Made by a program: the position numbers and the translations under genes. Shown in pieces: positions 1 through 64,000 of a stretch of DNA of 64,000 nucleotides. The number at the start of each line of letters is the position of its first letter. Position 1 is the first letter of the stretch. Source of the DNA: Desulfatibacillum sp. (GTDB lineage Bacteria; Desulfobacterota; Desulfobacteria; Desulfobacterales; SpSt-501); the NCBI GenBank assembly GCA_020725555.1, contig DYEU01000021.1, positions 1-64,000 on the forward strand, read 5' to 3'. The notes under the pieces are model-generated. The model saw only the letters and a program-made list of their open reading frames with translations, made no database searches and had not been told where the DNA came from.

Positions 1-250
1 GAGGACCGGGATGGACGAACCTCTGGTGTTCCAGTTGTCGCGCCAGCGGCATTGCTGGGTAGCTAAGTTCGGAAAGGATAACCGCTGAAAGCATCTAAGC
101 GGGAAACCTGCCCCAAGATGAGATATCCCTTCCCGGGGGAAACTCCGGGAACTGAAGGCCCCTCGAAGACGACGAGGTTGATAGGCCAGGGGTGTACGTG
201 CGGTAACGCATTGAGCTTACTGGTACTAATCGGCCGTGAGGCTTGGCCAC
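1..250 (+). rRNA. rrl: 23S ribosomal RNA, 3' end (partial)
   Basis: The window begins inside the 3' part of 23S rRNA. The GGAAAGGATAACCGCTGAAAG block near 70-90, AAGATGAGATATCCC near 115-129 and the terminal GGTACTAAT...CGTGAGGCTT near 222-244 are conserved domain VI sequences. The end is placed by analogy with other bacterial 23S molecules and may be off by several bases. An 82-base spacer without a tRNA separates it from 5S. Confidence 0.95.
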
Positions 251-332
251 AAAACAACTTGCATGACCGCTAAAGCAAGCGCTTGCCGGTCTGCCGCGCA
301 TGACGGATTGTCCCTGAAAACGAAATCCCGTT

Positions 333-448
<116 letters not shown>

Positions 449-459
449 TCTCTTTTAAA

Positions 460-492
460 AAAGCCCGGAGCAACCCGGGCTTTTTCTTTTTT
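460..492 (+). terminator. Intrinsic terminator of the rRNA operon
   Basis: AGCCCGG (462-468) pairs with CCGGGCT (475-481) and is followed by a T-rich tract to about 492. It begins 12 bases after 5S, the usual place for the rRNA operon terminator. Confidence 0.88.
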
Positions 493-519
493 CTGAACAT
501 CCCTTCCCTCCCGGCCCCC

Positions 520-663
520 GCCGCCTTGGCCGGCGATCCCCCGGTGCTCCGGCTGACCCCTGAGGCATCCGATTTGCATTAAAAATTTTTCGAAACGTTT
601 TTTACGACCCGGCCCCGTCCCGGGCCGCGGCGCAAGCTGCGGGGGATCGCCGGCCAAGGCGGC
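520..663. repeat. 24-bp perfect inverted repeat enclosing an AT-rich centre
   Basis: Positions 520-543 and 640-663 are exact reverse complements (24 of 24), separated by 96 bases. The middle contains an AT-rich block (about 580-603) that contrasts with the surrounding GC-rich DNA. The repeat fills most of the gap between the rRNA terminator and the histidine kinase gene. No protein gene is visible in it. Its role is unknown. Confidence 0.8.
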
Positions 664-713
664 CGGAGAAACCGAGTAACCACCTGAATCTGCTGATCTA
701 ATCGCATCGGCCC

Positions 714-2279
714 ATGCTGCGCGGTCTCAAGGCGAAGATCGGGATCAACCTCGGGGTTTTCTTTCTTTTCGCCATGCTGGCGATCCATTTCGTCATCACC
801 CTGACGGTCCAGACGCTTCTCGTGCGCACGGAGAGCGACCGCGCCCGCGCCCTGGGGGCCCTCTTCGTTGCCCGCCTCGAGGATCTCCCCCTCTGGGGGG
901 AACATCTCCCCAACCCGCAGAGCCTCGCCGGCCTGCGGCTTCTGTTCGACCAGACCGCGGCCTCCTGCCTGGTCATCCAGGACGGCCGCGGCCGCGAGAT
1001 CTCCTTCGGCGAGGGGCGATGCCTCGGCCCGGCGAAGGAGCTCTGCCGCGAACGGCTTGCGGCCGGGGCCGCGGGGCCGCCCGGGATCAGGCCGCTCGGT
1101 CAGACCTTCGCCGTCTTCGGGATGCAGCCCGAGCACCTCGGCGTCTCCGCCGCCGCGGAAACGAAAACCGGCGAGCGCCTCGCGCTTGCGCTCCTCTTTC
1201 CGCTGACGCCGCTTTACCGCGGGCTTCGTTCGCTTGAGCCGCTGGTCCTCTGCTTCATCCTGCTCAACGCGGGGCTTTTCTCGGTGATCGCCGTCTACCG
1301 CATCTTCAAGATCACGCTCCAGCCGCTCGGCCGGCTCGCCCGGCGTGCCGAGGAGTACAACGAGGAGGAGGGCGCGGAGCTCTTCGCCGTGCGCAAGGAG
1401 GACAACGAGCTCAAACGCCTCTCTTCGGCCCTGAACGGCCTGTTGCGCCGGCTTGCGGCCGAGAAGGCGAAGCTCCGGCAGACAGTCGTCTCCCTCGAGG
1501 CGGCGAACGCCGAGCTGCGCCGGGCCCAGAGCGAGATCCTGCGGGCCGAGAAGCTCGCCTCCGTGGGACGGCTCTCCGCGGGCATCGCCCACGAGATCGG
1601 CAACCCCATCGGCATCGTGACCGGCTACCTCGAGCTGCTCAAGGAAAACGGGCTCGCGGAGAGCGAACGCCGCGACTGCCTCGAGCGGGCGAGTCGCGAG
1701 ATCGAGCGCATCAACGCCATCATCCGGCAGCTGCTCGAGATTTCGCGTCCCTCGCCGGAGGGGACGGGCGAGGTCTCGGTGCACGCGATCCTCGCCGAAC
1801 TCGCCGAGGTGCTGCGCCTGCAGCCCTTTTTAGGGCACCTGCGGATCGCAACCGACCTCGCCGCGGCCCGTGACCGGGTGCGGGCCGACGGCGCCCAGTT
1901 GCGCCAGGTCTTCCTGAATCTCGCGATCAACGCCGCCGATGCGGTCAGCGCCCGCGGGCCGGGCGCCCGGGGGGTGCTGGCGATCCAAACCGCCGATCTG
2001 CCGCCCGCAGCGGGGGAGGGGGGCGAGGGGCGGTTGCAGATCTCCTTCCGGGATGACGGGGTCGGGATCCCCGAGGAGCAGATCCCCTGCATCTTTGATC
2101 CGTTTTTCACGACGAAGGAGCCCGGCAAGGGGACCGGCCTCGGGCTGGCGGTGAGCTACATGATCGTCGCGCGGGCCGGCGGCCGGATGGAGGTCGAGAG
2201 CACGCCGGGGTCGGGGACCTGCCTGCGGGTGGTGCTCCCGCTGGCCCGTTGCGGGAACGGATGGGGAAAGGAGGCGTGA
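714..2279 (+). CDS. Membrane sensor histidine kinase (two-component system)
   Basis: A 521-residue sensor kinase. A hydrophobic segment near residues 9-30 and a second near 176-202 bracket a periplasmic domain of about 145 residues with no recognisable fold. A HAMP-like linker and a coiled coil (about 205-280) lead to the HisKA box GIAHEIGNP, whose phosphoacceptor is about His293. The HATPase domain follows, with an N-box around LAINAADAV and G boxes DDGVGIP and GTGLGLAVS. It lies eight bases upstream of an NtrC-type regulator, so the two form a cognate pair probably controlling sigma-54 promoters. The signal is unknown. The ATG at 714 lacks a clear Shine-Dalgarno sequence but gives the complete first membrane segment. 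Confidence 0.9.
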
Positions 2280-2286
2280 GGGATCG

Positions 2287-3678
2287 ATGGCCGCGCAGGT
2301 GTCGGCGAAGCGGATCCTGGTGGTCGACGACGAGGAAAACATGCGGCACATGCTCGCCGCCGTGCTGCGCAAGGCGGACTGCGCCGTGGACTTCGCGGCC
2401 AACGGCGCCGAGGCCCTCGAGCGCCTCGACCAGGCGCGCTACGATTTCGTGCTTTGCGACATCCGCATGCCGGTGATGGGCGGCATGGAATTTCTGCAGG
2501 CGGCGGGCGAGCGCCTGCGCGACTGCACCGTCATCATGATGTCGGCCTACGGGACGATCGACACGGCCATTGCGGCCATGAAACAGGGCGCCTACGACTA
2601 CATCGCCAAACCCTTCAGGCCCGATGAGGTCCTGCTCACCCTGCGCAAAGCCGAGGAGCGCGAAGCCCTGCGGCGCGAAAACCGCGCCCTGAAGGAGCGC
2701 ATCCGCAGCTACGAGAAGGATTTCCAGTTCGGCAGCCTCGTCGCCTCCAGCCGGGCCATGTCCGCGGTCTTCGAGCTTGCGCGCAAGGCGGCGCGTTACG
2801 CGACGACCGTGCTCGTCCTCGGGGAGAGCGGCACGGGAAAGGAGCTGATCGCCCGAGGCATCCACGCCGAGGGGCCGCGCGCCGCGAAACCCTGGGTGCC
2901 GGTCAACTGCGGCGGGATCCCGGAAACGCTCCTCGAAAGCGAGCTCTTCGGCTACCGCAAGGGCGCCTTCACCGGTGCCGACCGCAACAAGAAGGGGCTC
3001 TTCCAGGAGGCCGACGGCGGGACGATCTTCCTCGACGAGATCGGCGAGCTCCCGGCCCCCCTCCAGGTGAAACTCCTGCGGGTGCTGCAGGAAAACGAGA
3101 TCCGTCCCGTGGGCGAAACCCGGCCCGAGCGGGTCGACGTGCGCGTGATCGCCGCCACGGCGCGGAACCTCGAGGAGGCCGTCCGCAGCGGCCGCTTTCG
3201 CGAGGACCTCTACTACCGGCTCAAGGTGCTGACGATCGTGCTGCCGCCGCTCAGGGAGCGCCCCGAGGACATCCCCCACCTGGCGCGGCATTTTCTGGCG
3301 CGCTTCAACGCCAAGTTGAACAAGCAGGTGCGCGAGATCAGCCCGGCGGCCCTCGCCTGGATGCTCGAGTACCCCTGGCCGGGAAACGTGCGCGAGATGG
3401 AAAACGTGATCGAGCGGGCGGTGCTGCTCTGCGAGGAGGCGGTGATTCAGCCCGAGCACCTGCCCGCCGAGCTGGGGGCGGCCGGGGGGGGGGAGGCGGC
3501 GGTCGGGGAGGCGGTCTCGGGGCTTTCGCTCAAGCGGGCGCAGCGTGCGATCGAGAAACGGCTCATCCGCCAGGCGCTCGAGCAGACCGGCGGCAACCGC
3601 ACGCAGGCGGCGCGGCTGCTCGAGATCAGCCACCCCTCGCTGTTGAGCAAGATGAAGGCTTACGGCATCGCGCTCTGA
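2287..3678 (+). CDS. Sigma-54-dependent response regulator, NtrC family
   Basis: A 463-residue activator with all three NtrC modules. The receiver domain has DDEE near the N terminus, a phosphoacceptor at about Asp58 (CDIRMP) and the conserved Lys in IAKPF. The central AAA+ domain has Walker A GESGTGKE near residue 179 and the sigma-54 contact loop GAFTGA near 226. A Fis-type helix-turn-helix occupies the last 40 residues (GGNRTQAARLLEIS). The upstream kinase gene supplies AAAGGAGG just before its own stop, serving as ribosome binding site here. It should act with RpoN; no sigma-54 promoter for its targets was identified in the window. Its 3' end overlaps the convergent IHF gene by 19 bases. 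Confidence 0.95.
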   Translation: MAAQVSAKRILVVDDEENMRHMLAAVLRKADCAVDFAANGAEALERLDQARYDFVLCDIRMPVMGGMEFLQAAGERLRDCTVIMMSAYGTIDTAIAAMKQGAYDYIAKPFRPDEVLLTLRKAEEREALRRENRALKERIRSYEKDFQFGSLVASSRAMSAVFELARKAARYATTVLVLGESGTGKELIARGIHAEGPRAAKPWVPVNCGGIPETLLESELFGYRKGAFTGADRNKKGLFQEADGGTIFLDEIGELPAPLQVKLLRVLQENEIRPVGETRPERVDVRVIAATARNLEEAVRSGRFREDLYYRLKVLTIVLPPLRERPEDIPHLARHFLARFNAKLNKQVREISPAALAWMLEYPWPGNVREMENVIERAVLLCEEAVIQPEHLPAELGAAGGGEAAVGEAVSGLSLKRAQRAIEKRLIRQALEQTGGNRTQAARLLEISHPSLLSKMKAYGIAL

Positions 3679-3989
3679 TCGGCCTCGGCGGGAACGGCGG
3701 GCGCCGGGGAGGCCGCGTTGATCTTGTTCCGCAGCTTGCCGCTGCACTTGAAGGTGATCACCCGACGGGCGCGCAGCATGAGGTCCTCGCCGGTCGCGGG
3801 GTTGCGGCCGCGGCGGGGCTTCTTGCTTTTCACGCAGAATTTGCCGAAGCCCGAGATGAGGATGTCCTCGCCCCGCTCAAGGGTCGACTTCATGATCTCG
3901 ATCAGGGTTTCCACGAGATCGACGGCCTGTTTCTTGGAGAACCCCAGCTCGTGAACCCGCGCGACGATGTCGTCCTTGGTCACCGCCAT
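3660..3989 (-). CDS. ihfA: DNA-bending protein of the HU/IHF family, IHF-alpha-like
   Basis: A 109-residue HU/IHF protein. The N-terminal dimerisation helices are followed by the ISGFGKFCV strand and the RNPATGE beta-arm tip used for DNA intercalation. The start at 3989 is chosen because AGGAGGA lies five bases upstream and the family alignment begins at MAVTKDD. A longer in-frame start at 4037 would add residues unlike the family. The Ala/Pro-rich tail after KINAA is an extension. It is probably cotranscribed with the small gene upstream. Assignment as the alpha rather than beta subunit or an HU paralogue rests on general resemblance; the window also encodes a separate HU at 20.4 kb. Confidence 0.88.
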   Translation of the reverse strand: MAVTKDDIVARVHELGFSKKQAVDLVETLIEIMKSTLERGEDILISGFGKFCVKSKKPRRGRNPATGEDLMLRARRVITFKCSGKLRNKINAASPAPAVPAEADQSAMP

Positions 3990-4033
3990 ATCTCCTCCTG
4001 GCTTCCGCAAGCGGCCCATCGTGGGCGCCATCC

Positions 4034-4177
4034 TCATTCCCCGGGCGGTTGCGGCGGCTCGGCCGGCTGCGGCTTGGGCGGCATCGCGGCCTCGACCCGG
4101 TTCATGATCTCATCGACCTTGCGCATGATGCGATCGATTTCCTCTTTCAGGGCGGCGTCATCGAGATCCTGAGCCAC
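4034..4177 (-). CDS. Small acidic helical protein, function unknown
   Basis: With the GTG at 4177 this encodes 47 residues: a charged helical stretch (ALKEEIDRIMRKVDEIMNRVE) with heptad-like spacing, then a Pro-rich tail. The GTG start is preferred because AAGGGGGG lies about seven bases upstream; an ATG at 4204 would add nine residues but has no ribosome binding site. It lies 44 bases upstream of the IHF-like gene on the same strand and shares its promoter. I do not recognise the family; a short coiled coil is all that can be supported. Confidence 0.6.
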   Translation of the reverse strand: MAQDLDDAALKEEIDRIMRKVDEIMNRVEAAMPPKPQPAEPPQPPGE

Positions 4178-4230
4178 GGTTTCCCCCCTTGCGAACCCGT
4201 CCATCGGCGACGGCGAAAAAAAACGATCCG

Positions 4231-4259
4231 AAGGTAGCCGCAATTCTCCCCCCTGTCAA
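4231..4259 (-). promoter_or_regulatory. Sigma-70-type promoter for the small protein / IHF operon
   Basis: On the minus strand TTGACA (4259-4254) is followed by a 17-bp spacer and TACCTT (4236-4231). It lies about 50 bases upstream of the GTG at 4177. Confidence 0.6.
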
Positions 4260-4277
4260 CCCGTATTGTGAATGTTT

Positions 4278-4334
4278 CTAATTGCTTCCGGCCCCCGCCA
4301 ATTAGGGGACGTCCATTCAGATATTGGTTGAAAG
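4278..4334. repeat. Possible intergenic repeat element (short hairpin plus GGGGACGTCC motif)
   Basis: CTAATTG (4278-4284) pairs with CAATTAG (4299-4305), and the stem is followed directly by GGGGACGTCCATTCAGATAT. This resembles the GGGGACG-type intergenic repeats linked to REP-associated transposases in proteobacteria. Only one copy is in the window and no transposase gene is nearby, so the assignment is tentative. Confidence 0.3.
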
Positions 4335-4450
4335 CGTCTTGCCGCGGCCGGGACCCGAGCGGTGCTCTTCCCGGGCGCGGCGCGGGTGTGCTATTGCAGG
4401 AAACGCAATGCCCCGGCCGGCTTCCGGCCGGGGGAGAACAAGGAGGGGAC

Positions 4451-5188
4451 GTGTCGCAGCGGATCGTTTTCGCGGCCGGCGTGCTCGCCTGCCTCGTGGT
4501 GACGGTGCTCCGGCCGGGAAGCGGCGGGGCCTGGTACGATGAGACCCACCTCGCAATCGCCAAGGCCGCGGGCTGGCGGAAATGGTACCACGCCGCGGGT
4601 GCCGACATCGCCAAGCTCAAGCTCGGGGAGGTCGAACGACACAACCATTACGCCAACAACGCCTGCGGCGCGCGGATCACCCCGGCCGCGGTCTTCGCCC
4701 AGGCAGAGCGCTACGATCGCCTCGACCCGCAGGGGCACCTGTACGGCGCGATTTTGGGCGCCCTGCGCGGCTACCGCGACTTCCGCGCGCGGGGGCTTTA
4801 CGCCGATTACCATCTGGCCTACGCCGCCCATTACCTCGGCGATCTCTCCCAGCCGCTGCACCACATCCCCCACAACGACTACAACCGCCGCCACCATGCC
4901 GCAACCGACGGCATCGTAGACCGTGGGGCGCTCAAGCAGGCAAAGCGCATTGCCCTCTACCCCATCGTGATCGCCAGCGAAGAAGACCTCGCCCGCGAGA
5001 TCGCGCGCATCGCCCAGCTTTCTCTCGATCTCGCCTGCACCTTGCAGCGCGAGGACCGGATCCTTGCCGCGGCGGAGGCCTGGGTGCAGCTCGGCCACAG
5101 CGCATCGCTGTTGCGGGCGGTGCTGGACTGGCTCGAGCGGGAGGGAAAGGCGGAAAAAAGGGCGGGAGAAACAAAGGATCCCGGTTGA
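4451..5188 (+). CDS. Secreted S1/P1-nuclease / zinc phospholipase C-like hydrolase
   Basis: A 245-residue exported protein. The GTG at 4451 follows AAGGAGG and starts a typical signal peptide that ends GSGGA-WYDETH. In the S1/P1 nuclease and zinc phospholipase C superfamily the mature N-terminal Trp and a His five residues later are zinc ligands; here W and H have exactly that spacing (W1, H6). Further candidate ligands are the His in HYANN, the HYLGDLSQPLHH segment and the following His cluster, matching the trinuclear-zinc fold. The probable role is periplasmic or secreted phosphodiester hydrolysis; nucleic acid versus phospholipid cannot be decided. An in-frame ATG at 4268 would bury the signal peptide and is rejected. 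Confidence 0.8.
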   Translation: MSQRIVFAAGVLACLVVTVLRPGSGGAWYDETHLAIAKAAGWRKWYHAAGADIAKLKLGEVERHNHYANNACGARITPAAVFAQAERYDRLDPQGHLYGAILGALRGYRDFRARGLYADYHLAYAAHYLGDLSQPLHHIPHNDYNRRHHAATDGIVDRGALKQAKRIALYPIVIASEEDLAREIARIAQLSLDLACTLQREDRILAAAEAWVQLGHSASLLRAVLDWLEREGKAEKRAGETKDPG

Positions 5189-5205
5189 TCGCTCCCCCGG
5201 GATCC
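5176..5205 (+). terminator. Hairpin at the end of the zinc hydrolase gene
   Basis: GGATCCCGG (5176-5184) pairs perfectly with CCGGGATCC (5197-5205) across the stop codon. No T tract follows on either strand, so termination activity is uncertain. It also lies just beyond the 3' end of the minus-strand tRNA. Confidence 0.35.
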
Positions 5206-5217
5206 CTTAAGGTGAAT

Positions 5218-5293
5218 TGGAGCCGACGATCGGACTTGAACCGATAACCTGCTGATTACGAATCAGCTGCTCTGCCGATTGAGCTACGTCGGC
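5218..5293 (-). tRNA. tRNA-Thr (anticodon CGU)
   Basis: A 76-base minus-strand tRNA with the 3' CCA encoded. The acceptor GCCGACG pairs with CGTCGGC; the T arm reads GGTTCAAGTCC; the anticodon stem GCTGA/TCAGC closes the loop TTCGTAA, giving anticodon CGU. It lies between two plus-strand genes and ends 29 bases from the zinc hydrolase stop codon. Confidence 0.95.
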
Positions 5294-5324
5294 ACGGCGG
5301 ACTGTTTCTTTTTTTACCGTCCCC

Positions 5325-8300
5325 ATGGTGCAAAATCAAGCCCCCGTCAACGCCGCCGCCATCGCCCAAGCGGTCCTCCAAGGCGGCCGGCGGGTCGAGG
5401 TGAGCGGCGTTTCCGGAAGCGAGCGCGGCCTCATTCTGGCGCGGCTCCACGCCGCCCGTCCCGCGCCGATGCTCGTCGCCGTTTCCACGCTTGAGGAGGG
5501 GCGGCTTCTGGCCGAGGAGCTGCGGTTTTTCGGGGGACCGGAGGCGCAGCTCTTCCCGCCCTACCCCCAGGTCGCCTTCAAGGCGCTCTCCACCCACAAC
5601 GTCACCGCGGCCGAGCGCATCCGCGTCCTCTACCGCCTGGCCGCGGGCGAGGAGCCGCCGGTCGTGGTCGCCCCCGTCCCGGCGATCCTCCAGCGGGTCG
5701 TGCCCCGCGCCGAGCTCGTGCGCTACGCCGAACTCCTCCTTGAGGGCGAGGAGATCGAGCGCGACCGGCTGGTCGGCAAGCTCATCGCCGGCGGCTACCT
5801 CCGTACGGCGATCGTGGAGGAGCCGGGCGATTTCTCGGTCCGCGGCGGCATCGTGGATGTCTTCTCGCCCCTTTACCCCGATCCCCTGCGGATCGAGTTT
5901 TTCGGCGACCGGGTCGAGTCGCTCCGGTTTTTTTCGGCCGCCGACCAGCGGCACCTGCGCGGCGTCGGCGAGGCCGTGATCCTTCCCGCGCGCGAGGCGA
6001 TTCTCGAGCCGGCGCGCATGGCCGAGATCTTAAACCGCGTGCGCCTGCAGGCGGCCGAACTCGGCTTTCCCCCCACGCGCGTGCGCGAGATCACCTCCGC
6101 CCTCTCCCGTCTCGAATGCCCCCCCGGCGCCGAGGCGCTCCTGCCGCTCATATACCCCGAGCCGGAAACCCTCTTCGACTACCTCCCGCCGGGGACCCGG
6201 GTCATCCTGATCGCCCCCGGGGAGCTCCGGGCGGCCGCCGCCGAATTCGAGCGCCGCGCCGGCGCGATCTGGCAGGCGGCCCGCGAGCGGGGGGATTTCC
6301 TGGTCGAGCCCACGCGGGTCTATCTCCCCGCCGAAGAGGGCGCGCGGCGGCTGGAAGCGGCGGGGGATCTCGTCCTCAAGGAGATTCCCGTGCAGGCGGC
6401 GCAGGACCCCGCCGGGGTGGACGCGCCCGCCCCCCTCGAGCTTCGGGCCGAGATCCAGTCCGTCGCCGAACTGGCCGCGCGCCTGCGCCGGATGCGCGAG
6501 CCCGAGGAGCCCTTCGCCCCGCTCGCCTCCTGGGTCGAGGAACACCGTCGCGCGGGGTTGCGCGTCGTGGTCGCCTGCCGCGGCCGGACGCAGGCCGAGC
6601 GCCTCGCCGACCTGCTCGCCCCCTACGGCGTGAGCTTCCGCCGCAGCGCGGAGTTCCCGGCCGAGGAGGACGATCTGCGGCCGGTGCTCTGCCTCGGGCG
6701 CGTCGCGGGCGGCTTTGTGTGGGCGGCCGAGGGGCTCGCCCTGCTGAGTGAGGAGCAGTTCTTCGGCGTGCGCGCCGCACGGCGGGCCCGTCGGCCGGCG
6801 CCCGCCCGCGAGCGGCTTCTCGGCCTGCAGGAGCTCAAGCAGGGCGATTGGGTCGTCCACACCGACCACGGGATCGGCCGCTACGAGGGGCTCGTCCGCC
6901 TCACCGTGGACGGCGTGGAAAACGAGTTCCTCGCGCTCGCCTACCAGGGAGGCGACCGGCTCTACCTCCCCGTGGACCGGATGAACCTGATCCAGAAGTA
7001 CCTCGGGGTGGAAGGCTGCGAGCCCGCGCTCGACAAGCTGGGCGGGGCTTCCTGGGAGCGGGTCAAGGCGCGCGTGAAGCGCTCGGCGGAGAAAATCGCC
7101 GGCGAACTCCTGCAGCTCTACGCGCGGCGGCGCGTCGAGCACGGCTTCGCCTGCCGCGTGACCGACGATTCGATCAAGGAGTTCGAGTCGGGCTTCGCCT
7201 ACGAGGAGACCCCCGACCAGATCCGCGCGATCGAAGAGGTCTTCCAGGACATGCAGCAGCCGACCCCGATGGACCGTCTGGTCTGCGGGGACGTGGGCTA
7301 CGGCAAGACGGAGGTCGCCCTGCGGGCCTCGTTTCTCGCGGTCCTCAACGGCAAGCAGGTCGCCGTGCTCGTCCCCACGACGATCCTCGCCGAGCAGCAC
7401 TTCGAGACCTTCCGCACCCGCTTCCAGCGGCACCCGGTGCACGTCGCCTGCCTGAGCCGGTTCCGCTCCGCCCGGGAGCAGGCGGCCATCGTCGAGGGGA
7501 TCCGCAGCGGCAAGGTGGACATCGTCATCGGCACGCACCGCCTCCTGCAGAAGGACATCGCCTTCAAGGACCTGGGCCTGCTCGTCGTCGACGAGGAACA
7601 GCGCTTCGGCGTGCGGCACAAGGAGAAGCTCAAGCGCCTGCGGTCCACCGTCGACGTGCTCGCCCTGACGGCCACCCCCATTCCGCGGACGCTCCACCTC
7701 TCGCTCACCGGCCTGCGGGACATCAGCCTGATCCAGACCCCGCCGGAATTCCGCAAGGCGATCGTCACCACCGTCTGCGAGTTCGACCCCGAGGTGATCA
7801 CCGATGCGATCCGGCGGGAGCTCCGCCGCTCCGGCCAGGTCTACTTCGTGCACAACACCGTGCAGACGATCGACGCCATGGCCGAACGCCTCCGGCGGCT
7901 CGTTCCCGAGGCCCGGCTGGACGTCGCCCACGGGCAGATGCCCGAGGAGGCGCTCGAGCAGGTGATGCTGCGCTTTCTGCGGCGTGAGGTCGACGTGCTG
8001 GTGTGCACGACGATCATCGAGAGCGGGCTCGACGTCGCCAACGCCAACACGATCATCGTCAACCGCGCCGACTGCTTCGGCCTGGCCCAGATCTATCAAC
8101 TGCGCGGCCGCGTGGGACGCTCCGAGGCGCAGGCCTACGCCTATCTCCTCATCCCCGCCGAAAGCCTGCTCACCGCCGACGCGCGCAAGCGGCTCAAGGT
8201 GCTCATGGAGCACAGCGATCTGGGCAGCGGTTTCCAGATCGCGATGAACGACCTCGAGATCCGCGGCGGCGGGACGATCCTGGGGGCCTCGCAATCCGGT

Positions 8301-8846
8301 CACATCGCCGCCGTGGGCTACGACATGTTCCTCAAGCTCATGGAGGAGGCGATCGCCGAGCTGAAGGGCGAGCCCCCGGAGCGCAGCCTCGAGCCCGAGA
8401 TCCACGTGCCCTTCTCGGCCTACCTGGCCGAGTCCTACATCCCGGACATCGACCAGCGCATGATCCTCTACCGCCGGCTCGCCCGCATGACCGCGCCCCG
8501 GGAGGTCGCCGAGATGCGCGCGGAGCTCAAGGACCGCTTCGGCCCGCCGCCCGAGGAGGCCGCCAACCTGCTCTTCAAGATCCTGCTCCGCATTCTCGCG
8601 CGGCGGGCCGGCGTGGAGCGGCTCGACGTCACCGAGCAGCGGGCGGTTCTCCAGTTCGCAGGCGGAAACCCCGCCGACCCGGAGGCCGTTCTGGGCTTTG
8701 TCCGCCGCAACCCTCAGGCCTGCGAGCTCACCCCCGGGGGCATCCTCCGCGTCCGGCTTGCGCCCGCGGCCGCCAATGCCCGCCTGGCCCAGGTGAAAAA
8801 CATCTTGCAGGCCATCGCCGGGAATGGTAATCATGAAGAAAATTAA
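5325..8846 (+). CDS. mfd: Transcription-repair coupling factor Mfd
   Basis: A 1173-residue protein of normal Mfd length. The N-terminal UvrB-like domains (FSVRGGIVDVF near residue 165) are followed by the CarD-like RNA-polymerase-interacting domain (GDWVVHTDHGIGRYEG near residue 510). The translocase motor has Walker A DVGYGKTE near 656 and the DEEQ box near 754, with the TATPIPRT motif and the TRCF C-terminal domain (ESYIPDIDQRMILYRRL). Mfd displaces RNA polymerase stalled at DNA lesions and recruits UvrA. The ATG at 5325 has no good ribosome binding site; GTG at 5328 is an equal alternative. It begins the plus-strand housekeeping operon and overlaps the next gene by 14 bases. Confidence 0.97.
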   Translation: MVQNQAPVNAAAIAQAVLQGGRRVEVSGVSGSERGLILARLHAARPAPMLVAVSTLEEGRLLAEELRFFGGPEAQLFPPYPQVAFKALSTHNVTAAERIRVLYRLAAGEEPPVVVAPVPAILQRVVPRAELVRYAELLLEGEEIERDRLVGKLIAGGYLRTAIVEEPGDFSVRGGIVDVFSPLYPDPLRIEFFGDRVESLRFFSAADQRHLRGVGEAVILPAREAILEPARMAEILNRVRLQAAELGFPPTRVREITSALSRLECPPGAEALLPLIYPEPETLFDYLPPGTRVILIAPGELRAAAAEFERRAGAIWQAARERGDFLVEPTRVYLPAEEGARRLEAAGDLVLKEIPVQAAQDPAGVDAPAPLELRAEIQSVAELAARLRRMREPEEPFAPLASWVEEHRRAGLRVVVACRGRTQAERLADLLAPYGVSFRRSAEFPAEEDDLRPVLCLGRVAGGFVWAAEGLALLSEEQFFGVRAARRARRPAPARERLLGLQELKQGDWVVHTDHGIGRYEGLVRLTVDGVENEFLALAYQGGDRLYLPVDRMNLIQKYLGVEGCEPALDKLGGASWERVKARVKRSAEKIAGELLQLYARRRVEHGFACRVTDDSIKEFESGFAYEETPDQIRAIEEVFQDMQQPTPMDRLVCGDVGYGKTEVALRASFLAVLNGKQVAVLVPTTILAEQHFETFRTRFQRHPVHVACLSRFRSAREQAAIVEGIRSGKVDIVIGTHRLLQKDIAFKDLGLLVVDEEQRFGVRHKEKLKRLRSTVDVLALTATPIPRTLHLSLTGLRDISLIQTPPEFRKAIVTTVCEFDPEVITDAIRRELRRSGQVYFVHNTVQTIDAMAERLRRLVPEARLDVAHGQMPEEALEQVMLRFLRREVDVLVCTTIIESGLDVANANTIIVNRADCFGLAQIYQLRGRVGRSEAQAYAYLLIPAESLLTADARKRLKVLMEHSDLGSGFQIAMNDLEIRGGGTILGASQSGHIAAVGYDMFLKLMEEAIAELKGEPPERSLEPEIHVPFSAYLAESYIPDIDQRMILYRRLARMTAPREVAEMRAELKDRFGPPPEEAANLLFKILLRILARRAGVERLDVTEQRAVLQFAGGNPADPEAVLGFVRRNPQACELTPGGILRVRLAPAAANARLAQVKNILQAIAGNGNHEEN

Positions 8847-9603
8847 ATTCTTAACCCGGTCGTCGGCGGCGCTTGGGCACCGTTGCCGCGGGAGCGGACG
8901 GACGGTGCGGGGTGCGTTCGTGGCCGCCGCGCTCCTGGCCGCGGCGTGCGGGGCGCCGCCATCCGGGACCGGGGAGGCGCCGCTTGCCGTGGTGGGCGAG
9001 CAGCGGCTTTACGCTCGCGATTTCCACCGCGCCTTCGCGTTGCGCCGCATCGCCCATCCCGGCAGCCTCGCCCCCGACGCCCCGGGGCTACGGGAGGCCC
9101 GGGAGCGGCTGCTCGAGGAGCTCGTGACCGAGCTTCTCGTCCGGGAGCACGCCCGGTCGGTGGGGATCGCCGTGAGCGACCCGGAGCTCGAGAGCGCCGT
9201 CGAGGCCGTGCGGGCCCAGTACCCGCCGGGGCTGTTCGAGCAGACCCTGGTCGAAGCGGCCCTGCCGCTCGCCGACTGGAAGGAGCGGCTGCGAAGCCGG
9301 CTGCTTCTCGAAACCGTCTGGCGGCGCGAACTCGCCGAGGAGGAAGCCCTCGACAGCGAGGACCTCCGGGCGCACTACGAGCGCCATTTCCGGGGCAAGG
9401 CCGCGATGGTCGATTCCGAGGAGGCCTGGGTGCGGCTGCGCGAGATGCTCGTCGCCGACCTGCGGCGCAAAAAGCGCGAGGAGGCCTTCTCCGCCTGGGT
9501 CGAGGCGCTGCGGCGCAAGACGCCCGTGTGGATCGATGAGGCGCGCTGGGAAGCGATCGCCTCCGGGGTCGAGGCGGCCGAAGCGGCCGGGCCGACCCCC
9601 TGA
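8833..9603 (+). CDS. SurA_N-like periplasmic lipoprotein (chaperone-type)
   Basis: A 256-residue exported protein. A basic N terminus and hydrophobic stretch end in LLAAACG; Cys39 is the likely lipidation site, although the residue at -3 is Ala rather than Leu. The mature part resembles the N-terminal chaperone domain of SurA/PrsA: a short strand (LAVVGEQRLYARDF) followed by charged helices, including LLEELVTELLVREHA. No parvulin PPIase domain is present. It lies between mfd and surA on the same strand, so it probably assists outer-membrane protein folding. The start at 8833 (MKKIKF) is preferred over 8824. Confidence 0.72.
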   Translation: MKKIKFLTRSSAALGHRCRGSGRTVRGAFVAAALLAAACGAPPSGTGEAPLAVVGEQRLYARDFHRAFALRRIAHPGSLAPDAPGLREARERLLEELVTELLVREHARSVGIAVSDPELESAVEAVRAQYPPGLFEQTLVEAALPLADWKERLRSRLLLETVWRRELAEEEALDSEDLRAHYERHFRGKAAMVDSEEAWVRLREMLVADLRRKKREEAFSAWVEALRRKTPVWIDEARWEAIASGVEAAEAAGPTP

Positions 9604-9652
9604 TGCCCAACAGCGGCCGCGCGCCGGGGGCCGCGGCCGGAGGAACGCCAGC

Positions 9653-10654
9653 ATGAACCGCCGCACCGCGTTTCTGGGGATGGCCTGCGGGCTGCTCGCC
9701 TTCTGCATGGCGGGGGGAGCCTTCGCCCACGCCGCCGAGGCGACCGTCGTCGACCGCATCGTCGCCGTCGTGAACGACGACATCATCACGCTCCACGATC
9801 TCGAAGCCGAAATGCGCTCCGTCCTCAAAAGCCTCAAGGCCCGCGGCCTGCCGGCCGAGGCCGAGCGGCAGGCGACCGCCGGCCTGCGCCGGGAGGTCCT
9901 CGACAACCTGATCCACGCCCGGCTGACCGAGCAGGAGATCAAGCGCCAGAGCATCTCCGTCTCCGACGCCGAGGTCGAGCGGCAGATCCTGCAGCTGCGC
10001 GAGAACCGCGGGCTGTCGGAGGAGGAGCTCAAGCTCCGGCTGCAGGAGGAGGGCCTGAGCTGGGAGGAGTACCGCCGCCAGGTCAAGCAGCAGATCGAGC
10101 GCAGCCGTCTCCTCACGCGCGAGGTGCGCTCCAAGGTGGTCATCACGCGCAAGGAGATCGAGGAGTACTACGAAAAGAACCGCGCCCGCTACGGCGGGGG
10201 GACCCGGGTCCACCTCTGGAACCTCTACGTCAAGCTGCCCCCGGATGCCGATTCCGCCGCTCGCCAGGCCGCCCGCAGGCTCCTCGAGGAGGTGCGCGGG
10301 GAGGCGCTCTCCGGACGCAGCGCCTTCGCCGACCTCGTGCGCCGCGCCGCCCAGGCCGACCGTGAGCTCCAGGGAAGCGATCTCGGCTTCATCCGGCTTG
10401 AGGCCCTGACCCCGGCCCTGCGGGAGACGGTGCGCGCGATGAAGGCGGGCGAGGTCTCGCCCGTCGTCGAGACCGAGTTCGGCTACCAGGTCGTTTTCGT
10501 CCAGGAAATCCGGGAGGAGGGGGGGAAGCCGCTTGCGGAGGTGGAGGCGGAGATCCAGGAAGCCCTCTACCGCGAACACCTCGACCGCCGCTTCGAGGTC
10601 TGGCTCTCCGACCTGCGCAAGCGCGCCCACATCCGCATCGTGGCCGAGCCCTGA
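9653..10654 (+). CDS. surA: Peptidyl-prolyl isomerase / periplasmic chaperone SurA
   Basis: A 333-residue SurA-type protein. The signal peptide (residues 1-27, ending AHAAE) is followed by the SurA N-terminal chaperone helices beginning VVDRIVAVVNDDIIT, and by one parvulin domain (about 180-300) with GSDLGFI and the FGYQVVFV end. E. coli SurA has two parvulin domains; the single-domain form is common in this phylum. It handles outer-membrane proteins in the periplasm. The start at 9653 follows GGAGGAA and begins the signal peptide; the upstream in-frame extension is Arg-rich and unlike any leader. Confidence 0.88.
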   Translation: MNRRTAFLGMACGLLAFCMAGGAFAHAAEATVVDRIVAVVNDDIITLHDLEAEMRSVLKSLKARGLPAEAERQATAGLRREVLDNLIHARLTEQEIKRQSISVSDAEVERQILQLRENRGLSEEELKLRLQEEGLSWEEYRRQVKQQIERSRLLTREVRSKVVITRKEIEEYYEKNRARYGGGTRVHLWNLYVKLPPDADSAARQAARRLLEEVRGEALSGRSAFADLVRRAAQADRELQGSDLGFIRLEALTPALRETVRAMKAGEVSPVVETEFGYQVVFVQEIREEGGKPLAEVEAEIQEALYREHLDRRFEVWLSDLRKRAHIRIVAEP

Positions 10655-10674
10655 CCCCAAGGAGGATCGCGGAA

Positions 10675-11448
10675 ATGAGCAAAAGCGGCCCGAACCCGCC
10701 GCCTTCCGGTCCGCCCGGCCGCCGGACCGAGGAGAGCTTCTGTTTCGGCGCGCGGCTGCGCACCGCGCGGCTCGAGCGCGGGCTCTCGCTCGAGGAGATC
10801 GCCGCCGAGACGCGCATCCGGCCCGACACGCTGCGCGCGATCGAGGAGGAAGACTTCGGGCGGCTGCCCCCCGACCCCTTCCTTCCCGGCTTCCTGCGGG
10901 CCTTTTGCCAGGCGGTCGGTGTCGAGGCGGAGGACATCCTCGGCCGCTACCGGCGCTGCCGCGGGATCTCCGGGGCCGCAACCCCGCAGGCGGCCTGCGC
11001 CGAGGAAAAGCGCGCGCCGCGCAGACTGCGCTTCTTCCTTTTCGCCCTCCTTTGCTTCGCCCTGCTCGTCGGCGGCAGCCTCGCCGCCTACCGGCTCGTG
11101 GTCGCCGAAGGACGCAGCCTCTCCTCCTCGCCGCAGGCGCGCGCCGAGTTGTCCGCCTTTCCGCTCCCCGGGCCGGCTTCCCCGCCGCCCGTCCTCCCGC
11201 CCGCGCCCGGCCCCCGCCGCCACGAGCTCTCCCTGACGGCGCTCGAGGACGGCTGGGTCAAGGTCTCCACCGACCAGGGCACCCCGCGAGAGTACCTCCT
11301 CCGCGCCGGCATGCAGCTCACCCTCGAGGCCGACACCGGGTTCAACCTGCTTCTCGGCAACGCAGGCGGCGTGCGGCTCGCCCTCGACGGCAAACCGCTC
11401 CCCCCCGCCGGCCGCCGCGGCCAGATCGTGAACCTGCACCTTCCCTGA
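10675..11448 (+). CDS. rodZ: RodZ-like cytoskeletal / helix-turn-helix membrane protein
   Basis: A 257-residue protein with RodZ architecture: an N-terminal Cro/CI-type helix-turn-helix (about 24-90; GLSLEEIAAETRIRPDTLRAIE, then LPPDPFLPGFLRAF), a single membrane segment near 120-143, a Pro-rich linker and a C-terminal beta domain (DUF4115-like, about 180-257). RodZ links MreB to the wall-elongation machinery. A good ribosome binding site (AAGGAGG) lies 12 bases upstream. It follows surA by 20 bases. Confidence 0.88.
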   Translation: MSKSGPNPPPSGPPGRRTEESFCFGARLRTARLERGLSLEEIAAETRIRPDTLRAIEEEDFGRLPPDPFLPGFLRAFCQAVGVEAEDILGRYRRCRGISGAATPQAACAEEKRAPRRLRFFLFALLCFALLVGGSLAAYRLVVAEGRSLSSSPQARAELSAFPLPGPASPPPVLPPAPGPRRHELSLTALEDGWVKVSTDQGTPREYLLRAGMQLTLEADTGFNLLLGNAGGVRLALDGKPLPPAGRRGQIVNLHLP

Positions 11449-11463
11449 ACCCCGAACCCGGCG

Positions 11464-12270
11464 GTGCCCCTCGCCCCGATGCGCACCTTGCCCGAACCGC
11501 TGACCTCGCCGGCGCTGCTGCTCCGCAAGACGGAGTATGGCGAAAGCGACCTGATCGTGACCCTGCTTTCCCCCGGATGCGGCCGCCTCACGGCCGTCGC
11601 CCCCGCGGCCCGGAAGAGCCGGCGCCGCTTCGGCGGCGTACTCGAGGTCTTCACCGAGTTCGAGGCCGTGCTGGAGGCAGGCCGGGGGATGTGGCGCCTC
11701 AAGGAGGCCAGCCTCAGGGACCCCTTCGCGCGCATCCGCGAAAGCCCGCTCCGTACCGCCTACGCCGGCGTCTGGGTGGAGCTCGCCCACGACTGGGCGG
11801 AGGAGGGCTCGCCGCAGGAGGAGCTCTACGGGCTGCTGCGCTTCGCCCTCTTCGCGCTCGACCGCGGGGAGCCCGCCGCGGAGGTCCTGCACCTCTCGTT
11901 TCTGATGCGTCTGCTCGAGCTCACGGGCCACGCGCCCGCGCTCGAGCGCTGCGTGGGGTGCCGTGCGCCCGCGGAATCCCTGCCCGATCGGGAGCTGCGG
12001 ATCGACCTCGGCCGCGGCGGGATCTGCTGCCCGCGCTGCGCGCAGGGCGGCCTTGCGGAGCCCTTTCTCCTCAGCCGCGGCGCGGCCAAGCAGCTGCTCT
12101 GGATCGGCCGCGGCCCCACCGGCCGTCTGGCACGGCTCAGGGCGGCCCCGGCGGCGCTCGCTGAGGGCCGAAGCTTCCTGGAACGATTCCTGCTGCGGCA
12201 CCTCGATCGCATGCCGCGTTCCTTCGAGGTCCTCCGGCAGCTCGACGGCGGGGAGGCCGGGCGGCCATGA
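11464..12270 (+). CDS. recO: DNA repair protein RecO
   Basis: A 268-residue RecO. The N-terminal OB fold begins SPALLLRKTEYGESDLIVTLLS; the C-terminal helical part contains a zinc-finger-like set CVGC and CCPRC. RecO anneals SSB-coated single strands and loads RecA with RecR. GTG at 11464 is given; ATG at 11479 is an equally good start, and neither has a clear ribosome binding site. The stop overlaps the next gene by four bases (ATGA). Confidence 0.9.
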   Translation: MPLAPMRTLPEPLTSPALLLRKTEYGESDLIVTLLSPGCGRLTAVAPAARKSRRRFGGVLEVFTEFEAVLEAGRGMWRLKEASLRDPFARIRESPLRTAYAGVWVELAHDWAEEGSPQEELYGLLRFALFALDRGEPAAEVLHLSFLMRLLELTGHAPALERCVGCRAPAESLPDRELRIDLGRGGICCPRCAQGGLAEPFLLSRGAAKQLLWIGRGPTGRLARLRAAPAALAEGRSFLERFLLRHLDRMPRSFEVLRQLDGGEAGRP

Positions 12271-13409
12271 GGGCCGGGCGGCGCATCCCCGTGGGGCCGG
12301 GAGCCCGCGATTTCCGCAGCCGGCTCGAGGAAGGGCCGGTCTGCTTCTCCGCCCCCTGCCGCGTCGACGTCGGGGGAACCCTCGACATCCGCACCTTCTT
12401 CTATCCGCTGCGGGCGCTTTCGCCCTGCACGGTCAACCTCGCGCTCGATCTGCGCACCACGGTGCGGCTTGAGCCTTACGCGGCCGGGCGGGTCAAGGTG
12501 AGCTCGCGGGGTTTCCCCGCGGCCGATTTCGCCCTCGCGCGCGCACCCTTCCGCCATCCCCTCGGGCTCTGTTTCGCCCTGGCGGCCCTCTTCGAGGCCG
12601 GCGGCGTGCACATCCGCATCCACTCCGCCTCCCCGCCGCGGAGCGGTCTGGGCGGCTCTTCGGCGGCCGCCGTCGCCCTGGTGCGGGCGCTCCTCGAGGT
12701 GGAGCGCCGCGGCCGCCGCGACGTCCGACTCCACCCCGGCCGCGTCGCCCAAATCGCCCAGGCGGCCGAGGAGGCCGTGGCCGGCGTTCCCTGCGGCTTC
12801 CAGGATCAGCTGGCGGCCGCCTTCGGCGGCATCCACTGCTGGGAGTGGTCGGCCCTGACCCCCGAGCGGCCGTTCCGGCGCCGGGTCCTGCTGCGCGGTG
12901 AGCGGGCGAGGGGGCTGGCGTCCTGCCTTCTTCTCGCCTACCTCGGCGTGCCCCACGTCTCGGCCGACGTGAACGGCCGCTGGATCCGGGAGTTCCTCGC
13001 CGGCGGCCGGCGCGCGGCGTGGCGGGAGATCGCCGCCTTGAGCCGCGGCTTCGCCGCGGCCTTGGAGCGGGGGGACCTCGAGCGGGCGGCCGAGGCGATC
13101 CACCGCGAGACCGCCATCCGGCGCCGCATAACCCCGGAGGTCGTGGACGCTCTCGGCGGCCGTCTGATCGCGGCGGCCCGGCGGCGCGGCTGCGGCGCGC
13201 GCTTTTCGGGCGCGGGCGCGGGCGGCTGCCTCTGGGCGCTGGGGCCGCCCGCGGCGATCGCGGCCCTTCGGGGGGACTGGGCGGAGCTTCTCGCCCGGCG
13301 GCCCGGGGCGGGCCTGCTGCCGGTGGGGATCGCCCTGCGGGGGCTGCGCGCGGAGGGCGAAAACGCGCGCGGCGGGCCGCCGCGCGCCGATTTTTCCCTT
13401 GGCATTTGA
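12267..13409 (+). CDS. GHMP-family sugar or isoprenoid kinase, substrate unknown
   Basis: A 380-residue GHMP kinase. All three family motifs are visible: N-terminal [12 protein letters not shown], the phosphate loop [13 protein letters not shown] (about residues 122-134) and C-terminal [16 protein letters not shown]. Overall layout is closest to galactokinase/heptose-7-phosphate kinase types, but no substrate-defining residues can be read by eye. The gene is translationally coupled to recO and precedes glyQS. Envelope sugar activation is possible given the nearby surA and rodZ, but this is only context. Confidence 0.8.
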
Positions 13410-13471
13410 AGCAAAATGCCTTATGCACGGGTACCCCGCGCCCGAAACGAGGCGCGGGAGGGGAGCACCGC

Positions 13472-14371
13472 ATGAACTTTCAGGATGTGATTCTCGCGCT
13501 GCAGGGATTCTGGGCGCGCAAGGGCTGCCTCATCGTTCAGCCCTACGACGAGGAGGTGGGCGCGGGAACCTTCCACCACGCGACGCTGCTCCGGGCCCTC
13601 GGCCCCGAGCCCTGGAACACCGCCTACGTGCAGCCCTCGCGCCGGCCGACCGACGGCCGCTACGGCGAAAACCCCAACCGGCTGCAGCATTACTACCAGT
13701 TCCAGGTCCTGCTCAAGCCTTCGCCCCGCGACGTCCAGGAGCAATACCTCAAGAGCCTGCAGGCCCTGGGCATCCGCCCCCTCGAGCACGACATCCGCTT
13801 CGTCGAGGACGACTGGGAATCCCCCACCCTCGGCGCCTCGGGCCTCGGCTGGGAGGTCTGGCTCGACGGGATGGAGATCACGCAGTTCACCTATTTCCAG
13901 ATGGCCGGCAGCATCGAGCTTGCGCCGGTGTCGGTGGAGATCACCTACGGGCTCGAGCGCATCGCGATGTACCTGCAGCAGGTGGACAACGTCTTCGACC
14001 TGCGCTGGAACGACCGCCTGACCTACGGCGACGTGGCCCACCGCCAGGAGGTCGAGCAGTCGACCTACAACTTCGAGGAGGCCGACGTCGCCTTGCTGCT
14101 CGATCTCTTCGCCCGCTACGAGGCCGAGTCGCGGCGCATCGTCGCCCGCGGGCTGGTCCTGCCGGCCTACGAGTTCTGCCTCAAGTGCTCCCACACCTTC
14201 AACCTGCTCGATGCGCGCGGGGCGATCAGCGTGACCGAGCGCACCGGCTACATCGCCCGCATCCGCAACCTCGCCCGCGCCTGCGCCGAGGCCTGGCTCG
14301 CCCAGCGCCAGGCGCTCGGCTACCCGCTGCTCGGCGGGACGGGGGCCCGCCCGGCGGAGGCCGCGGCATGA
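13472..14371 (+). CDS. glyQ: Glycyl-tRNA synthetase alpha subunit
   Basis: A 299-residue catalytic subunit of the bacterial alpha2beta2 glycyl-tRNA synthetase. The class II signature regions are intact: [40 protein letters not shown] and [18 protein letters not shown]. The start at 13472 follows GGGAGGGGAG and matches the family N terminus. Its stop overlaps the glyS start by four bases, consistent with equimolar subunit synthesis. Confidence 0.98.
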
Positions 14372-16443
14372 AGACGCTGCTCGTCGAGATCGGCACCGAG
14401 GAGATCCCCGCCGGCTACATCGAGCCGGCACTCGAGGCCCTTGCCGCCGGGCTGCGGGAAAAGCTCGCCGCGGCGCGCATCCGCCACGGCGATCTCCACC
14501 CCTTCGGCACCCCGCGGCGCTTGGCGGTGCTCGTCGCGGAGGTCGCCCCGCGGCAGGAGCCGCTCGTGCGCGAGATGCTCGGGCCGCCGGCCGCGGTCGC
14601 CTTCGACGCCGCCGGCCGGCCGACCACGGCCGCCGTGAAGTTCGCCGCGAAGGCGGGCGTCCGCCCCGAGGCCTGCCGCGTCGTCGCCACCCCGCGCGGC
14701 GAATACCTTTCGGCGGCGGTCCAGGAGCCCGGCCGCAAGACGCCGCTTGTCCTGCAGGAGATCCTGCCGCCGCTGATTCTCGGGCTCCCTTTTCCCAAGC
14801 GCATGCGCTGGGCCGACCTCGCGATCGCCTTCGCCCGGCCGATCGTCTGGCTGCTCGCCCTCTACGGGGCCTCGGTCATCCCCGTCGATCTCGGCGGCAT
14901 CCGCAGCGGGCGCCACACGCACGGCCACCGCTTCCACCACCCCCGCCGGATCCGCATCGCCCGGCCCGAGGCGTGGCAGGAGACGCTGCGCGCGGCCTTC
15001 GTCGTCGCCGACGCCGGGGAACGGCGCCGCCGGATCGCCGAAGACGCCGCCCGGGAGGCGGCCGCAGCCGGCGGCCGCCTCGTCGAGGACGTGGATCTGC
15101 TCGCGACGAACACCCACCTCGTCGAGTACCCCGTGGTCGCCCGCGGGCGCTTCCCGGAGGAGTTTCTCGAGCTGCCCCCCGAGGTGTTGATCACGGCCAT
15201 GCGCGAGCACCAGAAATACTTCGCCGTGGAGGACGGGTCGGGGAGGCTCCTTCCCTGGTTCGTCGCCGTGAACAACACCCGGGCCGCGGACCCCGCCGTC
15301 GTGGTCCGCGGCCACGAGCGCGTGCTCCGGGCGCGGCTCGAAGACGCACGCTTCTTTTACCGCACCGACCTCGCCGTGCCGCTCGAGCGGCAGGTGGAGA
15401 AGCTGCGCCAGGTCCTTTTTCAGGCGAAGCTCGGCTCGGTCTTCGACAAGGTGCTCCGCGTGCGGGAGCTCGCCGAGCGGCTGGCCGCCTGGTGCGACCC
15501 GGGGGAGGAACTCCGCCGCACCGTGGGCCGGGCAGCCTGGCTGTGCAAGGCCGACCTCGTCAGCCTCATGGTCGGCGAATTCCCGAAACTCCAAGGGGTG
15601 ATGGGCCGGATCTACGCCGCGGCCCAGGGCGAGCCCGAGGCGGTCGCGCGGGCGATCGAGGAGCACTACCGGCCGACGGCCGCCGGCGGGCTGCTGCCGG
15701 AGACGGCCGCGGGCGCGGTCCTCGCCGTGGCCGACAAGATCGACACGCTCTGCGGCTGCTTCCGCGCCGGCCTGATCCCCTCCGGCGCGGCCGATCCTTA
15801 CGCCCTGAGGCGCCAGGGGATCGGCGTGATCCAGATCCTGCGCCGCCACCGCTTCGGCTGGTCGCTCGGCCGCCTGATCGCGGAGGGGCTGGCGCGGTAC
15901 CCCGACCCGGAGGCGGCGCCGCCCGAGACCGCACAGCAGCTCGCGGCCTTTCTCGAGGGGCGGCTCTCCTCGCAGCTCATCGAGGAGGGCTGCGCGCGGG
16001 ACACGGTGGCCGCGGTTCTCGCCGCGGACGCCGATCGCGCACCCGACGCCTTCGACCGGGCGGCCGCCCTCGAGGCTTTCCGCCGCAAGCCCGAGTTCGA
16101 GGGGATCGCCCTGTCCTTCAAGCGGGTGGCGAACATCCTGCGGCGGGCCGAGGGTTTCACGCCGGCTGCGGTGCGGGAGGAGCGCTTCGTCGATCCCGCC
16201 GAGGGGATGCTCCTCGCCGCCCTCCGCGCCATCGAGGGCGCCGTCGCGCAGGAGCTGGAAAACGGCCGCCACACCGAGGCGCTCGCGCGCATGCTCGAGC
16301 TCAAGCCGGCGCTTGAGCGCTTCTTCGAGGACGTGATGGTCATGGACGAGGACGCGGAGCGGCGCGAAAACCGGCTTTCGCTGCTCGCGCGGGTCGCCGG
16401 CCTCTTCGAACGCTTCGCCGATTTCTCCAAGCTTTCCGCCTGA
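14368..16443 (+). CDS. glyS: Glycyl-tRNA synthetase beta subunit
   Basis: A 691-residue beta subunit, normal in length. The characteristic N terminus [15 protein letters not shown], the LPKRMRW-like stretch (LPFPKRMRW), [12 protein letters not shown] and the HD-like core are present, with a C-terminal anticodon-binding region. It recognises tRNA-Gly. Translationally coupled to glyQ. Confidence 0.97.
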
Positions 16444-16516
16444 GGGGCGTTCCCGCGCGCGCCGGCCTGCGGCCGCGGGCCCCGGGCGGCAGACCGCCGG
16501 AAGGGGAAAGGATGCC

Positions 16517-16771
16517 ATGCCCTACGACCCGGAAAAGGACAAGGTGCTCCGCCGCTGGAAATGCGAGCAGACCGGGCTCGTCGTCTCCATCAACCAGTAC
16601 GGCGACGGGGGCGCAAAGCTCCAGATCGGGCCCCGGATCCTCACCAAGCGGGACGGGACCGAGGGTGCGCCGGTCAAGGCCGGGCGGCTCTCCATGGAGG
16701 ATTTCCTCTGGCTCTACGACCTGATGGACGAGATCCGGGATGAAATGACGCGCCTGAACCGCCCCGAGTAA
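16517..16771 (+). CDS. Conserved small protein, possible PC4-like fold
   Basis: An 84-residue protein. A Lys/Trp/Cys-containing lead (VLRRWKCEQTG) precedes a predicted four-strand beta sheet (LVVSINQYGDGGAKLQIGP) and a C-terminal amphipathic helix (SMEDFLWLYDLMDEIRDEM). The order of strands, a K/R-rich turn and one long helix recalls the single-strand nucleic-acid-binding PC4/YdbC fold, but this is a by-eye impression. It follows glyS by 73 bases and precedes a nucleoside phosphorylase by 12. Preferred start 16517; an ATG at 16512 is out of frame. Confidence 0.75.
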   Translation: MPYDPEKDKVLRRWKCEQTGLVVSINQYGDGGAKLQIGPRILTKRDGTEGAPVKAGRLSMEDFLWLYDLMDEIRDEMTRLNRPE

Positions 16772-16783
16772 CCCCCCGCCGCC

Positions 16784-19739
<2,956 letters not shown>

Positions 19740-19782
19740 GGCCCGAACCGGGTTCGGTGACGTCAGGGTCAGGAGGATCGCC

Positions 19783-20064
19783 GTGGAGGAACGGGTTCGT
19801 GCCCGCGTGGTCGTGAGCGGCCGGGTCCAGGGGGTGGCCTTCCGCCTTGAGGCCCGCCGCGCGGCCGGTCGCATCGGGGTCGTCGGCTGGGTGCGCAACC
19901 TCCCCGACGGCCGGGTGGAGGCGGTGATCGAGGGCGAGCGGCGGCGGGTCGAGGAGATGATCGCCTGGTGCCGGCGGGGACCGGCGCTTGCGCGGGTCGA
20001 CGCGTTGGAGCTCGCCTGGGAGGAGCCTGCGGGCGGCTTTTCCGACTTCGCGATCGTCCGCTGA
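19783..20064 (+). CDS. acyP: Acylphosphatase
   Basis: A 93-residue acylphosphatase that hydrolyses acyl phosphates. The phosphate-binding loop GRVQGVAFR carries the catalytic Arg and WVRN the catalytic Asn. GTG start at 19783 follows AGGAGGA. The gene ends the plus-strand run and converges on hupB-like HU. Confidence 0.93.
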
Positions 20065-20105
20065 AGCCCAACACCCGCCGGCACCCCCGCGCGAAGGCGC
20101 GCCTC

Positions 20106-20132
20106 AGGCGCGCAGGGGCGGCCTGCGCGCCT
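20106..20132. terminator. Perfect 11-bp hairpin between convergent genes
   Basis: AGGCGCGCAGG (20106-20116) pairs perfectly with CCTGCGCGCCT (20122-20132), loop of five. A competing hairpin uses 20097-20103 with 20107-20113. It lies between the acylphosphatase and HU stop codons. No T tract is present, so it may act as a transcript end stabiliser rather than a classical terminator. Confidence 0.5.
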
Positions 20133-20171
20133 TCTGCGCGGCAAAGAGCAGGGCCCGCTTCCCGCGGGGGA

Positions 20172-20444
20172 TCAGAGGGCGTCCTTCAGGGCTTTGCCGG
20201 CTTTGAAGCGCACGACGGTGGCGGCCTTGATCTTGATCGGCTCGCCGGTCTGGGGGTTTCTTCCCTTGCGCGCCTTGCGCTTGGACTTGCTGAAGGTGCC
20301 GAAGCCGACGAGCGTCACTTTGCCGTCGGGTTTCTTGAGGGCGCGGGTGACGTTGTCCATGAACGACTGCAGCGCCGCCGCCGCCGCCGACTTGGAAATC
20401 CCGGCATCCTTCGCCACTTTTTCGATCAGTTCGGCCTTGGTCAT
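20172..20444 (-). CDS. hup: DNA-binding protein HU
   Basis: A 90-residue HU of standard length. MTKAELIEKVAKDAGISK, VTLVGFGTFSKSKRKARKGRNPQTGEPIKI and a Lys-rich end match the family throughout; the RNPQTG beta-arm tip is intact. The start at 20444 follows GGAGAA and matches the family N terminus. A sigma-70 promoter lies upstream. Confidence 0.95.
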   Translation of the reverse strand: MTKAELIEKVAKDAGISKSAAAAALQSFMDNVTRALKKPDGKVTLVGFGTFSKSKRKARKGRNPQTGEPIKIKAATVVRFKAGKALKDAL

Positions 20445-20507
20445 CTTCCGTTCTCCTCCGGTGGGGTGTGGGGCAACACGCCTGCAAGCCTGCCAACGCG
20501 CTGCCCG

Positions 20508-20536
20508 TCGATACCCGACGGCGCCGGGCCTGTCAA
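20508..20536 (-). promoter_or_regulatory. Sigma-70-type promoter for HU
   Basis: Minus strand TTGACA (20536-20531), 17-bp spacer, TATCGA (20513-20508), about 64 bases upstream of the HU start. Confidence 0.65.
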
Positions 20537-20675
20537 CACAAATCTCCGCCCGGATCGCCGCGGTTTCCGCCGCGGTTGGGGGCTTCCGGCGGCGGGAGGC
20601 GGCCCGCGCCGCCCCCTCTTTCGCGACCGGCTCCACCCGTCGGCCCGCGGGCCGCGTTTTGGCCCGCCGTCGGCC

Positions 20676-21650
20676 TCAGGCCCCCCGGGAATCGTCGCGC
20701 TCAAGCAGCGCTTCCACGAAGGCCTCGGGGTCGAAGTCCTGCAAATCCTCGATTGCCTCGCCGATGCCGAGGTAGCGCAAGGGGACGCCCACCTCGCGCG
20801 TCACCGCGACGGCGATCCCGCCCTTGGCCGTGCCGTCGAGCTTGGTGAGCACGATGCCCGTGAGGCCCAGGGCCTCGTGGAAGAGCCGCGCCTGGGAGAG
20901 CGCGTTCTGGCCGGTCGTCGCGTCGAGCACGAGCAACACCTCGTGGGGGGCGCCGGGGAGCCGCTTGGCGATCGAACGGCGGATTTTCTTGATCTCCTCC
21001 ATGAGGTTCGTCTTCGTGTGCAGCCGGCCGGCCGTGTCCACGAGGACGACCTCGATGCCGCGGGCTAAGGCGGCGGAGACGGCGTCGAAGGCGACCGCCG
21101 CCGGGTCGCTTCCTTCCGGCCGGCGGATCAGCTCGGCCCCGGCGCGCTCGGCCCAGACGGCGAGCTGCTCCCCGGCCGCGGCGCGGAAGGTGTCCGCCGC
21201 GGCGAGCAGCACCCGCCGGCCCGCGCGCACGTGGCGCGCTGCGAGTTTGCCGATCGTGGTCGTCTTGCCCGTGCCGTTCACCCCGACCACCAGGACGACC
21301 CACGGCGGCGGGCCCGGCTCCGGCGCCGCCGCGGCCGGAGGGGTGAGCGCGGCGACGAGCGCCTCGCGCAGCAGACGTTCGAGCTCGGCCGGCTGGGCGA
21401 CCCGGGCGGCGGCGAGCCGCGCGATCAGCTCGGTCGCCGTCCGGACGCCCAGATCGGAGGTGATCAGCAGTTCCTCGAGCTCCTCGAGCGCGGCGGCGTC
21501 GACCGTGCGGCCGCCGGGGAAGATCCGGCCGAGGCCTTCCCGGAGGCCGCGGCGGGTCTTGGCCAGCCGGTCGCGCAGGCGGGCGAAGAGGCCGGCGCGC
21601 TCGGCCTCGCCGCCCGTGCTCGCGCCGGGGGATCGGGAAAACCAGCCCAC
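20676..21650 (-). CDS. ftsY: Signal recognition particle receptor FtsY
   Basis: A 324-residue FtsY. The GTPase motifs are GVNGTGKTTTIGKLA (G1), DTAGRLHTK (G3) and TKLDGTAKGG (G4/G5). The acidic A domain of E. coli FtsY is almost absent: only about 40 residues precede the N-domain helices. It receives ribosome-SRP complexes at the membrane. The start is GTG at 21650 with GGAGA upstream. It follows smc by 63 bases, so the two are probably cotranscribed. Confidence 0.95.
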   Translation of the reverse strand: MGWFSRSPGASTGGEAERAGLFARLRDRLAKTRRGLREGLGRIFPGGRTVDAAALEELEELLITSDLGVRTATELIARLAAARVAQPAELERLLREALVAALTPPAAAAPEPGPPPWVVLVVGVNGTGKTTTIGKLAARHVRAGRRVLLAAADTFRAAAGEQLAVWAERAGAELIRRPEGSDPAAVAFDAVSAALARGIEVVLVDTAGRLHTKTNLMEEIKKIRRSIAKRLPGAPHEVLLVLDATTGQNALSQARLFHEALGLTGIVLTKLDGTAKGGIAVAVTREVGVPLRYLGIGEAIEDLQDFDPEAFVEALLERDDSRGA

Positions 21651-21713
21651 GGGGGGTCCATCTCCTCTCCGGGCCGTGGGGCTTCCGCCCGCGGCCCGCG
21701 CCTCGTGTACGGT

Positions 21714-24700
21714 TCAGGCGGCCTGGGACTCGGGCCGCCGCAGGCTCACCGAGACCACGGAGGAGACCCCCTTCTGTTCCATCGTGATCCCGAAGAGCAT
21801 GTCGGCGAACTCCATGGAGCGCTTGTTGTGGGTGATCATCAGGATTTGCGAGCTCTCGCCGATGTGGGCGAGGAGGTCGTTGAAGCGGTGCACGTTCGAC
21901 TCGTCGAGGGGCGCGTCGATCTCGTCGAGCAGGCAGAAGGCGGTCGGCCGGATGAGAAAGATCGCGAAGAGAAAGGCGATCGCCGCGAGGGCCTTTTCCC
22001 CGCCCGAGAGCAGGCTCATGCGCGTGAGCTTCTTGCCCGGGGGGTGGATCATGTACTCGACCCCGGTCTCCAGCGGGTCGTCGGGCCGGGTGAGCACGAG
22101 CTCGGCCGAGCCTCCGTTGAAGAGGCGCGGGAAGACTTCCTTGAGCTTCTCGTTGATGGCGGCGAAGGTGGCAAGGAAACGTTCCTGGGAGACGGTGTTG
22201 ATCTTGCGGATCACGCGGTGGAGATCGTCCATCGCCTTTTCGAGGTCCGCCTTCTGGGTCTTCAGGAACTCGTGGCGCTCGGAGAGCTCCTGGAACTCGC
22301 GGATCGCTCCGAGGTTCACCTCGCCGATGCGCGAAAGCTGCGCCTGCAGGCGCGAGAGCTCCGCCTCAAGGGCTTCCTCGCCCGGGGCGGGCTGGGGGGC
22401 CGGCTCGAGGGCGGCGCGCAGCTCGGCGAAGGGCGTCCGGTAGCGGTCCTCGATCTGGGCCGCGAGATGCTCGCGCTTGAGGCGGCGCTCGGCCTGCTCG
22501 AGCTCAAGGAGACGCAGGCGCTCGAGGGTCTTTTCGCGCTGCTCCTTCAACCCGGCGATCGCCGCGTCGCTCTCCCGCAGCCGCTCGTCGATCGCCGCGT
22601 AGTCCCGCTCCTCGCGGGCGATGTCGGCCTCCAGGGCCCGGATCTCGGCGTAGCGCGCCTGCAGGCCCTCCTCGAGCGCGGCGATTTCCGCCCGCAGGGT
22701 TTCGCGGCGCTGCACCCGGCGCTCGATTTCGGCCGCGAGCTCCGCAAGCCGCCGCCGGCCGTCGGCCTGGAACTCGCCCAGCCGCCGGATGCCGGTCTCG
22801 TGGTTTTCGAGCCGGGCCTGGAGGGCCGAGCGCTCCATCTGGGTCTGCACCCGGGCCTGCCCGCACTGCTGCCGGCGTTCGCCGAGCGCGGCGAGTTCGT
22901 TCGCCGCCGCGGCGGCCGCCTCGCGGGCGGCGGCGATCGCGGCGGTGAGCTCGGAGAGCGCCCGGTCGGCGCGGTGGATTTCGTCGTCGAGATCGCCCGC
23001 TTCGCCCGAGAGCTGTTCCTGCTCCAGGCGGACCACCTCGAGCCTGCGGCGCAGGCCTTTCAGGTCCTCGCTCGCCTTGTACTGGGCCTTCTCGGCCTCG
23101 ATCTCCTGCTCGCGGGCCGCTTGCTTTTCCTCGATGCGCCGCTGGAGGTCGCCGTCGAGAAGCCGGACCTCGCCCTCGAGGGCTTTCAGGCGCCGGCGGT
23201 GCCCCTCGAGGGTCTCGTCGAGCGCCCGGCCTTGGCGCTCGAGATCGCGCAGCTCCTGTTTTTTGGCGAGGATGCCGCCGGAGCGGTCGTGGCTGCCCCC
23301 GATCAGGAAGCCGCGCGGGGAGACGAGATCCCCCTGCGGGGTGACGAAGGTGAGCACCCGGCCGTTCGCGTTGAAGCGGGCGACGGCCTCGGCGAGCGTG
23401 TCGACCAGGACCACGTTTCCGAGCAGCGCGCGCACGATCGCCTCGAAGCCCGGCTTGACCCGCACCCGCCGCAGCAGGAGCCCCTCGGGCTCCTCCGCGC
23501 CGGAGGGCGAGGTCTCGTGCAGGGCGCCCACGGGGATGAAGCCGCAGCGGCCGGCGTGGTCGCGGTGCAGCCGGTCGATCGCCTCGAGCGCCTCCGGCTG
23601 GCCCTCGATCAGGATGAACTGGAGCGACTCCCCGAGGGCGGCCTCGACGGCGAGCGTGAGCGACTCCTCGGGCTCGAGCAGGTCGGCGACCAGTCCGATC
23701 ACCCCGCCCGCCGGGGCCTCCCCCGCGGCCCCCTCGGCGCGGGCGGACTTCGCCCGCTTCATGACCGCCCGCACCCCGTCGCGGTACCACTCGAAGGACT
23801 CCTCCATCTTCTTGAGCGCCCCGAGCTTCGAGCGCAACCCGTTGCGCTCGAACTCGAGCGCCTGGACCTGCTTGACGAGGGCCCCGAGCTCGCGCGATTT
23901 CGCCTCCAGCCGGCCGCGCAGCTCGGCGACCGCGGCGCCGAGGTCGGCGATCGCCCGGCGGGCCGCCTCCAGGCGGGCCGTCGCGCGCCGCTCGCGCTCC
24001 TCGGCCTCGGCGAGCTCGGCGCGGATGCGGGTTTCCTCCTCCTCGGCGCGCTGCTGGCGCCGCTTGAGGCTCTCGCGGTTCTGGGAGGCGCTCTGGTGGA
24101 GGTTTCTCAGCCGCGCCTCGCGGTTCATGAGCTCGAGATGCTCACGCCGCAGGGCTTCCACCCGCTCGCTCTTTTCGGCGACTTCGCGGGAAAGCGCCTC
24201 CTCCTGGCCGCGCTGTTCCTCCAGGCGCGCCCGGACGGCCTCGAGCTCCCGCCTCAGGCCCTCGCCCAGCGCCGCCTCGCGCTCGATTTCGCCCTCGAGC
24301 TTGCGGTCCTTTTCGGCGAGCTCCGCGCGCGCGCTTTCGAGTTCGCGGATCTCCCGGCCGAGGCGGTCCAGCTCCTCGCGGCGGTGCTTGCGGTCGGCTT
24401 CCATCCGGTCGACGCCGCGCTGCAGGGTGAAGCGCTTTTCCTTGCGCTCGCCGATCGCCTGGTTCTTGCGCAGGCGCTCGAACTGGATCTCCTCGACGGC
24501 GGCGTCGAGCCGCTTGAGCTCGGCGGCCTGGGCGAGATCGGCGTCCCGCAGCTCGTTGAGCAGCCGCTCGGCGTCCGCCATCCGGGCCGAGAGCTCGTCG
24601 GTGCGCAGGGCGGCCAGTTGCACGTCCAGGCTGCGGATGCGGGCCTGGGTGCGGTTGTAGAGCTCGGCCTTGCGGGCCTGGCGCTTGAGGCTCGCCATCT

Positions 24701-25310
24701 GGCGCTCGATTTCGAGCACGATGTCGGCCACGCGGAGCAGGTTCTGGCGCGTGGCCTCGATCTTGCGCAGGGCCTCGGCCTTGTGCTGCTTGTAGCGCGT
24801 GGTGCCGGCGGCCTCCTCGATGAACACGCGGCGCTCCTCGGGGCCGGCCTCGGCGAAGGCGCCGATGTTGCCCTGCTGGATCACGGAATAGGAGCGTGTG
24901 CCGACCCCGCTGCCGAGGAAGAGGTTGTGGATGTCCTTCAAGCGGCAGGGCCGGCGGTTGATCAGGTAGGCGCTCTCGCCGGAGCGGTAGAGCCGGCGGG
25001 TGACCTCGATTTCGGTGAACTCCTTCAGCTCTTCGGGGACGCTGCCGTTGTCGTTGAGCAGGGTGAGGGTCACCTCGGCCATGCCGAGCGGCGGCCGGCC
25101 GTTGGAGCCCGCGAAAATCACATCCTCCATCGCCTTGCCGCGGAGCTGCTTGACGCTCTGCTCGCCCATCACCCAGCGGATGGCGTCGACCAGGTTGCTC
25201 TTGCCGCAGCCGTTGGGGCCGACGATGGCCGTAACACCCGGCGGGAACTCGATCGTCACCCGGTCGCAGAAGGATTTGAAACCACAGATTTCGAGTTTTT
25301 TCAGTTTCAT
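21714..25310 (-). CDS. smc: Chromosome segregation protein SMC
   Basis: A 1198-residue SMC with Walker A GPNGCGKSN (residues 31-39), two long coiled coils, a hinge near 510-650 (VIGLVADLLEP...GFIPVGAL), ABC signature LLSGGEKAL near 1100 and Walker B FCLLDEIDAPLD near 1127. It condenses and segregates the chromosome with ScpAB, which are not in this window. The start at 25310 matches the family N terminus MKLKKLEICGFKSF; the in-frame upstream extension to 25637 is non-homologous. A promoter is visible at 25372-25400. Confidence 0.97.
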   Translation of the reverse strand: MKLKKLEICGFKSFCDRVTIEFPPGVTAIVGPNGCGKSNLVDAIRWVMGEQSVKQLRGKAMEDVIFAGSNGRPPLGMAEVTLTLLNDNGSVPEELKEFTEIEVTRRLYRSGESAYLINRRPCRLKDIHNLFLGSGVGTRSYSVIQQGNIGAFAEAGPEERRVFIEEAAGTTRYKQHKAEALRKIEATRQNLLRVADIVLEIERQMASLKRQARKAELYNRTQARIRSLDVQLAALRTDELSARMADAERLLNELRDADLAQAAELKRLDAAVEEIQFERLRKNQAIGERKEKRFTLQRGVDRMEADRKHRREELDRLGREIRELESARAELAEKDRKLEGEIEREAALGEGLRRELEAVRARLEEQRGQEEALSREVAEKSERVEALRREHLELMNREARLRNLHQSASQNRESLKRRQQRAEEEETRIRAELAEAEERERRATARLEAARRAIADLGAAVAELRGRLEAKSRELGALVKQVQALEFERNGLRSKLGALKKMEESFEWYRDGVRAVMKRAKSARAEGAAGEAPAGGVIGLVADLLEPEESLTLAVEAALGESLQFILIEGQPEALEAIDRLHRDHAGRCGFIPVGALHETSPSGAEEPEGLLLRRVRVKPGFEAIVRALLGNVVLVDTLAEAVARFNANGRVLTFVTPQGDLVSPRGFLIGGSHDRSGGILAKKQELRDLERQGRALDETLEGHRRRLKALEGEVRLLDGDLQRRIEEKQAAREQEIEAEKAQYKASEDLKGLRRRLEVVRLEQEQLSGEAGDLDDEIHRADRALSELTAAIAAAREAAAAAANELAALGERRQQCGQARVQTQMERSALQARLENHETGIRRLGEFQADGRRRLAELAAEIERRVQRRETLRAEIAALEEGLQARYAEIRALEADIAREERDYAAIDERLRESDAAIAGLKEQREKTLERLRLLELEQAERRLKREHLAAQIEDRYRTPFAELRAALEPAPQPAPGEEALEAELSRLQAQLSRIGEVNLGAIREFQELSERHEFLKTQKADLEKAMDDLHRVIRKINTVSQERFLATFAAINEKLKEVFPRLFNGGSAELVLTRPDDPLETGVEYMIHPPGKKLTRMSLLSGGEKALAAIAFLFAIFLIRPTAFCLLDEIDAPLDESNVHRFNDLLAHIGESSQILMITHNKRSMEFADMLFGITMEQKGVSSVVSVSLRRPESQAA

Positions 25311-25371
25311 GCAGGGTATCTCCCCTTCATCCGGCCTTCCGTGCGGAGAAGCTCCGCCGCGAATGAGGCCG

Positions 25372-25400
25372 ATCCTACCAGGAGGGGGCGTGGCTGTAAA
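25372..25400 (-). promoter_or_regulatory. Sigma-70-type promoter for smc-ftsY
   Basis: Minus strand TTTACA (25400-25395), 17-bp spacer, TAGGAT (25377-25372), about 62 bases upstream of the smc start. Confidence 0.65.
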
Positions 25401-25642
25401 GCGAAAACACAACCGGAGGGGGGCGAAAAAACGCCGGATACAAGATATGGGGCTGAAATCCGCCCTTTTGTCGTTTCGGTCCCGGCGGGGGGGACGCGGC
25501 TTTCGCGCCTGAACCCCCGCGGCCCCGGGGGCAAGGGTCCTGAATTCTTTGGGGTGGGCGTGACCGGCGTCTCCCCCGCCATGGGCGCTCGCGGGATGCC
25601 GGGGCGTGAGTCTCCCCTTGCCGGCCGGGCCGGCCAAGGCGC
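25401..25642. other. Intergenic region between divergent smc and pfp promoters
   Basis: No gene is seen here. Short frames are open on both strands because the GC content is high, but none has a ribosome binding site or recognisable protein. It contains short GC-rich palindromic patches (for example GCCGGCCGGGCCGGC near 25619-25633). Confidence 0.6.
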
Positions 25643-25672
25643 TTGACTTCCCGCAGAGGCTCCCGCTATGTA
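25643..25672 (+). promoter_or_regulatory. Sigma-70-type promoter for pfp
   Basis: TTGACT (25643-25648), 18-bp spacer, TATGTA (25667-25672), about 55 bases upstream of the pfp start. Confidence 0.7.
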
Positions 25673-25726
25673 CATTTTGTTTCCTCCACGAGCAACCCCC
25701 CGGATCCGGCGGAAAGGATGGCGGAC

Positions 25727-27814
25727 ATGACCGAAACCCCCGCTGCGAGCGAGCATCTCCTTTCCCACCCCACCGTGCGCGCCGTCCTCGAGGACGAAAG
25801 CCGCGAGCTTCGGGAGCGGAGGGCCTTTCGGCCCCCCGTCTGCCGGGTCTTTTCCTCGGCCTACACGGTCCTTGAGCCCACCGATCGCTTCCGCTTCACG
25901 ATCGACCGCGAGGCGCGGGCCAAGCTGCCGAACATCATCGGCAACCGCGTGCAGATCGTCCGCGCCGCCGAGCGGCTCGACCCGGAGGCCGAGGCGCGCT
26001 GGCGCGCGCCGCGGCGCGTGGGCATCGTCTTCTCGGGCGGCCCGGCCCCCGGCGGGCACAACGTGATCGCCGGGCTCTTCGACGCCATGCGGCGGGCGAA
26101 CCCCGCAAACCGCCTCTTCGGCTTTCTCGTCGGACCCGACGGGGTCGTGGAAAACGAGGCCGTCGAGATCACCGCCGAGCTCGTCGACCGCTACCGCAAC
26201 CTCGGCGGCTTCACGATGATCAAGACCGGCCGCGCCAAGATCGACACCCGCCAGAAGGTCGAGCTGTCGCGGAAGACCTGCCGGGAACTCGGGCTCAACG
26301 CCCTCGTCATCGTCGGCGGGGATGACTCCAACACCAACGCCGCCTTTCTCGCCCAGGAGCTCTACGCCGACGGCATCCAGGTGATCGGCGTGCCCAAGAC
26401 GATCGACGGCGACATCCAGGTGCGCGACGACGCGGGCAACGTCCTGTGCGCCGTCTCCTTCGGTTTCCACACGGCGGCGCGCGCCTTCGCCGGTGCGATC
26501 GCCGGGCTCTGCAACGACGCGAGCTCCGACATCAAGTACTACCACGTCTGCAAAGTGATGGGCCGCGTCGCCAGCCACCTCGCCCTCGAGGTCGCCCTCC
26601 AGGCCCACCCCAACCTCACGATCATCGGCGAAGACCTCGTGGACTTCGTGGACGAGGAGCGGCTGGAAAAGTCGCGCGCCGAGCATTCAACCGACTACAC
26701 CGCCTACGGCATGACGCTGCGGCATCTCTCGCGCCTGATCTGCGAGGCGATCGTGCGGCGGGCGGCGGTGGGCAAGAACTACGGCGTCATCGTGATCCCG
26801 GAGGGGGTGCTCGAGTTCATCAACGAGGTCGAGGTGTTCATCATGAAGCTGAACACCATCATCGCCGACTACAACCGCACCCACGACCGCGAGTTCCACC
26901 TCGCCTTCCCCCTCCTCGAGGACAAGCTCGAGTACCTGCACCGCCTCGCCCAGCGCTCGCGCGAGGATCCCTCCTACCGCCTCTGGAACACGCGCGACGA
27001 GGACCTCTTCAACGATCTGCCGGAGTTCTTCCAGGAGGGGCTGCTCACCGAGCGCGACAGCCACGGCAATTTCCAGTTTTCCCAGATCCAGACCGAAAAG
27101 GTGCTGATGGGGCTGGTCCACGACTACCTGAACATCCTCAAGGAGAAGGGCCGCTACAAGCTCGGCATCCCGCGGGAGTACTTCCGCAAGACGCTGGCCA
27201 AGGCCGGGCTCGACCCCGACCAGTACGGGCCGGCGCTCTTCGAGAACTACCCCGCGGGCGACTACCTCCTCACCCGTTCCGCGATCATCTCCGCCAAGAC
27301 CCTGCGCGCGGAGCTCGAAAAGAGCGGCCTGCTCGATCCGGGCGGGAGCATCCCGGCCGCCGTCGAGAAGATCTACAAAAAGACCGTCCCCAACTTCAAA
27401 ACCCAGGAGCATTTCTACGGCTACGACGGCCGCGGCCATGACCCGACGCGCTTCGACTGCACCTACACCTACAACCTGGGGCTCACCGTCTTCAGCCTGA
27501 TCGCCCACGGGGCGACGGGCCAGATGGCCGCGATCCGCAACCTCGAGCACGAGTTCGCGCGCTGGGAGCCGATCGGCATCCCGATCGCCCCGCTCATGCA
27601 CCTCGAGGAGAGGAAAGGGCGGCTCGAGCTCGTGCTGGAGAAGGCCCTCGTGGACGTGGAGTCCCCGGCGATGAGGATCTTCAAGGCCCGGCAGGCAAGC
27701 TGGCTCGCGGCGGACTCCGAGGAGGAGCACTACCGCCGGCCCGGCCCCATCCACCTCGGAAGCGAAACCGACGAGGATCGGCCGCTCACCCTGATGCTGA
27801 ACGCGCTGCGTTGA
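25727..27814 (+). CDS. pfp: Pyrophosphate-dependent 6-phosphofructokinase (long form)
   Basis: A 695-residue phosphofructokinase. The PPi-type signatures are GGPAPGGHNVIAG, VGGDDSNTNA (Asp where ATP enzymes have Gly) and PKTIDGD (Lys favouring PPi). The length fits the large PFP class of plants, spirochaetes and some Desulfobacterota rather than the 320-residue ATP enzyme. It interconverts fructose 6-phosphate and fructose 1,6-bisphosphate using PPi, a reversible step useful in an energy-limited anaerobe. The start at 25727 is chosen because GGAAAGG lies nine bases upstream; ATG 25718 is too close to it. Confidence 0.93.
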   Translation: MTETPAASEHLLSHPTVRAVLEDESRELRERRAFRPPVCRVFSSAYTVLEPTDRFRFTIDREARAKLPNIIGNRVQIVRAAERLDPEAEARWRAPRRVGIVFSGGPAPGGHNVIAGLFDAMRRANPANRLFGFLVGPDGVVENEAVEITAELVDRYRNLGGFTMIKTGRAKIDTRQKVELSRKTCRELGLNALVIVGGDDSNTNAAFLAQELYADGIQVIGVPKTIDGDIQVRDDAGNVLCAVSFGFHTAARAFAGAIAGLCNDASSDIKYYHVCKVMGRVASHLALEVALQAHPNLTIIGEDLVDFVDEERLEKSRAEHSTDYTAYGMTLRHLSRLICEAIVRRAAVGKNYGVIVIPEGVLEFINEVEVFIMKLNTIIADYNRTHDREFHLAFPLLEDKLEYLHRLAQRSREDPSYRLWNTRDEDLFNDLPEFFQEGLLTERDSHGNFQFSQIQTEKVLMGLVHDYLNILKEKGRYKLGIPREYFRKTLAKAGLDPDQYGPALFENYPAGDYLLTRSAIISAKTLRAELEKSGLLDPGGSIPAAVEKIYKKTVPNFKTQEHFYGYDGRGHDPTRFDCTYTYNLGLTVFSLIAHGATGQMAAIRNLEHEFARWEPIGIPIAPLMHLEERKGRLELVLEKALVDVESPAMRIFKARQASWLAADSEEEHYRRPGPIHLGSETDEDRPLTLMLNALR

Positions 27815-27838
27815 GGCCGCCCAAGGCGCCGGGCGGCC
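27815..27838. terminator. Hairpin between convergent genes
   Basis: GGCCGCCC (27815-27822) pairs perfectly with GGGCGGCC (27831-27838), directly after the pfp stop and before the stop of the minus-strand gene. There is no T tract, so activity is uncertain. Confidence 0.35.
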
Positions 27839-27846
27839 GCGGCCGG

Positions 27847-28143
27847 CTAGCGGAGCTCCCGCTCCAGGCGGTTCCGCTCGGCCTCGGTCAGAAAGCCCGC
27901 GTCGACCAGCACCTCCCCGATCCCCGCCGCCCGCAGCTCCGGGATCCGCAGCACGGACTCGGGTTTCTTCTGGTGCAGGCTGAAGAAGGTGTGCTTGAGG
28001 TTGGGCCGGGTTTTCTTGAGCAGGTAGACGCTGCGCACGATCGCCGCGTCCTTGCCGGCGAAGACGATGTGGTGGGTGAGAAAAAACCACCCCGCGGCGC
28101 AGGCGAGCGCGATGAGGACATACTGCTTGAGCCGCGAGCCCAT
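27847..28143 (-). CDS. Small single-pass membrane protein, unknown function
   Basis: A 98-residue protein. A membrane segment (about residues 8-29, VLIALACAAGWFFLTHHIVF) is followed by a basic region (KKTRPNLKHTF) and a C-terminal helical domain (IGEVLVDAGFLTEAERNRLERELR). The last part resembles the short helical repeats that cap GspE/MshEN-type N domains (VDAGFLTEA), suggesting a protein-interaction module. I do not recognise the family. Start ATG 28143. Confidence 0.65.
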   Translation of the reverse strand: MGSRLKQYVLIALACAAGWFFLTHHIVFAGKDAAIVRSVYLLKKTRPNLKHTFFSLHQKKPESVLRIPELRAAGIGEVLVDAGFLTEAERNRLERELR

Positions 28144-28153
28144 GGCGCCGGGG

Positions 28154-28182
28154 TTCCTTTCGCCGCACCCCTGTGATAGGAT
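28154..28182 (+). promoter_or_regulatory. Possible extended -10 promoter for the HD-GYP gene
   Basis: TGA-TAGGAT (28174-28182) forms an extended -10; the -35 region TTCCTT (28154-28159) is poor, spacer 17. About 60 bases upstream of the start. Confidence 0.35.
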
Positions 28183-28242
28183 GTCCCCATTTTACCAGGC
28201 CGGGTCCCGGGGGTCAAACGCCGGGGCCCGCGGGGGGCGCTG

Positions 28243-29598
28243 ATGGCAGGTTTCGCGCCCGGCCGGGCCCGCCGCCGGGGGCGGGCGGACTCGATGGTGC
28301 TGACGGCGCTTTTCCTCGCCGCGGCCTACTGGGGCCTCGAGGCCCTCCTCAACGTCTTTTCGCCCGGCGAGATCAGCTTCTACCGCGAGCTGTTCGGCCC
28401 GCGGGTGGGCGAGATGGGCATGCGCATCATCGCCGCCTGCCTCTTTCTCCTCTTCGGCTCCCACGTCCAGTACACGATCAACGAGCGCCGCCGCGCGGAG
28501 GAGGCCCTCCGGGCAAGCGAGGAGAAGTACCGCACCATCCTCGAGAGCATCGAGGAGGGCTACTACGAGGTCGATCTCCTCGGCCGCCTGCGCCTCGTCA
28601 ACGACTCCCTGCGGCGGCTGCTCGGCCGGCCGAGCGCGGCGCTCGTCGGCCTGCCGCTCGAGGAGGCCCTCGGGGAGGAGGCCGCCGCCGTGCTGGGAGA
28701 GGCCTTCGAGCGCTGCCGGCGGGAGAACCGGCCGGTCAAGGCCGTGGAGTGCCGCATGCGGGCGGGCGGCGAGGCGCTGATCGTGGAGGCCTCGGTGTCG
28801 CCGCTTCGCGGCCGGGACGGGGAAATCGCGGGCTTCCGCGGGATCCTGAGGGACCGGACCGAAACCCGAAGGCTCGAGATGGACCTCCTCGAATCCTACC
28901 GCAAGCTGCAGCAGGCGCGTGCGGCGACCATCCTCGGCCTGGCCAAACTCGCCGAGTACCGCGACGAGGGCACCGGGACCCACCTCGAGCGCATCCGCGA
29001 ATACGCGCGGGTCCTGGCCGAGGAGCTCTCGCGGCTGCCGCGCTACCGCGGCTACATCGACGCCCGCTACATCGAGGACATCTACCAGTCGGCCATCCTG
29101 CACGACATCGGCAAGGTGGGGATCCCGGACACGATCCTGCTCAAGCCCGGGGAGCTGACCGGCGAGGAGTTCGAGGCGATCCGCCGCCACACGGTGCTCG
29201 GCGCGGAGGCGATCGCGGCGATCCAGGAGGGCATCGAGGGGCGTTCGTTTCTGAACATCGGCCGCGAGATCGCCTTCTGCCACCACGAACGCTGGGACGG
29301 CTCCGGCTACCCGCGCGGCCTGAAGGGGGAGGCGATCCCGCTCTCCGCGCGCATCGTCGCCGTGGCCGACGTCTACGACGCCCTCACCACCCGGCGCTTC
29401 TACAAGGACGCCTTCTCCCACGAGAAGGCGCGGCGGATCATCGCTTCCCTGCGGGGAAAACACTTCGACCCCGAGGTGGTCGATGCCTTCCTGCGCACGG
29501 AGGAGCGCTTCGACCGCATCCGCCGCGAACGGCTTCGCGAGGAGGAGGCCGCCCGCGGCGTCCGCCCGCCCGGCGACCGCAGGGTTTCGGCGGGCTGA
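28243..29598 (+). CDS. Membrane PAS / HD-GYP cyclic-di-GMP phosphodiesterase
   Basis: A 451-residue protein with two membrane segments (about 18-38 and 62-80), a PAS domain (about 92-215, with RASEEKYRTILESIEEGYYEVD) and an HD-GYP domain (about 225-430). The catalytic HD pair is His287-Asp288 in HDIGKVGIPD; HHERWDGSGYP near 347 is the full GYP signature. Such proteins hydrolyse c-di-GMP, often in response to the PAS input. A PilZ-type c-di-GMP receptor is encoded at 51.6 kb. Start ATG 28243. Confidence 0.93.
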   Translation: MAGFAPGRARRRGRADSMVLTALFLAAAYWGLEALLNVFSPGEISFYRELFGPRVGEMGMRIIAACLFLLFGSHVQYTINERRRAEEALRASEEKYRTILESIEEGYYEVDLLGRLRLVNDSLRRLLGRPSAALVGLPLEEALGEEAAAVLGEAFERCRRENRPVKAVECRMRAGGEALIVEASVSPLRGRDGEIAGFRGILRDRTETRRLEMDLLESYRKLQQARAATILGLAKLAEYRDEGTGTHLERIREYARVLAEELSRLPRYRGYIDARYIEDIYQSAILHDIGKVGIPDTILLKPGELTGEEFEAIRRHTVLGAEAIAAIQEGIEGRSFLNIGREIAFCHHERWDGSGYPRGLKGEAIPLSARIVAVADVYDALTTRRFYKDAFSHEKARRIIASLRGKHFDPEVVDAFLRTEERFDRIRRERLREEEAARGVRPPGDRRVSAG

Positions 29599-29696
29599 AG
29601 CGTGCCGGGGAGGTCTCGCGGGGATCCCGCGACCCCCGCCGGCGTGCGGGAAAGAGGGGCTCGCGCGCCCAGCAGCGGGCGCACCTCCCGGAAGCC

Positions 29697-30335
29697 TCAC
29701 GAGGGCGGGGACACGGCCTCCCGCGGCGCTCCGGGTGCGCCGCTTTCCGTTTCTTGCGCGGGGAGGACCCGCAGGCGGTGTGTTTCCGCCGGGGGCAGTC
29801 CCCGCCACCAGGGACCCGCCCCGGAGGGCCTCCCGTCGAGCCGCACGGCGTCGCCCGCCGGGGCCCCGCCCGGGAAGCTTCGCTCGAGAAAGCCGCAAAG
29901 CGCCTCCCCCGGCACCCGGACCCCGGCCGCGAGCAGCCCCGGGCCGAGCTCGCGCGCGACGAGGTTGAAGAGCTTGAGGGTCGCGGCGGCGGTCCCCGCC
30001 CCGCCTTTTTCCCCCGGCGTCCCCTCCCAGGTGATGGAGTGCCGCATCGCGGCGTAGGCGCTGCCGCGGCGCAGCACCGCCCCGGCCAGACCGGGCAGGG
30101 CGGCCGAGAGGGCGATCGCGTCTCCGCCGCGGACGGCCGTGCGGGCGAGGTCGTCCACGGGATGGCCGTTCAGGAACACGGTCTGGACGCGGCGGGCGAG
30201 GTAGGCGGGGTCGATCCCGGCCGCCTGCGCGAGGAATTCCGCAACCGACGACCCGTCCGGCCCCTCGACGCGGATGCCCTCGCCGAGAAGCGGGAAAAAA
30301 AGCGAAGGCCGGCAAGCGGCCCATTCGATGTCCAT
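29697..30335 (-). CDS. MoaD/ThiS-like protein associated with AOR
   Basis: A 212-residue protein. Residues about 18-90 look like a beta-grasp MoaD/ThiS fold: an early strand (GIRVEGPDGSSVAEFL), a central VFLNGHPVDDL matching the V-NG segment of ThiS/MoaD, then GGDAIALSAALPG before an extension. MoaD normally ends in Gly-Gly; here the similar LPGLAG is internal and about 125 residues follow, ending in a low-complexity tail. It lies 95 bases downstream of the tungsten aldehyde oxidoreductase gene on the same strand. A role in cofactor supply or in scaffolding AOR is inference. Confidence 0.65.
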   Translation of the reverse strand: MDIEWAACRPSLFFPLLGEGIRVEGPDGSSVAEFLAQAAGIDPAYLARRVQTVFLNGHPVDDLARTAVRGGDAIALSAALPGLAGAVLRRGSAYAAMRHSITWEGTPGEKGGAGTAAATLKLFNLVARELGPGLLAAGVRVPGEALCGFLERSFPGGAPAGDAVRLDGRPSGAGPWWRGLPPAETHRLRVLPAQETESGAPGAPREAVSPPS

Positions 30336-30373
30336 GGGGGTGTTCCTCGGGGGAAGGACCCGGCGAGTGGCCT

Positions 30374-30406
30374 GCGGCGGGCGGCGTTTCCCCCGCCGCC
30401 CGCCGC
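30374..30406 (-). other. 13-bp perfect intercistronic hairpin between AOR and the MoaD-like gene
   Basis: GCGGCGGGCGGCG (30374-30386) pairs perfectly with 30394-30406, loop of seven. It lies just after the AOR stop. Lacking a T tract, it could stabilise the AOR transcript or partly uncouple downstream expression. Confidence 0.6.
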
Positions 30407-30429
30407 TTCCTTCGGGTTGCGGCGCGGTT

Positions 30430-32175
30430 CTACCAGTTGAAGACCCGGTCGAGTTCCTCGTCCTTCACCTGGAAGACGACATTGTGGGGCGGGAGCTTTT
30501 CCTTGCGGAAGAAGTCCGGCAGGCGGTCCATCGCCTGGGTGAAGCCCGCCTTGCGGTTGAACTCCCGCTCGAGCGAGAGGACCTTTTTGCCGAGGGCGGT
30601 CACATCGTCCGCCGTGAGCTTCAGGCCGTGGAAGGTGTTGATGAGGTTGACCAAGGCCTGGAAGGTCTCCGGCTGGTCCATGATGGCGAAGGCGATGAAG
30701 AGGCACATGCCCGTGGCGTCGATCGCCGCCGTCGCGATCTGCAGGTTGCGGGAGAGATCGACCTGGCCCTCGGGCTGCAGCGGGTTCACGTTGCCGCCGA
30801 CGCCCAGGATGTTCGTGGCGACCGCGTAGCCCGCCGTGTGATCGGCGCCCATGGTGCTCGTCGCGTAGGTGACGCCGATTCCCTGGACCCCCCGCGGGTC
30901 GTAGGCCGGCATGGCCTGCCCCTTCACGACCGGAACGCGCTCCACCCCGTAGACCCGCCCCGTGACCGCAGCGCCGTTTCCGAGGATGCGGCCCAGCGGC
31001 GTGCCGGCGCCGATCTCCTTGACCAGCCGGATGGCCGCCTGGGCGTCGCCGAAGGCGGCGACCCCGGCCTCCATGGCGACGGCGACCGTGGCACCGGTTT
31101 CGATCGTGTCCAGGCCGAAGTCGTCGCAGAGGCGGTCGAGGGTGGCGATGGCGTCCAAGTCGTCAATGGCGCAGTTGCCGCCGAAGGCCCAGACGGTCTC
31201 GTACTCGGGCTGCTTGGTGAGGTAGGCGCCGTCCTTGTCGTAGTAGGTGCCCGAGCAGCGGATCACGCACCCGCGGTGGCAGCCGTGCGTGGCCGAGCCC
31301 TCGCCGCCGCGGGCGTTTTCGGTTTCGGCCTGGGTTTCGCCGCTGATCTTGTTGCAGTTGGCGAAGCGCCCCCACATGAAGTTCTTCGTCGGGTAGGCGC
31401 CCGCCTCGTTGATCACGTTGGTGAGGACGTTGGTCCCGTAGGCGGGAAGGCCCTGGCCGGTCACGGCATGCTTGCGCAGGCCCTCGACGAATTTCTTGTT
31501 CGCCTCCTTGAAGGCCTCGGGGTCCTGGGGCCGCCGGACCCCGCAGCCCGTGTCGTCGACGACGATCACCTTGACCCCCTTGGAGCCCATGACGGCGCCC
31601 ACCCCGCCGCGGCCCGCGTGGCGCGTGGGCCGGAACTCCATGTCCGTGCAGGCGACCGAGGCGGCGGCCATCTTCATTTCCCCGGCGGGGCCGATCGAGA
31701 TCAGGCTCACCTTGTCGCCGTACTCGGCCTTCATCGTTTCGGCGACCGCGTAGTTGCCGAGCCCGCGCAGCCGGTTGTCGGGCCGGATCTCCACCTTGTC
31801 CTTGCCGAGGTAGATGCGGTAGAGGGTGTCGTCCCGGGGCTTGCCCTCGAGCACGACGGCCGCAAAGCCCAGGCGGCCGAGCATCTGGGCGGGCATGCCG
31901 CCGGCGTTCGCCTCCTTGATGCCGCCGGTGAGGGGGCTTTTGCAACCGACCGAGAGCCGGCCGGACATGGCGGCCGCCGATCCGCTGAGCAGCCCCGGAG
32001 CGATCACGAGCTTGTTGTCCTCGCCCAGCGGGTGGCAGGAGGGCGGGACCTCGTGGGCGACGATCGCCGAGGTGAGCCCCCGGCCGCCCAGGCCCGCATA
32101 GGCCGCGGGCAACGGCTCGACCTTCGCCTTGGGGCCTCCCTCGGCCCCCATCTGGATGCGCAGAATCTTGTCCAT
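30430..32175 (-). CDS. aor: Tungsten-containing aldehyde ferredoxin oxidoreductase
   Basis: A 581-residue AOR-family enzyme that oxidises aldehydes to carboxylic acids using ferredoxin. The [4Fe-4S] ligands are Cys299, Cys303 and Cys307 (C-x3-C-x3-C) with the distant Cys492 in DATGMC. Other family segments include GLGGRGLTS, SGRLSVGCKSP and RHAGRGGVGAVMGSKG for pterin-phosphate binding. Length and motifs fit the bis-tungstopterin family. Substrate is not readable. A MoaD/ThiS-like gene follows. Start ATG 32175, with AAGGAGGAA upstream. Confidence 0.93.
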   Translation of the reverse strand: MDKILRIQMGAEGGPKAKVEPLPAAYAGLGGRGLTSAIVAHEVPPSCHPLGEDNKLVIAPGLLSGSAAAMSGRLSVGCKSPLTGGIKEANAGGMPAQMLGRLGFAAVVLEGKPRDDTLYRIYLGKDKVEIRPDNRLRGLGNYAVAETMKAEYGDKVSLISIGPAGEMKMAAASVACTDMEFRPTRHAGRGGVGAVMGSKGVKVIVVDDTGCGVRRPQDPEAFKEANKKFVEGLRKHAVTGQGLPAYGTNVLTNVINEAGAYPTKNFMWGRFANCNKISGETQAETENARGGEGSATHGCHRGCVIRCSGTYYDKDGAYLTKQPEYETVWAFGGNCAIDDLDAIATLDRLCDDFGLDTIETGATVAVAMEAGVAAFGDAQAAIRLVKEIGAGTPLGRILGNGAAVTGRVYGVERVPVVKGQAMPAYDPRGVQGIGVTYATSTMGADHTAGYAVATNILGVGGNVNPLQPEGQVDLSRNLQIATAAIDATGMCLFIAFAIMDQPETFQALVNLINTFHGLKLTADDVTALGKKVLSLEREFNRKAGFTQAMDRLPDFFRKEKLPPHNVVFQVKDEELDRVFNW

Positions 32176-32287
32176 GGCTTCCTCCTTGTGCGTTGAAGGT
32201 TTCAGCCGCCGTGAGGCCCGTCGCCCCCGCGCCTCGGTCTTCCCCCGGCGCGGGGGGTGAGAAACGCTCGGTGCCTTCCCCCCGGCG

Positions 32288-32317
32288 GGTCTATCGCGGG
32301 GGGCAGGGGGAAGTCAA
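32288..32317 (-). promoter_or_regulatory. Possible promoter for aor
   Basis: Minus strand TTGACT (32317-32312) with either TAGACC (32293-32288, spacer 18) or GATAGA (32295-32290, spacer 16) as -10, about 115 bases upstream of the AOR start. Confidence 0.4.
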
Positions 32318-32334
32318 GAAAACCGCCCGCCGCG

Positions 32335-33423
32335 TCAGCCGTTCTTCGCGAAATCCCTCATGAAGGAGGCCAGGGTCTCGACCGCCTCCGGGGAGACGGC
32401 GTTGTAGAGCGAGGCGCGGCATCCGCCGACCGAGCGGTGGCCCTTCAAACCCACCAGCCCGGCGCGGGCGGCCTCCTCGAGAAAGCGCGCCTCGCGCGCG
32501 GCGTCGACCAGGCGGAAGGTCACGTTCATCTGCGAGCGGCTCGTCGGCTCGGCCGTGCCGCGGTAGAACCCGCCCGAGGCGTCGATCACGGCGTAGATCG
32601 TCTCGGCCTTGCGGCGGTTGATCGCGGCCATCGCCTCGAGCCCCCCGACCGTTTCCTCGAGCCAGGCGAGCACGCGCTCGACGACGTAGATCGCAAAGCA
32701 GGGGGGCGTGTTGTAGAGGGAGTTTTTCGCGGTGTAGGTCGTGTAGCGCAGCATCGTCGGGAGCGTCTCGGGGGCGCGGCCGAGGAGGTCCTCGCGCACG
32801 ATCACCACCGCCACCCCGGCCGGCCCCAGGTTCTTCTGGGCGCCGGCGTAGATCAGGCCGAAGCGCGAGGCCGGAATCGGGCGGCTCAGGATGTCCGAGG
32901 ACATGTCGGCGACGAGCGGGACCGCGCCCGTTTCCGGAAACCGCGCCCACTGGGTGCCGCGGATCGTGTTGTTCGAGGTGAGATGCAGGTAGGCCGCCTG
33001 CGGGTCGAGGTCGATCTTCGCCGGGATGTAGGTGAACTCGCGGTCCTCCGAGGAGGCGGCGACGCGGACCGTCTTGCCGAGCAGGCGCGCCTCGCGGATC
33101 GCGTTCGTCGCCCAGGTGCCGGTGTTCACGTAATCGGCCGAGGAGCCCCCGGGGAGGAGGTTCAGCGGGACCATGGCGAACTGCAGGCTCGCCCCCCCCT
33201 GGACGAAGATCACGTGGTGGCGGGCATCCAGGCCGAGGAGCCGGCGGATGCGGGCGATCGCCTCGTTGAGGACGGCTTCGAACTCCTTCGAGCGGTGGCT
33301 GATCTCCACGATCGACATGCCGGTCCCGCGGAAATCGAGGAAGCTCTCCCGGACCTCCTCGAGCACCGGCAGCGGCAGCGCGGCCGGTCCCGGGTTGAAG
33401 TTGTGGACGCGATGCACGGTCAT
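32335..33423 (-). CDS. serC: Phosphoserine aminotransferase
   Basis: A 362-residue class V PLP aminotransferase of normal SerC length. NFNPGPAALPLPVL at the N terminus, FVQGGASLQFAMVPLNLL and GAQKNLGPAG, with the PLP lysine, are diagnostic. It forms 3-phosphoserine in serine synthesis. It is divergent from hisD, with promoters for both in the gap. Confidence 0.96.
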   Translation of the reverse strand: MTVHRVHNFNPGPAALPLPVLEEVRESFLDFRGTGMSIVEISHRSKEFEAVLNEAIARIRRLLGLDARHHVIFVQGGASLQFAMVPLNLLPGGSSADYVNTGTWATNAIREARLLGKTVRVAASSEDREFTYIPAKIDLDPQAAYLHLTSNNTIRGTQWARFPETGAVPLVADMSSDILSRPIPASRFGLIYAGAQKNLGPAGVAVVIVREDLLGRAPETLPTMLRYTTYTAKNSLYNTPPCFAIYVVERVLAWLEETVGGLEAMAAINRRKAETIYAVIDASGGFYRGTAEPTSRSQMNVTFRLVDAAREARFLEEAARAGLVGLKGHRSVGGCRASLYNAVSPEAVETLASFMRDFAKNG

Positions 33424-33461
33424 GAACAGGGCCTCCCTTCTGTCGCGTTGAAGACGGGGCC

Positions 33462-33490
33462 ATTTGAACAGCCTTCGGCCGCGAAGTCAA
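33462..33490 (-). promoter_or_regulatory. Promoter for serC
   Basis: Minus strand TTGACT (33490-33485), 17-bp spacer, TCAAAT (33467-33462), about 39 bases upstream of serC. Confidence 0.55.
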
Positions 33491-33503
33491 ACCCCGGCGG
33501 CGA

Positions 33504-33533
33504 TTGACAGGCCGCCGGGCCCCCGCCTATAAG
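33504..33533 (+). promoter_or_regulatory. Promoter for hisD
   Basis: TTGACA (33504-33509), 18-bp spacer, TATAAG (33528-33533), about 67 bases upstream of hisD. It is back to back with the serC promoter, only 13 bases apart. Confidence 0.75.
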
Positions 33534-33599
33534 CCGGGAGGCCCCGGCGCAGCCGCCGCGGCCCGACCCGTTTTCCGCCCGAAGGGGAGAAGCCGACCG

Positions 33600-34955
33600 A
33601 TGCTCGCCATTCATGCCCACCCCTCCCGCAGCGCCGAGGCGGCCCTGCGGCGCATCGAGGGGCGCCGGCTGCTCTTTTCGCCCCGCGAAACCGAGCGCAT
33701 CCGCCGCATCCTGGAGGAGGTGCGCGCGCGGGGGGATGCGGCGCTCGTCGCCTACACCCGGCGCTACGACGCCCCGCGGTTTTCCCGGCGCCGGCTTGTG
33801 CCCTCGGCCGAGGAGGAGGCCGCCTCCCGCGGCGTGGGCCGGGCCTTCCGCAGGGCGCTCGAGCGCGCCGCCTTGCACATCGAGGCCTTCCACCGCCGCC
33901 AGCTCCGGCCGGGCTTCGTGCTGGCCGAGCGGCCGGGGACGCTGCTCGGGCAGCTCGTGCGGCCCGTCGAGCGCGCGGGCGTTTACGTCCCGGGCGGCCC
34001 CGGCGGGACGACGCCCCTCATCTCCTCGGTCCTCATGGGGGCGATCCCGGCCCGGACGGCCGGGGTGGGGGAGATCGTCATGGTGAGCCCGCCGCGGGCC
34101 GACGGAAGCATCGACCCGCGGCTGCTCGCCGCCGCGCGCGCGGCCGGGGTGAGCCGGGTCTTCAAGGTGGGCGGCCCCTGGGCGATCGGCGCGCTCGCCT
34201 GGGGAACGGAGACGATCCCGCGCGTCGACGTGATCGTCGGCCCGGGCAACCTCTACGTCACGCTCGCCAAGCGGCTGGTCGCCGGCACCGTGGGGATCGA
34301 CCTCGTCGCCGGGCCGAGCGAGCTCGTCGTGGCCGCGGACGGCTCGGCCGATCCCGGCTTCGTCGCCGCCGACCTCCTCGCCCAGGCCGAGCACGACCCG
34401 ATGGCTTCGGTCGTTTTGCTGACCGACCGGCCCGCGCTCGCCCGTGCCGTCGCCGCGGCGATGGAGGCGCAGCTGCCGCGCCTGGGCCGCGAGGCGATCG
34501 CCCGGCGCGCGGTGCGGGACTACGGCGCGGCCTTCGTCGCCGCAAGCCTCGAGGCGGCCTTCGATCTCGCCGACCGCCTGGCACCCGAGCACCTCGAGCT
34601 CCACCTCGAGGACCCCTGGGCCTGGCTGCCGCGGGTGCGCCACGCCGGGGCCGTGTTCCTGGGCCCTTGGACGCCGGAGGCGGCCGGCGACTACCTCGCC
34701 GGCCCCAACCACGTGCTCCCGACGGTGGGCACGGCGCGCTTCGCCTCGGCGCTCTCCGTCGACCACTTCCTCAAGAAGATGAGCGTCATCCACTACACGG
34801 AGGCGGCGCTGCGGCGCGAGGCCGCGGACATCGTGCGCTTGGCCGAGGCCGAGGGCCTGGAGGGGCATGCGCAGTCGGTGCGGCGCCGGGTCGCCCGCCG
34901 GCGGCCGCTCAGGCCGGCTTCCGCCAGAGGTAAACGCGCAGGGGGGGGAGATTGA
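33600..34955 (+). CDS. hisD: Histidinol dehydrogenase
   Basis: A 451-residue HisD catalysing the last two steps of histidine synthesis. AGVYVPGG, VIVGPGNLYVT, AEHDP, PEHLELH and GPNHVLPT contain the zinc and catalytic His/Glu residues. The gene stands alone without other his genes. The start at 33600 follows GGGGAGAAG; the in-frame ATG at 33504 lies inside the promoter and is rejected. Its 3' end overlaps the convergent methyltransferase gene by 47 bases. Confidence 0.96.
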   Translation: MLAIHAHPSRSAEAALRRIEGRRLLFSPRETERIRRILEEVRARGDAALVAYTRRYDAPRFSRRRLVPSAEEEAASRGVGRAFRRALERAALHIEAFHRRQLRPGFVLAERPGTLLGQLVRPVERAGVYVPGGPGGTTPLISSVLMGAIPARTAGVGEIVMVSPPRADGSIDPRLLAAARAAGVSRVFKVGGPWAIGALAWGTETIPRVDVIVGPGNLYVTLAKRLVAGTVGIDLVAGPSELVVAADGSADPGFVAADLLAQAEHDPMASVVLLTDRPALARAVAAAMEAQLPRLGREAIARRAVRDYGAAFVAASLEAAFDLADRLAPEHLELHLEDPWAWLPRVRHAGAVFLGPWTPEAAGDYLAGPNHVLPTVGTARFASALSVDHFLKKMSVIHYTEAALRREAADIVRLAEAEGLEGHAQSVRRRVARRRPLRPASARGKRAGGGD

Positions 34956-35517
34956 GGGGCTCGATCTGAACGCAGGGCGGGCCGAGGAGTTCGGGGGCCA
35001 GGCGGGCGACACGGCCCATCACCTGGTAGCTCACGAAACGGCCGCCGGGGGCGAGGCAATCCCAGATTTCCGCGAGGATCCGTCTTCCGAGCCCCGGCGG
35101 GATCGTCGAAAAGGGGATGCCCGAGACCACGATGTCGGGCGCCTGGAGGCGGGCGGCCTCGAGCGCGCGGCGGATCTCGGCCGCACTGCCCCAGAAGAGC
35201 GCAAGGCGCGGGTCGCGCAGCGCGGCGAGGCAGGCGGCGAAGTCGCGGTTGATCTCGATCGCCAGCAGGCGGCCCTCCGGCGGGAGCGCCTCGAGGAGCG
35301 CCCGCGTCGTCCCCCCCGTTCCGGGGCCCAGCTCCACGACGACCCGCGCTTCGCCCACGCCGGCGGCGGCGACGATGCGCCGCTCGAGAAACCGCGAGCT
35401 CGGCACGGCCGAGCCGACGAGCGCCGGCCGTTTCAGAAACCCCACGAGAAACGAGAGGCGGCCGTTTCCCCGCGGGCTTGCCCCGCGGCGCGCCGCGCCG
35501 CCCGTCCCCCTACCCAT
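34909..35517 (-). CDS. SAM-dependent methyltransferase, phospholipid N-methyltransferase / KsgA-like
   Basis: A 202-residue class I methyltransferase. The SAM-binding motif I is VVELGPGTGGTT, followed by an acidic residue in LAIEINRDF. VSGIPFSTIPP replaces the NLPY-type motif IV of rRNA dimethyladenosine transferases. The pattern GFLKRPALVGSAVPSS at the N terminus is typical of small PmtA-like phospholipid methyltransferases. Substrate is unproven. It overlaps pepA by eight bases (ATGGGTAG...) and is probably cotranscribed with it. Confidence 0.8.
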   Translation of the reverse strand: MGRGTGGAARRGASPRGNGRLSFLVGFLKRPALVGSAVPSSRFLERRIVAAAGVGEARVVVELGPGTGGTTRALLEALPPEGRLLAIEINRDFAACLAALRDPRLALFWGSAAEIRRALEAARLQAPDIVVSGIPFSTIPPGLGRRILAEIWDCLAPGGRFVSYQVMGRVARLAPELLGPPCVQIEPLNLPPLRVYLWRKPA

Positions 35518-37012
35518 CGCGTCCGTCCCCCTTGGGGCCGAAGGGCTCCCCCCGCAGCCAGTCGAGCAGGAGGCGCACCCCGAAGCCGGTGGCGCCCGGG
35601 CCGCAGAAGGCGCTTTCCTGTTTCTGGAAGGCCGGGCCGGCGATGTCGAGGTGCGCCCAGGGCGTCCGGCCGACGAAGGCCTGCAGGAAGAGGGCGGCCG
35701 TGATCGCCCCGCCCGCGCGGGTCGAGGGGAGGTTGCGGATGTCCGCGAGGTGCGATTTGAGAAACTCGCGGTAATCCTCCGGCAGCGGCATCGGCCAGCA
35801 GCGCTCGCCCGTCCGCCGCCCGGCCTCGAGGAGCGCGCGGCCGAGGTCCTCCTGCGGCGAGAAGACCCCGGCGATGCGCTCGCCCAGGGCCACGACGCAG
35901 GCGCCGGTCAGGGTCGCCACGTCGACCAGGACGGCGGGGGAAAACCGCTCCTCCGCCCAGGCGAGGGCATCGGCGAGGATGAGTCTCCCCTCGGCGTCGG
36001 TGTTGCCGATCTCGATGCGCTTGCCGCCGCGGCCGGTCACGATGTCCCCCGGCCGCATGGCCGACCCGGAGAGCATGTTTTCGACCAGCGGGATCACGCC
36101 GACCAGCGACCGCTCGAGGCCCAGGCGCGCGGCGCCGATCAGCGTCGCCGCCACCGCGGCCGCCCCCGCCATGTCGGCTTTCATGTCGGCGAGCGATTCC
36201 CCGGTCTTGAGGTTGATCCCCCCGGCGTCGAAGACGACCCCCTTGCCCACGAGCACGGCCGGCGGCCGGCGGGGCCGTCCGTGGCGCAGGACGAGGAGCA
36301 CGGGGCGCGCGGCGCTGCCGCGGGCGACCGCGAGAAGCGCCCCCATCTTGAGGCGGCGAAGCTCGGCTTCCCCGTAGCGCTCGACGGCGAGTCCCGCCCG
36401 CCGCGCCTCGCGGGCGATCCGCGCGGCAAGCCGGGCGGGGGGTTTTTCGTTCGCCGGCAAATTGACCCAGTCGCGCGCGAGAAGCTGCGCCCCGCAGACG
36501 GCCTCGACCTCGCGGGCGATCCTGCGGCCGGGCCCCGCGAGAGCCTCCGGGACGAGGAGCCGGATGCGGGCGAGGGGCTCGGCCTCGCGCTCGGCGCGCT
36601 CGCGGTCGACGCGGTGGTTGCCGAGAACGCCGCCCTCGAGCAGGGCCTGCAGGGCCGCTTCCCCCGAGGCGCCGGCCAAGGCCTCCTCGGGGGCGGCGAT
36701 CGCCGCCGCGCGCCGCTTCATCTGCTGGGCGCGGCGCACCGCGCGTCCGGCGGCCTGGCGCAGGGACTCGGGGTCGGCCGCCTCCGCGCGGCCCAGACCC
36801 CGCAAGATCACCCGCCGCGGGCCGACCTCCGGCGGGTCGTAAAGAACGAGCTCCTCGTCCCGGCGGCCCCGAAACTCCCCGAGCGTGCGTGCGCGGCCGA
36901 GGAGCCGGAGGAGCCGCGGGTCGCGGTAGAGCTCCCGCTCTTCCTCGCAGCAAAGCAGCAGGAGCGCATCGTCGGTCTTGCGGCCGAAGGCGGCGGGTTC
37001 GACGGTGATCAT
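35510..37012 (-). CDS. pepA: Leucyl aminopeptidase (M17 family)
   Basis: A 500-residue M17 aminopeptidase. The metal-binding core VGKGVVFDAGGINLKTG and NTDAEGRL are intact, with the active-site Arg in the latter. The N-terminal half is the variable regulatory domain. It removes N-terminal residues from peptides using two metal ions; some members also bind DNA. Its own promoter lies upstream, 22 bases beyond the end of the radical SAM gene. Confidence 0.95.
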   Translation of the reverse strand: MITVEPAAFGRKTDDALLLLCCEEERELYRDPRLLRLLGRARTLGEFRGRRDEELVLYDPPEVGPRRVILRGLGRAEAADPESLRQAAGRAVRRAQQMKRRAAAIAAPEEALAGASGEAALQALLEGGVLGNHRVDRERAEREAEPLARIRLLVPEALAGPGRRIAREVEAVCGAQLLARDWVNLPANEKPPARLAARIAREARRAGLAVERYGEAELRRLKMGALLAVARGSAARPVLLVLRHGRPRRPPAVLVGKGVVFDAGGINLKTGESLADMKADMAGAAAVAATLIGAARLGLERSLVGVIPLVENMLSGSAMRPGDIVTGRGGKRIEIGNTDAEGRLILADALAWAEERFSPAVLVDVATLTGACVVALGERIAGVFSPQEDLGRALLEAGRRTGERCWPMPLPEDYREFLKSHLADIRNLPSTRAGGAITAALFLQAFVGRTPWAHLDIAGPAFQKQESAFCGPGATGFGVRLLLDWLRGEPFGPKGDGRDG

Positions 37013-37082
37013 GGCCCGGTTTCCCGGCCGGGAACGAGGCGGGCGCCGCCTTCCCGGCGGAGGCGGTCGGAAGCGGTGTTTC

Positions 37083-37112
37083 CTTATAGCGGGAGCCCCG
37101 GCCGGCTGTCAA
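37083..37112 (-). promoter_or_regulatory. Promoter for pepA
   Basis: Minus strand TTGACA (37112-37107), 18-bp spacer, TATAAG (37088-37083), about 71 bases upstream of pepA. Confidence 0.75.
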
Positions 37113-37133
37113 CGCAGGGCCTGCGGCCTTTTT

Positions 37134-38474
37134 TTAGGCGGCGAGGTGCGCTTTGAGGCGCGTGATCCAACCCCAGTCAAAGGGCTCCTTGCGGCAGGGG
37201 ACGATCGCCGGGTCGGCATAGAGGGGATCGGAGGCGAGATCGTAGCGCGAGGCGGCCAAGGCCTGCGGCCAGAGGGCGGTGCCGGGGATGGGCGAATACC
37301 AGGCGAGGACGGGGAGCAGCCCGGCCGCGTGCACGGCGTCGATCGAACGGACGATCTCCTCTTCGCGCCACCCCGGCAGGCCCGCCAACAGGTAGGCGCC
37401 CGCTGCGGGCGGCCGGTAGCCCGCGGCCCGGAGCGCCTCCGCCGCCCGGCGGAAATCCTCGGCGTCGATCTTGCGATCGAGACCCGCCCGGCGGGCGAAG
37501 TCCGTCGTCTCAACCCCGAGCCGCACCGTCACGAACCCCGCGCGGCCAAGCAGGCGGGCCGTCTCGCGCGTGATCCCCCGCGCGTGCAGTGCGTTGGGGG
37601 TGTGCAGCCGGACGGGAAGGCCCGCCGCGGCGATCGCCTCGAGCACCGCCGGCCCGTGCCCCTCGGGACGGGCGAGAAAGGCGTCGTCGTAGAGGACGAA
37701 ATCGGTGACCCCGAAGCCGCGGTGCCAGTGGGCGATCTCCGTGACCACCGATGCCGGCGAGCGCAGCCGGCGCGCGGGTTCGAGGAGCCGGGAGGCGCAG
37801 TAGGCGCAGGCGAAGGGGCAGCCCCGCGAGGCGCGCAGAGCGACGGCGGGGATGCGCCGCTCGAGGTCGTAGGCGGGCCAGGGGGCGGCGTCGAGATGAT
37901 CGGGCGGGGGCCCGCCGGGGAAGGAAAACCCGGTTTGTTCCGCGATCGCCCGGCAGAGCTCCGTCTCGGCCGGGCCGGAGAAGACGCGGTCGGCGCCAGC
38001 GAAGCGGCGGGCGTGGTCGGGGCAGAGGGTCGCGTAGATCCCGCCCAGCCAGACGGGGACCCCCGGAAAGGCGGCGCGCAGGTGGCGGATCGTCTCCCGG
38101 ACCCCCGGGTAGCCGTAGGTCATGCCCGAGCCGACCAGCACGAGATCCGGCCGCGGCAGCCGGCCGAGGTCCTCGGCGAGCCAGGCCGGGTCGATGCCGT
38201 AGCGCGCATAGCGCCGGGTGACGTCCGCAAGGGCAGGGGGGGTGGGGAGCCCGGTGCGCAGAAAGGCGCCGCGGCCGTCGGCCTTGCGCGGGAGGCCCGG
38301 GGGAAGCCGCGGGTGGAAGCGGTCGAGGCAGTCGACCCAGCTCACGCGCAGGCCGCCCGCCCGCAGGCGGGCGGCGATCGCCAGCAGGCCGAGAGGCCGC
38401 GCCCAGAAGTCGTAGGCGGCGAAACCGTGAATCCAGGGATTCACGAGCAGGACGTGGGGGACGTCGCAAGGCAC
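37134..38474 (-). CDS. B12-binding-domain radical SAM protein
   Basis: A 446-residue protein. Residues 1-185 resemble the cobalamin-binding domain of the B12 radical SAM class (VLLVNPW..., PLGLLAIAARLR, VGSGMTYGYPGV), although the usual D-x-H-x-x-G cobalt ligand is not evident. The radical SAM domain follows with the cluster motif C-x3-C-x2-C in RGCPFACAYCAS and the glycine-rich LYDDAF and LAGLPG segments. It is the last gene of the ten-gene operon and follows the AhbB-like gene by 28 bases. That context allows, but does not prove, a role in tetrapyrrole or cofactor chemistry. Confidence 0.82.
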   Translation of the reverse strand: MPCDVPHVLLVNPWIHGFAAYDFWARPLGLLAIAARLRAGGLRVSWVDCLDRFHPRLPPGLPRKADGRGAFLRTGLPTPPALADVTRRYARYGIDPAWLAEDLGRLPRPDLVLVGSGMTYGYPGVRETIRHLRAAFPGVPVWLGGIYATLCPDHARRFAGADRVFSGPAETELCRAIAEQTGFSFPGGPPPDHLDAAPWPAYDLERRIPAVALRASRGCPFACAYCASRLLEPARRLRSPASVVTEIAHWHRGFGVTDFVLYDDAFLARPEGHGPAVLEAIAAAGLPVRLHTPNALHARGITRETARLLGRAGFVTVRLGVETTDFARRAGLDRKIDAEDFRRAAEALRAAGYRPPAAGAYLLAGLPGWREEEIVRSIDAVHAAGLLPVLAWYSPIPGTALWPQALAASRYDLASDPLYADPAIVPCRKEPFDWGWITRLKAHLAA

Positions 38475-38502
38475 GGGGAGGGGGGAGAGCCCGGCGGCGG
38501 GG

Positions 38503-38978
38503 TCAATCCGACTCGTCGTTGGCGAAGTAGGCCATGGAGGTTTTTTTGAGCTCCTCGCGGCTGAAGAGGAGGAGGTAGTCGGAGACGGCCGCCGCCTCGG
38601 CCATGCGGCGGGCGATGGCCCGGCAGGCCTCCTCGTCGTCGGCGTGGATCATCGTGTAGAGGTTGTAGGGCCACGCGGGCAGGGGGGTGCGGCGGTAGCA
38701 GTGGCTCACCTCGCGGAAGGAGGCGAAGGCCCCTCCGACCTCCTCGACCCGCTCTTCGGGCACCCGCCAGGCGCCCATGGCGTTCGCCCGGTAGCCGCTC
38801 TGCTGGTGGCGCAGGGTCGCCCCGAAGCGCCGGATGACGCCGCGGGCGATGAGCCCGCGAAGCGCCTCGAGGAAGGCCTCCTCGGTGACGCCGGCTTCGC
38901 GGGCGAGCTCGAGAAAGGGCCGCGGGGTGACGGGGATGTCCCCGCCCACGGCGGCGATCACCTTCTTTTCGGTCTCGC

Positions 38979-38985
<7 letters not shown>
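38503..38985 (-). CDS. ahbB: AsnC/Lrp-type siroheme decarboxylase subunit (AhbB-like)
   Basis: A 160-residue protein with an N-terminal winged helix (EAGVTEEAFLEALRGLIARGVIRRFGATL) and a C-terminal Lrp/AsnC ferredoxin-like domain. VSHCYRRTPLPAWPYNLYTMIHA is characteristic of AhbA/AhbB, which decarboxylate siroheme to didecarboxysiroheme in the alternative haem pathway of sulfate reducers and methanogens. The single-domain length and the KKTSMAYF end suit the B subunit. No partner AhbA gene is in the window. It overlaps mtnA by seven bases. A regulatory rather than enzymatic role remains possible. Confidence 0.8.
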
Positions 38986-40112
<1,127 letters not shown>

Positions 40113-40119
40113 GCCCGCG

Positions 40120-40488
40120 TCACATCTTGGCCAGGGCGAAGTCGCTTTGCACCTCGCCCAGGAGCACGTGGCGCCGGAAGACCTGGCGCATGCGGTTGGC
40201 GTCCATGTGCTGGTAGACGATCGGCTCCTCGCCCAGCAGCTCGACGGTCACGTTGGGTTCGCTGCTGCACATGCCCATGCACCCGGAGGTGACGACGCGG
40301 ATGTCGGTGCGGCCCGCCTCGGCCATCTCCTCCATGAGGGCGGTCATCACGGCACGGGCGCCGGCGGCGATGCCGCAGGTGCCCATGTGCACGGTGATCT
40401 TGACGCGGGCCTCGCCGTGGCGCAGGGCGGTCGCCTGGAGCGTGCGCTCTTTGATCCGCTTGAGGTCGTCAACAGTCATCTTGGGCAT
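40120..40488 (-). CDS. Thioredoxin-like [2Fe-2S] ferredoxin (HydC/NuoE C-domain-like)
   Basis: A 122-residue protein with a thioredoxin-like [2Fe-2S] domain. VHMGTCGIAAGA and VVTSGCMGMCSSEP supply three clear Cys (GTC, GC, MC). The first pair spacing is atypical: a Cys-x4-Cys is absent near GTCGIAAGA, so a fourth ligand may differ or be supplied otherwise. Similar small proteins accompany HydABC loci in Thermotoga and Clostridia. Start ATG 40488 follows AGGAGGGG. It overlaps the upstream GHKL ATPase gene by 20 bases. Confidence 0.85.
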   Translation of the reverse strand: MPKMTVDDLKRIKERTLQATALRHGEARVKITVHMGTCGIAAGARAVMTALMEEMAEAGRTDIRVVTSGCMGMCSSEPNVTVELLGEEPIVYQHMDANRMRQVFRRHVLLGEVQSDFALAKM

Positions 40489-41047
40489 CGCACCCCTCCT
40501 TGCCGCCCCGGGCGAGGCGCCCGAGTTCCTCGCGCAGCCAGCGGGCGATCCCCTCGGCGAGGGCCGGGTCGGCCGGGTCGACCCCCTCCGCCGCGGTGCG
40601 CAGCTCGCGCGTGTCCAGGGCGATTTCCCGTTCCTCTATCCTGTGGCGGTAAACAAAGTCAACCGCGGGGTAGCCCGCGATCAGGGCGGCGATCGTCGCC
40701 GCGACGTCGCCTATCGGGGCGCGGTCGATGTGGCCGAGGCGGAAGACGGCGCTCACCTCGGTGCCCGCACCCGGGGCGCTCCGCACCTCGACGCCGCCGC
40801 CCGCCCGGCGCGCCGCGGCGGCGAGGAGCGAGAGGCCGAGCCCCACGCGGCGGGTCGTGCGTGTCGTGACGAAGGGGTCCTCGAGGCGCCGGAGCTTCTC
40901 CTCGGGGAGACCCGGGCCGTCGTCGGCGACGCGGATCGCCAGCCGGTCCGCGGCCGCCGACTCCTCGACGGTGATGGCGACGAGGCGCGCCCCGGCGGTG
41001 ACCGCGTTTTCGGCGAGATCGAGGATGTGGAGCGAAAGCTCGCGCAT
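40469..41047 (-). CDS. GHKL ATPase / histidine-kinase-like protein
   Basis: A 192-residue protein. The first 120 residues form an HATPase_c domain: N box LAENAVTAGA, G1 DDGPGLP and G2 GLGLSLLAAAA. No HisKA domain is present, so it is an isolated ATPase or anti-sigma-type module. The C-terminal 70 residues are an unassigned extension (YPAVDFVYRHR...). It belongs to the redox accessory operon next to the PHP and [2Fe-2S] genes. Confidence 0.85.
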   Translation of the reverse strand: MRELSLHILDLAENAVTAGARLVAITVEESAAADRLAIRVADDGPGLPEEKLRRLEDPFVTTRTTRRVGLGLSLLAAAARRAGGGVEVRSAPGAGTEVSAVFRLGHIDRAPIGDVAATIAALIAGYPAVDFVYRHRIEEREIALDTRELRTAAEGVDPADPALAEGIARWLREELGRLARGGKEGCDAQDDC

Positions 41048-41058
41048 GGGCCGGCTCC

Positions 41059-41799
41059 TCAGGACGGCAGGATGCCGCGTCCCGCCTCGCCCCGCAGGGC
41101 AAGGCGCAGCTCCCCGAGCGCGGGGGAGGCGAGCCGCAGCTGCGTCCGGGCCCGCCCGATTTCCGCGAGCCGGTGGGCGTCGGAGGCGGTGAGGCAGGGG
41201 AGGTCCCCGATTTCGGGGAACCGCGCCCGCGCCTCGCTCAAGGGGACCCTCCAGGAGACCTCGACCCCGTCGAAGGGGGGATCGGGCGGGATGAACCCCA
41301 GCTGGTTCAGGATGCCGTGGGCCTGGCGGTCGACGTGCGCGGCGATGCAGAGCCCCTCGAGGCCGTGGATGCGGCGGACGGTCTCGGCGAGCCCCCAGCG
41401 GGTCGCCCCGATCAGGAGCCGCGGGTTTTCGCCCTGCACCTCGTCGTGTTCGTCGGCGACGACCTGCCAGCCGAAGAGCTCGGGGCGGTTTTCGCCCGCA
41501 AGCCCTTCGTACACCCAGTCCTGCAAGGCAAGCGCGCGTTCGAGATCGGCAAACAGGGCGAGCACGTGGACCTCCTCCCGCGTGCAGACCTCAAGCCCGG
41601 CCAGGACCGCGATCCCCTCGCGCCGGCCCGCGCGCTGCAGCGCGGCCGCGTTTTCGCAGGAGTTGTGGTCGCAGACGGCGATCAGGCCGAGCCCGGCCTC
41701 GCGGGCGCGGCGGATGATCCGCAGCGGGCTCATCTCCCACTCCCCGCAGGGGGAGAGGCAGCTGTGGATGTGGAGATCGGCCTCGTAGGTCCGCAGCAC
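41059..41799 (-). CDS. PHP-domain phosphoesterase
   Basis: A 246-residue PHP protein. DLHIHSCLSPCG near the N terminus, AVCDHNSCENA, GLEVCTREEVHVLALF, HVDR and ASDAHRL provide the expected metal-binding His/Asp/Glu set. PHP proteins hydrolyse phosphoesters; the substrate here is unknown. Members with this layout recur beside DRTGG and hydrogenase-accessory genes. Confidence 0.9.
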   Translation of the reverse strand: MLRTYEADLHIHSCLSPCGEWEMSPLRIIRRAREAGLGLIAVCDHNSCENAAALQRAGRREGIAVLAGLEVCTREEVHVLALFADLERALALQDWVYEGLAGENRPELFGWQVVADEHDEVQGENPRLLIGATRWGLAETVRRIHGLEGLCIAAHVDRQAHGILNQLGFIPPDPPFDGVEVSWRVPLSEARARFPEIGDLPCLTASDAHRLAEIGRARTQLRLASPALGELRLALRGEAGRGILPS

Positions 41800-41820
41800 G
41801 GGGGGTGCCCGGCCGCCCGC

Positions 41821-42171
41821 TCAGGCGGCGCCCGTGCGGCCGACGCCCAGCTCCCAGAGGCGGCCGGCGAGCGTGAAGGCCGACGCGGGCGAGGTGAAGA
41901 GCGGGATCCCCTCCTCCTCGGCCCGGCGCACCGTGTCGGCGTCGGGCTCCCTGCCGCTCGTGATGACGATCCCGGCCATCTCGCGCAGCAGCGCCACGGC
42001 GACGATGTTGAGGTGGCCCTGAACGGTGAGCCAGAGGCAGCCGGGCGGCGCCTTGGCCATCACGTCGCTCAGGAGATCGCCGCAGTAGCCGCCGCGGACC
42101 TCGCGGTCGAGGCCCCTTGCGCCGGCGAGCGCCTTCCATCCCAGTGTTTCGCAGAGCTCGGCGACCTTCAT
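41821..42171 (-). CDS. DRTGG-domain protein (first copy)
   Basis: A 116-residue protein made almost entirely of a DRTGG domain: MKVAELCETLGWKALAG, GGYCGDLLSDVMAKAP and IVITSGREPDADTVRRAEEEGIPLFTS. This domain is found upstream of HPr-kinase-like and phosphotransacetylase domains and is thought to bind a ligand. The start at 42171 is chosen by family N terminus; it overlaps the hydrogenase-like gene by four bases. Confidence 0.88.
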   Translation of the reverse strand: MKVAELCETLGWKALAGARGLDREVRGGYCGDLLSDVMAKAPPGCLWLTVQGHLNIVAVALLREMAGIVITSGREPDADTVRRAEEEGIPLFTSPASAFTLAGRLWELGVGRTGAA

Positions 42172-43496
42172 CGCTTCCCCCCTCGGCGGTTGCGCGCCGC
42201 GCGCGGGCCGGGCGCAAGCCACACGCACTCCGAACGCTCCGCCAGGCCGCGCACGACATCCTCGGCGAAGGTCGGGCAGTCCGGGGCGCCGCAGGCGCCG
42301 CAGCCGTAGCCCGGCAGCTCCCCGAGCAGCCGCTCGATTTCGGCCGCCTGCTCGAGGCGGAGCGGCGGCTTGCGGTCGGCGAATCGCTCGGCGAGCGCGG
42401 TCGGGCTCTGCTCGGGCCGGAAGCGGCCCCGGTCGTAGAGCCGGAGGATGCTCTGCCGCGGGATCCGGCGGCCCAGCCCGTAGATGTGGATCATGCGGTG
42501 GATGTTGCTCTTGGCGAGGTACTTGTCGACGGCGTTCAGCGCCCCGCCCAGGCAGCCCTCGCGGCAGGTGCGCAGCTCGAAGTATTCGACGTCGCGGAAA
42601 AGGCCCATCTCGATCTTGCTCAGATAGGCGATCGTCTCCTGCATCCCGGAGACGGCCAGGGAAGCCTCGATGCGCATGGAGGCGATCTCGCCGCCCGACA
42701 TGGCGACCAGCGAGGCGTTGCCGGTGGTGCAGGTTTCGAACTCGAAGCCCTCGCGGCCGAAGGGCTCGGCCTCGGCGACGGCCTCCTCCACGGCCTGGCG
42801 CAGCGCGGGGTAGAGCTCGTTGATGCCGAGCGAGACCTCGGTCAGGGGGACGGGGAAGGGGCCGGGCGGCGTGCGGGAGGCCCCCATCGTCGGGCAGGGG
42901 TTGATGTAGTAGAGGACGACCGGCCGGCCGCGGGCGGCGGCCTGGGGCAGAAGCGTTTCGCGCACCTCGCGGGCCATGAGGGCGACCGGCCGGAGCACGG
43001 GCAGGACGTGGGCGAGCAGCTGCGGGAACTTGAAGGCGATCAGCCGCACCACGGCCGGGCAGACCGGGGAAATGAGCGGCCAGGGGGCCTCGGCCGCGGT
43101 GCGGTTGCGCCGGATGAACTCGGCGGCCGCGAACTGGAACATCTCGAGAAAGATGGAGCTGTCGACCGTGTGGTGGAAGCCGAGCCGCCTGAGCCCTTTC
43201 AGCACGTCGCGCGGCATGACGTTGGGAAACTGGGCGTAGAGGACGGGCGAGACCAGCGCGATCGCCGTGTGGCCCTCGCCCACGCCCGAAACGGGGTGCA
43301 CGGCCGGCGTGATCGCCCCCGCCGCGCAGGCGCCGATGCAGGCCCCGCAGCCGATGCAGCGGTCGACCAGGCAGAGGGATTTGCGGCCGCGGATGCGGAT
43401 CGCCTTGGTGGGGCAGACCTTGAGGCAGGCGGCGCAGCCCTGGCAGCGCTCGGCGTGGAAGCGCACGTAGGAGGTCTCGCGGGTGTTCGGGCTCAC
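42168..43496 (-). CDS. [FeFe]-hydrogenase-like iron-sulfur protein, H-cluster residues partly lost
   Basis: A 442-residue protein. Two [4Fe-4S] ferredoxin motifs (Cys18, 21, 24, 28 and Cys47, 50, 53, 57) precede an [FeFe]-hydrogenase H-domain and a C-terminal C-x2-C-x4-C-x16-C cluster motif (Cys399, 402, 407, 424). In the H domain the four [4Fe-4S] subcluster ligands are conserved in position: Cys146 (SPVCPA), Cys201 (NPCPT), Cys311 and Cys315 (TCREGC). The proton-relay Cys of TSCCP is Val145, and the Lys of PCxxKK is absent. A sensory or non-catalytic role is therefore likely. The GTG start at 43496 follows GGGGGAGG. Confidence 0.88.
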   Translation of the reverse strand: MSPNTRETSYVRFHAERCQGCAACLKVCPTKAIRIRGRKSLCLVDRCIGCGACIGACAAGAITPAVHPVSGVGEGHTAIALVSPVLYAQFPNVMPRDVLKGLRRLGFHHTVDSSIFLEMFQFAAAEFIRRNRTAAEAPWPLISPVCPAVVRLIAFKFPQLLAHVLPVLRPVALMAREVRETLLPQAAARGRPVVLYYINPCPTMGASRTPPGPFPVPLTEVSLGINELYPALRQAVEEAVAEAEPFGREGFEFETCTTGNASLVAMSGGEIASMRIEASLAVSGMQETIAYLSKIEMGLFRDVEYFELRTCREGCLGGALNAVDKYLAKSNIHRMIHIYGLGRRIPRQSILRLYDRGRFRPEQSPTALAERFADRKPPLRLEQAAEIERLLGELPGYGCGACGAPDCPTFAEDVVRGLAERSECVWLAPGPRAARNRRGGKR

Positions 43497-43936
43497 GGGG
43501 CGCCTCCCCCGGCGGCTTCGCGGCGGAAGACCATGAGCGCCCGCGTGCCGCGGCCGGGCGCGGACTCGAGGCGGAGCTCGTCGGCGTTGGCCTTCATGTT
43601 CGGAAGCCCCATCCCGGCCCCGAAGCCCATCTCGCGCGCGGTCTCGTCCGCCGTGGAATAGCCCGGCTGCATCGCCAGCTCGATGTCCGCGATGCCCGGG
43701 CCCGCGTCGCGGACCTCGAGCGTGACCCACTCGTCGGCGAGCGTCATCTCGAGTTCCCCGTCGCCGCCGTGGATCACCGCGTTCATCTCGGCCTCGTAGC
43801 TGCAGATCGCGATGCGGCGGATGAGGCCGGCATCGAGTCCCATCGCCTTGAGGAAGGCCTGGATCTGGATGGAGGCCTCGCCCGCGTGCAGGAAATCCCG
43901 GGCGCGGACGGGGTACCGTTTCGAGACCGAGGCCAT
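43493..43936 (-). CDS. Anti-sigma-factor-like GHKL ATPase (RsbW type)
   Basis: A 147-residue HATPase_c protein of the RsbW/SpoIIAB type. The N box is YEAEMNAVIHGG and the G boxes DAGPGIADIE and GAGMGLPNMK; the end (PGRGTRALMVFRR) is typical. It probably binds or phosphorylates a partner. No anti-anti-sigma factor or sigma factor is encoded nearby. It overlaps the hydrogenase-like gene by four bases. Confidence 0.88.
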   Translation of the reverse strand: MASVSKRYPVRARDFLHAGEASIQIQAFLKAMGLDAGLIRRIAICSYEAEMNAVIHGGDGELEMTLADEWVTLEVRDAGPGIADIELAMQPGYSTADETAREMGFGAGMGLPNMKANADELRLESAPGRGTRALMVFRREAAGGGAP

Positions 43937-43964
43937 GGTTCGCCGGGCGGGAAGGGCTGCGCCC

Positions 43965-44318
43965 CTACCGCCTGCCGTCCAGCCCGGTCATGCCGCGGGC
44001 GTGGAGCCGGCCGCAGCAGACGAAGAGCGACAAGGGGCTGGCGAAGACCGGAAGCCGCTCGGCCTTCGCCAGCGCGACCGTCTCGGGCGGCGGGGTCTTG
44101 CCGCGCACGAAGACGACGGCGGCGACCCCGGCGATCTTCGCCGTGCGGACGGTCTGGATGGAGGTGAGCCCGGTCAAGAGCAGGATGCCCTCGGTCGGCC
44201 GCGCCAGCACGTCGCTCATGAGGTCGCTTCCCGCGCAGCGGGTGATCTCCCGCTCGAGGCAGTCCTCTTTCGTGAGCGCCACGGCCTCGAGCTCGCGCAC
44301 GATCTCGGAGAGCTTCAT
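43965..44318 (-). CDS. DRTGG-domain protein (second copy)
   Basis: A 117-residue DRTGG-domain protein: MKLSEIVRELEAVALT, AGSDLMSDVLARPTEGILLLTGLTS and AAVVFVRGKTPPPETVALAKAERLPVFAS. It closely resembles the 48.6 kb copy. It is the first gene of the ten-gene minus-strand operon; the promoter lies about 97 bases upstream. Start ATG 44318 follows GGGAGAAGGGG. Confidence 0.88.
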   Translation of the reverse strand: MKLSEIVRELEAVALTKEDCLEREITRCAGSDLMSDVLARPTEGILLLTGLTSIQTVRTAKIAGVAAVVFVRGKTPPPETVALAKAERLPVFASPLSLFVCCGRLHARGMTGLDGRR

Positions 44319-44414
44319 GCCCCTTCTCCCGGCGGGGAAGGCAAGGCAGGCCACGGCCCGGGATGTCTTTCCCCCGGAAGACCCGCGGCGGGAGGAGCGA
44401 CGACCAATGGGATG

Positions 44415-44444
44415 CTTATAGAAGCCCGGCCGCGGGCCTGTCAA
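44415..44444 (-). promoter_or_regulatory. Promoter of the ten-gene redox accessory operon
   Basis: Minus strand TTGACA (44444-44439), 18-bp spacer, TATAAG (44420-44415). The -35 element overlaps the stop codon of the upstream amidohydrolase gene. Confidence 0.75.
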
Positions 44445-45784
44445 GCCGGCCCGGGGGCGGGCGGGGCAAGGAGCCGCCTCAGCCGCGCGGCGGCCTCCTC
44501 GACCCGGGCCGCGGCCGGCGCAGGGTCGAAAGAGAGGACGCGCCCGTTCTCCACGACGCGGCGTCCGCCCACGATCACCGTGCGGACGTCCGCCCCGCGC
44601 GCCGCGTAGACCACGGCCGAGACCGGGTCGTGGAGGGGGGTGAGGTGGGGGGCGCGTGTCTCGAGGAGGACGAGATCGGCCTGTTTTCCGGGTTCGATCG
44701 CGCCGATCTCGGCCCCCATGCCGATCGCCCGCGCCCCCTGGCGGGTCGCCAGCCGCAGGATCTCCGCGGCGGAGACGGCCGTGGGGTCGAGCCGCGCCGC
44801 CTTGTGGACCTTCGCTGCGAGGTCCATCGCGCCGAAGAGATCGAGGTCGTTGTTGCTGGCGCTGCCGTCGGTGCCGAGGCCCACGGGGATCCGCCGGGAG
44901 AGCATCTCCGGCAGGGGGGCGATCCCCGCGGCGAGCTTGAGGTTGCTTTCGGGGTTGTGGCTGACCGCGCTTCCCCGGCGGGCGAGGATCTCGAGGTCGC
45001 TTCCGTCCGCCCAGACGGCGTGGTGCAGGAGGCTTCTTTCGTCCAGGACGCCGGCGCGCTCGAGAAGGCCGATCGGCGTGAGGCCGTGGCGCGCCAGGCA
45101 TTCCTCCCGCTCGCGGTGGGTCTCCGCGGCGTGGGTCTGAAAGAGAAGGCCACGCGCCGCGCACAGGCGCTTGGCGCCGGCGAGCGTCTTTTCCGAGCAG
45201 GTGTAGGGGGCGTGGCAGAAGACCGAGGGCCGGACCCGCGGCGAGCGCCCCTCCCAGCGGTCGCAGAAGGCTTCGGCCGCGGCGAGGTTTTGCGAGGGGT
45301 CGGGGACCCCCGGCGCCGGGAAATCGATCACCCCCTGGCCGACGACCGCCCTCAGGCCCGAGGCGAGCACGGCCTCGGCCACGGCGTCGGCGTAAAAGTA
45401 GCCGTCGCAGCAGGTGGTCGTGCCGGAGAGGGCGAGCTCGGCCAGGGCCAGCAGCGCCGCGGCGTGCACGGTTTCGGGGTCGAGGATCAGGCGCTCGGCG
45501 GGGAAGATGAAGTCGTTCAGCCAGCGCTCGAGGGGGAGATCGTCGGCGAGACCCCGGAAGAGCGTCATCGGCAGGTGGGTGTGGGCGTTCACCAGCCCCG
45601 GGAGGAGAATCGCCCCCGCGGCGTCGATCCGTTCGGCCGCCTCCCGGGGCCGCTCCTTGCCCGGCCGGCCGAGGGCCAGGACCCGGCCGGCCTGAACGGC
45701 GACCCAGCCCCCCGGGATGACCTCCATCGCGGGGTTGCAGGTCAGCACCCAGGCGCCTTCGATGAGGAGATCGCAGGTTGTCAC
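44441..45784 (-). CDS. mtaD: MTA/SAH/5'-deoxyadenosine deaminase family amidohydrolase (first copy)
   Basis: A 447-residue metal-dependent amidohydrolase. GLVNAHTHLPM (His68, His70), the metal His in THAAETH, the proton-shuttle region and GTDGSASNNDLD are those of the MtaD/DadD family, which deaminate 5'-methylthioadenosine, S-adenosylhomocysteine or 5'-deoxyadenosine to the inosine form. It is a paralogue of the adjacent gene, translationally coupled by a four-base overlap, and lies downstream of a purine nucleoside phosphorylase. Which copy acts on which substrate is unknown. Confidence 0.88.
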   Translation of the reverse strand: MTTCDLLIEGAWVLTCNPAMEVIPGGWVAVQAGRVLALGRPGKERPREAAERIDAAGAILLPGLVNAHTHLPMTLFRGLADDLPLERWLNDFIFPAERLILDPETVHAAALLALAELALSGTTTCCDGYFYADAVAEAVLASGLRAVVGQGVIDFPAPGVPDPSQNLAAAEAFCDRWEGRSPRVRPSVFCHAPYTCSEKTLAGAKRLCAARGLLFQTHAAETHREREECLARHGLTPIGLLERAGVLDERSLLHHAVWADGSDLEILARRGSAVSHNPESNLKLAAGIAPLPEMLSRRIPVGLGTDGSASNNDLDLFGAMDLAAKVHKAARLDPTAVSAAEILRLATRQGARAIGMGAEIGAIEPGKQADLVLLETRAPHLTPLHDPVSAVVYAARGADVRTVIVGGRRVVENGRVLSFDPAPAAARVEEAAARLRRLLAPPAPGPA

Positions 45785-47124
45785 GGCGCCCCCCCGGCCC
45801 GCCCCCGCCGCGCGCCGCGGATCCCCACGGCCAGGCGCTCAACCGCGGCCATGGCCTCCTCCACGTCGAAGGTCTCGATGCGGCCGCCTTCCATGAGCAC
45901 GCGGCCCTCCACGACCGTGCAGGCGACGTCGCTTCCGCGCGCGGCGTAGACGAGCTGCGAGGCGGGTTGGTAGAGGGGCACGAGGTGGGGGCGGCGGGTG
46001 TCGACGACGATCAGGTCGGCCCGCTTGCCGGGCTCGAGGGTGCCGGTCAGCTCCCCCAGCCCGAGGGCGCGGGCGCCCTCGCGGGTGGCCATGCCCAGGA
46101 CCGTCTCGGCGTCCATCACCGCGGGGTCCAGCGCCGTCCCCTTGTGGATCTTGGCCACGGTGTCCATCTCGCGCAGGAGGTCGAGGTCGTTGTTGCTCGC
46201 CGCGCCGTCGGTCCCGATCCCGACGCAGAGCCCCGCGGCGAGCATCCGCGGCACGGGGGCGACCCCCGAGGCGAGCTTGAGGTTGCTCTCGGCGTTGTGG
46301 GCGATCTTGACCCCGGCGCGCGCCAGGCGCTCGATGTCGGCCTCGTCCACCCAGACGCAATGGCAGGCGAGCAGGCCCGGCCCCAGGACGCCCAGGCGCT
46401 CGAGATGCTCGACCGGGGAGGCGCCGTAGCGCTCCCGGATCGTCCCGATCTCGCCGCGGGTCTCGGCGAGATGGGTGACGAGCGGAACCCCGTGCCGGGC
46501 GGCGAGGCGGGCGGCGCGCACCAGGAGCCCCGGGGCGCAGAGGTAGGGGGAGTGCGGCTCGACGGCGACCGTGACCCGCGGGTGGCCGCGCCATTCATCG
46601 ATCAGCCGCTCGGTCACGGCGAAGCCGTTCTCGATCCCGCCGTAGTGCGGCGAGGGGAAATCGAAGAGCACCTCGCCCACGACGGCCCTGAGGCCCGCCT
46701 CGTGGGCGGCGCGGGCGACCGCGGCCTCGAAGAGGTACATGTCGCAGAAGGTCGTCGTCCCCGAGAGGATCATCTCCGCGCAGGCCAGCAGCGCCCCGCG
46801 GTAGACCTGCTCCTCGGTGAGGGCGGCCTCGGCGGGGAAGATGTGGTCGTTGAGCCAGCGCTCGAGGGGCAGATCGTCGGCGAGCCCCCGGAAGAGGGTC
46901 ATCGCGGCGTGGGTGTGGGCGTTCACCAGGCCGGGCAGGATGAGGCCCCCCCGGGCGTCGATGCGGCGGGCCGGGAGGTAGCGCGGCGCGAGCTCCCGGG
47001 TTTCGCCCACCTCGAGGATCCGGCCGCCGTGGACGGCGACCGCGCCGTCGGCGAAGCGGCGGCCGCGGTCGTCCAGGGTGAGGAGGGTCCCCCCGCCCAC
47101 AAGAAGGTCAATCGGCCGGGCCAT
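45781..47124 (-). CDS. mtaD: MTA/SAH/5'-deoxyadenosine deaminase family amidohydrolase (second copy)
   Basis: A 447-residue paralogue of the downstream gene with the same motifs: GLVNAHTHAAM (His70, His72), THLAET, CHCVWVDE and GTDGAASNNDLD. The two proteins align without large gaps, consistent with a tandem duplication followed by divergence. It overlaps the purine nucleoside phosphorylase gene by 17 bases. Confidence 0.88.
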   Translation of the reverse strand: MARPIDLLVGGGTLLTLDDRGRRFADGAVAVHGGRILEVGETRELAPRYLPARRIDARGGLILPGLVNAHTHAAMTLFRGLADDLPLERWLNDHIFPAEAALTEEQVYRGALLACAEMILSGTTTFCDMYLFEAAVARAAHEAGLRAVVGEVLFDFPSPHYGGIENGFAVTERLIDEWRGHPRVTVAVEPHSPYLCAPGLLVRAARLAARHGVPLVTHLAETRGEIGTIRERYGASPVEHLERLGVLGPGLLACHCVWVDEADIERLARAGVKIAHNAESNLKLASGVAPVPRMLAAGLCVGIGTDGAASNNDLDLLREMDTVAKIHKGTALDPAVMDAETVLGMATREGARALGLGELTGTLEPGKRADLIVVDTRRPHLVPLYQPASQLVYAARGSDVACTVVEGRVLMEGGRIETFDVEEAMAAVERLAVGIRGARRGRAGGAP

Positions 47125-47959
47125 CGTCCCTCAGCCGCCGGGCGAGCGCCGCAAGCAGCCGCAGGAGGCGCGGCTCGGCCTCCCTCGCCGCCGCGAGGAT
47201 CTCGGCCATCGTGGAGCGCCGCGGCCGGTCGGGGTCGTGCACGTTGGTGATGACCGAGACGCCGCAGAGCCGCATCCCGCCGTGCACGGCGGCGATCGCC
47301 TCCTGGACGGTGGAAAAGCCGACGGCGTCCGCGCCGATCGCCCGCAGCCAGCGCACCTCGGCCGGCGTCTCGAGCGCGGGCCCGCGCAGCCCGGCGTAGA
47401 CGCCCGGCCGCAGCTCGATCCCCGCCCGCCGGCCGCACTCCCGGGCAAGGCGGCCGAGCTCGGGGTCCCAGGCGAAGGCCATGTCCGGGAACCGGGGGCC
47501 CCAGGCCTCCTCGTTTGGCCCGACGAGGGGGTTTTCGCCCGTCAGGTTGATGTGGTCGGCGATCCCCAGAAGATCGCCCGGGGAGAGCGCCGGGTTCAGC
47601 CCCCCTGCGGCGTTGGTGAGGACGAGCCGCCGCACGCCGAGCTCCTGCAGCAGGCGCACGGGAAAGGCGACCTGCCGGGCGCTGTAGCCCTCGTAGAGGT
47701 GCAGGCGGCCCTGGAGCACGAAGACCGCGAGCCCGGCGAGCCTCCCCGCGGCGAGGCGTCCGGCATGCCCCTCGACCGTGGCGGGCGGGAGGTGGGGGAT
47801 CTCGCGGAAATCCGCGGCCTCGGCCCCTTCGAGCGCCGCGGCGATCCCGCCGAGGCCGGTTCCGGTGACGATCGCGGTGTCGGGCCGGATCGAAAACCGG
47901 CGCCGCACGGCTTCCGCCGCTTCGATCGCCTGCGCCCGGGTCGGCATCGCTGCGGTCAC
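47108..47959 (-). CDS. Purine nucleoside / methylthioinosine phosphorylase
   Basis: A 283-residue trimeric-type PNP. VTGTGLGGIA, the EGHAGRL phosphate site, LTNAAGGLNP and GVYAGLRGPALETPAEVRWLR with the base-binding Glu are conserved. The usual GMSTVPE reads GFSTVQE and ITN is followed by VHDPDR, changes at or near the ribose site that could favour 5'-modified nucleosides. With the two deaminases and MtnA it could convert methylthioinosine to methylthioribose 1-phosphate and hypoxanthine. First gene of its operon. Confidence 0.88.
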   Translation of the reverse strand: MTAAMPTRAQAIEAAEAVRRRFSIRPDTAIVTGTGLGGIAAALEGAEAADFREIPHLPPATVEGHAGRLAAGRLAGLAVFVLQGRLHLYEGYSARQVAFPVRLLQELGVRRLVLTNAAGGLNPALSPGDLLGIADHINLTGENPLVGPNEEAWGPRFPDMAFAWDPELGRLARECGRRAGIELRPGVYAGLRGPALETPAEVRWLRAIGADAVGFSTVQEAIAAVHGGMRLCGVSVITNVHDPDRPRRSTMAEILAAAREAEPRLLRLLAALARRLRDDGPAD

Positions 47960-47992
47960 TCCTTTCGTCTGCGGCCGGCGGATGGAGCACCA

Positions 47993-48022
47993 TCGTAGGC
48001 CCTCCCCCGGCCGGCCGTCAAG
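47993..48022 (-). promoter_or_regulatory. Promoter of the phosphorylase-deaminase operon
   Basis: Minus strand TTGACG (48022-48017), 18-bp spacer, TACGAT (47998-47993), 34 bases upstream of the phosphorylase start. Confidence 0.65.
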
Positions 48023-48051
48023 ACGGACCTCCGCGGACGGCCCTTTCCGTT

Positions 48052-48082
48052 TGACAATCCGCGGGGTCTGTGAAATAGGAAA
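48052..48082 (+). promoter_or_regulatory. Possible promoter of the hydC-DRTGG-hydB operon
   Basis: A perfect -35 TTGACA (48052-48057). The -10 is ambiguous: TAGGAA (48077-48082, spacer 19) or AAATAG (48074-48079, spacer 16). It is back to back with the phosphorylase promoter. Confidence 0.5.
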
Positions 48083-48123
48083 CCCTTCCGCGCTGCGGAA
48101 TTCCCGAAAGGAGACCTCCGCGC

Positions 48124-48618
48124 ATGGCCGGCCTGCCGCACCCCGAGCACCCCGACATCACCGCCGCAATGTGGGAGCAGATCGATGCCGTCATCGAGCG
48201 CCACCGGGGCGTCCCCGGCTCGGTGATCGCCGTTCTGCGCGAGTGCCAGCAGATCGTCGGCTACCTGCCCGTGGAGCTGATCGACGCCATCGCCGCCGGC
48301 CTGAACCTGCCGCGCAGCGACGTGTTCGGCGTGGCCTCGTTTTACTCGCTTTTTTCCCTCAAGCCCAAGGGGCGCAACCTGATCAAGGTCTGCATGGGGA
48401 CCGCCTGCTACGTGAAGGGCATCAAGGAAGTGATCACCCGCATCGAGGCCCATTTCCGGGTCGCGCCGGGGGGCACCTCGGCGGACCGGCGCTTTTCCCT
48501 CGAGGCCGTGCGCTGTTTAGGGGCCTGCGGGCTCGCCCCCGTCATGGTGGTGAACAGCGACACCTACGGGGACATGAAGGCCGACCGGGTGATCGAGGTG
48601 CTCGAGCCCTACAGCTGA
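48124..48618 (+). CDS. hydC: NuoE/HydC-like [2Fe-2S] subunit
   Basis: A 164-residue NuoE-family subunit. A helical N domain is followed by a thioredoxin-like [2Fe-2S] domain with ligands in CMGTAC and CLGAC. It passes electrons between the flavin subunit HydB and its partner enzyme. First gene of the plus-strand operon, followed by a DRTGG gene and hydB. The expected catalytic HydA is missing, so the partner could be a hydrogenase or formate dehydrogenase encoded elsewhere. Confidence 0.92.
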   Translation: MAGLPHPEHPDITAAMWEQIDAVIERHRGVPGSVIAVLRECQQIVGYLPVELIDAIAAGLNLPRSDVFGVASFYSLFSLKPKGRNLIKVCMGTACYVKGIKEVITRIEAHFRVAPGGTSADRRFSLEAVRCLGACGLAPVMVVNSDTYGDMKADRVIEVLEPYS

Positions 48619-48637
48619 TCCGGGCGGGCGAGGCGCG

Positions 48638-48991
48638 ATGAAAATCTCGGAAATCCGGGACATCCTCAAGGCGGAGGTGCTGGCGGGCGAAGACCAGCTC
48701 GACACCGTCGTCACCGGCGGCGGGGGCGCCGACCTCATGGCCGACGTCCTCTCGGCGGTGGCCAAGGGCGCGGTGCTGCTCACGGGGCTGACGACCGAGC
48801 AGGTGCTGCGGACCGCGCGCGTGGCCGGCGTCGCCTGTGTCGTTTTCGTGCGCGGCAAGCGGCCCGACCAGCCGGTGATCGAGCTGGCGCGATCCTACAA
48901 GCTCCCGGTCCTGCTCACGAAGTACTCGCTCTTCGTCGCCAGCGGCCGGCTGTACATGAACGGCCTGCGGGGCCTCGACGGGTCCTGGTAG
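48638..48991 (+). CDS. DRTGG-domain protein (third copy)
   Basis: A 117-residue DRTGG protein (MKISEIRDILKAEVLAGED, GADLMADVLSAV, CVVFVRGKRPDQPVIELAR, TKYSLFVASGRLY). It matches the 44.3 kb copy in length and most motifs, suggesting a duplication within this locus. Placed between hydC and hydB, so the domain appears tied to this electron-transfer module. Confidence 0.9.
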   Translation: MKISEIRDILKAEVLAGEDQLDTVVTGGGGADLMADVLSAVAKGAVLLTGLTTEQVLRTARVAGVACVVFVRGKRPDQPVIELARSYKLPVLLTKYSLFVASGRLYMNGLRGLDGSW

Positions 48992-49029
48992 GCGGCCCCC
49001 GCCGGGCGGCGCGAGACCACGGAGAGAAG

Positions 49030-50817
49030 ATGAACCAGGTCAGAACCCAGCTCATGCTCTGCGGCGGCACGGGCTGCCGCGCCAACCGCAGCGAGGCGTT
49101 CCGGGAAACCCTCCAGCAGGAGCTCGAGCGGCGCGGGCTCGCCCGCGAGATCGAGATCGTCGAGACCGGCTGCAACGGCTTCTGCGCCGTCGGCCCCGTG
49201 ATGCTCGTCCAGCCCGAGGGCATTTTCTACCAGAAGCTCACCCCCGAGATCGTCCCCCACCTCGTCGAGGAGCATTTCCTCAAGGGGCGTCCGGTCAAGA
49301 AGCTCTTCTACGTCGAGCCCGCCTCCAAGGAAACCATCCCCAAGATGGAGGAGATCCCCTTCTTCGCGCACCAGATGTTCTGGGTGATGCGCAACAAGGG
49401 GGTCATCGACCCGGAGAAGATCGACGAGTACATCGCGCGCGACGGGTACTTCGGTGCGGCCAAGGCGCTGCGCGAGATGACCCCCGAGCAGATCATCGAG
49501 GAGGTGAAGATCTCGGGCCTGCGCGGCCGGGGCGGGGCGGGTTTCCCCACGGGGATCAAGTGGGAGTTCGCCCGCAAGAGCCCGGGAGGGGTCAAGTACG
49601 TCCTGTGCAACGCCGACGAGGGCGACCCCGGGGCCTTCATGGACCGCAGCGTCCTCGAGGCCGACCCGCACGCCGTGCTCGAGGGCATGATCATCGCCGC
49701 GCGCGCGATCGACGCCCACCGGGGCTACATCTACGTGCGCACCGAATACCCCCTCGCCATCCGGCGCCTGGAGATCGCGATCCGCCAGGCGCGGGAGTAC
49801 GGCCTGCTGGGCAAGGACATCCTCGGGACCGGATTCGATTTCGACATCGAGATCTACCAGGGGGCCGGCGCCTTCGTCTGCGGCGAGGAGACGGCGCTCA
49901 TGCGCTCGATCGAGGGCAAGCGCGGCATGCCGCGGCCGCGGCCGCCCTTTCCCGCCGTGAAGGGCCTCTGGGAAAAGCCCACCGTCCTCAACAACGTCGA
50001 GACCCTGGCCAACATCCCGCTGATCATCACCCACGGCGGCCGCTGGTTCGCCTCCGTCGGCACCGAGGGCAGCAAGGGCACCAAGGTCTTCGCCCTCTCG
50101 GGGGACGTGAACAACATCGGCCTGGTCGAGGTCCCCATGGGGACGAGCCTGCGGCGGCTGATCTTCGAGATCGGGGGCGGCATCCCGCGGAAGAAAAAAT
50201 TCAAGGCGGTGCAGCTGGGGGGGCCCTCCGGGGGCTGCGTGCCCGAGCAGTACCTGGACATCCCCGTCGACTACGAGGAGATCGCCAAGGTGGGCGCCAT
50301 CATGGGCTCGGGCGGCGTGATCGTGATGGATCACGAGACCTGCATGGTGGACATGGCGCGCTTCTTCATGGACTTCGTGCAGGACGAGTCCTGCGGCAAG
50401 TGCACCCCCTGCCGCGAGGGGACCCGCCGGCTGCTCGAGATCCTCGAGAAGCTCTGCGAGGGCCGCGGCGAGCCCGGCGACCTCGAAACGCTCGAGGAGC
50501 TCTCCCGGATCATCAAGGAATCCTCCCTTTGCGGCCTGGGGCAGACGGGACCCAACCCCGTGCTCTCGACGCTGCGCTACTTCCGCGAGGAGTACGAGGC
50601 GCACATCTTCGAGAAGCGCTGCCCCGCCAAGCGGTGCGTCGCCCTGCTCAAGTTCGAGATCGACCCCGAGGTCTGCACCCAGTGCGGGGCCTGCTTCCGG
50701 GCCTGCCCGGCGGGGGCGATCGCCTGGAAGAAAAAGGAGCCGGCCCGCATCGACAAGGAGAAATGCATCCGCTGCATGACCTGCTTCGAGAAGTGCCGCT
50801 TCGACGCGATCTCCTGA
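49030..50817 (+). CDS. hydB: NuoF/HydB-like NAD(P)H- and FMN-binding subunit
   Basis: A 595-residue HydB-type subunit. An N-terminal thioredoxin-like [2Fe-2S] domain (GGTGCRANRS, ETGCNGFC) is fused to the NuoF core: RGRGGAGFPTGIKWEF and NADEGDPGAFMDR for NADH/FMN and ESCGKCTPCREG with SSLCGLGQ for a [4Fe-4S] cluster. Two more [4Fe-4S] motifs close the protein (CTQCGACFRACP, CIRCMTCFEKC). This domain set is that of bifurcating hydrogenase or formate dehydrogenase complexes. No hydA follows; the next gene is on the opposite strand. Confidence 0.95.
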   Translation: MNQVRTQLMLCGGTGCRANRSEAFRETLQQELERRGLAREIEIVETGCNGFCAVGPVMLVQPEGIFYQKLTPEIVPHLVEEHFLKGRPVKKLFYVEPASKETIPKMEEIPFFAHQMFWVMRNKGVIDPEKIDEYIARDGYFGAAKALREMTPEQIIEEVKISGLRGRGGAGFPTGIKWEFARKSPGGVKYVLCNADEGDPGAFMDRSVLEADPHAVLEGMIIAARAIDAHRGYIYVRTEYPLAIRRLEIAIRQAREYGLLGKDILGTGFDFDIEIYQGAGAFVCGEETALMRSIEGKRGMPRPRPPFPAVKGLWEKPTVLNNVETLANIPLIITHGGRWFASVGTEGSKGTKVFALSGDVNNIGLVEVPMGTSLRRLIFEIGGGIPRKKKFKAVQLGGPSGGCVPEQYLDIPVDYEEIAKVGAIMGSGGVIVMDHETCMVDMARFFMDFVQDESCGKCTPCREGTRRLLEILEKLCEGRGEPGDLETLEELSRIIKESSLCGLGQTGPNPVLSTLRYFREEYEAHIFEKRCPAKRCVALLKFEIDPEVCTQCGACFRACPAGAIAWKKKEPARIDKEKCIRCMTCFEKCRFDAIS

Positions 50818-50835
50818 GGCCGCGCCGTCGGCTTC

Positions 50836-51132
50836 TCAGCAGGCCGGTGTCTCCCCTCCCGCCGCGGGTGCGTTGCGGCGCGGGAAGAGATCCTCGATCG
50901 CCTTTCCCGCGATCTTCCCCAGGCAATCCGCCAGCGCTTCCGCCTCGGTTTCCCCCACCCCCTGGAACTCCTGCCGGGCGATCAGGTTGACGAGGTTGGG
51001 CACGGCGACGAAACGGCCGGCCAGCCGGCCGTGGAGGGCCTCGTGGACGTCGATGTACACGAGCCGCCCGCCGCGGATGAGGTTGTAGCGGCTGACGCGG
51101 GTCAGGATATCGCGGGGGTCGAGGGGGTCCAT
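50836..51132 (-). CDS. Conserved small protein, unknown function
   Basis: A 98-residue soluble protein. Residues 1-75 look like one compact alpha/beta domain (GGRLVYIDVHEALHGRLAGRFVAVPNLV, GVGETEAEALADCLGKIAG), with a low-complexity tail. I do not recognise the family. It lies 18 bases downstream of clpS on the same strand. Confidence 0.7.
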   Translation of the reverse strand: MDPLDPRDILTRVSRYNLIRGGRLVYIDVHEALHGRLAGRFVAVPNLVNLIARQEFQGVGETEAEALADCLGKIAGKAIEDLFPRRNAPAAGGETPAC

Positions 51133-51150
51133 CGGCGGGGGGCTGCCGGC

Positions 51151-51471
51151 TCAGGGCCGGTCCTCCTCCAGGGTGAAGCGCAGCGGAAAGCCGCTTTCAC
51201 GCGCCGCCTCGTGCGCGCGCGCGATGCGCGTTTCGGCGAGCTCAAGGGGGTAGATGCCGCAGAGGGCGATGCCGTGGTGGTGCGCCTGCCACATGAGCGC
51301 CGCGGCCTCCGCCTCGGGCTTGTGGAACACGGCGACCAGCACGGCGACCACGAAGGCGCGCGGCGTGAAGTCGTCGTTGTGGAGGAAGACGCGGTAGAGG
51401 GGGGGCTCGGTGACCTCGACCTCCTCTTTCGTTTCCCCCTCGACGGCGAGATCGGGTTGCTCGACCCCCAT
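51151..51471 (-). CDS. clpS: ClpS-family adaptor protein
   Basis: A 106-residue ClpS. The core YRVFLHNDDFTPRAFVVAVL includes the N-degron-pocket Asn-Asp-Asp, and an extended acidic N terminus precedes it. VFHKPEAEAAALMWQAHHHG corresponds to the ClpA-contact helices. It selects N-end-rule substrates for ClpAP. No clpA is in the window. Confidence 0.92.
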   Translation of the reverse strand: MGVEQPDLAVEGETKEEVEVTEPPLYRVFLHNDDFTPRAFVVAVLVAVFHKPEAEAAALMWQAHHHGIALCGIYPLELAETRIARAHEAARESGFPLRFTLEEDRP

Positions 51472-51585
51472 CGCCTGCGCCCCGGCCGAAGGGACGGCTT
51501 CCCTTCCGGCCCCGTTTCAGGTAAAATAGGAAAAAAGACGGAAGGTTGCGGCCTTTCTCCCGGGCCGCCGCCGAAAGGACCCGCC

Positions 51586-52059
51586 ATGAGCGAGATCCTC
51601 GTCCCCCTCGAGGGGCGGGAGGCATGCTTCCGCTGCCCCCGCTGCGGCCGGGCGCGCACCTTCGACCCCGCCGCCTTCGGCGAGCCTCCGCCGCGGCGGT
51701 TCCGCCTGCGCTGCGGCTGCGGCGCCGAGGCGATCGTGCGTCTCGAAAAGCGCCGCGTCTACCGCAAGGAGGTCGACCTTCCGGGCCAGTTCCTACATTA
51801 TGTGGACGGCCGGCCGCAAGGCAAGGGGACGATGCGCGTCCGGGACCTCTCGACGCGCGGGATGAAGCTCTTCGTCGACGGCCGCGAGCGCTTCGCCCCG
51901 GGGGACCTGCTCAAGGTCGTCTTCCACCTCGACGACGCCGCCCGCAGCCTGCTCGAGAAAAGGCTGATCGTGCGCAACGTGAACCCGCCCTATGTCGGAG
52001 CCGAATTCGCGCCCACCGAGGTCCTCGACAAGGCCCTGGGCTTCTACCTGCGCGGCTGA
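51586..52059 (+). CDS. Zinc-ribbon PilZ-domain protein
   Basis: A 157-residue protein. The N-terminal part has a Cys set C14, C17, C20 and C43, C45 like a zinc ribbon; the rest is a PilZ domain with RVYRKEVDLPGQF and DLSTRGM (the D-x-S-x-x-G motif) and VGAEF. PilZ domains bind c-di-GMP. Start 51586 follows GAAAGGA. Its last 68 bases overlap the tag gene in another frame. Confidence 0.85.
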   Translation: MSEILVPLEGREACFRCPRCGRARTFDPAAFGEPPPRRFRLRCGCGAEAIVRLEKRRVYRKEVDLPGQFLHYVDGRPQGKGTMRVRDLSTRGMKLFVDGRERFAPGDLLKVVFHLDDAARSLLEKRLIVRNVNPPYVGAEFAPTEVLDKALGFYLRG

Positions 52060-52645
52060 ACCGCCCCGCTGCCCCTGGGCCGGCGGCGACCCGCTGCTGA
52101 TCGCCTACCACGACCGCGAGTGGGGGGTTCCGGAGGGCGACGAGCGCCGCCTCTTCGAATTTCTCGTGCTCGAGGGCGCCCAAGCCGGGCTGAGCTGGAT
52201 CACGATCCTGCGCAAGCGCGAGGCCTACCGCCGCGCTTTCGCCGGGTTCTCGGCCGAGCGGGTGGCGCGCTTCACCGCGGCCGACGTGGGGCGGCTCCTC
52301 GCCGACCCGGGCATCGTCCGCAACCGCGCCAAGATCGAGGCCGCGATCGGCAACGCGCGGGGGGTCCTCGCGCTGCGCGAGGAGTTCGGCTCCTTCGGCG
52401 CCTTTCTCTGGGGCTTCGCCGGCGGCGCCCCGCGCACGAACCGCTGGCAACGCGCGGCCGACGTTCCCGCGGAGACCGCGGCCTCGCGGGCCTTGAGCCG
52501 CGAGCTCACCCGGCGCGGCTTCCGCTTCTTCGGGCCGGTGATCGCCTATGCCTTCATGCAGGCGACGGGCCTGGTGAACGATCACCTGACGAGCTGCTTC
52601 CGCCACGCCGAGATCGCCGCTCAGTCGCCCATCCTTGCCATGTAG
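51992..52645 (+). CDS. tag: DNA-3-methyladenine glycosylase I
   Basis: A 217-residue Tag. RCPWAGGDPLLIAYHDREWGVP, LEGAQAGLSWITILRKRE and GLVNDHLTSC align with E. coli Tag; Cys of RCPW, His of YHD, His of NDH and Cys of TSC are the zinc ligands. It removes 3-methyladenine from DNA. The only in-frame start is ATG 51992, giving an unusual N-terminal extension of about 25 residues read through the end of the PilZ gene. Confidence 0.93.
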   Translation: MSEPNSRPPRSSTRPWASTCAAEPPRCPWAGGDPLLIAYHDREWGVPEGDERRLFEFLVLEGAQAGLSWITILRKREAYRRAFAGFSAERVARFTAADVGRLLADPGIVRNRAKIEAAIGNARGVLALREEFGSFGAFLWGFAGGAPRTNRWQRAADVPAETAASRALSRELTRRGFRFFGPVIAYAFMQATGLVNDHLTSCFRHAEIAAQSPILAM

Positions 52646-53088
52646 TCGTCGTAGAGGGTCTCGAGCGCAAGCTTGTGCTTGGCCTCCTCCTGGCAGAGCA
52701 CCTGGAAGAGCTTCTTCGCCTCGGGCCCTTGCGCCTGCCGCAGAAACTCGTTGTAGAGCCGAAGGGCTTTTTCCTCGCGCTTCATCGCCAGCATCAGGAT
52801 CTCGTTGTAGGCCATCCCCGGCCGGTATTCGACCTCGACGGCGAAGTCGCTGCGCTTGATGTCCTTGATCCACTTGAGCGGGTAGTCGGCCACAGCCTGG
52901 GCGGTGCCGCGCGTTTTAAACTCAAGGAGCAGCCGTTCGTGCCGGCCCTCCTCGCGGGCGAACTCCGTGAACATCTCCCGGGCGCCGGAGAAGCTCTCCT
53001 CTTTGGCGAGCCGCGCGTAAAACTGGACCGCCTCCTTTTCCTTGGCGATGGCGTAATCGAGGATTTCTTCGAGGCTTCCGAAATTCAT
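52621..53088 (-). CDS. Rubrerythrin-like ferritin-superfamily protein
   Basis: A 155-residue four-helix di-iron protein. Two E...ExxH iron sites are visible: EKEAVQFY with EEGRHERL, and EEKALRLY with EEAKHKLA. The C-terminal rubredoxin domain of full rubrerythrin is absent. It probably reduces peroxide or stores iron. The start at 53088 follows AGGAGGG. Convergent with tag, overlapping by 25 bases. Confidence 0.9.
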   Translation of the reverse strand: MNFGSLEEILDYAIAKEKEAVQFYARLAKEESFSGAREMFTEFAREEGRHERLLLEFKTRGTAQAVADYPLKWIKDIKRSDFAVEVEYRPGMAYNEILMLAMKREEKALRLYNEFLRQAQGPEAKKLFQVLCQEEAKHKLALETLYDDYMARMGD

Positions 53089-53478
53089 GGGGACCCTCCT
53101 TGCGGGGTTGAACGGGCAAGAGACGCGATTGCCAAGGCTGTTAGCAGGAATCGATAGGGCGATCAAGGCGCGGCAACCCGGGCCCTTGCACCCCGTGCGG
53201 CTGCTGTGGTGCTTCGCCACGGTCCCTGGCGCGGAATTCCACGGCCATGGAACCAACCGGATCCACAGGGCAATCGCTTCCGCCTGCGGGAAGCGGCCCC
53301 CCCTGGGGCGTGGCCGAATCCAACACCCCGCCTGCGGCGCGGCCGAACGCCCGCATCCCGTGGCGCAATTTTTTTATCATGCAATTTCAATTCCTTGACC
53401 TGAGGGATAGGGCTTGCGCGGCGCTTGCGGCACACGGCTTGCTCTCCTGCCGGGCAGAACGGCGAAAGGAGGGCAGCC
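53089..53478. other. Intergenic region upstream of the twin-cysteine-module genes
   Basis: No convincing gene is present. Open frames lack ribosome binding sites or protein-like composition. The region contains an AT-rich patch near 53370-53395 that probably holds the promoter of the next operon, but no clear -35/-10 or -24/-12 pair is visible. Confidence 0.55.
53138..53166 (-). promoter_or_regulatory. Possible promoter for the rubrerythrin-like gene
   Basis: Minus strand TTGATC (53166-53161), 17-bp spacer, TAACAG (53143-53138). Confidence 0.35.
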
Positions 53479-54486
53479 ATGAGCGAGGAAAGCAAATCGC
53501 GGCGCGAGGGGGCGAAGCGGGAGAGCGTAGGCTATGGCTCGACCTACGGCCGGGCGGCGGAAGATCCGGGGAAGCCCCGGGGGATCGACACCGTCCTCGG
53601 GGGCCGGGCCTACCGCGTGCGGCCGGATGCCAAGGCGCGCACGGATGCGCCCTGCCTCTGGATGGCGGCGGGTGCGGTGAAGTTCAAGCCCTGCACCAAT
53701 TTCTACGACTGCCCGACCTGCACCTACGACCAGGCGATGGAGGAGCGGGCGAAGTCGGGCCGACAGCCCGGCTGGCGCGACCTCATGCGCCGGCTCCCGC
53801 CCGAGGGCAGGCTGTGCCGGCACACCTTGACCGGCCGGATCGCCGGACGCCGGTGCGCCTACGATTACGCCTGCGGGACCTGCGATTTCGACCAGCTCTA
53901 CGAGGAGGTCCTCTGCGCGCGGCACCCCGCCCGGCCGTCGGAGCTCACCCGGGTCCGCGGCTTCGCCGTCCCCCTCGATCACCGCTTTCACGCCGGGCAC
54001 ACCTGGGCGCGGGTGGAGGCGGGCGGCGCGGTGCGGATCGGGCTGGACGATTTCGCCCTGAGGCTCTTCGGCGCCGCCGACGGCTATGAGCTCCCGCTGT
54101 GCGGGCAACGTCTCGATGCGGATCGGCCGGCGCTCGCGATCACGCGCGGCGGCAGGCGTGCGGCCGTGCTCGCCCCGCTCTCCGGCGTGGTCGTGGAGAC
54201 CAACGCGCAGGTGCGCGCGGAACCCGCCGCCGCGCGCCGCGACCCCTACGGCGAGGGCTGGCTTCTCGTGGTGCGGCCGCCGGAGCCGAAAAAGGCCCTC
54301 GAGCCGCTTCTCATCGCCCAAGGGGTCATCGACTGGCTCACCGCCGACGTCGCCCGGCTCGAGCGGCTGATCGAGGAGACGGCGGGGCCGCTCGCCGCGG
54401 ACGGCGGGCTCCTCGGCGAGGACATCTACGGTGCGCTGCCGGCCCTCGGCTGGGAGCGCCTGGCGGGTGAATTCCTGCGCAGCTGA
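53479..54486 (+). CDS. Twin-cysteine-module protein with degenerate glycine-cleavage-H domain (first)
   Basis: A 335-residue protein of no family I can name. Two identical cysteine modules, C-x12-C-x5-C-x2-C, occur at Cys59/72/78/81 and Cys113/126/132/135; each ends with CxYDQ or CxFDQ. Residues about 165-270 resemble the lipoyl-bearing H protein (HAGHTWARVEAGG, GLDDFA, LAPLSGVVVETN, DPYGEGWLLVV), but the lipoylation Lys site has Gly/Arg (ITRGGRRAAV). The C terminus is helical. No signal peptide is visible. Start ATG 53479 follows AAAGGAGGG. Confidence 0.82.
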   Translation: MSEESKSRREGAKRESVGYGSTYGRAAEDPGKPRGIDTVLGGRAYRVRPDAKARTDAPCLWMAAGAVKFKPCTNFYDCPTCTYDQAMEERAKSGRQPGWRDLMRRLPPEGRLCRHTLTGRIAGRRCAYDYACGTCDFDQLYEEVLCARHPARPSELTRVRGFAVPLDHRFHAGHTWARVEAGGAVRIGLDDFALRLFGAADGYELPLCGQRLDADRPALAITRGGRRAAVLAPLSGVVVETNAQVRAEPAAARRDPYGEGWLLVVRPPEPKKALEPLLIAQGVIDWLTADVARLERLIEETAGPLAADGGLLGEDIYGALPALGWERLAGEFLRS

Positions 54487-54499
54487 GGGGAGATCGGGG

Positions 54500-55477
54500 A
54501 TGAAGACCGCGCGCGCCGCCGGGGACGCCTTCACGCCCTGCCTGTGGATGCAGGCGGGGGTGGTGCGCCGCAAGTCCTGCACCCGCGGCTACCGCTGCGG
54601 CGGGTGCGCCTTCGACCGCGCGCTCGGCCGCGTGGCCGAGGAAAACCGCCGGCTCGCCTGCCGGGGCGTAAGGCCCGCCGGCAAGCGGGGAACGATCGAG
54701 CCTTGGCAGGACCGCCTGCGGCGCCTTCCCTTCCGGCTGCGGCCCTGTGTCCACCACCTCGCGGGCCGCATCCCCTTCCGGGCCTGCACCGGCGATTACC
54801 GCTGCCGCCGCTGCGAGTTCGATCAGTATTTCGCCGAGGAGTTCCGCGTCGTTTTGGTCCCCCAGGTGGTTGCCCCGCTTGCGGTCGAGGGTCTGCAGAT
54901 CCCCCAGGGGTTCTATCTCCACCCCGCCCACGTCTGGCTCGAGCCCGGGGAGGGGGGCGAGGTACGCCTCGGGCTGGACGATTTCGGCTGGAGGCTTCTT
55001 TGCCCGGAGCGGGTCGAGGCGCCGCTTGCGGGGACAAGGCTCGCCCGCGGTCGTCCCGCCTTCGTCCTGCGCCGCGGGGCAAGGAGGCTATCGCTTCCCT
55101 CGCCGGTCGACGGGGTGGTCACGGCGGTGAACCCGGCGCTGCGCGAGCGGCCGGGGGGGAAGGGGCCGGACCCCTACGTCGCCGACTGGGTGCTCCGGGC
55201 GCAGGCCGCGGATCTTGCCGCCGCGCTCTCCCGGCTGCGGGTCGGTTCCGCGGCGGCCGAGCACTTGGGTTCGGAGTGCCGCAGGCTTGCCGCGTTTCTC
55301 GCCGCGCGCCGCGGTTTGCTCGCCGCCGACGGCGGCTTCCTCGACTGGCAGGCCCTAGCGGGGGTGGCCGAGGAGCATTGGGAAGAGCTCGCCTGCTTTT
55401 TTTTCCGCCCCGGGTCCAAAAGAAAGGGGCCTGCCTTGCGGCAGGCCCCGAGATCCGCAGCAATAGATCCCCGTTAG
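54500..55477 (+). CDS. Twin-cysteine-module protein with degenerate glycine-cleavage-H domain (second)
   Basis: A 325-residue paralogue of the preceding gene. The two modules have the same spacing: Cys14/27/33/36 and Cys83/96/102/105, ending CAFDR and CEFDQ. The H-like domain (FYLHPAHVWLEPG, GLDDFGWRLL, LPSPVDGVVTAVN, DPYVADWVLRA) also lacks a lipoyl lysine. Start ATG 54500 lies 13 bases after the first gene. The last residues are translated from the terminator of the convergent PEP-CTERM gene, so the true C-terminal tail may be an accident of overlap. Confidence 0.82.
   Translation: MKTARAAGDAFTPCLWMQAGVVRRKSCTRGYRCGGCAFDRALGRVAEENRRLACRGVRPAGKRGTIEPWQDRLRRLPFRLRPCVHHLAGRIPFRACTGDYRCRRCEFDQYFAEEFRVVLVPQVVAPLAVEGLQIPQGFYLHPAHVWLEPGEGGEVRLGLDDFGWRLLCPERVEAPLAGTRLARGRPAFVLRRGARRLSLPSPVDGVVTAVNPALRERPGGKGPDPYVADWVLRAQAADLAAALSRLRVGSAAAEHLGSECRRLAAFLAARRGLLAADGGFLDWQALAGVAEEHWEELACFFFRPGSKRKGPALRQAPRSAAIDPR
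55417..55449 (-). terminator. Intrinsic terminator of the PEP-CTERM gene
   Basis: GGGGCCTGCC (55426-55435) pairs perfectly with GGCAGGCCCC (55440-55449), loop TTGC. On the minus strand TTTCTTTT follows (55425-55418). It lies 25 bases beyond the PEP-CTERM stop codon and inside the end of the opposite gene. Confidence 0.8.
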
Positions 55478-55929
55478 CGGATCACCCTCCGGCTGAAGGC
55501 GGCCAGGCCAAGCAGCCCGGCACCGAGCAGGATCATCGTCCCCGGCTCGGGGACGCGGGCGGTCGGTCCGGGCTGCTCACCTCCATCACCGGCGGGGCCG
55601 GTTTCTCCATCGGAAATCACCCCCGCGACAAGGGTCTCTCCCGCCGAACCCCCGGAAGAGGTTGAATCCGGCGGAGCCGAGGCCTGCGCTTCCACCATGA
55701 TTTCATCCAAAGGCTTTGTGGCCGAAGGGTTTTGTGGATCGTCCTTGCCTTGGGCTGAATCGATCAAAGGCTGCAGGTCCTGCTGAAAGACCTGCTCGCT
55801 GGTCACCGCCTGGCCGCGGGATTTCTTTTTGCCGCCTCCGCCTCCGCCGAAGAACCAGAAGGCGTCCGCCTCGGCGGCAAGACCCATTAGGAACATCGCC
55901 CCTACCAGTAAAACCGTTGCTTTTTTCAT
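55474..55929 (-). CDS. PEP-CTERM sorting-domain protein
   Basis: A 151-residue exported protein. The signal peptide (to about residue 23, AEADA) is followed by a Gly/Lys-rich stretch and a Ser/Asp/Pro-rich low-complexity region. The C terminus carries the PEP-CTERM tripartite signal: VPEPGT, a hydrophobic helix (LLGAGLLGLAA) and basic SRRVIR. Such proteins are cut and anchored by an exosortase; none is encoded here. AGGAGGAA lies upstream of the ATG at 55929. It is composed unlike its neighbours. Confidence 0.9.
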   Translation of the reverse strand: MKKATVLLVGAMFLMGLAAEADAFWFFGGGGGGKKKSRGQAVTSEQVFQQDLQPLIDSAQGKDDPQNPSATKPLDEIMVEAQASAPPDSTSSGGSAGETLVAGVISDGETGPAGDGGEQPGPTARVPEPGTMILLGAGLLGLAAFSRRVIR

Positions 55930-56146
55930 TCCCTGCCGTTCCTCCTTTCGTTGCCACGTTTTGCCCACTGCAGGCTGCAAAGCCTCTGCCTTCTTGAATG
56001 CAAGGAGCGTGCAAGAATTACAATTTATATAAAATCAAATAAATTAAAATGGTTTCGTTTGAATGCCCGGAAGGGGACGGGAAAAAATGGGAAAGTGCGC
56101 CCCTGTTTCTGGGTAAAGAAAATCACATCCATGGGGGGATGGCGTG
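55930..56146. other. AT-rich intergenic region upstream of the PEP-CTERM gene
   Basis: Positions about 56014-56052 are strongly AT-rich (ATTTATATAAAATCAAATAA and similar), in sharp contrast with the rest. They probably hold the PEP-CTERM promoter, for example TATAAA on the minus strand, but no paired -35 element is clear. No gene is seen. Confidence 0.5.
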
Positions 56147-57178
56147 TTACCGCCCGTTGGAGAGCCGGCGGCCGCAGCCGCGGTAGGTGTCGTGGTCGAT
56201 CCGCACCTCGACCGCGGTTTCGAAGCGCTCCCCGCTCATGGCGTCGCGGCACTCGGCCGGCTCGAGGGTCACCACAATCCGGTGCGCTCCCAAGGCGGCC
56301 GCGTAGCGGAGCGACCCTTCCCTGGGGCCGGGCTCAAGGCGGCCGTTGGGGAAGCTGTAGTAGAGATTGCCGTAGTCGGCGACCAGGTCGATCGCCGCGA
56401 AGGGGGTTCCCTCGCGGATCTCGAGGTACCAGCCGGGCTCGTTGCCGACGGCGCGGAAGTCGACCCCGTTCAGCCGCGCATCCTCCCAGACGGCGCGCCG
56501 GGGGTTGTGCCGGCAGGTCATGGGGGGGCTTCCGGAAAATTCAACCTGCGCCTCGTCGCCTTTTTGCCAAAACACGTTTTCGCCGTCGGTGTATTTCGCC
56601 CCTGAGGCGGCCGGGGCCGGGAGAAGGAAGAGCTCCCCGTCCTCGAACCGCAGCCGCACCCCCTCCCCCTCGTGCCGCAGGCTGAAGGGGCGCTCCGGGC
56701 AGTCGAAGAAGAGGGTGACCGGCGGGGCGAGCCGGTGGGAAGCGAGCGCCGGTGCAAGCCGGATGTCGGCCGTTTCCCCGTGCCCGTGGGTGAGGACGGG
56801 GACGGGCCGCCGCGTCGCCCAGAGGGTCACGCCCGCCGCGTCCGTGACCCGCGCGCGCAGGGCGTAGTGGCGGGCCGGGTCGATCCCGGCCGGGTCGTAG
56901 GGCAAAACGAAGCCGAGCGGCACCTCGCGGCCCGCGGCGGGAAAGCTCGTCTCCCGCAGGACCACCGCCGCGGCGGCCTTGCCGCGCTGCTCGACGAGGG
57001 CGACGGTGACGACCGCATCCGGCGGCAGCGCGATCCGCTGGGGGTAGGTGAGGGTGCCGCGGAGCGTGGGCCGGGCTTGGCCCCCCTCCGGGGGCGGGCT
57101 CGTCATCCGACAGGCGTTCGCGGAGGCGGCGAAAACGACGAGGGCGACCCAACACAGGGCGCACGGTTTCCCCTTCAT
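56147..57178 (-). CDS. Three-domain lipoprotein: YbaY-like, MliC-like and COG3650-like
   Basis: A 343-residue protein with a short signal ending SANAC, a lipobox-like site. Residues about 38-145 resemble the YbaY-type lipoprotein domain (LRGTLTYPQRIALPPDAVVTVAL); 155-215 resemble MliC, the membrane-bound lysozyme inhibitor (FFDCPERPFSLRHEGEGVRLRF, YTDGENVFWQKGDEAQVEF); 225-335 resemble the COG3650 domain (FRAVGNEPGWYLEIREG). Together these suggest an envelope protein protecting against lysozyme. The domain assignments are by motif. Start ATG 57178. Confidence 0.75.
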   Translation of the reverse strand: MKGKPCALCWVALVVFAASANACRMTSPPPEGGQARPTLRGTLTYPQRIALPPDAVVTVALVEQRGKAAAAVVLRETSFPAAGREVPLGFVLPYDPAGIDPARHYALRARVTDAAGVTLWATRRPVPVLTHGHGETADIRLAPALASHRLAPPVTLFFDCPERPFSLRHEGEGVRLRFEDGELFLLPAPAASGAKYTDGENVFWQKGDEAQVEFSGSPPMTCRHNPRRAVWEDARLNGVDFRAVGNEPGWYLEIREGTPFAAIDLVADYGNLYYSFPNGRLEPGPREGSLRYAAALGAHRIVVTLEPAECRDAMSGERFETAVEVRIDHDTYRGCGRRLSNGR

Positions 57179-57272
57179 GGCGCTTTCCCTCCCGCTTGGC
57201 GGAGCCGTGGTTCGTTCTTATCCTCCCGGCGTCGAAAAGAAAAGCCTCTGCGCTAGCGGAAGGGGCCCCCTC

Positions 57273-58517
57273 ATGGACGTTCTGGATCGCTGCACCGCCG
57301 ATCTCGCCTTCACCCTGCGCTGGCGAAAGGACGGTGTGCTGCACACCGAGTGCCTCTTCGCCGCCCGCGTCAACTTCTGGCGCGATCTTCTGCCGCCGGG
57401 CGTCCGCGAGGGGCTCGCGGCGGGGCCCGGGACGAGGGGGGTGCGCCTTTCCTTCGCACCCGGAGCGCTTCTCCCCCCGCGGGCGGCGTCGCAGATCCTC
57501 CGCGTCCCGGTCGGGGACTTCCGCGGCACCCTCGCCGACGGCCAGGCGATCGTCCCCCGCCGCGGCCGTTTCTACCCCCGCGGGTTTCTCCGCGGCCTGC
57601 CCGGGGTCTTTCCGCAGAACCTGATTCCCTTCCGCTGCCTCGAGGCGGGCGACGAGGGGCTCGTCGCCGACCTGAACCCCCCGCTCGCCGGGATCGCCCT
57701 CGAGCTCGAGGCGGTCGTCGAGACCCTCGCCGAGAAGGCAGGCGAGCGCGGCGGGAGCGCCGTCGACTGGACCGAGAGGCTGCTCGAGGGGCCGGGCATG
57801 CAGGCGCGGGCCGGCGGGGCGCCGACCGATTTCTTCACCGCCGAGGCCTTTTCGCGGCCGGACGAGAACGACGACGCGCTCTTCTACCGCCGGCCGCGCC
57901 TGGTCGACCACCTCGACGCCTTCGCCCTCGCGGAGGTCTCGCGGCTCTACGGCCGGCTGCTTGCGCCGGGCGGACGGGTGCTCGATCTCATGGGCAGCTG
58001 GAGCTCGCATCTCCCGGAAGGGTTCCCCCTGGCCGGGCTGACCGTGCTCGGCTTGAACGCCCAGGAGCTCGCGGCCAACCCGCGCGCCGATCGACGGGTC
58101 CTCCACGACCTGAACGCCGACCCGCGCCTGCCCTTCGAGGCGGCCGCTTTCGACGCCGTCATCTCGACCGCCTCGTTCGAGTACCTCGTGCGGCCGCGCG
58201 AGGTCTTCGCCGAGGTCGCCCGCGTGCTGCGTCCGGGCGGGCTCTTCGTCCAGGTCTTTTCCAACCGCTGGTTTCCGCCCAAGGCCGTGCGCCTCTGGAG
58301 CGAGCTCCACGAGTTTGAGCGGATGGGGCTTGTCCTTGAAGTTTTCCGCGATTCGGGGGAGTATGAAGGGCTTGAGACCTTTTCCCTGCGCGGCCGGCCC
58401 CGGCCCGCGGAGGATCGCTACGCGGGGACGATCCCGCACGCCGATCCGCTCTACGCCGTCTGGGGAAGGAAAAAGGCCCCCGGGGCCGCCGCCCGCGAGG
58501 AAGGAATTCGCCAGTGA
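57273..58517 (+). CDS. FKBP-domain and class I methyltransferase fusion protein
   Basis: A 414-residue protein. Residues about 1-155 contain an FKBP/SlyD-like peptidyl-prolyl isomerase region: DLNPPLAGIALELEAVVETL matches the conserved D-x-N-H-P-L-A-G segment of SlyD. Residues about 215-400 form a SAM-dependent methyltransferase (GGRVLDLMGSW motif I, FDAVISTASFEYL motif IV). Substrate unknown. Start ATG 57273; it overlaps the ABC ATPase gene by four bases, so it may be cotranscribed with the exporter. Confidence 0.8.
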   Translation: MDVLDRCTADLAFTLRWRKDGVLHTECLFAARVNFWRDLLPPGVREGLAAGPGTRGVRLSFAPGALLPPRAASQILRVPVGDFRGTLADGQAIVPRRGRFYPRGFLRGLPGVFPQNLIPFRCLEAGDEGLVADLNPPLAGIALELEAVVETLAEKAGERGGSAVDWTERLLEGPGMQARAGGAPTDFFTAEAFSRPDENDDALFYRRPRLVDHLDAFALAEVSRLYGRLLAPGGRVLDLMGSWSSHLPEGFPLAGLTVLGLNAQELAANPRADRRVLHDLNADPRLPFEAAAFDAVISTASFEYLVRPREVFAEVARVLRPGGLFVQVFSNRWFPPKAVRLWSELHEFERMGLVLEVFRDSGEYEGLETFSLRGRPRPAEDRYAGTIPHADPLYAVWGRKKAPGAAAREEGIRQ

Positions 58518-59224
58518 GCTTCGCCGAGCCTTGCCCCGGGGCGATCGTCTGCGCCCGGAACCTGACCCGCCTCTTCCGCCTGGGGGCGGGGACCGTGACC
58601 GGCCTCGACGGCGTCGACCTCGACATCGACCCCGGCGCCTTCGTCGTCCTCAAGGGACCCAGCGGCTCGGGGAAGAGCACGCTCCTTTCGCTTCTCGCCG
58701 GGCTCGACACCGCCAGTTCGGGCGAGCTCACGGTCGCCGGCGAGCGGCTCACCGGCCGCAGGCCGGCCGACCTCACGCGTTTCCGCCGCGAGGTCGTCGG
58801 CATGGTCTTTCAGTCCTTCAACTTGCTCCCGACCCTGAACGTGCTCGAGAACGTCTGCCTGCCCGCGCTCCTCGCCGGCCGCGACGAGGGGGCCGCCCGG
58901 CGCAAGGCCGAGGAGCTCCTCGAGCGCCTGGGCCTCGCCGGCCGCGCACGCCACCCCGCCGACCGCCTCTCCGGGGGCGAGATGCAGCGCGTGGCCATCG
59001 CCCGCGCGGTCATCAACGGCCCGGCCCTGGTGCTCGCCGACGAGCCGACCGGGAACCTGGACAGCAAAAACGGGGAGGCCGTGATCGAGCTCCTCGCGCG
59101 GCTGAACCGCGAGGACGGGGTGACCGTCCTGCTCGCCACGCACAGCGATCTCGCCGACGGGGTCGCCTCCCGCACGCTGCGCATCCGCGACGGCCGGCTC
59201 ATCGCCCCCCCATGCGGCGCATGA
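58514..59224 (+). CDS. ABC transporter ATP-binding protein, LolD/MacB type
   Basis: A 236-residue ATPase. Walker A GPSGSGKSTLL, signature LSGGEMQRVAIARA and Walker B LVLADEPTGNLD are intact; the sequence is of the LolD/MacB/FtsE type. It powers the adjacent FtsX-like permease. GTG start at 58514. The 3' end overlaps the permease gene. Confidence 0.93.
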   Translation: MSFAEPCPGAIVCARNLTRLFRLGAGTVTGLDGVDLDIDPGAFVVLKGPSGSGKSTLLSLLAGLDTASSGELTVAGERLTGRRPADLTRFRREVVGMVFQSFNLLPTLNVLENVCLPALLAGRDEGAARRKAEELLERLGLAGRARHPADRLSGGEMQRVAIARAVINGPALVLADEPTGNLDSKNGEAVIELLARLNREDGVTVLLATHSDLADGVASRTLRIRDGRLIAPPCGA

Positions 59225-61800
59225 TCTCCTTCCTGAGGCTCTTCATCGCCTTCAGCCTGCGTCATGCGGCGCGCCACCGCGGCCGCACGATCGCGGTCGT
59301 CTGCGGCATCGCCCTGGGGGCGGCGGTCTTCACGAGTGTGCGGCTCGCCGTGCACGCCTCGATCGCCTCCTTCACCCGCAGCATGGATTTCTTCGCCGGA
59401 AACGCCGACCGCGTGCTCGTGCAGCCCGGCGGGGTTCTTCCCGAGGAGACGCTTGCCCGCTTCTACACCCACCCCGCGGTGCGCGACTACACGGTGCTTT
59501 CGACCACCTACGCGCGCAAGGCCGATGCGGCGGCGCCCCCCTTCCTGTTGATCGGGATCGACCCCCTGCTCGACCGCACGTTTCGCGAGTGGCGGCTGCG
59601 CGGCCGAGAGGCGGAGGCGGTCGAAGGCTGGCTCGATCTCCTGCGCGAGCCGTACACCGTGCTGCTCAGCCTTCCCCTCGCCCGCGAACTGGGGCTGGCG
59701 CCGGGGGCGAGGCTTGCGCTCGAGCACACGCGGCGGACGGCCGATTTCCGCGTCGCCGGGCTGCTCGAGCCCTCCGGGCTCGCCCTCGTCGAGGGGGGCC
59801 GCGTGGGGATCGTCGACATCGCCACCTTCCAGGAGCTGACCGGCCTTTACGGCAAGATCGACCGCATCGACCTGAAGTTCCGCCGCGGGGTCTCCGCGGC
59901 CGAGATCGAGGAACTCGCGCGGAGCCTCCCGCAGGACCTCGCGCTTCACCCCCCGTCCGCGGCGCGCGAAAGCGGGGTGACGATGATCCGCGCCTACCAG
60001 CTCAACCTCTCGGTGCTGAGCTTCGCCTCGCTCTTCGTCGGCATGTTCCTCGTCTACAGCCTGGTCGCCCTGAACGTCGCCGCCCGCAGAAAGGAGCTCG
60101 CGATCCTGCGCGCCCTCGGCGCCGCCCCGCGGACCCTCTTCGCGCTCTTCCTCTCCGAGGGGGTGCTGCTCGGGACGCTCGGCTGGCTCGCGGCGATCCC
60201 GCTCGGCGCCGTTCTCGTGCGCCATCTCCTCGAGGCCGTCAGCCGCACGATCTCCACCCTCTTCGTCCGCGTGCGGGTGGAGGACCTGGAGCTGAGCGCG
60301 GCCGAGATCGCCGTGAGCTTCGCCGTGACCGTCGTCACCTCGCTTCTCGCGGCCTGGCAGCCGGCCGGCGAGGCGATGCGCGTCCCCCCCCGCGAGGCCA
60401 TGGACATGGTCGCCCCCGAGGAGCGGCGGAGGAGAAGCGCCCGGTTCGCCGCCCTCCTCGCCCTCGGCTGCCTTGCGGCCTGCGGGGCCCTGCTTCCCCT
60501 CCCGCCCGCGGGCGGGGTCCCGCTTGCGGGCTATCTCGCCGTTCTCCTGCTCTTTCTCGGCTTTGCGCTCCTTTCGCCCTTTCTGCTCGAGCACCTCGCC
60601 TCCGGCCTGGACGGGCTTCTCGCACGGCTTGCCGGCCCGCCGGCGCGGCTCGCCGGCCGGGCGGTGCGGCAGGGGGCGGTGCGCACGGCCGTTTCGGTCG
60701 GGGCCCTGATCACGGCCGTCGCCCTCTTCACCGCGCTCGTCATCATGGTGCACAGCTTCCGCCGCACGGTGGAGACCTGGGTGCGGCAGACCGTGAGCGG
60801 GGAGCTCTTCGTGACCGCGAAACTGGGGCAGGTGAACCGCTTCCGGTTCCCCATCCCCGAAGACATCGTGGAGGGCCTTCGGCGGCTCGACGCCGCCTTC
60901 GACCTCGTGGAGAGCCGGCGCTGGTTCCTCGAGCGGGGCCACTTCCCCTACGAGTTCGAGGCGATGGGCATGGAGACCTTCTTCCGCCACGGTGATTTCC
61001 TCTGGCTCCAGGGGGACCCCGCGGCGATCCGCCCGCGGGCCGCCCGCGGCGAGGGGGTGCTCGTCTCCGAGGTCTTCGCCGCCCGAACCGGACTCCGGCC
61101 CGGGGACCGCTTCGAGGCCCGCATCGAGGGCTCCCTCGTCGATCTCCCCATCCTCGGGGTCGTGCGCGACTACCGCACCGACGGCGGCATCGTCTTTTAT
61201 TCCCACGCGCATTTCCGGGAACGCTTCCACGACCCGCGCTGGAGCGGGGTGCGCTTCTTTTTCCGCGAGCCGCCCGCGGACCCCGAGGCCGAGCTTTCCC
61301 GCCTGCGCCGGGCGATCCTCGAGCGCTGGGGCGACCGTCTCGACCTCGTCGGCGGCCGCGAGCTGCGCGAGGCCGTGCTGCGGATCTTCGACGAAACCTT
61401 CGCCGTCACGACGGTGCTGCTTTTGATCGCCCTCGCCGTCGCCGCCCTCGGGATCGCCACCACGCTCACCGTCCTCGTCCTCGAGCGCTCGCGGCAGCTG
61501 AACACGATCCTCGCCGTCGGCGGAAGCCCGCGCCAGATCCGGTCGATGATCTTCTGGGAGGCGGCCTTTCTCGTGGTCACGGGCGAGGGGGCGGGGCTCG
61601 CCTGCGGCGTTCTCCTCTCGGGCATGCTGATCGAGGTGATCAACCGCCAGTCCTTCGGCTGGACCTTCCTGTACACCGTGGACTGGCCGAGCCTCGGGCT
61701 TTCGCTGCCCCTGATCTTCGGCGCGGCCCTCGGGGCCGCCCTGCCCGCCGTGCGGGCCGCTTTCCGGCAGCCGCCGGCGGCGCTCCTCAGGCAGCGGTGA
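59212..61800 (+). CDS. FtsX-like ABC permease with two FtsX domains
   Basis: An 862-residue permease. A first membrane segment (about 18-40) is followed by an extracytoplasmic domain, three segments near 265-400 (LNLSVLSFASLFVGMFLVYSLVAL...), then a second half with further segments and a final FtsX domain (TVLLLIALAVAALGIATTLTVL). This is the duplicated FtsX architecture of the LolC/MacB-like large permeases. ATG 59212 and ATG 59221 are both in frame; 59221 overlaps the ATPase stop as ATGA. Confidence 0.9.
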   Translation: MRRMISFLRLFIAFSLRHAARHRGRTIAVVCGIALGAAVFTSVRLAVHASIASFTRSMDFFAGNADRVLVQPGGVLPEETLARFYTHPAVRDYTVLSTTYARKADAAAPPFLLIGIDPLLDRTFREWRLRGREAEAVEGWLDLLREPYTVLLSLPLARELGLAPGARLALEHTRRTADFRVAGLLEPSGLALVEGGRVGIVDIATFQELTGLYGKIDRIDLKFRRGVSAAEIEELARSLPQDLALHPPSAARESGVTMIRAYQLNLSVLSFASLFVGMFLVYSLVALNVAARRKELAILRALGAAPRTLFALFLSEGVLLGTLGWLAAIPLGAVLVRHLLEAVSRTISTLFVRVRVEDLELSAAEIAVSFAVTVVTSLLAAWQPAGEAMRVPPREAMDMVAPEERRRRSARFAALLALGCLAACGALLPLPPAGGVPLAGYLAVLLLFLGFALLSPFLLEHLASGLDGLLARLAGPPARLAGRAVRQGAVRTAVSVGALITAVALFTALVIMVHSFRRTVETWVRQTVSGELFVTAKLGQVNRFRFPIPEDIVEGLRRLDAAFDLVESRRWFLERGHFPYEFEAMGMETFFRHGDFLWLQGDPAAIRPRAARGEGVLVSEVFAARTGLRPGDRFEARIEGSLVDLPILGVVRDYRTDGGIVFYSHAHFRERFHDPRWSGVRFFFREPPADPEAELSRLRRAILERWGDRLDLVGGRELREAVLRIFDETFAVTTVLLLIALAVAALGIATTLTVLVLERSRQLNTILAVGGSPRQIRSMIFWEAAFLVVTGEGAGLACGVLLSGMLIEVINRQSFGWTFLYTVDWPSLGLSLPLIFGAALGAALPAVRAAFRQPPAALLRQR

Positions 61801-61811
61801 GGGGAGGCGGC

Positions 61812-62990
61812 GTGCGCATCCGAGGCAAGACGCGGAAGGGGGGGCGGTCGCTCGGGCGGCGGATCCGGATCGGCCTTGCGGGCGGGGTCGGCGCGCTTCT
61901 GCTCTTCTCCGCGGCCGCGGCCGCCGATCCCGCCCGGCAGGGTTTCCTCGCGGTGACCGGTCCCTGCGGCTTCGAGTTCCCCCGGGACCACGCCCCGCAC
62001 CCGGGCTTCCGCACCGAGTGGTGGTATTACACCGGGAACCTCAAGACCGAGGCCGGCCGGCGCTTCGGCTACCAGCTCACGTTCTTCCGCTACCAGCTCA
62101 CGCCCTTCGGGGGGTCCGCCGCGTGGCCGGAGCCGCCCTCGGCCTGGCGCACGCGCCAGATTTACTCGGCGCACGCCGCCCTCTCCGACCTCTCCGCGCG
62201 GCGCCACCTCCAGGCCGAGCGCCTCGGCAGAAACGCCCTCGGCATCGCGGGCTGGCTCCAGTACGGCCAGGACATCACGCTCTACCACCGCGGCTGGAGC
62301 ATCGTGATTTTCCCCGACCGGCACACGCTTGCCGCCGCCGACGAGGAGTTCGCCTTCGCCCTCGAGCTCAAGCCCCTCAAGCTCCCCGTCTTCCACGGCC
62401 GCGAGGGGTACAGCCTGAAGGGCTCGACCCCCGAGCGGGCGAGCTGCTACTACTCCTTCAGCCGGCTGGAAACGAAGGGCACGGTGAGCTTGGGCGGCAA
62501 GCACCTCGCCGTCCGGGGCCAGAGCTGGATGGACCACGAGTACGCCTCCGCCCCGCTCGAGGCCGGGACGGTGGGCTGGGACTGGTTCAGCCTCCAGCTC
62601 TCCGACCACAGCGAAATCATGCTCTACCTGCTGCGCCGCGAGGATGGCGGCCTCTCGCCCGCCTCGAGCGGCTCCTACATCGACTCCCAGGGGATGAAGC
62701 GCCACCTCGAGTCCGGCTACTTCACGGTCGAGGCCCTCGACTCCTGGAAGAGCCCGCGAACGGGTGCTCTCTACCCGGCGAGCTGGCGGATCCGCATCCC
62801 CTTGCTCGGCGTCGACCTGGTCGTCAAATCCAACCTCGCCGACCAGGAGATGCGCACGGCCTCGACCACGGGGGTCGTCTACTGGGAGGGGAGCGTTTCC
62901 GCCCGCGGCACCAAGGGGGACGCCCCGGTCGAGGGGGCGGGCTACGTGGAACTCACGGGCTATGCCGGGGGGATGCCGGTCTTGAAATGA
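61812..62990 (+). CDS. AttH/CrtC-family lipocalin-like exported protein
   Basis: A 392-residue protein of the carotenoid-1,2-hydratase/AttH family. After a signal peptide (to about residue 38) come the conserved HPGFRTEWWYYTGNL, FGYQLTFFR, and RGQSWMDHEYASAPL, and VGWDWFSLQL, which define this double-lipocalin family. In several bacteria it lies next to an FtsX permease and ATPase, as here, suggesting cargo or a periplasmic partner. GTG at 61812 is chosen because GGGGAGG lies five bases upstream; 61797 is an alternative. Confidence 0.88.
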   Translation: MRIRGKTRKGGRSLGRRIRIGLAGGVGALLLFSAAAAADPARQGFLAVTGPCGFEFPRDHAPHPGFRTEWWYYTGNLKTEAGRRFGYQLTFFRYQLTPFGGSAAWPEPPSAWRTRQIYSAHAALSDLSARRHLQAERLGRNALGIAGWLQYGQDITLYHRGWSIVIFPDRHTLAAADEEFAFALELKPLKLPVFHGREGYSLKGSTPERASCYYSFSRLETKGTVSLGGKHLAVRGQSWMDHEYASAPLEAGTVGWDWFSLQLSDHSEIMLYLLRREDGGLSPASSGSYIDSQGMKRHLESGYFTVEALDSWKSPRTGALYPASWRIRIPLLGVDLVVKSNLADQEMRTASTTGVVYWEGSVSARGTKGDAPVEGAGYVELTGYAGGMPVLK

Positions 62991-63907
62991 GCCTTCAGGC
63001 ACCCATTCTCGAGGTCGACGGCCTGCGCAAGGTCTTCCGCGGACGCACCGCGGTGGACGGGGTTTCCTTCCGCGTCGCCGCGGGCGAGTGCTTCGGGCTG
63101 CTCGGCCCGAACGGGGCGGGCAAGACGACCACGATCCGCATGCTCTACGGCTTCTCCCCGCCCACCGCCGGCACGGTGCGCCTCTTCGGCATGGACCTCG
63201 GCCGCGACTGGCGCCGCATCCGGGCGCGCATCGGGGTCTGCCAGCAGGACAACACCCTCGACCCCGACCTGAGCGTCGAGGAGAACCTCCTTGTCTTCGC
63301 CGGCTACTTCGCGATCGGCCGCCGCGAGGCGGCCGCCCGCGCCGCGGAGCTGCTCGAGTTCTTCGCTCTCACCCCGCGCGCCCGCTCGCGCGTGATGGAC
63401 CTCTCCGGGGGCATGATCCGGCGGCTGATCCTCGCCCGGGCCCTGGTCAACCGGCCGGACCTGCTGATCCTCGACGAGCCGACGACGGGGCTGGACCCCC
63501 AGTCGCGGCACCAGGTGTGGGACCGGCTCGAGAAACTCAAGGCGAGCGGCCTTTCCGCCATCCTCACCACCCACTACATGGAGGAGGCCGCGCGCCTCTG
63601 CGACCGGCTGGTGATCGTCGATCGCGGCCGGATCCTCGTCGAGGGACGGCCGGGGGAGCTCATCCGCAAGCACGTCGGCCGCCAGGTGGTGGAGATCGGC
63701 GGCCCGGACGGCGCCCTGCGGGAGTACCTCAAGGAGCAGGGCCTCCCCCACGACGACCTGGGGGAGCGCATCCTGCTTTACACCGCAGGCGACGACGGCC
63801 GGGTCGCGGCGGTGCGCGAGCACTTCTGCCTGCGGCGCTGCACCTTCCGGGACGCGACCCTCGAGGACGTCTTTCTGCGCCTCACCGGCCGCGAGCTCCG
63901 GGAGTGA
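62987..63907 (+). CDS. nodI: ABC transporter ATP-binding protein, NodI/DrrA type
   Basis: A 306-residue ATPase. Walker A GPNGAGKTTTIRML, signature MDLSGGMIRRLILARAL and Walker B LLILDEPTTGLDP are intact, and the C-terminal extension of the NodI/DrrA family is present. It overlaps the lipocalin gene by four bases and precedes a NodJ-like permease, so the two probably form an ABC-2 exporter. Confidence 0.93.
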   Translation: MSLQAPILEVDGLRKVFRGRTAVDGVSFRVAAGECFGLLGPNGAGKTTTIRMLYGFSPPTAGTVRLFGMDLGRDWRRIRARIGVCQQDNTLDPDLSVEENLLVFAGYFAIGRREAAARAAELLEFFALTPRARSRVMDLSGGMIRRLILARALVNRPDLLILDEPTTGLDPQSRHQVWDRLEKLKASGLSAILTTHYMEEAARLCDRLVIVDRGRILVEGRPGELIRKHVGRQVVEIGGPDGALREYLKEQGLPHDDLGERILLYTAGDDGRVAAVREHFCLRRCTFRDATLEDVFLRLTGRELRE

Positions 63908-63940
63908 GGGCGGCCGCGGCGGACGAAAGGAAAACGGCCC

Positions 63941-64000
63941 GTGATCCGATGGGATGCCATCTCCTGGCGCTTCCTGCGCGTCTGGCGGCGCAATTTCGTC
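63941..64000 (+). CDS. nodJ: NodJ-like ABC-2 permease, N-terminal fragment
   Basis: A GTG at 63941 after GAAAGGA opens a frame reading VIRWDAISWRFLRVWRRNFV to the end of the window. This is the typical N terminus of NodJ-type ABC-2 permeases (SWRFLRVWRRN). Truncated only by the window edge. It follows nodI by 33 bases. Confidence 0.75.
   Translation, partial: MIRWDAISWRFLRVWRRNFV

Follow-up and report, generated by a model that had tools for sequence, protein, structure and literature searches.

Two adjacent proteins of sulfate-reducing bacteria and their kin join four-cysteine modules to an H-protein fold without the lipoyl lysine and may serve as redox adaptors

The window, which is the whole stretch of 64,000 nucleotides analysed here, contains two adjacent forward-strand genes that encode paralogous proteins, with a putative promoter and two candidate activator sites in front of the first. 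The pair, its upstream region and the nearby oxidoreductase-type genes are located as follows; the Hnd names are our own.

48124-48618, forward strand: HndA-like protein, thioredoxin-like [2Fe-2S] of the NuoE type
48638-48991, forward strand: HndB-like protein, DRTGG domain
49030-50817, forward strand: HndC-like protein, NuoF type with 4Fe-4S
52621..53088, reverse strand: rubrerythrin-like protein, a recurrent upstream neighbour whose cluster is found in 15/80 loci
53205..53221, forward strand: TGTGGTGCTTCGCCACG, candidate upstream activator site, 222 bp before the sigma-54 element, one mismatch to TGTnG-N7-CnACA
53309..53325, forward strand: CGTGGCCGAATCCAACA, candidate upstream activator site, 118 bp before the sigma-54 element, one mismatch to TGTnG-N7-CnACA
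53427..53443, forward strand: GCGGCACACGGCTTGCT, putative sigma-54-type promoter element (GG at 53429-53430, GC at 53441-53442), which lies 35 bp upstream of the protein 1 start codon (ATG)
53479..54486, forward strand: protein 1 (P0001, 335 aa), with C-terminal helices after two Cys4 modules and a GCV_H-like domain
53653..53721, forward strand: protein 1, cysteine module 1 (C59-C81)
53815..53883, forward strand: protein 1, cysteine module 2 (C113-C135)
53986..54321, forward strand: GCV_H-like domain of protein 1, lacking the lipoyl lysine (Gly225 at the aligned position)
54500..55477, forward strand: protein 2 (P0002, 325 aa), a paralogue that shares 36-39% aligned identity with protein 1
54539..54607, forward strand: protein 2, cysteine module 1 (C14-C36)
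54746..54814, forward strand: protein 2, cysteine module 2 (C83-C105)
54926..55258, forward strand: GCV_H-like domain of protein 2, likewise lacking the lipoyl lysine

The initial annotation had described four modules of identical cysteine spacing with a common ending, and both points are borne out. The cysteines lie at C59/72/78/81 and C113/126/132/135 in protein 1 and at C14/27/33/36 and C83/96/102/105 in protein 2, and each C-x12-C-x5-C-x2-C module terminates in C-x-(Y/F)-D-(Q/R). The conservation in homologues on which that annotation made its reading depend was also found: all eight cysteines are kept in 80/80 close relatives of protein 1 (the best 80 of 412 loci) and in 79/79 close relatives of protein 2, a result that is partly selected for because the two search patterns of the scan cover part of module 2. 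Within a 110-member family, some members of which are cut by contig ends, the module cysteines are mostly all or none (module 1: four in 84, none in 18, two or three in 8; module 2: four in 79, none in 24, one or three in 7). Relative to the nearest relative (G003), dN and dS are 0.137 and 0.610 for protein 1 and 0.227 and 0.762 for protein 2. Cysteine conservation and dN/dS together rule out a chance or pseudogene origin. The modules are present in 83/395 genomes sampled from the phylum and also occur without an H-like domain. The best 80 of the 412 loci carry titles of Desulfobacterales-type organisms, of 'Deltaproteobacteria', or only of 'Thermodesulfobacteriota', 'Proteobacteria' or 'bacterium'. 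Among cultured hosts, Desulfosarcina alkanivorans and D. cetonica each carry the pair.

In both proteins the modules are followed, as first annotated, by an H-like domain (Pfam GCV_H, 62.3 bits in protein 1 and 30.1 bits in protein 2; curated cut-off 22.2 bits). The fold expected of this region is adopted in the model (Foldseek TM 0.91 by target length, 1onl; VIA Z 18.8 to 1htp), and its structural matches show 19-30% identity to solved H proteins. The reported absence of the lipoyl lysine likewise stands, as the aligned residue is not lysine in either protein. Lysine occupies this site in 9/110 family members, four of these nine in one subfamily, and in 4/80 protein 1 relatives; among the 79 protein 2 relatives it is not one of the five commonest residues there. 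Compared with GcvH (PF01597), proteins 1 and 2 additionally have a long cysteine-rich N-terminus and a helical C-terminus. Two other GcvH-related NCBIfam models, NF045810 (cut-off 150) and TIGR03077, resemble only the H-like domain of protein 1 (30.1 bits, and 21.8 of the 144.05 bits needed, respectively), and protein 2 has no listed match to NF045810. It is very improbable that these are H proteins after all, carrying lipoate or another group elsewhere, or degenerate glycine cleavage paralogues. Such an origin would agree with GCV_H domains above the Pfam cut-off and with the nine lysine-bearing members, but the residue is not lysine in 101/110, and purifying selection and cysteine conservation speak against decay. 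Moreover, the genome has a separate GcvH that scores 160.8 bits against the gcvH equivalog TIGR00527 (cut-off 115.85), whereas proteins 1 and 2 reach 59 and 24.7. Identity with the glycine cleavage H protein was ruled out by this score, the missing lysine and the separate GcvH. What is left is an H-protein fold without its cofactor site, yet under strong constraint.

In protein 1 the cysteine domain spans window positions 53638-53928. No relative of the cysteine part was found among the databases compared here: nothing exceeds the cut-off in Pfam or NCBIfam (Zinc finger CHY, cut-off 31.3 bits, gives 11.6 for protein 1 and nothing for protein 2), and the PDB holds no sequence match. The domain modelled alone (pLDDT 86.7, pTM 0.72) has 0 Foldseek matches at E up to 10, a search in which small domains are easily missed, and the VIA alignments for the whole protein mostly cover residues 162-290 and are uninformative on this part. 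Since no solved relative of the domain was found, homology does not separate Fe-S from zinc. In the domain model a CxxC pair lies at a helix start, and Cys4 spacing with such a pair is usual for zinc sites too. This raises the improbable alternative that the proteins store, deliver or are structured by zinc or another metal, with the Cys4 modules as zinc sites and a zinc peptidase, the archaemetzincin (M54) linked to the pair in relatives, as client.

In relatives, the first gene of the pair is preceded by a predicted sigma-54 promoter with GG-N10-GC near consensus. Sites matching at least 11/13 consensus positions occur before 64/77 first genes versus 0/79 second genes, and before 0/42 kinase genes, 0/45 regulator genes, 1/35 HdrA genes and 2/13 MetF genes, with 0.3% in shuffles. 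At the same threshold in a second, partly overlapping set, the counts are 32/79 first genes (under half), 0/30 second genes and 8/444 others. The window's own element, GCGGCACACGGCTTGCT, matches at 10/13 positions, under the threshold of 11, and its score alone is not significant: 14 sites on both strands of the window, itself counted, score at least as high, as do 5.1% of shuffled upstream regions. Its columns GG-x-AC...TTGC are invariant in an alignment with four relatives from the genus.

Upstream of these promoters, the palindrome TGT-N11-ACA is present in 51/63 regions of relatives (shuffles: mean 3.5, highest 10), a count that is not fully independent because the motif was first noticed in a partly overlapping set (dyad count, 44 regions). 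The dyad words had been considered as mere A/T-rich words; this was dropped when several proved to be one motif, which the direct count then recovered. The palindrome precedes 2/79 second genes, 3/41 kinases, 2/45 regulators and 0/35 HdrA genes, and other spacings upstream of the promoters are found in 20/63 (N13) and 14/63 (N8) regions. Upstream regions of HdrA contain TGT-N9-ACA in 16/35 cases. The preferred positions in relatives are the 180-220 bp bins, comparable to TGTGGTGCTTCGCCACG, and the 100-120 bp bin, comparable to CGTGGCCGAATCCAACA; 8% of shuffled regions hold some site with at most one mismatch, so that TGTGGTGCTTCGCCACG is weak by itself. Promoter and palindrome as a single pattern give 22 matches in 58 genomes versus 1 for the backwards pattern. 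Of these 22, ten precede a first-type gene by no more than 260 bp; the other 12 are not immediately in front of one. The strict pattern has no match in the window's genome.

The pair in relatives is often adjoined by a convergent operon of M54 peptidase, NtrC-type regulator and histidine kinase. The peptidase gene is at most 3 kb downstream in 39/57 loci with enough sequence, convergent in 39/39 and at a median gap of 100 bp, and the kinase is found at 37/47 loci. By score, the linked genes at L049 belong to the archaemetzincin (M54) family and to NtrC-family two-component systems (NF033823, 152.1 bits over 145). M54 is present in 74/83 genomes with the cysteine module, being absent from 9/83, versus 72/312 without it. 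No link between archaemetzincin and a cysteine-module H-like protein was found in the archaemetzincin literature searched. In the window's genome this operon is on another contig (C6), not beside the pair, and its kinase and regulator are 57.5% and 67.6% identical to the linked counterparts of locus L039. Contig C6 contains M54, MetF-like and MvhD-like genes and HdrA homologues. Many of the kinases have a predicted NAD(P)-type Rossmann domain, and Hmc-linked ones have haem-type CxxCH motifs. A profile of eight kinase N-termini matches NAD-binding acetaldehyde dehydrogenase (4.3e-5) and Gfo/Idh/MocA, and 5/8 of them match Pfam GFO_IDH_MocA when E values as high as 1 are admitted, the best being 1.3e-4.

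These genes raise the possibility, considered rather unlikely, that the proteins are a redox sensor or feedback element of a two-component system, in which the modules sense redox or metal and the H-like or CheY domain reports to the kinase, with no role in electron transfer. The adjacent genes for a kinase and an NtrC-type regulator, the sigma-54 promoter with its palindromes and the M54 linkage would all fit, as would two proteins in which a CheY receiver is joined to cysteine modules; these two have sigma-54 sites and, immediately upstream in the same orientation, a kinase and a regulator. The CheY-receiver fusion fits signalling equally well as electron transfer.

Evidence against a sensor comes from other fusions and operons. 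In one type of fusion protein, Fer2 and Fer4 domains (HoxU/NuoG-like) are joined to the cysteine module and H-like domain, as identified by Pfam in L180 and recognised by cysteine pattern in L057 and L176-L181. Seven such entries form one clade (100/99). The fusion is accompanied by genes of the NuoE and NuoF type and by one for a thiamine/FAD/Fe-S protein, with Pfam applied to L180. In the available stretch of the five fusion loci L177-L181, the clustered genes include no member of the kinase, regulator or M54 families, so the module seems able to work without them. In HmcB/HmcC-like operons, which contain one-module and no-module members, the genes run together with those of membrane-enzyme subunits (at L187 the scores of 352.6 and 359.3 bits fall short of the respective equivalog thresholds, 420 and 550). 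The placement directly behind ferredoxin-type domains and the Fe-S and flavin enzyme neighbours favour a redox site over zinc, although the linkage to a zinc peptidase was counted for the latter. HdrA scores above 500 bits somewhere in the locus at 27/47 loci; among NCBIfam models, the HdrA-type protein of L039 resembles HdrA2, at 654 bits against a cut-off of 1100, as well as NADPH-glutamate synthase. The window's pair is near the HndABC-like genes (48124..50817), with which it may form one functional unit, and adjoins neither HdrA nor a kinase. The rubrerythrin-like gene noted upstream is real (Pfam Rubrerythrin, 58.8 bits). The oxidoreductase neighbours differ from locus to locus. Overall, the neighbours and fusions (HdrA, MetF, NuoE/NuoF, HmcB/HmcC-like, HoxU-like, CheY receiver) suggest a part in either electron transfer or redox signalling.

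The possible redox adaptor first proposed in the initial annotation is supported in part: it keeps its structural basis, namely the modelled H-fold, the absent lysine and the conserved modules, and gains weight from the HoxU-like fusion and the Hdr-, MetF-, NuoEF- and Hmc-like neighbours. New relative to that annotation are the sigma-54 promoter with its palindromes, the operon of kinase, regulator and peptidase, the receiver fusion and the modules that stand apart from an H-like domain. The chances are judged about even that proteins 1 and 2 are such adaptors, made on demand, with metal-binding, probably Fe-S, cysteine modules and a docking H-like domain. As H-protein-fold adaptors without lipoyl and bearing tandem four-cysteine sites, they would hold one metal site in each module, with an Fe-S cluster likelier than zinc. 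Instead of a swinging lipoyl arm, the H-like domain would offer oxidoreductases (HdrA/MvhD/MetF, NuoE/NuoF or Hmc-type) a surface on which to dock, and the proteins could hand electrons or redox state from one such enzyme to another. The linked regulator would bind the TGT-N11-ACA palindromes, the kinase would turn the operon on by sensing the redox state of the cell, and the peptidase may trim or remove a component. A wider proposal is more tentative, and the balance is somewhat against it: that an undescribed Cys4 redox-carrier domain, in one, two or four copies, has been grafted onto three carriers: the H-protein fold, a HoxU-type Fe-S subunit and the receiver of CheY type. Strict anaerobes would thereby own plug-in electron adaptors that link NADH, heterodisulfide-reductase-type and C1 (MetF) enzymes and whose on-demand production is controlled by sigma-54 switches sensing NAD or haem.

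In sulfate-reducing bacteria and their kin there is an unstudied pair in which cysteine-rich modules sit on an H-protein fold without its cofactor site. A dedicated genetic switch together with frequent electron-transfer neighbours is suggestive of a redox adaptor of a new type, which can be put to the test in the laboratory. A conserved, regulated pair, often beside oxidoreductases and in one lineage fused to a HoxU-like Fe-S subunit, offers a concrete handle. Literature screened by title or start of abstract, with subscription papers mostly outside reach, contained nothing describing the combination of these modules with a non-lipoylated H-like domain. The closest comparison is LbpA, a lipoate-binding GcvH relative that works with Hdr-type proteins of Hdr-like sulfur oxidation; in the accessible part of its description, 95 aligned LbpA proteins retain the lysine and, some archaeal ones excepted, have two single conserved cysteines (PMC6067878). 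As far as that part goes, the family studied here is similar in its kinship to GcvH, with HdrA-type genes as frequent neighbours, and the window proteins differ in having Cys4 modules rather than single cysteines and in being without the strictly conserved lysine.

The N-terminal half of the HoxU-like fusion proteins resembles HoxU, the NuoG N-terminal Fe-S subunit and the N-terminus of group A6 [FeFe] hydrogenase, a Fer2/Fer4 part that is missing from the window proteins. Group A6 hydrogenase has its H-cluster domain at the place taken in the fusion by the cysteine module and H-like domain.

The initial annotation had described two adjacent paralogous genes, and both were found to be real and in place (protein 1, 335 aa, 53479-54486, + strand; protein 2, 325 aa, 54500-55477, + strand). 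As it had claimed, two exact C-x12-C-x5-C-x2-C modules precede a GCV_H (H-like) domain over the Pfam cut-off in each protein. The four modules constitute a repeat, since C, G, C, Y, C, C, and D occupy fixed places common to all of them. No match over cut-off to the cysteine part of either protein was obtained in Pfam or NCBIfam, the domain is covered by no curated model, and no solved structure was matched by sequence or Foldseek. A search of the same genome at E up to 1 gave no further copy of the double module; two other GcvH-like genes are present, one of which is GcvH over the equivalog cut-off. A short PEP-CTERM sorting-signal protein is encoded directly downstream of the pair and convergent with it (55474-55935, - strand).

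Matches to protein 1 were present in 49 of the 58 genomes searched as relatives, many of them covering the H-like part alone and representing plain GcvH-type proteins. A scan of public genomes yielded 412 relatives, the best 80 of which were kept (loci L061-L140). Among these, the two genes are adjacent and on the same strand in 79/79 loci with both, and all eight cysteines, on whose conservation the original reading depended, are retained in 80/80 first and 79/79 second proteins. The suggested profile search showed that, in a sample of 395 genomes of the phylum, the module recurs in 83. For 110 family members from a second set of genomes, a tree places first-type (21 rows) and second-type (20 rows) proteins in separate clades, each supported at 100/100. 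The two clades are sisters (100/96), and the split between them is one old duplication.

The protein 1 model (46 sequences, mean pLDDT 82.7, exceeding 90 in blocks that span most of residues 161-290) bears out the H-protein fold of the H-like region, with a Foldseek TM of 0.91 by target length against 1onl and a VIA Z of 18.8 against 1htp (131 residues at 1.6 A). The lipoyl lysine is indeed generally missing: the aligned site, eight residues before a conserved Pro, is mostly Gly (37) or Asp (27), with Lys in 9 of 110 family members. In the closest relatives, Asp, Glu, Gly, Asn, or Ser usually occupies this site and Lys does so in 4/80 first proteins; Arg223, two residues before it, is kept in 155/159. 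Four of the nine Lys-bearing members form one subfamily (L185, L186, L191, and L192), which might conceivably be lipoylated. Their genes lie downstream of an MFS transporter gene, and the transporter of L185 scores above the threshold of an L-lactate MFS transporter model.

Of the 77 L061-L140 loci with enough sequence, 64 have a sigma-54 element (required GG and GC, at least 11/13 positions) ahead of the first gene, versus 0/79 second genes, 0/42 kinases, 0/45 regulators, 1/35 HdrA, 2/13 MetF, and 0.3% of shuffled regions. Similarly, in the second set, which partly overlaps with L061-L140, it precedes 32/79 first genes versus 0/30 second genes, 0/58 kinases, 0/47 genes for M54 (archaemetzincin-type) peptidases, and 8/444 other genes. 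The element in the window (53427-53443, + strand) has a score of 10, which alone is not significant, and its GG-x-AC...TTGC columns are invariant in an alignment with four genus relatives.

Upstream of the promoter, the palindrome TGT-N11-ACA (often TGTnG-N7-CnACA) occurs in 51/63 regions at 72 sites (mean 3.5 and highest 10 in 60 approximate dinucleotide shuffles), with starts concentrated at 100-120 and 180-220 bp ahead of the sigma-54 element. Control regions have few (second genes 2/79, kinases 3/41, regulators 2/45, HdrA 0/35). The HdrA upstream regions of L061-L140 instead have TGT-N9-ACA (16/35), possibly another regulator's site or the result of shared ancestry. Promoter and palindrome as one strict pattern gave 22 matches in 58 genomes, versus 1 when the pattern was reversed. 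Ten of the 22 precede a first-type gene by at most 260 bp, and none is in the window's genome. In the window, two sites with one mismatch each stand 222 and 118 bp ahead of the element, near or inside the favoured intervals. A sigma-54 promoter with a pair of enhancers has this layout, and the palindromes would be bound by a linked NtrC-type protein.

Such a regulator is encoded beside the pair in a convergent operon, with an M54 peptidase and a PAS histidine kinase. Where an L061-L140 locus extends at least 3 kb downstream, M54 lies within that distance in 39 of 57 cases, always convergent; where it extends 6 kb, the kinase is present in 37 of 47. Across the phylum sample, M54 is found in 74/83 genomes with the cysteine module versus 72/312 without. 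The peptidase motif HExxHxxxxxHC-x4-C-x-M is kept in 46/49. Many linked kinases start with a Rossmann domain by eye, and a profile of eight kinase N-termini matches NAD-binding dehydrogenases (best E 4.3e-5). Kinases of four Hmc-linked loci (L187, L188, L189, and L195) have CxxCH haem-type motifs by eye; the kinase N-termini of L185, L192, and some other loci differ. Therefore, the sensor varies and the output is conserved. In the window's own genome, the pair is on contig C15, adjoining HndABC-like genes, and the kinase, regulator, and M54 genes are on contig C6 with MetF-like, MvhD-like, and HdrA genes:
L142 (G000:C6, about 33.7-43.7 kb), kinase-regulator-M54 operon and, further along, MetF-like and MvhD-like genes
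Window 48124-50817, HndA/HndB/HndC-like genes
Window 44444-47959, - strand, three consecutive genes next to the Hnd-like ones (two Amidohydro_1, one phosphorylase-superfamily)

The L142 operon is without the cysteine-module pair that goes with it in relatives. The Amidohydro_1/phosphorylase-superfamily row resembles a methylthioadenosine/adenosylhomocysteine salvage set, its putative function. The scanned neighbours of the HndABC-like genes include no HndD-type hydrogenase subunit, and thus this NAD-linked module may serve another partner.

Among the relatives, 27 of 47 L061-L140 loci with 6 kb downstream have an HdrA-type gene (>500 bits); MetF is present in 17 and MvhD in 13 of the best 80 of 412. 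Many long HdrA-type frames have one in-frame TGA, in line with the D. autotrophicum genome paper, which reports selenocysteine in Hdr proteins and also describes HdrA/HdrL genes with mvhD (PMC2702500). A NuoEFG-metFV arrangement is said to be widespread in Desulfobacterales and Chloroflexi in a paper on methylenetetrahydrofolate reductases, which speculates on electron bifurcation (PMC8515935). The relevant passages of both papers make no mention of the present proteins.

Counting either C-x12 or C-x13 spacing, 66 of 110 members have two modules, 25 have one, 16 have none, and three have four. Other architectures include:
L182:8708-10033, four cysteine modules before one H-like domain
L183:8365-9759, the same
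L184:9013-10338, the same
L197:5700-6497, fusion of a CheY receiver with cysteine modules, H-like domain absent
L200:9432-10205, the same

In addition, seven members have, in this order, a Fer2/Fer4 N-terminus (HoxU/NuoG type), one module, and the H-like domain (by Pfam in L180; the other six by cysteine pattern and membership of one clade). In L177-L181, the fusion has as neighbours NuoE- and NuoF-like genes and a gene for a ~1,170-residue protein, which in L180 has thiamine, FAD, and 4Fe-4S domains; IOR-beta, aminotransferase, and PLP genes are nearby in most. The modules are probably metal sites, because their cysteines are mostly conserved all-or-none and because of this ferredoxin-type fusion. 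Anatomy, promoter, palindromes, and linkage are genomic facts; from the neighbours and fusions, the modules would carry electrons and the H-like domain would dock to enzymes. The main rival is a signalling role, because of the receiver fusion. In L197 and L200, the first module has x3 instead of x2 before the last Cys, a sigma-54 site is in front, and a kinase and regulator are upstream on the same strand. The H-like scaffold and regulatory genes are of already known kinds; the combination, as initially suspected, has no account that we could find in the openly available literature, and its novelty would be greater if the cysteine domain were a new redox carrier.

Smaller forms also exist: L176 encodes a 189-residue protein with two modules and no Pfam domain, and one-module short ORFs (71-155 aa) adjoin full copies in L049, L052, L059, L198, and L207. 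With a shorter length limit, 13 sigma-54 sites were found before genes other than first genes, including both receiver fusions, the L176 gene, an HndA, a MetF, and two HmcB-like genes, each heading an operon with family members.
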